DNA of 20,154 nucleotides from a virus: positions 1 through 20,154 of the IMG/VR virus record IMGVR_UViG_3300021089_000031; one strand, given 5' to 3'. Position 1 is the first letter of the stretch; each line of letters opens with the position of its first letter. Shown here one piece after another: positions 1 to 20,154 of the stretch. The position numbers were made by a program, and so were the translations under genes. A model generated the notes under the pieces. The model had not been told where the DNA came from. It did no database searches and saw only the letters and a program-made list of their open reading frames with translations.

Positions 1-314
1 TATTCAATTCCTTTAGGCATAACCTTACTACTTATTAATTTATTAAATTCAGCTTGTCCTTTTACTGTTTCATTTCTAAAAGATTCAAGTGCTGCTGATT
101 GACTTCTATTAGTATTAGACATTTCAACTTGTAACATTGGCATAAAAGATATAGCACAAGACCAATCATCTACGTGCTCACCTGTGTTTGGATCTAAACC
201 AACCATCTTGGTGTACCACATACATCTATAAATTTTATTATCACGTATCTCTTCACATTCGCTTCCTAGTGGACAAGTAAATTCTACTTCTAACTCATTC
301 TTTCCCTTTGGCAT
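1..314 (-). CDS. conserved phage protein of unknown function, C-terminus cut by window edge
   Basis: An open frame of 104 codons begins at an ATG at 314 and runs off the left edge with no stop, so the C-terminus is missing. It begins MPKGKNELEVEF. The start lies 3 nt after the TAG of the upstream 255-residue gene, which suggests the same operon; no good Shine-Dalgarno is visible, so translation may be coupled. Four cysteines (about residues 14, 20, 31 and 53) lie in a CPLGSEC ... RCMWY ... WSC pattern and could bind a metal, but this is inference. A WYTKMVGLDPNTGE segment and a later AALESFRNE segment give it the look of a small globular protein common in marine phages. No enzymatic family was recognised. 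The position at the end of the tail-fibre block says nothing definite about its role. Confidence 0.75.
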   Translation of the reverse strand, partial: MPKGKNELEVEFTCPLGSECEEIRDNKIYRCMWYTKMVGLDPNTGEHVDDWSCAISFMPMLQVEMSNTNRSQSAALESFRNETVKGQAEFNKLISSKVMPKGIE

Positions 315-317
315 AAT

Positions 318-1085
318 CTAATCCAAAAAGTAATTTGCGTACATATTTTTCATTCTGTGTCTAAACTTGTGTATGCTTGGACTAAAAGTAAAAGCGTTTA
401 TATTATTTACTTTTTTTATAAATTCAAGTTCCTTTTCAGTAGCATCTCTATTGATAATCTCTACTTCTCTTTCACTATCGTAAAGAGGAATTAAATGGGC
501 AAGAGGAGTTCCAGCTTTTATTATTACTTCACCATCTTCTTTGTGCCAATTTAGTTGTACATTTAATTCAATTGATTCTGCTGGATCTAAAATTCCAGTT
601 GCACACTCAAAGTCAAACTGGTCGGGATAAGGTACAGGTAAAATTAAAAACTTTACTCCCTTTGGTGCAATAACATTTAAAGGTGAATTAATCTTTACAA
701 GAGTTTTTATCTGTCCATCTCGTTTAGGAATCCACTTTGCTAAATCATCTAATTGAGCATCAATAGGAGGTACATCATACATACCCTCATGGTCTGCTTT
801 CATTGGTAATTTCCAATCAAATCCTTCTTGGCCTTTTTTAGTTGTTATAGAAACATCACACCAAGAAGTAATAATATAACCTCGCTTTAATAATGAAAAG
901 ATGCCTGGGCATCGCACAACATGAGTCTGCTTTTGCATCTCTTGACGATTTTCTTTGTAGTTAGCCATTGCAGTATTAACCCACTTTCGCTTGTACTGAC
1001 TAGCTTCTAGTATAGGAAACATCTCTGCTACACCTTTTATCCTACTTACAAACTCAATTTTTATTGGTTTCTTTTTCTGAAACAT
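318..1085 (-). CDS. conserved phage protein of unknown function (255 aa)
   Basis: A complete 255-codon ORF. ATG at 1085 is preceded by GGGAGGG about 9 nt upstream, and the gene ends in TAG. The protein begins MFQKKKPIKI and contains a CPGIFSLLKRGYIITSWCDV block (residues 59-78), a proline-rich KFLILPVPYPDQF block (about 145-157), and an AGTPLAHLIPL motif near residues 191-201, followed by a charged C-terminal helix. The alternating hydrophobic pattern between residues 125 and 200 suggests a mostly beta fold. It may belong to one of the uncharacterised families (DUF6065-type) found in large marine phages, but I cannot assign this with confidence. There is no signal peptide or membrane segment. 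It follows the tail-fibre chaperone-like gene after a 28-nt gap, so it is probably late-expressed. Confidence 0.85.
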   Translation of the reverse strand: MFQKKKPIKIEFVSRIKGVAEMFPILEASQYKRKWVNTAMANYKENRQEMQKQTHVVRCPGIFSLLKRGYIITSWCDVSITTKKGQEGFDWKLPMKADHEGMYDVPPIDAQLDDLAKWIPKRDGQIKTLVKINSPLNVIAPKGVKFLILPVPYPDQFDFECATGILDPAESIELNVQLNWHKEDGEVIIKAGTPLAHLIPLYDSEREVEIINRDATEKELEFIKKVNNINAFTFSPSIHKFRHRMKNMYANYFLD

Positions 1086-1113
1086 GCTCTCACCCTCCCC
1101 GAGTTACTAAAGA

Positions 1114-1515
1114 TTAATCTGGTTTAGGGTATTTATCTTTAATTACTTTAATTGAAGCCTTCCATCCATCAATACCATTATGATAAATGTCATCAAATTG
1201 TTCGTGCCAATCGGGATATTCTTGCTCTCTCTTCCATTTGTAAGTTTCTGCTTCTGCTAAAAGAACATCTCGTGCATCCGATTCATCCTTATCTAATGCT
1301 GCTTTTTTGGTTGCGTGATCGTCTGTAATGGTGGAATAAGCAGCGATGCTTGTTATAGCTTCATTTGGTGTGCCATCATTATATTCAATCTCACCATTCG
1401 TACCATCAAACTGTACTGCGTGAACATTTGATGCTAATACAACTGCATCAAGTGTTAACGACTCACCATCTACTATTACTGTTTTGTCATCTTTAATTAT
1501 TGTTAATGTTGTCAT
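1114..1515 (-). CDS. tail-fibre-associated protein, probable tail assembly chaperone type
   Basis: A 133-residue protein with ATG at 1515. A GGAG Shine-Dalgarno 5 nt upstream overlaps the TAG stop of the preceding tail-tip gene. Residues 1-60 look like short beta strands (TLTIIKDDKTVIVDGESLTL). Residues 75-133 are helical and charged, with the pattern YKWKREQEYPDWHEQFDDIY then a segment ending DKYPKPD. This 'R..EYP...EQ.DD.YH......W...I...K..YPK' pattern is typical of small proteins encoded just after tail fibres in marine and other phages, often annotated as tail fibre assembly or chaperone proteins. The role in fibre folding or attachment is inferred from family and position. Whether it is a structural component rather than a chaperone cannot be told. 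Confidence 0.75.
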   Translation of the reverse strand: MTTLTIIKDDKTVIVDGESLTLDAVVLASNVHAVQFDGTNGEIEYNDGTPNEAITSIAAYSTITDDHATKKAALDKDESDARDVLLAEAETYKWKREQEYPDWHEQFDDIYHNGIDGWKASIKVIKDKYPKPD

Positions 1516-1523
1516 ACTATCTC

Positions 1524-2567
1524 CTATGCGTCTTTACTACAAATAATTACATCAATATATGCTGGTGCAGTTATTGTATGTGTGTGTGCTCCAGCCGAGC
1601 CAGTAGCTCCTGGAGTAGTTGAACCCGAAGCTCCTGGGGTTGTTGATGCTGAAGTTCCCGATAAGCTGTGTGAGTGAGAACTACTTCCACCCTGTCCACC
1701 AATTCTAACTGAATCACTCGCAGCTCCTGTGTGCGGGCCTTCAGTAGAAGTTCGTGAAGCTAGATAAGCGCCATGTATTTGGTGTGACTGTAAGAAACCA
1801 CCATCACTGTGCATATTACTACTGCCTGGATGAATCCTAAAAGGGTGTCCATGAGTAGGCATCTCACTTATTGTTAATGTATGAGCACCAGCAGCTAAAG
1901 ATCCACCTCCATGAGTATGGGCAGCTGATGTGTGAGTATGTGCTGCTGAAGTATGCGTGTGAGCGCCTTGAGAGTCTGTTGTTAATCCACTAGCTGTTGC
2001 CCAAACACCTCCAGTTCCACCTCCAGTTCCCGAAACAACTCTTAGTACCTTATCATTTTGGGATGTTAATTTTGTCCATCCTGTTGGTGCTGCTGATTGG
2101 AAGAAACACATAACAGTACCATTAGGAATAAAATCTTCCATTGTTACTGTGGCCCAAGTTAAGCCACCTGTATCGCCCGATTGCTTACTAAGAAACTGAC
2201 CATTGCTACCAGCATTTGAAATCTTTAAATTAGCTTCATCTACAATGTTATCTACTATTACAGTAGCTCCATCTGCTGTCGATGTCACCTCTCCAGAATG
2301 GTTTGGGTGAGTGTAGTTGTTTGCACTTGCAGCTATACCATTTAACTTAGTATGATCAGCATCTGTAAATGTGTTTGAATCTGAAGTCCCTTCGACTAGA
2401 GCTACTATTTCAGCACCAGTTCTAGGTAAAGCAAAGCCACCAGCAGTAGAACCATCATGGACTACTAAAGTGTCTTTGTCTGTATCAACTGTTACTTCTC
2501 GAACAGCTCCTGTGAACGAAGAGTGCTGGGAGGTCGTTCCGCCTCTTAGTTGTAAAAGTTTACTCAT
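1524..2567 (-). CDS. tail fibre / tail-tip protein with Mtd-like N-terminus, collar-type region and His-x-His motifs
   Basis: A 347-residue protein; ATG at 2567 follows directly on the previous stop (TAAATG), with GGAGG 7 nt upstream. Residues 4-49 (LLQLRGGTTSQHSSFTGAVR, then VTVDTDKDTLVVHDG) match the small N-terminal domain of the Bordetella phage major tropism determinant type, which sits at the fibre base. Residues 107-140 (NIVDEANLKIS ... GLTWATVT) are typical of marine phage fibres. Residues 146-186 (FIPNGTVMCFF, PTGWTKL, SGTGGGTGG) form a tail-collar-like segment. After residue 200 come repeated His-x-His motifs (203, 210, 217, 239, 298, 328) and Gly/Ser/Thr-rich stretches, ending in a hydrophobic YIDVIICSKDA. 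In T4 gp37 such motifs hold iron in a trimeric needle; a similar receptor-binding tip is inferred here. Confidence 0.9.
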   Translation of the reverse strand: MSKLLQLRGGTTSQHSSFTGAVREVTVDTDKDTLVVHDGSTAGGFALPRTGAEIVALVEGTSDSNTFTDADHTKLNGIAASANNYTHPNHSGEVTSTADGATVIVDNIVDEANLKISNAGSNGQFLSKQSGDTGGLTWATVTMEDFIPNGTVMCFFQSAAPTGWTKLTSQNDKVLRVVSGTGGGTGGVWATASGLTTDSQGAHTHTSAAHTHTSAAHTHGGGSLAAGAHTLTISEMPTHGHPFRIHPGSSNMHSDGGFLQSHQIHGAYLASRTSTEGPHTGAASDSVRIGGQGGSSSHSHSLSGTSASTTPGASGSTTPGATGSAGAHTHTITAPAYIDVIICSKDA

Positions 2568-4874
2568 TTATAGACCTCCAAAGTCAAGTTGTAAATTAGA
2601 ACCCGAAATGGTTCCTATATTAGTCATGTTGTTATTCTGACCATCTAAAGCACCGCCCAATTGTGGTGTGGTATCTGAAGCCACATCACTTATGCCAGCA
2701 CTAATAGTTCCCCAAGTAGATCCTGTATAGTATTTCAATACATTGTTCGTTGAGTCGTACCACAGATCACCTTCACTTGGACTCCCTGGGGCAGAAGAAG
2801 CTATTGTGTATTCATTAGCATATCGATTAACATCAGCGATTGAATCAGCAACAGTATTCATATTAGTTACATTGTCTGCTGTACCTAATGTATTCATATC
2901 GGTTACTACATCTGCTGTTGCTAAAACATTAAGATCGGTTACAACATCGGCAGTTCCTAAAATTGCTAAATCGGCTACGGCAGCAGCTGTTCCGAGTCTA
3001 CCTATTTCAGTTGCCTTTCCAGCTACAGCACCAATATCACTAGCGTCTGCTGCAACAGCATTAATATTAGTAGCATTACCAGCAACAGAATTAACATTGG
3101 CTATTGCTCCTCCTACAGTATTTACATTTGCAATTGATCCACCAGCAAGATTAACATTAGCAATATTAGTAGCTACTGTATTGACATTCGTTATCGCATT
3201 TCCAACAGTCGATATTGAGTTACCAGAACCTGTAGTAACCGCTACTGCAATAGAACCTAAATCTTCAGAATAAACAAGGTCACCAGCCACAATATCAATG
3301 TTTGCTTGGTTAGCTGCTGAAGGTGCGGTTGCTGCCCAAGTGCTTGATCCAGTGTTATAAGCTCTTAATTCGTGAGATGTTGAGTTCCACCATAGATCAC
3401 CCTCACCTAAAGATGAAGTAGGAGCAGAGCCAGCTATTCTATATTTTTCAGCAAAACTATTAACGTCAGCTATATTGGTAGCTGTTGTATTTATGTTTGT
3501 TAAAGCACCAGCAACGCTGGTTACATTTGAGTTAATTCCAGCTACTGTATTTACATTTGAAATATTAGTAGCGACTGTATCCATATTGGTTACATTAGAG
3601 CTGGTAGCCAGGGTATTCATATCACTAACAATGTCTGAAGTAGCTAATGTGTTTAAATCAGAAATAATGTCAGAGTTAGCCAGGGTATTCATATCACTAA
3701 CTATATCGGCAGTCGCCAAAGTATTCATATCAGATACAACATCTGCAGTACCTAATATTGCAAGATCTGCTACAGCGTCTGCGGTTCCTAATCTTCCAAT
3801 TTCTGTTGCCTTGGCTGCAACTGCTCCAATATCTGTAGCATCAGCTGCAACTGCATTTATGTTAGTAGCGTTTCCAGCAACTGAAGTTACGTTAGAAGAA
3901 ATTCCCGCAACAGTTGTTATGTTTCCAGAAATACCAGCTAGGGTATTCATATTGGTTACATTAGAAGATGAAGCTAGGGTGTTCATATCTGAAACTACAT
4001 CCGCGGTACCTAATGTATTTAGATCACTAACTACGTCTGCGGTAGCTAATGTATTTAGATCCGCTACGACATCAGCAGTTCCTAAAGTATTAAGGTCTGC
4101 GACTACATCCGCGGTTCCTAAAATAGCTAAATCAGCCACAGCATCGGCAGTACCTAATCTTCCGATCTCTGTCGCTTTTCCAGCAACAGCTCCAATATCG
4201 GTAGCATCTGCAGCTACAGCTGTTACATTAGAAGCTATGCCAGCAACTGTAGATACGTTAGCATTTATGCCAGCTACTGTAGATACGTTTGCATTGTTTC
4301 CAGCAACAGTGGTCACATTAGCAGCAATTCCAGCTACTGTATTTATATTTGTTGTTATATCTGCAAGACTATTAACATTCGCAATAGTTGGTCCAGCTTC
4401 TGGAGCTCCTGTTGTTGCATTGAATCCCAGGACTGTTCCTTTACGTGTATTTTTAACTGGAAGCGTTAGATCTATAGATGTATCATCAAACTGATCAACA
4501 GTTAAAGTATTGTTATTAACTTGATCTTCTAATTGCTGGGCCATCATGACAACCTTATCCAGATCGTCGTTTAATGTTTCAGCGCGGAAGGTTCCACCAG
4601 TTTGGTAATCAGAACTTCTTGATACTGGAACATCTCTATAGATCGTTACAATCTCTCCAACTGAAGCGCCAGTACCCAGGACAACATTTCCTCCATTTGA
4701 CGTTCCAGCACCAGTAACAGTGTAATGGGTTGTTAGTGTTTTAAGTGTTGATCCAATATATACTTTTATATCCGTATTAACAAATATTGGAAAAGCATAC
4801 GCAAATGTCGTCTGACTAGCGGTAGCAGTGTACTGAGCTCTTGGGGTTATATCACCTACTGTTAATGTTGCCAT
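2568..4874 (-). CDS. T7 gp17-like tail fibre with repeat shaft
   Basis: A 768-residue fibre protein; ATG at 4874 abuts the upstream stop (TAAATG), with AGGAG 8 nt upstream. Residues 1-130 resemble the T7 gp17 N-terminal attachment domain that binds the fibre to the tail adaptor/nozzle: TASQTTFAYAFPIFVNTDIK, then GEIVTIYRDVPVSR and ETLNDDLDKVVMMAQQLEDQV. The shaft (about 163-475 and 545-685) is built of short repeats of two kinds: N-V-x-T-V-A-G units, and 12-residue units of the LGTADVVADLNT type. Two globular 'SAP...EGDLW(W/Y)(N/D)ST...L..Y..STW' modules occur at about 480-515 and 691-722. It ends in a short QLGGALDGQNNNMTNIG segment. The fibre should be trimeric. There is no chaperone-type C-terminal protease domain, and receptor recognition may lie partly in the next gene product. 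Confidence 0.93.
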   Translation of the reverse strand: MATLTVGDITPRAQYTATASQTTFAYAFPIFVNTDIKVYIGSTLKTLTTHYTVTGAGTSNGGNVVLGTGASVGEIVTIYRDVPVSRSSDYQTGGTFRAETLNDDLDKVVMMAQQLEDQVNNNTLTVDQFDDTSIDLTLPVKNTRKGTVLGFNATTGAPEAGPTIANVNSLADITTNINTVAGIAANVTTVAGNNANVSTVAGINANVSTVAGIASNVTAVAADATDIGAVAGKATEIGRLGTADAVADLAILGTADVVADLNTLGTADVVADLNTLATADVVSDLNTLGTADVVSDMNTLASSSNVTNMNTLAGISGNITTVAGISSNVTSVAGNATNINAVAADATDIGAVAAKATEIGRLGTADAVADLAILGTADVVSDMNTLATADIVSDMNTLANSDIISDLNTLATSDIVSDMNTLATSSNVTNMDTVATNISNVNTVAGINSNVTSVAGALTNINTTATNIADVNSFAEKYRIAGSAPTSSLGEGDLWWNSTSHELRAYNTGSSTWAATAPSAANQANIDIVAGDLVYSEDLGSIAVAVTTGSGNSISTVGNAITNVNTVATNIANVNLAGGSIANVNTVGGAIANVNSVAGNATNINAVAADASDIGAVAGKATEIGRLGTAAAVADLAILGTADVVTDLNVLATADVVTDMNTLGTADNVTNMNTVADSIADVNRYANEYTIASSAPGSPSEGDLWYDSTNNVLKYYTGSTWGTISAGISDVASDTTPQLGGALDGQNNNMTNIGTISGSNLQLDFGGL
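2700..4388 (-). repeat. internal repeat array and duplication in the tail-fibre gene
   Basis: In the fibre gene, a module reading D-A-T-D-I-G-A-V-A-x-K-A-T-E-I-G-R-L-G-T-A followed by AVADLAILGTADVV occurs three times (about 4104-4208, 3735-3872 and 2940-3077), each followed by 36-bp units coding the (G/A)TADVV(A/S/T)D(L/M)NTL motif. The second and third copies are each followed by NVTNM(D/N)TVA, IADVN and one EGDLW module, so a unit of roughly 120-180 residues is duplicated. The DNA copies have diverged at third positions, so the duplication is not very recent. The array explains the long stop-free frames on the opposite strand here. Confidence 0.9.
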
Positions 4875-7298
4875 TTATAAAACTCCTGTTTGTGTCATGT
4901 CTGGCGCACTATCTGGTGTAGCCGATCCTGGCTTCCACCAATAAGATTGTCCATAATCTTTTTGTCTTTTCTTCATTTGATTCCTAAATTTCTTGTATGC
5001 TTTAGGATCCATCATTTTTTGTAATTGATCTAAAATAGCACGTTCATAGACTCCTCTTATATACCACACCGAACTACCAGGTGTATAACGTCGTAGGAAT
5101 TGTATCATATCAGCGCTAATATTTGTATCTTTACCAGAAACAAATTTTTGTAGATTACCTATACTTAATTTCGCAAGATCATCAACTAATCCAAATCCTG
5201 GGCCGACTAATGTTTTTGTAAAGCTACTTCCAAACCTTGATTGATCTGAATGTAAGAAATCACCAAAGATACCAAGGCCACCACCTTGAAGATGTGCAGC
5301 TGCCCAAAACTTTGGATCGGTCATATCTCTTGGGTTTCTTCCTTTAGCTATTTCTTTAGCCTGGAGCGCAATAGCACCAAACACCATCAACCCAATTGAT
5401 AGCTCTGCTAAGTATTGTAACTTGCTACCTAAAGCTCTTTGTGAAGCTCCTCTATAAAGTTGCTTAGTAATCATAAGAACTGGAAATGACTTATACATAG
5501 CTACTGTCCTGGTTACTTCACCTAAACCACCTCTTCTTGCTCCCAGGGTAGCAATTGCTTGAGATCTAAAATCTGGCATTAAAACTGCATGATCAACTTC
5601 ACCTAATACCATTTCATGAACTTTTGAAGTTAATGTATTTTTTACTTTTGGATCAAGATCTTCTCGTTTTAATAAATTTTCTATGGACCAATACTTTGCC
5701 CCTTTATGATTAATAGCTTCAGTGGCTCTAATCATGTCCCATTCTTCTGAAGTAATTCTGTATCTCTCTAAAGCTTCTCGACGTTTCTTTGGTAGATTTT
5801 TAAATGATTTCGTAGAGTCTTTTGCCATTTGTGAAAAGGTAGCCATGCCATAGCCTTTTCTTAATGCGTCGGTCCAGGGAGAGAGAAGGGAAGCTCTCAT
5901 CGTAAAATCAGCTGCTTTGGCTGCAAAGTCAGCACCAGTTAATTCCGTAAATCTATTGGCTGCCAGGGCGCGAGTTGTCCAAGCTTCAGCAACCAAACCC
6001 ATTTCAACAGCTGCTATTCGATCCGCTTTACTGGCTGGATTAAATTGACGCAGCGCTTCTGAAAATACTTTCATTACTGGAATACCATTCATCTTGGCAG
6101 TCATTCTGGCGATCCAGGGATCATTTAAAGAAGATAGGAATGCTCCACCTAATTGTGCAGCTACCAATAAACTCCTGGTCGTTTTCATAAAATCAGCACC
6201 AGCAACCCATACAGTGTTATTAACCTTGCCAGACGCAACATTCCATAAAGCATCTAGTGAAGCAAGTCCAGGCTCAGAAGCTCCTTTCTTTTGTGCCATG
6301 GTTCTTAAATAGTTATAGGTAGCTTGTGGATTTGGACCTAATACTTCTAACATGGAGATCTGGTGACTCATGTTGGATAAATGGTCCATCATTGTTGTGT
6401 ATAGATCTGGACGTCCATAAGAGTCATTTAGATCTAGCCAATCATCTACATTTTTAAATACTAATACTCGGTGTTCCTGGTGTCTATTAGCAAGCTTTGT
6501 TCCCCCGCCACCCATAGTAGGTTCCATACTATGCAAACCATTGGTCTTTATATCATCGTAAGCGTTACCTAACAAAACCCTTATTTCAGCATCATCCATT
6601 GGAATGCCAAGATGATTAATCATTCTTTCTCGATCTAGCTTAGATCCAAATTGATTAATAAAATCTTCTTTGCTTATTTTTGCTATAAGTTTAGGATCCC
6701 ACCAGTGAGGAAACCAGTTCTCTAATTTTCTAATATTACCACCCGAGCGATTAAAACGAATCCTGGCATCTTCAAATACCTCTGCAATCTGTTCTGCAAA
6801 TTCTTTGGCTGTTTTATTACCTGTGTTATGGCCTTCTATTTCACGAACAACATCTCTCATGCCCGCTTTATCCTGGCGCAATCCAAGCGTTTTTGTTCTA
6901 AAGGCTTCCATACCTCTGGCGATCTTCATGTGGAATTGACCTAGAATTGTGTTTGCTCTTAGATCAATATTTGTTTCACTTAAAATATCTTGAAGATCTT
7001 TAGTAATAATTGAAACAATCCCTCGTCTAAAACTTTTAGGATGAGCTTCAGCTGCATCTATAGCTTCTTTTACTTTAATGATCTGTAATGCTTTTTGACG
7101 TCGCCTTAATGCAAGCTCAGACATCTTAGCGTCAATGACATCTTTTTGTGCCATTCTCTTGGCTGCTCCTGGATCTAAACCTTCTTTAATATATTTAGCA
7201 ATAAACTTGTCAAGAGATCCACCTAATTCTACTGCAAGCTCTTCTGGGAGAGTATTAGCAGCTTGCCCTTCATTAATACATTGAATTAAAGTAGCCAC
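4875..7298 (-). CDS. large internal virion / DNA ejection protein, T7 gp16-like C-terminal type
   Basis: An 807-residue protein. I place the start at a GTG at 7298, not at an in-frame ATG at 7319: GGGGAGGG lies 8 nt before this GTG, and TAGTG gives the same 1-nt overlap with the upstream stop seen elsewhere in the operon. The protein is mostly helical, with charged N-terminal helices, a NWFPHWWDP motif (about residues 194-202) and a hydrophobic helix near 630-650 (ELSIGLMVFGAIALQ) that could insert in membrane. The C-terminus has the pattern RRYTPGSSVWYIRGVYERAI, then YWWKPGS and PDMTQ. That C-terminal pattern is shared by large ejection/internal proteins of podoviruses. It probably forms, with its two upstream partners, the core that is ejected to make a DNA channel across the envelope. 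No lytic transglycosylase motif was found. Confidence 0.85.
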   Translation of the reverse strand: MATLIQCINEGQAANTLPEELAVELGGSLDKFIAKYIKEGLDPGAAKRMAQKDVIDAKMSELALRRRQKALQIIKVKEAIDAAEAHPKSFRRGIVSIITKDLQDILSETNIDLRANTILGQFHMKIARGMEAFRTKTLGLRQDKAGMRDVVREIEGHNTGNKTAKEFAEQIAEVFEDARIRFNRSGGNIRKLENWFPHWWDPKLIAKISKEDFINQFGSKLDRERMINHLGIPMDDAEIRVLLGNAYDDIKTNGLHSMEPTMGGGGTKLANRHQEHRVLVFKNVDDWLDLNDSYGRPDLYTTMMDHLSNMSHQISMLEVLGPNPQATYNYLRTMAQKKGASEPGLASLDALWNVASGKVNNTVWVAGADFMKTTRSLLVAAQLGGAFLSSLNDPWIARMTAKMNGIPVMKVFSEALRQFNPASKADRIAAVEMGLVAEAWTTRALAANRFTELTGADFAAKAADFTMRASLLSPWTDALRKGYGMATFSQMAKDSTKSFKNLPKKRREALERYRITSEEWDMIRATEAINHKGAKYWSIENLLKREDLDPKVKNTLTSKVHEMVLGEVDHAVLMPDFRSQAIATLGARRGGLGEVTRTVAMYKSFPVLMITKQLYRGASQRALGSKLQYLAELSIGLMVFGAIALQAKEIAKGRNPRDMTDPKFWAAAHLQGGGLGIFGDFLHSDQSRFGSSFTKTLVGPGFGLVDDLAKLSIGNLQKFVSGKDTNISADMIQFLRRYTPGSSVWYIRGVYERAILDQLQKMMDPKAYKKFRNQMKKRQKDYGQSYWWKPGSATPDSAPDMTQTGVL

Positions 7299-10198
7299 TA
7301 TGCTGCCCTCCCCATACATTTATTAAGAGCATCTAATTGTTTCTTTTCTTCATCTAAATCGTTAAAGACTTTTTTGACTGACTGAATAACAGTAGTTTCA
7401 TTACCGAGATCATCAATTGCAGTAAATGGGATCTCAAATTCATCACCAGCTTCATCAATAATGCGCTGTGCTTCAATGACCTCTTCGTCCATGATTCTTG
7501 GCAATTCGGGATCATTTGATAAGATACGCTCTGTATCACCTGTTATAATATTCTTAGAGGTAGAATTTATGTTTAATGATGAAGATGTAGTTGATTGGTT
7601 CAATTGGGAAGGCTTCCCGGCAGTTGTCGTAGGACCACCAGATGGATCTTTATTAGCATTTACAATTGACGATCCAGATCTTCCAGGTAATTGGGTGCCG
7701 GTTTCACCTCTTGATGTAATGGATTCTGGTAAAACTCTATCTAAAGCTGTTTTCCATGAAGTCTTTGAAAAATGGTTGGCACGAGAATAAAGCTTAAATT
7801 GTTTTTTAGCTAGCTCAGCATCTTTCTTTTTATTCTTAGGCGGTAATACTCCATCTACTAACAATTCTCTTTGTTTTGCATATATATCGTGACCACTATC
7901 TTTTCTTAAAGGCACGTCAAAGTCAGATATAAACTCTTTCATATCTTTGGTAAATAGATCATCTACATATTCTTTACCTTCTTTAGCTGCTAATAAATGT
8001 GGCTCCCACATCTGGATTTCACCAATTTGTCCATTTTTAAAACGGACTATTAATTTATGATCAAAATATCCAGCTCCATTCATTACAAAGCCTTCATCTA
8101 AAATTTCATACTTGTGACTTATTGTTTTAATTATTTTGACAGTATCAGCATAATCTTTAACTGCAAAACCCATTCTTATAACATCAGTTAGTCGTCCAGT
8201 TTTTCCTCTGTATTTATCTTTTACTTTTCTTCTAACATCTTTTAATTTTTTTATGCCTGGACTTAAAAATAAAACAGCATCTCCTAGATCTTCAGCAATT
8301 TCTTTGCCAATTTTTTCAAACTGTTTTTGTAATGGTTTTGCTTTTTTATGATATTCCTCAACACTAAAATTAGATTTTCTTTGTTGAGATCTAAATTCAA
8401 ATTCAGCTTTTTGTATAGAAGATTCATCAAGATCTTGCAGCCTAACTGGTTTGCCAATTTCTGGTGTAGTGCTTGCTACTCTTCCTAATTTTGTAGGATC
8501 AAATATTCTGTAAGTTATTTCATCTTTGTCAACTAGCCTTAACCCATCGTAACCCATATCCATTAACTCTTGAGTGCTATGTTTATCGTACATATCCCAA
8601 TCAGCAAGCTTTAATTGATCTTCATCAATTGTTCTTTCAACAATATATTTTGATGATCCGACACCATCATATTGGCCAGACTGAAGCTTTTCTCTATTGC
8701 TTGTAAACCAAACAGTTCCATCCGCAGTTTTTTCTAAATCGAACTCATCAAATTTTGTATTTGTTCCATGATAAATAACTTTTTTAGGTTTTATAACTTC
8801 TGGCTTGCCATCAACTTTAGTTATTCTTTCGCGCACATCTACTAATTCTCGCTCAAGTTGCTCTTCCAAAGCCTTTGTCAACCTAGCTTTGTCTTTTTCA
8901 CTTTTTGTGCTATTTTTTACATTTGTTTTTGCTACTTCAAATACTTCTTTAATATATCTTTCTACAGCTTCTGAACCATGTTGACTGTTAATTAATTTGA
9001 GTAAGTTAGGCTCTAAAGAACCTTTACCATCGGCAACACCGATTTTCTTGCCCTGGTTAAAACTAGCATTCTTTTTTATATCTTCTAATACTTCTTTGCT
9101 TAATACTGGGAGATCTAAATCTAAACCAGACTCTTTTGCAATTCTTTCTATTTCGACGTTTAATTCCTCACCCACTCTTCCAGAATCAATAGCTTTTTGC
9201 ATATCATCAATAGCTTTTAATTGAATATCTTGATCTAAAACAGTTCTTGCTGTTGGAGCATTATTAAACAGATCAATATAATTCTCCAGGGTATCTGCTT
9301 TTACGTGTTCACCTTGAGCTCTTAATTTCTTAGCTGCCTTTCCAGCTTCTACTAAATCAACTACATAACTACCAGCTGCCCTGGTAACTCCAGCAAATCC
9401 ACCAACAGTCATTATGGTTACAACTGCATCTTTTAAAACCCAGGGGGTTTCTAATTTGGCTGACCAATCCATCACAAAAGGTTGTATAAGAGTTTCAGAT
9501 CCAGCACCAATTAAAAATTCTGTATAGAATGCTTTCAGCGCATTTAATGATTTTGTACCACCTGTAATTTTTTTCCAACCCAGAGGTAGTGAAGCTAGAA
9601 CAAAAGGATCTGTAAGTGCTTCTTTCATAACACCTGTGAGCATGCCAGCTACTCCACTCCAAGTTCTGTTATTTGACACTTGTGATAATACTTCTTTTAA
9701 TCTTTGAGATTCATTCCTGGCTTCATTCATAATTTGATCCCAGGTTTTAATTTGTGAATTTGGAAATTGTTCTTGCAGATCTAGGATCATTGGAGTTAGA
9801 TCTTTAAAATATTTCTTCTTTCCTTCATAACCAAAGTCGTCCCACGAAGCGCCTTTACCCATAGCGTTTGCCATTACAGGTATCGCAAATGGGGCAATAG
9901 CAAGTTTTTCTAGTAAGGTTGTATCTCTTTTTGTTGGTGCTTGGCCTTCTGCTGCAACTTTAGGATTAAAGCGTATATCTGGATTTTGTTCTTGATAAAT
10001 TAAATCTAATTGACTATTAATCAACTCACCCATAACTTCACTCTCAGAAGTTGATTTGAAGTGAAATGCGAAACTTTCTGCAGACGCTGTAAAGTTATCT
10101 TTAAATGTTGTTTCAAGACCAGCGACACCAGGAGTTTTGTCACTATAGAAATTGGTTCTATTTAAGTAATCGCGGGATCCGGAATCTAGTACACCCAT
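7298..10198 (-). CDS. ejection protein with ADP-ribosyltransferase-like and RelA/SpoT-like domains (polyvalent protein candidate)
   Basis: A 966-residue protein; ATG at 10198 directly follows the upstream TAA. Residues 1-290 are ejection-protein-like, with hydrophobic or amphipathic stretches at about 97-113 and 251-283. Residues 290-470 are helical and charged. Residues 473-572 look like an ADP-ribosyltransferase of the phage polyvalent type: YHGT (476-479), WFTS (497-500), MGYDG (548-552), YRIFDP (563-568). Residues 616-780 look like a RelA/SpoT-family nucleotidyltransferase: PGIKKLKDVRRKVK (647-660), LTDVIR (670-675), GYFDHKL (710-716), GEIQM (726-730), GHDIYAKQREL (769-779). Residues 828-885 are Ser/Thr/Gly/Asn-rich linker, then an acidic helical end. 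Its place between gp15-like and gp16-like genes implies packaging in the virion. Enzymatic activity is inferred, not shown; degenerate structural copies are possible. Confidence 0.85.
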   Translation of the reverse strand: MGVLDSGSRDYLNRTNFYSDKTPGVAGLETTFKDNFTASAESFAFHFKSTSESEVMGELINSQLDLIYQEQNPDIRFNPKVAAEGQAPTKRDTTLLEKLAIAPFAIPVMANAMGKGASWDDFGYEGKKKYFKDLTPMILDLQEQFPNSQIKTWDQIMNEARNESQRLKEVLSQVSNNRTWSGVAGMLTGVMKEALTDPFVLASLPLGWKKITGGTKSLNALKAFYTEFLIGAGSETLIQPFVMDWSAKLETPWVLKDAVVTIMTVGGFAGVTRAAGSYVVDLVEAGKAAKKLRAQGEHVKADTLENYIDLFNNAPTARTVLDQDIQLKAIDDMQKAIDSGRVGEELNVEIERIAKESGLDLDLPVLSKEVLEDIKKNASFNQGKKIGVADGKGSLEPNLLKLINSQHGSEAVERYIKEVFEVAKTNVKNSTKSEKDKARLTKALEEQLERELVDVRERITKVDGKPEVIKPKKVIYHGTNTKFDEFDLEKTADGTVWFTSNREKLQSGQYDGVGSSKYIVERTIDEDQLKLADWDMYDKHSTQELMDMGYDGLRLVDKDEITYRIFDPTKLGRVASTTPEIGKPVRLQDLDESSIQKAEFEFRSQQRKSNFSVEEYHKKAKPLQKQFEKIGKEIAEDLGDAVLFLSPGIKKLKDVRRKVKDKYRGKTGRLTDVIRMGFAVKDYADTVKIIKTISHKYEILDEGFVMNGAGYFDHKLIVRFKNGQIGEIQMWEPHLLAAKEGKEYVDDLFTKDMKEFISDFDVPLRKDSGHDIYAKQRELLVDGVLPPKNKKKDAELAKKQFKLYSRANHFSKTSWKTALDRVLPESITSRGETGTQLPGRSGSSIVNANKDPSGGPTTTAGKPSQLNQSTTSSSLNINSTSKNIITGDTERILSNDPELPRIMDEEVIEAQRIIDEAGDEFEIPFTAIDDLGNETTVIQSVKKVFNDLDEEKKQLDALNKCMGRAA
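7859..8353 (-). other. RelA/SpoT-like domain inside the 966-aa ejection protein
   Basis: Covers residues about 616-780. The order of motifs follows the RelA/SpoT nucleotidyltransferase-like family: a basic G-I-K-K-L...K helix, a D-x-x-R motif (D672, R675), a G-Y...H motif (G710, Y711, H714), an E-I-Q-M strand (E727-M730) and an H-x-x-Y-x-x-x-R end (H770, Y773, R777). The classical D-x-x-G-x-R and E-x-Q-x-R-T forms are not exact, so substrate and activity are open. Confidence 0.6.
8483..8782 (-). other. ADP-ribosyltransferase-like domain inside the 966-aa ejection protein
   Basis: Covers residues about 473-572. KVIYHGT supplies the strand with the NAD-binding His (H477), WFTSN the second-motif strand, and ITYRIFDPTKL the last strand of the fold. 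In many relatives a Glu, Gln or Asn stands just before the last strand. Here the alignable position is Thr562, with Glu560 two residues earlier, so the catalytic third motif is uncertain. Confidence 0.55.
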
Positions 10199-12841
10199 TT
10201 ACTTCTCATCCGCTTTAAGAGCTTCTAATGCAGCTTTTGCTTCAGCTAGTTTTTTCCTAACTTTTTCTTCTTGCTCTTTTTCTTTTTTGGCTTCAGATGC
10301 AGCTAATTTTGCAATTTCTGCTTTTAATTTTTTTTGATGTTCTTCAAGCTCTGCTTTCCTTTTTAAAAGTGCTGCTGTTTTCGCATCTGCCTCTGCTTTT
10401 TTCTTAGCTTCTTTTTCTTTTTTCTTAGCTTCTTTTAATTTTTGACTCAGAAGTCGCGCTTCATCCTCTTTAGCTTTAGCATCTTCTATGTTTTGAATTA
10501 TTGCACTTACAGACTCATTCATTTCGCCCGCTTTCAATCTCTCTTCTGATTCTAAAAGCTGTTGTTCGGCTTTTTCTTCATATTTCTCTTGTTTAATTTT
10601 TTCGGCAGCTTCTTCGGCAGCTTCTTCGGCAGCAACTTTAGCAGCATCAGCAGCAGCTTTTTCTTCATCCAATTTTTTATAATCCACAACAAACCCATCT
10701 TCATGCCAGGTTTTTTTATCTCCCGCTAAAGTGTCATAAGTAAATTCAAATGTTTCGTGATGTTTATTTCTTAATAGCTCTGCTGGAGGACCTTCATTAA
10801 TAACAATTACGTACTTACCTTGGCCTACACTAATAAATCTGCCATCTTTAGCTTCTTCTAGTGCTACTGCAGTTGTATAACGACTAAGATCAACACCACC
10901 CATTGCATTAAGATCATTTCGCCTTAGTCCATCAAGACGCTCTTCAAACATCTCTTCAGTAATACCTCTTTTTGGTGCAATTATTTTTGTACCATTGATC
11001 TCTAATACACCACCTGTAAGTTGCGTTATATATTTCTCAACTTCTTTTTCCATATCCACTGTGACGTCTGTGTTTCCTTTATGCTCATTGACATATAAAG
11101 CCATTGCAGATTCAATAACCATTTGTGTGTAATCTGGATTTTCACCCGCAGCATTACCTAATGTATTCAGAATTATTCCTTTAAGATCTGGATCTACATC
11201 GACTATGCCTTTTTCAATAGCTTCCATACCTAATAAGATATTTTCACCAATATTCAGTAGCCGTACATTTCCACTAGCTGTTGATTCATTTATTAACTCG
11301 CCAACCATAATGTACTCTGGTGCAGCTTTATCAAATAGATCTTCAAATAGATCCGAAGAAGCATCACCAAATCCTTCGTTAATAACTCTTAGCAAATTCA
11401 GCTTACTTATGGCTGAAGTTTCTGGATCTGACATCAGCTTTACTAATTCAGTGCTTTCTAATTCAGTTAAGGGAGATCCGCCCGAAGTTCCGTAATGACC
11501 TTGTGCTGTTCTATACTGCAAGACTCTATCTTTTATAGCATTTCCATCTGTCCAATCAAGAATTGATAACTCACTAATAATGCCTTGCTCGACAGCTAAA
11601 TCAAGAATATCTGTTTCCATCCTACTTGTTGTGTCTGCATAAATTGCCTTCATTCGCTCTAATAACTGAGCCTTGTCTGGAGAAAGATTTTTCTCTTTAT
11701 TTAATTCAGCAATCTGGTACTGCATACCTATTGGAGTGTTTGTCATAAAGACTTTAGCATTAGCAGCTTCCCACTCTGCCCTGGCTAGATCGCGTTGAAG
11801 CTCTGGAAAACCTACCAGTTGTTTTTTAAGATCTTCTAAGGTTTCTGGGAATTGATTTAGATCTAAAGCTTTTATGTGTTCAGTAACCTCATCTTTAAGG
11901 ATTTTTTTCTTTGCATTATGTTCTGCGTTCTCTGCTGCAATTAAAGCATTTTGATCAGCCTTCTCTCTATTAATAAGTGTTTCCATGCCAGTAATAATCG
12001 TTCTTTTAGTGGCTGGTAGAATACTTACTTCATCACCATTGTCATTGATTAATGGATCTTGGTATTCGCTAAATGCTTTAAGTGCAGCTTCAGCAGCGTC
12101 GACACCATTCTCTTCTAATTCTCTTTTGAATACACCAAAGATCAATTCCTTATCAGCTAACTCACTTAACCCAGCTAGGTAACTATCCATGTAAGCTTGA
12201 TCAATACCAGGTAGATTCTGATTGATGCCTTCTTGTATTGCTGCTCTAATTTGATCGATCTGAGAGTCTGCGCCTTCAATATCACCATTTGCTGATAACT
12301 GCAGCGTTAGCTCTTCTCCAATAGTGATTGCTTTTTTTATTGAAGCAACATGCTCTGAGCGCTCTTTTTTATAAAGAACTTCGCCAATATTAATAGTCCC
12401 AGTAGAAATAGCAGTATTAAGATCAGCTTCAGCCAGTGCTCTCATCGTTGGATCTACTTTTGACAATAAGCCTTCTTTATAGGCAGCAGCGTTTGTCTGA
12501 AATCCTTCCATATCATATTGATATTTTTGGTTAAGCCTGGATACATTCTCATTAATATCAATCTTAATCTGAGCTGCATGTGACAGTTGAGCGCCAGCGT
12601 TAAATGCTCTTGATCTTATTGTTGAGTTATCACTGAGATCAAGACCACCTAACTTTCCACTGGCTGCAGTTAATCCAGCTTGTTTACCTTCTATTTGTGC
12701 TTGTTGGTCCTCACGATTATGTTGTTGATTTGAGAATGATCGTAGTCTTTCAGCCAGGGAAAAACCATAATCTGCTGCTGCCTTAGAAGTGGGTACTGCC
12801 TGGGCAGCTTCCGATCTTTGGTATCTTGTTAATTCTGCCAT
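10199..12841 (-). CDS. internal virion protein, T7 gp15-like position, with TolA-like C-terminal coiled coil
   Basis: An 880-residue, almost wholly helical protein. ATG at 12841 has AGGA 5 nt upstream and sits 2 nt after the preceding stop. It begins MAELTRYQRSEAAQAVP. Residues 20-150 contain the kind of N-terminal region (SLAERLRSFSNQ ... RSRAFNAGAQL) common to gp15-like core proteins of podoviruses. Residues 150-610 form a helical-repeat-like body. Residues 610-722 look more beta-rich (KRGITEE, FISVGQGKYVIVINEG). Residues 723-880 are a long Ala/Lys/Glu helix of TolA type, predicted as coiled coil. In T7, gp15 joins gp14 and gp16 to form the periplasmic DNA tunnel; the same role is inferred from gene order, size and helicity. 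Sequence identity to T7 gp15 is not evident by eye. No catalytic motif was recognised. Confidence 0.85.
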   Translation of the reverse strand: MAELTRYQRSEAAQAVPTSKAAADYGFSLAERLRSFSNQQHNREDQQAQIEGKQAGLTAASGKLGGLDLSDNSTIRSRAFNAGAQLSHAAQIKIDINENVSRLNQKYQYDMEGFQTNAAAYKEGLLSKVDPTMRALAEADLNTAISTGTINIGEVLYKKERSEHVASIKKAITIGEELTLQLSANGDIEGADSQIDQIRAAIQEGINQNLPGIDQAYMDSYLAGLSELADKELIFGVFKRELEENGVDAAEAALKAFSEYQDPLINDNGDEVSILPATKRTIITGMETLINREKADQNALIAAENAEHNAKKKILKDEVTEHIKALDLNQFPETLEDLKKQLVGFPELQRDLARAEWEAANAKVFMTNTPIGMQYQIAELNKEKNLSPDKAQLLERMKAIYADTTSRMETDILDLAVEQGIISELSILDWTDGNAIKDRVLQYRTAQGHYGTSGGSPLTELESTELVKLMSDPETSAISKLNLLRVINEGFGDASSDLFEDLFDKAAPEYIMVGELINESTASGNVRLLNIGENILLGMEAIEKGIVDVDPDLKGIILNTLGNAAGENPDYTQMVIESAMALYVNEHKGNTDVTVDMEKEVEKYITQLTGGVLEINGTKIIAPKRGITEEMFEERLDGLRRNDLNAMGGVDLSRYTTAVALEEAKDGRFISVGQGKYVIVINEGPPAELLRNKHHETFEFTYDTLAGDKKTWHEDGFVVDYKKLDEEKAAADAAKVAAEEAAEEAAEKIKQEKYEEKAEQQLLESEERLKAGEMNESVSAIIQNIEDAKAKEDEARLLSQKLKEAKKKEKEAKKKAEADAKTAALLKRKAELEEHQKKLKAEIAKLAASEAKKEKEQEEKVRKKLAEAKAALEALKADEK
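10601..10636 (-). repeat. 12-bp tandem repeat in the coiled-coil coding region
   Basis: The plus-strand unit ttcggcagcttc occurs twice exactly and a third time with its last bases changed. It encodes the alternating Ala-Ala-Glu-Glu run at about residues 736-747 of the 880-aa protein. Such units can expand or contract by slippage without shifting the frame. Confidence 0.85.
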
Positions 12842-12843
12842 AG

Positions 12844-13230
12844 TTATCCTCTCGCTGTCACTCGACTAGCACTATCTAATAATGTATTTGCTGCGCTTGC
12901 ATAACCATATCTCCTGGCAGCTTTTCCAGATTCTAATAACGATTGTGTCGTCATTGCTAGATTAGCCGCACCCATATCTTGATCGTATTCAAATGTTTCA
13001 ACGTCTTGGTTCATCATATTTAGTGAGGATCCTTCAAACGCTCTAACACCTTGAGCTCCTCTGACTGCGTTCTGTGTTGCTAGAGCTGCGACCAATCGTT
13101 TCTTTCTTTGGATCTCTTTATCTTTTGCTGCAAATTTTTCACGTTCCGCATCTCTTTTATACGCATCTTCTTTTGCGTGACCAGCTTGAATACTTTGTGA
13201 AGCACTCATAATTGCCATTAACATTCCCAT
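12844..13230 (-). CDS. internal virion protein, T7 gp14-like
   Basis: A 128-residue protein. The frame stays open upstream to 13317, but I choose ATG at 13230 because it gives the TAATG junction with the tail nozzle gene that is repeated in this operon, because the upstream 29 residues (PGHDYPNRSNTND) look like out-of-frame nozzle sequence, and because AGAGG lies upstream. The chosen product begins MGMLMAIMSASQSIQAGHAK. A charged helix follows (residues about 20-48), then LVAALATQNAVRGAQGV, the small-residue segment GSSLNMMNQDVETFEYDQD, and an Ala-rich end. This pattern, together with its place right after the nozzle gene, matches short gp14-like core proteins of podoviruses, which enter the host outer membrane during ejection. 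At 128 aa it is shorter than T7 gp14 (196 aa). Confidence 0.8.
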   Translation of the reverse strand: MGMLMAIMSASQSIQAGHAKEDAYKRDAEREKFAAKDKEIQRKKRLVAALATQNAVRGAQGVRAFEGSSLNMMNQDVETFEYDQDMGAANLAMTTQSLLESGKAARRYGYASAANTLLDSASRVTARG

Positions 13231-14912
13231 TACGCTTCTACCTCTATTGCCAACCCTAGAACAGTCATTGGTGTTGGATCTGTTTGGGTAATCGTGACCT
13301 GGGCCAAGTCCGTCCACCCTAATAAATACATTTCTTTTAACCCTGTGTATGCTGTTGGTGCGCTATCTAAAGACAAACCAAAGTTGCGATCTATAAACCG
13401 ATCTCCATTGATACTAACTCCTAAAGATTGATAAACATTTGGTATGACTTTTACAATTCGTTTTTTCCTGGTTAATGTTGGACCATCATCGAAGTCCATA
13501 TTGAGCGGCATGGTTTTAATAGTAGTTGAGTAGTCCAGGCCAACTTCAATAACTGTTCCTGTTTCTGCCAGGGTGATTGCCCCGGACGCTGGGGTTGCAT
13601 TCGCTCTAACTTCGCCATCTGCTCTAACGCGAGATAATTGACCATTTAAGTGAGCTAATCCAGTGACTGCAGTTCCAGGAGATCCTAAAGTGACAGTTTT
13701 ATTTGCATCTGTATAACTATCTGGATCTAATTGCTCCAAGTAGCGAACAGTTGATCCATTGATTGTTCGTTTCACCACAAAATAAACTTCATCAACAACC
13801 ACTGCAACTGACTCTATTTCACCTGTTGTAGTCCACTTTGTCCAACCACTAACTTCTTGAGCTCTTAAAGTGTTATAAACGGCTACTGTGCCGTCCCCAT
13901 TAACGAAATAAACGTAGTTTGCGTCGTCGGTAGACGTACCTTTGGAAACGTCCATATCGACCGGGGAATTGAGTAAATGAGAAGCAAGTAATGAAACTGT
14001 TCCAGACGTGTAGGAGTCCTCATTATAGGAAAATAAAAACTCTCTGACTGACTTACCTGTTCGATCTATAAATATGACAGATCCATCAATAGTTTTTGGT
14101 GGAACAGCGCTAGATCCAAATAAAGTTTCACGTCTTACCGCAACCTTGGCCGGGGTAATTGGTACATCTTTAATAGTAAATTCACCACCAGTTGTAAAGA
14201 TTTGTAAATGACGTCCAGCATAAACAGACGTGATCGCGTTTACTTGATCTGTGTCCAAGGTAACATCAATACCTTCATCGTCCAGGGCAGTGCCATCATC
14301 AAAATTGTAGAAATCATTTGTCTTAGATCCCCATAATGTCTGCGGTCTTGTCTTAGATCCACCAAACCATAATCGTCCCTGGTAGAACGTAGCACTTTTT
14401 GGCCAACCTTGAGCAACAGACCAAACAGCTACAGCGCCAGATCCAAAGTCATGAGTAGGAATATTCGTTAAAGTGATCGTTGATAATGTCCAGGATGTGT
14501 GTGATCCTCCACGAACTAACTTTCTTGGTTGATGATCTTCATGGACCAGAATCATTGTGTCTGCTGATTGTGTCCATTGCAGATCAAATAACTGTGCTGT
14601 TGTATAAGGTGTTGTGACATTTGCCTGGTGAACACCATCTTTGTAAACGGCAACACTTAAATTAGTAAATACCAGTAGATAAGTTTGTTCAATATTAAAA
14701 GCAAATGATGCTAAACGTGCTTCATTATTGGAAGCAGTACCAGCAATATATTTAAACCCTGGTCGACGTTTGATTCCGCCTTGCGGCATTGTTATTACAT
14801 TCTCAGCTTCTTCAGCACCCTGGTAGAAATGTTTTAGATCTGTCCTGGACGCAAGACGTGGATCCAAAACTCCAGAATTAAAAGAAGTTTGCAGCGTAAT
14901 AACCTTTGGCAT
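13230..14912 (-). CDS. tail tubular protein B / tail nozzle, T7 gp12-like
   Basis: A 560-residue, mostly beta-stranded protein. ATG at 14912 overlaps the stop of the adaptor gene by 1 nt (TAATG), and GAGG lies about 10 nt upstream. It begins MPKVITLQTSFNSGVLDPRL, followed by YQGAEEAENVITMPQGGIKR and RPGFKYIAG, the hallmark N-terminus of the podovirus nozzle/stabilisation proteins. The middle holds strand-turn-strand segments (YLLVFTNLSVAVYKDG; MILVHEDHQPRKLVRGG; WPKSATFYQGRLWFGGS) consistent with a beta-propeller-like body. It should form the hexameric nozzle below the adaptor, closing the DNA channel and holding fibres. T7 gp12 is 794 aa; the shorter form is usual for this non-T7 branch. There is no cleavage site or signal sequence. 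Confidence 0.9.
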   Translation of the reverse strand: MPKVITLQTSFNSGVLDPRLASRTDLKHFYQGAEEAENVITMPQGGIKRRPGFKYIAGTASNNEARLASFAFNIEQTYLLVFTNLSVAVYKDGVHQANVTTPYTTAQLFDLQWTQSADTMILVHEDHQPRKLVRGGSHTSWTLSTITLTNIPTHDFGSGAVAVWSVAQGWPKSATFYQGRLWFGGSKTRPQTLWGSKTNDFYNFDDGTALDDEGIDVTLDTDQVNAITSVYAGRHLQIFTTGGEFTIKDVPITPAKVAVRRETLFGSSAVPPKTIDGSVIFIDRTGKSVREFLFSYNEDSYTSGTVSLLASHLLNSPVDMDVSKGTSTDDANYVYFVNGDGTVAVYNTLRAQEVSGWTKWTTTGEIESVAVVVDEVYFVVKRTINGSTVRYLEQLDPDSYTDANKTVTLGSPGTAVTGLAHLNGQLSRVRADGEVRANATPASGAITLAETGTVIEVGLDYSTTIKTMPLNMDFDDGPTLTRKKRIVKVIPNVYQSLGVSINGDRFIDRNFGLSLDSAPTAYTGLKEMYLLGWTDLAQVTITQTDPTPMTVLGLAIEVEA

Positions 14913-15463
14913 TACTGGCGGACCTCAATAAATGGAGAATCAATAATAGCTTTGGTTGGTCGGGCCTGGGAATCGGTAAACCTGGCTCGTCTTAAATTGT
15001 AGTCAAACATGCGTCGATACTCTTCTGCTTTAGATGAGTTATCAGTGATCGCAATAGCAAAGACTGAAGCAAGAAGGTATTCTAAAACTCTTTGAAAATA
15101 AGCGGGCATTTCCGCTTCTGGAGCTTTATAAATATAATCAAGCGATACTTCGGATGAATTTGTATAGATCTTATCTTCATAGATCTCATACGGCATATTT
15201 GGATAAACTGATGTTGCAATAATATAATCAGCCGGAAGCTGATAAGCATAATCCCAGGTATTAATTGGGGCAGCTACTAGCTGTGATAAAGCGACTTTAG
15301 CTGAAGCAAAGCGCCATCGATGTTGTGATAACAGATCTTTATAAGTGGTTTCATATAAAGCATCTGCAATATTGGCTCCGGCTCCACCATCTGTGAAACT
15401 AGCGATTGAGCCATGGCCTATCAAATTTAATGCGTTAGAACATATCTCAATTGATGTTGCCAT
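14912..15463 (-). CDS. tail tubular protein A / head-tail adaptor, T7 gp11-like
   Basis: A 183-residue protein with ATG at 15463 and AAGGA 7 nt upstream. It is the first gene after the capsid terminator. The N-terminal helix IEICSNALNLIGHGSIASFT, the ADALYETTYKDLLSQHRWRF segment and the AYQLPADYI strand are the standard pattern of gp11-like adaptor proteins, which form the ring between portal and nozzle. The C-terminal region (EEYRRMFDYNLRRARFTDSQ) is helical. The length is close to T7 gp11 (196 aa). Its TAA overlaps the ATG of the nozzle gene, so the two tail-tube proteins are probably translationally coupled. It must be expressed either by read-through of the terminator just upstream or from a promoter I could not identify. 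Confidence 0.92.
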   Translation of the reverse strand: MATSIEICSNALNLIGHGSIASFTDGGAGANIADALYETTYKDLLSQHRWRFASAKVALSQLVAAPINTWDYAYQLPADYIIATSVYPNMPYEIYEDKIYTNSSEVSLDYIYKAPEAEMPAYFQRVLEYLLASVFAIAITDNSSKAEEYRRMFDYNLRRARFTDSQARPTKAIIDSPFIEVRQ

Positions 15464-15475
15464 AATTTATTCCTT

Positions 15476-15515
15476 AAAAAAAATGGCAGTACCCCATAAT
15501 TGGAATACCACCATT
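15476..15515 (-). terminator. strong intrinsic terminator after the capsid gene
   Basis: On the minus strand, a 14-bp stem (AATGGTGGTATTCC pairing with GGGGTACTGCCATT, with four G-U wobbles) with the 6-nt loop AATTAT is followed at once by eight U. It begins 14 nt below the capsid TAA and ends 13 nt before the start of the adaptor gene. It recalls T7 T-phi, which lies after gene 10 and is partly read through so that capsid is made in excess of tail proteins. Confidence 0.88.
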
Positions 15516-15528
15516 CGTTACAACTTAA

Positions 15529-16353
15529 TTACTCTTGCCAGCTGATAGAAACAAGTCCATCTGCATCGCGAACAACAGCACCAGCTTTCATCATTCCGTT
15601 ACATAACCATGATGTTTTCTGAGGAACCCAATCTACTTTCGCAGTGATTTCCATTCCAGTTGCTAGTCCAACTGCTGAAGAATGCCAAGCAAAACCTTCA
15701 CGTACACTTGAAGCAATATCAAGTCCACCTTCCGCGCGTGTTTCAATTACGTGGAATTTGAATCCCATGAAAGTGTCTAGCTCGCCAGATACCAAAGCAC
15801 GAACAGAGTTGTAGTCTGAACTTGTAACTTGAGTAACACCTAATAGATCTTCAAGACCAGCTGCTGATACTGCGATGTGACGATCGCTACCTGGTACTCC
15901 TTTATCAGTGAGAGATTTTGAAGCTGTTATAAGCTTGGCTAGAGTTAATCCCGCTGAACCATGGGCAATTGTAGTACCCGCAGTTGCTGCGTCCATTGCA
16001 TCTAAAATAAGTTGGTCACGACGACGACCAAGAGCACCAGCAATAGTTTGCTGAAGTTCAGTTTTTTCGTCAAAGTTAACTTCTTTCTGATCAAAAATAT
16101 CAGTGTATTCTGGAGCATTCCAGTTTCCTAGAGTACAGCTGATCAAAGAATGAGCAATACCCATAGCAACAACATCAGCTGAAGTAGCTTTCTGATTTGC
16201 TAGGCCTTTACCCATTGCTCTGAATTTATAAATATCACCAATAACGTCATTACGATTCGTTACAGTGTCCTTTAGACCGCCAGCTGATTGAAACACATGC
16301 TTCACTTCACTGTCGAATAGCTGCTGGGCAGCTGATGATAAACTTGCGGACAT
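15529..16353 (-). CDS. major capsid protein, Bordetella phage Bbp17-like (HK97 fold inferred)
   Basis: A 274-residue protein; ATG at 16353 has AAGGAGG 4 nt upstream. The N-terminal helix AAQQLFDSEVKHVFQSAGGL and the DVIGDIYKFRAMGKGLANQK segment are followed by TLGNWNAPEYTDIFDQKEVN, FDEKTELQQTIAGALGRRRD and QLILDAM. This is the typical N-arm/E-loop/spine region of the Bbp17-type capsid family. The C-terminal strands (MGFKFHVIETR; GMEITAKVDW; GAVVRDADGLVSI) fit the A and P domains. No separate head-maturation protease gene was seen, and the N-terminus is not preceded by a long delta region; assembly should instead use the scaffold encoded just upstream. At 274 aa it is shorter than the roughly 330 aa usual for the family. 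Its own promoter and terminator point to high, separately controlled expression. Confidence 0.93.
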   Translation of the reverse strand: MSASLSSAAQQLFDSEVKHVFQSAGGLKDTVTNRNDVIGDIYKFRAMGKGLANQKATSADVVAMGIAHSLISCTLGNWNAPEYTDIFDQKEVNFDEKTELQQTIAGALGRRRDQLILDAMDAATAGTTIAHGSAGLTLAKLITASKSLTDKGVPGSDRHIAVSAAGLEDLLGVTQVTSSDYNSVRALVSGELDTFMGFKFHVIETRAEGGLDIASSVREGFAWHSSAVGLATGMEITAKVDWVPQKTSWLCNGMMKAGAVVRDADGLVSISWQE

Positions 16354-16357
16354 AAGT

Positions 16358-16364
16358 CCTCCTT
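16358..16364 (-). promoter_or_regulatory. strong ribosome binding site of the capsid gene
   Basis: Minus-strand AAGGAGG lies 4 nt before the capsid ATG. It is the most complete anti-16S match in the window, as expected for the most abundant structural protein. Confidence 0.85.
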
Positions 16365-16470
16365 TATAGTTAGATTAATATTACCTTTTTGCCGGGTGTC
16401 CACTAATGCGGGCCGAAGTCCTTCCTGGCTGGGTTCTATAAAGAAGTGTCCAATGGTTGGATTTTCTCTG

Positions 16471-16500
16471 ATTATAAGCTACAAATCGTTTCTTGTGCAA
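16471..16500 (-). promoter_or_regulatory. candidate sigma-70-type promoter for the capsid gene
   Basis: The minus strand carries a perfect TATAAT (16476-16471) and TTGCAC (16500-16495) 18 bp apart. A run of eight A (16519-16512) lies at about -55 to -48, where an UP element would sit. Transcription would start near 16464, giving a leader of about 110 nt. It is one of the few gene-free stretches in the window. The -35 box matches the consensus at only three positions, so the A-tract may matter. It could also be chance in A+T-rich DNA. Confidence 0.6.
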
Positions 16501-16521
16501 CAAATTGTATCTTTTTTTTAG

Positions 16522-16540
16522 TAGTTACTTAGGGTAACTA
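16522..16540 (-). repeat. perfect inverted repeat upstream of the capsid promoter
   Basis: TAGTTAC, a 5-nt spacer and GTAACTA form a perfect 7-bp inverted repeat just above the A-tract of the candidate promoter. On the minus strand it is followed by A and not U, so it is not a normal intrinsic terminator for this operon. It could be a protein-binding site, an mRNA end-protecting hairpin for the upstream operon, or chance. Confidence 0.5.
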
Positions 16541-16585
16541 ATCCCACTATTTGCCTAATAAAGCCGGAGAAATATATGAGAGCTA

Positions 16586-16774
16586 TTAAACCTCATTAGA
16601 ATGGCAGTGAACCTGGGAGTAGTTTTTATACGCTTCGTATCCCTCATTGTATTGTTGTAGTATCTCTTCTTTGGCATACACAAGATCATGTGGTTTGCCA
16701 TCTCTCGCACAAAACCATCCTATTTGCCAAGCATAGGGTTTTGTTTTATACCGGGTTAATGATTCACTCTCCAT
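16586..16774 (-). CDS. small phage protein with ribosome-modulation-factor-like pattern
   Basis: A 62-residue ORF. The frame is open further up, but ATG at 16774 overlaps the end of the scaffold gene by only 11 nt (ATGGAGAGTGA), suggesting re-initiation; a GGAG 16 nt upstream is too far for a normal site. Earlier starts would need about 90 nt of overlap. Two short helices read AWQIGWFCARDGKP and QQYNEGYEAYKNY. The 'G-x-x-A-x-x-G' then 'Y-x-x-G-x-x-A' pattern recalls the RMF-like small proteins that phages often encode, but the CPY or NPY motif of true RMF is replaced by VY. It lies inside the head gene cluster, just above the capsid promoter. It could also be a minor head protein or not be expressed. 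Confidence 0.55.
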   Translation of the reverse strand: MESESLTRYKTKPYAWQIGWFCARDGKPHDLVYAKEEILQQYNEGYEAYKNYSQVHCHSNEV

Positions 16775-17465
16775 AAAATGATTTGTATTTCTCCGCGACT
16801 TCTCTGCGGAACTCTGGTGAAGTTTGATATTTAGGATCTTTAACCATTTCATCTAAAGCACCAGCTGTTACCCCCGGATCTCTCACTGTATTTGATGTTG
16901 GCATTTTGCCTTCAGCTGTTTTAGCAATTAAAGCTTCCAGAACTTGAACACCTTGAGCCGATGTAGCTAAACCCTTGAAGCCTTCATATTGATCTGGAGT
17001 GAGATTACCTTTACCCCAATCACCAAGATCTTTTAACCTGGCATTTGCATTCTTACCTAATGCCTGGATCTCAATGTTTTTTGCTTCTTCTGGATTATTA
17101 GCTTCTACTTCCATCTTCACAAAACCATGGAGCATCTCGGAAAATGTTTCTTGACTCATATTGGATTCTTTTGCTGCAGCCTGGAACCATTCAACGCGAG
17201 GATCTTCCATATCAAATTCACCGCCAATTCCTTCTGGCAAGGTCATTTCATATTCGCCTTCTGGTGATCCAGTGAAGCCGCCTAGCTTTTTCTCAATTTC
17301 AGTATAAGCTTTCGCCTGGTCCTCAACTGATTTGTATTTTTCTTTCAGCCACTCTGGTCTTTCACCATCATCTGCTGATGCTTCAACCTCAGTGGATTCA
17401 ACTACTTCTTCAGTTGCAGCTTCCTCAACTGGAGTGTCGTCTATCAAAGTTTCTTCTTCGCTCAT
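16764..17465 (-). CDS. capsid assembly scaffolding protein
   Basis: A 233-residue acidic protein. The frame could begin at a TTG at 17477, but that TTG overlaps the GGAG that sits 6 nt before the ATG at 17465, so I choose the ATG (MSEEETLIDDTP). Residues 1-38 are almost all acidic and small. RPEWLKEKYKSVEDQAKAYT (about 36-55) is the typical entry motif of podovirus scaffolds, followed by EGEYEMTLPEG. Helices to residue about 190 include WFQAAAKESNMSQETFSEML. The basic helical C-terminus SPEFRREVAEKYKSF is likely the coat-binding end. It directs assembly of the procapsid on the portal and leaves before DNA packaging. Its place between portal and capsid genes matches T7 gp9. Confidence 0.9.
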   Translation of the reverse strand: MSEEETLIDDTPVEEAATEEVVESTEVEASADDGERPEWLKEKYKSVEDQAKAYTEIEKKLGGFTGSPEGEYEMTLPEGIGGEFDMEDPRVEWFQAAAKESNMSQETFSEMLHGFVKMEVEANNPEEAKNIEIQALGKNANARLKDLGDWGKGNLTPDQYEGFKGLATSAQGVQVLEALIAKTAEGKMPTSNTVRDPGVTAGALDEMVKDPKYQTSPEFRREVAEKYKSFYGE

Positions 17466-17479
17466 ATTTATCTCCAAAG

Positions 17480-17761
17480 TTATTTTTTATCTGCCAAAGA
17501 CAACTGATCAATGATCTGCCTCACAATGTTGTTTTGACCTTCTCTAATCCCGGCACTAAATTGTGTCGAGTTTGGATTCAATACTGGTTTATCAATCGTA
17601 ATAGATTTCAACCGATCCAGGACATACTTCCCCGAATCTGTATTGAAGCACTGTTGAAACTGCCCCGCTATTTCACGCGACTTAGCTTCATTTATTTCTT
17701 TTGCTTTCTGGATCTCTGGACCATCAAGATCTAATTTATCCCAGCTGCTGCTCTCCGCCAC
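17480..17761 (-). CDS. Bbp19-like small head-region protein
   Basis: A 93-residue protein starting at GTG 17761. The GTG is supported by AGGAG 7 nt upstream, within the end of the portal gene, giving a 26-nt overlap. The sequence AGQFQQCFNTDSGKYVLDRL, then PVLNPNSTQFSAGIREGQNN and IVRQIIDQL fits the Bbp19-type phage domain: a Phe-x-T-x-x-G-x-x-V-L-x-x-L helix, an N-P loop, and an R-E-G-Q helix. The protein usually lies between portal and scaffold, as here. Its function is unknown; a head-completion or assembly role is assumed from position only. There are no membrane segments. Confidence 0.8.
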   Translation of the reverse strand: MAESSSWDKLDLDGPEIQKAKEINEAKSREIAGQFQQCFNTDSGKYVLDRLKSITIDKPVLNPNSTQFSAGIREGQNNIVRQIIDQLSLADKK

Positions 17762-19304
17762 CTTGCATCTCCTGTGCTTGTGCTTGTTGCTGTTGCATTG
17801 CTTCCTCGGCTTGTGCCTGGATCTCAGCTCTCTCTTCTGATGAACGCAACAGTTCTTGATCTATACCAAGCTTCTTACCTATATAGTTCGGCATATCTTC
17901 CATCTTAGTTCCTAACGCAAATACTTCTGGTCCAAGGGCCATAGCCATTTCCATGTACTGTTGGACCGCTAACATATCTTCTTGATCCTGGGCCCTGGCT
18001 AATGGTGAAGTGTGTTTTATTGTTACCTCACGACCATCAACTTTGAAGTCGCCAAGCTTGCCATTCTTTTTAAGAATATAAACTGATCGCTTAATGATCT
18101 TTTCAATAAACTCAGTCTGCAGCCTGGAGAATGCTGATCCAGCATCCATCACTAATTCTTGACCACGCATTGACATTTCAGTGGCTGTCTTAGTTGGTGA
18201 GTCCATACCGCCATAAGGATCTGCGAATAGACATTTATTAATACTTTCTCTTAGATCCTCCATGACTAACTCAGATACATTGAAGTCACCAGCTCTTTCA
18301 AGCGGTTTCAATGTTGGATTAGAGTTGTCATTAGAACCGACCGGGATGGCTGTGCCTGGCTCCAGGTTGATGTTATATGGATTGATAACTCCATCATCAG
18401 TTACTGTGTAGATCCCAGAAATAGCCAGAGCTGCATTTCTTAATGAAAACTCACTGACTTTATTTACTGTTTTGATCGCTGGCAGCACTTGCATTACTCT
18501 ACCTCGACCAAGGATCTCACCTGGTACAACCATTTCCCGGAATACGATCCAAGGAGAAACTTCATAGAATCTTGTGAATACAATCTTTTCATGCTCTTGT
18601 TCGATCACGCATTGATAGTAAGCGTTCTCTTTTGGAGCATATACAGTACCTTCAACCAACTCGATCTTGGCATCTGGTTTATCTTTAGCTTTCCTTGCAG
18701 CTTCATCGGATAGTTCAGCACCAGGCCAAATTCTCTCTATGTGCCTGGCTGGAACTGAATGCTTTCTCCAGACTGTTTCAATTGATCCTTTCGGACCTTC
18801 TTCTGGAAATAGATCTGCCAATGGGACTGCAGTGAAGTGTAATAATGAATCACCACCTGGCTCGGCTTCTTCTAACATCAAAGCGCCTGTTGAAACGCTG
18901 AGATCTAGTAAAGCTTCGTGTGCCTGGGTAGCAAAGTTTGAATGATTGATATGATCAAATAGAATATCGTTGGCTTCATCTAAATATTCCTGGACTTCAT
19001 CTTCATCTTCAACGATCTCAGATCCAACAACCAGTTTGGTCCATTGGCGCCAGGGTGGAATTAGAGTAGCTTGAAGTCTTGAAGCAAACTTCTGAACACC
19101 CATGACTGCTGTTGAATCATAGATGTCGACGTTCTTCTTTTGACCTGGAGTGTGAAGGGAAAAGTTCTCACGCTGCGGCAGAGCATAATCGTAGCATTCT
19201 CTTAGATGATTAATCCAGGGATCCTTACGACTCATTGCAGCTTTATATCTTGCGAGTAGTTCTTTAACTGTTCCCAGTTCTTTGGGAATATTAAACTTAG
19301 CCAT
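17736..19304 (-). CDS. portal protein (T7 gp8-like head-to-tail connector)
   Basis: A 522-residue protein; ATG at 19304 has AGGCGG 6 nt upstream and sits 1 nt after the previous stop. Motifs follow the podovirus head-tail connector family: WINHLRECYDYALPQRENF, IYDSTAVMGVQKFASRLQAT and LIPPWRQWTKL in the first 90 residues; ALLDLSVSTGALMLEE; VWRKHSVPARHIERIWPGA; and the crown/clip helices GRVMQVLPAIKTVNKVSEFS. The C-terminal 30 residues are Gln/Ala/Glu-rich (EEAMQQQQAQAQEM) and probably disordered. Twelve copies form the ring at one head vertex through which DNA is packed by the terminase and to which the gp11-like adaptor binds. Length is close to T7 gp8 (536 aa). Nothing unusual in the sequence. 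Confidence 0.96.
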   Translation of the reverse strand: MAKFNIPKELGTVKELLARYKAAMSRKDPWINHLRECYDYALPQRENFSLHTPGQKKNVDIYDSTAVMGVQKFASRLQATLIPPWRQWTKLVVGSEIVEDEDEVQEYLDEANDILFDHINHSNFATQAHEALLDLSVSTGALMLEEAEPGGDSLLHFTAVPLADLFPEEGPKGSIETVWRKHSVPARHIERIWPGAELSDEAARKAKDKPDAKIELVEGTVYAPKENAYYQCVIEQEHEKIVFTRFYEVSPWIVFREMVVPGEILGRGRVMQVLPAIKTVNKVSEFSLRNAALAISGIYTVTDDGVINPYNINLEPGTAIPVGSNDNSNPTLKPLERAGDFNVSELVMEDLRESINKCLFADPYGGMDSPTKTATEMSMRGQELVMDAGSAFSRLQTEFIEKIIKRSVYILKKNGKLGDFKVDGREVTIKHTSPLARAQDQEDMLAVQQYMEMAMALGPEVFALGTKMEDMPNYIGKKLGIDQELLRSSEERAEIQAQAEEAMQQQQAQAQEMQGGGEQQLG

Positions 19305-19305
19305 G

Positions 19306-19497
19306 TTAACCGCCTAGTGTGTCAGTAATACCTCTTTCATCCGTCGAGATCAAACTCGCACGACCACGCTTCTTACGTTTACGAGCATCTTCTCTTGCTT
19401 CAATCTGTTTATCTAGCTTGGCATCTTCTTTCTCTTGTCTGGCTTCAGCTTTTGTTACTGCTGGTGGTTTAGGTGGTTCTCTGTATCGTCTGCCCAT
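19306..19497 (-). CDS. small basic phage protein between terminase and portal
   Basis: A 63-residue protein with ATG at 19497 and GGAG 4 nt upstream, overlapping the previous gene by 29 nt. It starts MGRRYREPPKPPAV, has a Lys/Glu/Arg helix (AEARQEKEDAKLDKQIEARE) and ends RKKRGRASLISTDERGITD. The final 'G-R-A-S-(L/T)-x-(S/T)-x-x-x-x-G-(V/I/L)' motif is shared by many tiny phage proteins encoded at this place. Function unknown. It could bind DNA, portal or terminase; that is inference from charge and position. Confidence 0.8.
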   Translation of the reverse strand: MGRRYREPPKPPAVTKAEARQEKEDAKLDKQIEAREDARKRKKRGRASLISTDERGITDTLGG

Positions 19498-19924
19498 GGT
19501 GCTCCTTTATTAAACATTTATACAATTGGTACGGCCTATAAATCCACCATGTTCTGATCCCTCCAATACCTAATAATGCCTTCATTTGTTCAACACACGT
19601 ACATAATGTTGGGTACGGATTCCGGATCTTGGAATTATCGCGCCGAATATTAACGTGGATTATAACACTACAATCAGTATCTTTGACTACATTTTGTATA
19701 TTATCTTTTGGACCAAATGCTAATACCTCAATATCTGTCCCTCCAAGCCTTGGATTAAAGCGGATCCAATTGAAGCCATCCCAACGAACTGCCCATACAT
19801 GACGGAACCCTGGTTTTAATAATTTGGAAAGTTTCCAGGGCATATCACCATGTTCAAAGATCACATACCATTCAGCTATATCAAACTTCCACTCGTCGAT
19901 GAGGGAATACTTGAGCCAACTCAA
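19469..19924 (-). CDS. conserved terminase-neighbour protein, possible permuted papain-like His/Cys fold
   Basis: About 151 residues. No early ATG exists. TTG at 19924 overlaps the terminase stop as TTGA and has GGAAGG 4 nt upstream, so I prefer it to a TTG at 19936 without such a site. The sequence WYVIFEHGDMPWKLSKLL leads into PGFRHVWAVRWDGFNWIRFN (His at about 42), a beta-rich middle, then NPYPTLCTCVEQMKALLGI (Cys at about 108 and 110) and YRPYQLYKCL. A His on an early strand and a Cys at the start of a late helix is the order seen in circularly permuted NlpC/P60-like (papain-fold) enzymes. This is a hypothesis, since no third catalytic residue could be fixed. Genes of this kind are frequent beside terL in marine podoviruses and are usually annotated as hypothetical. 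Confidence 0.75.
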   Translation of the reverse strand: MSWLKYSLIDEWKFDIAEWYVIFEHGDMPWKLSKLLKPGFRHVWAVRWDGFNWIRFNPRLGGTDIEVLAFGPKDNIQNVVKDTDCSVIIHVNIRRDNSKIRNPYPTLCTCVEQMKALLGIGGIRTWWIYRPYQLYKCLIKEHHGQTIQRTT

Positions 19925-20154
19925 AAGACCTTCCAATCTTGCTTGAGTACAGCTGGACCTGTCATGCCTTCATGACGTTTGTCGATCCAGGCAACAGCAA
20001 AGTATCGGAACGCATCAGCTCCATGTGAGCTCCAATCGTGAAGCGGGCGATCTTTATAAACTCGTTTGTCCTCGTCATACTCGCATCGGTAATAACTCAG
20101 AGCTCGAATACCATCAGCGCAGCGCTTCTCATCAAAGTAACATCTGGGAAGTAT
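19921..20154 (-). CDS. terminase large subunit, C-terminal fragment (N-terminus outside window)
   Basis: The last 77 codons of a gene entering from the right edge; the stop is TGA at 19921. The fragment reads CYFDEKRCADGIRALSYYRC, then VYKDRPLHDWSSHGADAFRY and FAVAW. The D-W-S-S-H-G-A-D-A-F-R-Y block is the end of the RNase H-fold nuclease domain of phage large terminases, which cuts the DNA concatemer before and after head filling; the Asp of 'HGADA' is the expected metal ligand. The ATPase domain lies outside the window. The gene is the first known member of the leftward block of structural genes. Confidence 0.93.
   Translation of the reverse strand: MLPRCYFDEKRCADGIRALSYYRCEYDEDKRVYKDRPLHDWSSHGADAFRYFAVAWIDKRHEGMTGPAVLKQDWKVF

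Follow-up and report, generated by a model that had tools for sequence, protein, structure and literature searches.

A 966-aa protein encoded in a 20,154-nucleotide stretch of viral DNA (positions 1 to 20,154 of IMG/VR record IMGVR_UViG_3300021089_000031, hereafter the window) is, judging from its position and relatives, an ejection protein of the epsilon15 type whose middle part carries two enzyme-like modules between conserved ends. At the same genomic position, related phages encode proteins with similar ends and other modules. The 966-aa protein contains a single cysteine close to its C-terminus, and the 814-aa protein encoded next to it contains a single cysteine close to its N-terminus; this pairing recurs across the group. 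We consider it fairly probable that, as a whole, these observations reflect an injected ejection protein with exchangeable cargo, the enzymes of which would act early in infection and would travel hitched by a cysteine to the 814-aa protein.

The open reading frame is uninterrupted over 966 codons and lies among virion genes, between those of internal virion proteins and those of the phrog_684 protein and the tail fibre (Table 1). Its neighbours in the window code for portal, capsid, nozzle, a phrog_418 protein and an 880-aa protein, with the phrog_684 protein downstream. The earlier note had read the protein as an ejection-like N-terminal part followed by a charged stretch, an ART-like domain, a RelA-like domain, a linker and an acidic end, and the measured composition matches this layout. 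Residues 1-290 form a mixed N-terminal part with two weak hydrophobic peaks (95-113 and 254-272), followed by a charged stretch (residues 291-468, 37% KRDE), the ART-like module (469-574), the RelA-like module (about 610-810), a linker (846-905, 47% STGN) and an acidic tail (906-966) with 15 D/E as compared to 7 K/R. Pfam matches to Vps5, Rrn7 and Fe-ADH were discarded as weak coiled-coil or chance matches, and DHFR matches at residues 108-221 (PDB search, E 0.07) as chance. The tail fibre gene (window positions 2568-4874) is rich in near-identical repeats (TADVVSDLNTL, AGIxSNVTxVAG).

Table 1. Position of the 966-aa gene, its predicted parts and its neighbours in the window
Feature	Position	Strand	Evidence
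966-aa predicted gp16-like ejection ('slot') protein	7298..10198	-	ORF and syntenic homologues
N-terminal ejection backbone, conserved, aa 29-274	9377..10114	-	iterative HMM, 48/79 slot proteins; alignments
ART-PolyVal-like cassette, aa 469-574	8477..8794	-	PF18760 E 2.4e-4; 92% DNA identity over 317 bp to L106
RelA/SpoT-fold (Tas1-like) module, aa 610-810, with D672 and E727	7769..8371	-	profile, AF2, Foldseek, invariant D/E
Ser/Thr/Gly/Asn-rich linker, aa 846-905	7484..7663	-	composition; kept in close relatives
Acidic C-terminal tail, conserved, aa 910-962	7313..7471	-	iterative HMM, 57/79 slot proteins
C961 codon, sole cysteine of the slot protein	7316..7318	-	
814-aa phrog_684 virion structural protein (epsilon15 gp17-like), putative disulfide partner	4875..7319	-	phrog_684 E 1.7e-185
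C14 codon, sole cysteine of the 814-aa protein	7278..7280	-	N-terminal Cys in 141/141 scored homologues
880-aa second ejection protein (epsilon15 gp15-like by position), without cysteine	10199..12841	-	phrog_9153 E 1e-8
Small internal virion protein (phrog_418)	12844..13317	-	

The affiliation of the phage follows from the neighbouring genes. The 814-aa phrog_684 protein matches 113 cultured phage records, including phiV10, BcepC6B, VP2 and SPN1S, with 26-37% identity among the matches listed. In phiV10, the gene preceding the phrog_684 homologue is annotated as similar to epsilon15 gp16 and, in VP2, the phrog_684 homologue itself is annotated as similar to epsilon15 gp17. From the gene order and these annotations, the 966-aa protein is assigned as the gp16-like ejection protein of a podovirus related to epsilon15, phiV10 and VP2. 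As in the window, the gp16-like protein of epsilon15 and phiV10 precedes the gp17-like phrog_684 protein and has the same C-terminal tail with a single C-terminal cysteine. Unlike in the window protein, no enzyme cargo was recognised in phiV10 p19 (600 aa), whose N-terminal part is too diverged for the N-part HMM used. The label of T7-like core protein given previously was rejected on the basis of neighbours and synteny, which point to epsilon15, phiV10, BcepC6B and VP2. As regards similarity to T7 gp16, a tblastn search of 50,697 phage records, with the whole protein as query, matched Vibrio phage ZCVPP1 only.

Proteins encoded just upstream of phrog_684 relatives, called slot proteins below, were collected from 80 viral contigs and from cultured phages. 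About 75 of them range in length from 387 to 1800 aa. The iterative HMM search over 79 slot proteins recognised the C-terminal tail at least as widely as the N-terminal part (Table 1), so that the packaging address, placed in the N-terminus by the earlier note, need not be N-terminal. The closest relatives share 59-74% identity with the window protein in N- or C-terminal segments of the frame and differ in the middle: ART and RelA in the window, three tandem repeats and RelA in L006 and L036, zeta alone in L023. In L016 and L026, RelA is found with a short middle. A ParB-like module is combined with RelA in L002-L005, whose N-terminal parts show about 40% identity and whose RelA half is about 72% identical to that of the window. 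Pfam searches over 56 slot proteins returned zeta toxin (10 proteins), ddrB-ParB (5), SLT transglycosylase (5), PBECR3 (2), GGDEF (2) and, once each, LPD3, RelA_SpoT and ART-PolyVal, while module HMMs found RelA in 19 slot proteins and the ParB-like module with its DGHQR motif in 26. Relatives also combine ParB with zeta, or ParB with PBECR3, within a single chain. The ParB-like module had no match in the PDB and no profile link to ddrB-ParB modules, so its name reflects the motif only. Overall, the comparison of these sequences supports cargo exchange in slot proteins. The exchangeable middle between conserved ends, as previously suggested, is thus borne out by the syntenic proteins, with a near relative (L023) carrying a zeta toxin in place of ART and RelA; one and the same inert middle was not seen everywhere.

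Two slot proteins deserve separate mention. In L006 (6001-8979), the middle third holds three tandem copies of a repeat about 70 aa long (INVVGDRYDGG...) in place of the ART of the window, with a weak match to Tox-ART-HYD1. In L095 (826-6228), the 1800-aa slot protein includes a GGDEF-like domain that may be an injected cyclic-dinucleotide enzyme.

The RelA-like domain recognised by the earlier note is well beyond chance by profile, by fold and by catalytic residues. A profile of five close relatives found Tas1 with E 0.0046, and a profile of 15 RelA modules (A7), obtained by iterative search over syntenic proteins, matched Tas1 in the PDB with E 1.1e-21. The AlphaFold2 model of the module (pLDDT 85.9, pTM 0.83) had Tas1 as its top Foldseek match (E 1.7e-7). 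With VIA-align, the model gave a Z of 16.2 with Tas1 (rmsd 3.5, 188 aligned), as compared to 12-13 with small alarmone synthetases, 10.9 with the tRNA pyrophosphokinase CapRel and about 7 with unrelated polymerases. Residues D672 and E727 align to the catalytic D and E of Tas1 and are invariant across the 15 modules, the identity of which to that of the window goes down to 24%; Lys and Arg residues and a Gly-Tyr motif are also invariant. The module has no match to Pfam PF04607, and the related module of L099 scores 23.7 bits against this family, with a cut-off of 27. As modelled, the module has the fold of a RelA/SpoT synthetase and, from its model and conserved residues, it is likely an active one. 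Tas1, a (p)ppApp synthetase and type VI effector (6ox6), is its closest relative in fold and sequence, though the two share about 20% identity and differ in their delivery route. No tblastn-detectable copy of the window module was found in cultured phages. In viral contigs, 73 ORFs contain the RelA module, and most of these encode slot proteins that also have ParB-like or ddrB modules. The module also occurs in giant non-slot proteins of 1500-3200 aa (L181, L183, L184, L200, L227, L234), some of which have ParB-like modules.

The ART-like claim stood in part. What stood is a discrete module, a near-identical copy of which is found elsewhere. Its assignment is less firm: Pfam ART-PolyVal (PF18760) matches residues 473-511 only, at 22.3 bits, below the curated cut-off of 31.2, and the AlphaFold2 model, for which the input was three near-identical relatives only, was poor (pLDDT 52.8). 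A YHGT motif is present. The site of the expected third catalytic Glu is a Thr, with a Glu two residues upstream, and because of this Thr the module may be inactive. A search with the module found copies in two contigs, within a 1283-aa protein encoded directly after a terminase. At the DNA level, the alignment with the L106 gene has sharp edges, and outside its 317 bp no further alignment was obtained between the two genes at a DNA E of 1. With its sharp edges and 92% identity, the cassette amounts to a domain-sized transfer between genes that are otherwise unrelated. The 1283-aa protein (L106 768-4619, L107 1918-5361) is cysteine-free and contains a second ART-like stretch (IYRAVP...) upstream of the cassette.

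Cysteines were counted in 71 slot ORFs chosen by position alone. Exactly one cysteine was found in 64 of them, and a cysteine was present in the last 15 residues of 68/71 slot ORFs as compared to 21/351 other ORFs. In phrog_684 proteins, a cysteine is typically located 5-20 residues from the N-terminus, and the gene preceding that of the slot protein usually encodes no cysteine. For example, the two proteins have C596 of 600 and C5 in phiV10, C386 of 390 and C5 in VP2, and C790 of 792 and C6 in SI2; sampled genes of these three phages contain 0.56-0.74% cysteine overall. Among 141 automatically scored, dereplicated pairs, the N-terminal cysteine was found in all and both cysteines in 126; at least six of the remaining 15 pairs are mis-picked neighbours, the true slot ORF obeying the rule. 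An independent set from bacterial genomes gave 35 obeying ORFs out of 48 automatically picked ones, and several exceptions resemble mis-picked or antisense ORFs. In Vibrio phage ZCVPP1, small genes separate the slot and phrog_684 genes, yet the slot protein keeps a single cysteine close to its C-terminus and the phrog_684 protein one close to its N-terminus.

Cysteine is otherwise strongly depleted. Without their last 15 residues, 125 slot proteins contain 18 cysteines in 119,321 residues, as compared to about 835 expected if the rate of related phage genomes, 0.7%, is assumed. The ejection proteins gp15 and gp16 of T7 (L110) and gp7, gp20 and gp16 of P22 (L111) have no cysteine at all, whereas the portal, tailspike and terminase of P22 do. 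Cysteine avoidance may therefore be general among podovirus ejection proteins, while the paired terminal cysteines appear, among the phages compared, special to the epsilon15-type group. Since the depletion extends over the cargo, as it does along the T7 and P22 proteins, the whole 966-aa protein has the appearance of an ejected one.

Fusions occur in three lineages, where about 430-870 residues stand ahead of the phrog_684 domain within the same ORF. These fused ORFs are few, and two of them (L157 and L166) are truncated at the 5' end. No cysteine was found in L164 and L166 (Neisseriales-type) or in L157, and L158 and L160 (Rickettsiales-type hosts) have a few, with a junction free of cysteine. 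The slot N-part HMM recognises L158 and L160 (E about 1e-10); in L164, the similar stretch was recognised by eye only. The absence of junction cysteines in the fused lineages fits a disulfide made unnecessary by a single chain. In L072, the slot tail runs into the phrog_684 start and both cysteines are kept, eleven residues apart, so that the fusion is either very recent or an artefact of assembly. As the cytoplasm is reducing, any disulfide would need to be made within the virion or once outside the cell.

Podovirus ejection proteins exit the head, cross the tail and form a conduit through the envelope (PMC8954989). In the mechanism that we propose, the conserved N-terminal part and the acidic C-terminal tail of the slot protein would serve as a delivery frame, and its middle as a cargo bay in which enzyme modules are gained, lost and swapped between phages. 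The bay of the window would hold an ART-PolyVal-like module and, with Tas1 as its closest relative, a nucleotide pyrophosphokinase of the RelA/SpoT fold. The 966-aa protein would be packed in the head core and ejected via the tail into periplasm and cytoplasm, ahead of the DNA or together with it. There, the RelA-like domain may make an alarmone-type nucleotide or pyrophosphorylate another target, tRNA for instance, and so alter nucleotide pools or tRNA, while the target of the ART-like domain may be a host protein, modified within minutes of the onset of infection. The early effect would be to favour takeover or to blunt defence. Through a putative disulfide between C961 and C14, the cargo would travel hitched to the 814-aa protein.

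Alternatively, the modules might be dead or structural remnants, held in an insertion-tolerant middle that acts as scaffold or spacer without catalysis. Slot proteins without recognised cargo do exist (K300, 391 aa; VP2, 390 aa; L058, 390 aa), showing that cargo is dispensable, and the third motif of the ART-like module is uncertain. We nevertheless hold this to be unlikely, because the catalytic D and E stay invariant over 15 widely diverged RelA modules, and because the same enzyme classes recur, where spacers would hardly be drawn from known toxin and effector families. The cargo could also act in the producing cell, or be removed at head assembly, and serve late in infection either against the host or in assembly. 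A position among late genes is by itself no proof of ejection; however, the frame is homologous to ejection proteins and the cysteine depletion spans the cargo, as in the ejection proteins of T7 and P22, which makes a non-injected role very unlikely in our view.

The role of the cysteines is more evenly contested. They might not pair with each other and serve instead in a homodimer, in metal binding or in a modification such as acylation, the depletion then arising because disulfides are selected against during transit. Two N-terminal cysteines occur in eleven homologues of the 814-aa protein, and the large ejection proteins of T7 and P22 work without any, so that we regard unpaired cysteines as possible, if on balance doubtful. 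What counts against them is that both cysteines lie at the ends which become one chain in the fusions, that the junction cysteine is missing from three fused lineages, and that both persist in ZCVPP1 despite its non-adjacent genes. We therefore lean, by a little, towards a family-wide device in which the lone C-terminal and lone N-terminal cysteines would join two ejection proteins by a disulfide, with the fusions as its replacement by a peptide bond.

The earlier note was aware of no described system with this pair of domains. As a general idea, RelA/SpoT and ART included, such a system was published in 2017 under the name of polyvalent proteins, multi-domain proteins encoded among virion genes and predicted to be injected (Iyer et al., PMC5512222). 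They combine RelA/SpoT, ART, DdrB-ParB, PBECR, GGDEF, zeta-type and lysozyme domains, and mosaic polyvalent orthologues are found in Helicobacter phages (PMC5512222). Like these proteins, that of the window has unrelated enzyme domains in one chain, the RelA fold being clear and the ART-PolyVal match weak. Polyvalent proteins are however unified by their enzyme set, whereas in the window a conserved ejection frame, made of the N-terminal part and of the tail with its single cysteine, houses the cargo. The text of PMC5512222 contains neither 'epsilon15' nor 'ejection'. Peptidoglycan hydrolase domains are swapped between ejection proteins (PMC8954989), and BcepC6B gp16, a slot protein that contains an SLT domain, is like T7 gp16 an enzyme-bearing ejection protein. 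The enzymes of these two proteins cleave peptidoglycan, unlike the cargo of the window, and T7 gp16 has no cysteine. T4 Alt is a head-borne, injected ART, as proposed here for the window protein (cited in PMC5512222), but it belongs to a different ART clade (PMC5512222), stands alone and comes from a long-tailed phage. Within an open-access library, neither a cargo platform built on the epsilon15-type frame nor the cysteine pair was found described, and nothing relevant turned up on cysteines or disulfides in ejection proteins. Multi-enzyme cargo of this kind is therefore already known, and the cysteine pair is apparently an unreported structural rule.

Overall, these results suggest that, in a large group of podoviruses, the ejection machinery doubles as a platform for delivering effectors, its frame being fixed and its enzymes interchangeable. 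The polyvalent-protein idea would thereby gain a concrete carrier, testable in culturable phages related to phiV10, VP2 and epsilon15. The cysteine rule offers a simple sign for recognising such proteins and a testable prediction on how two ejection proteins are joined. The way they are joined would bear in turn on how proteins this large get out of the capsid and become arranged in the envelope.
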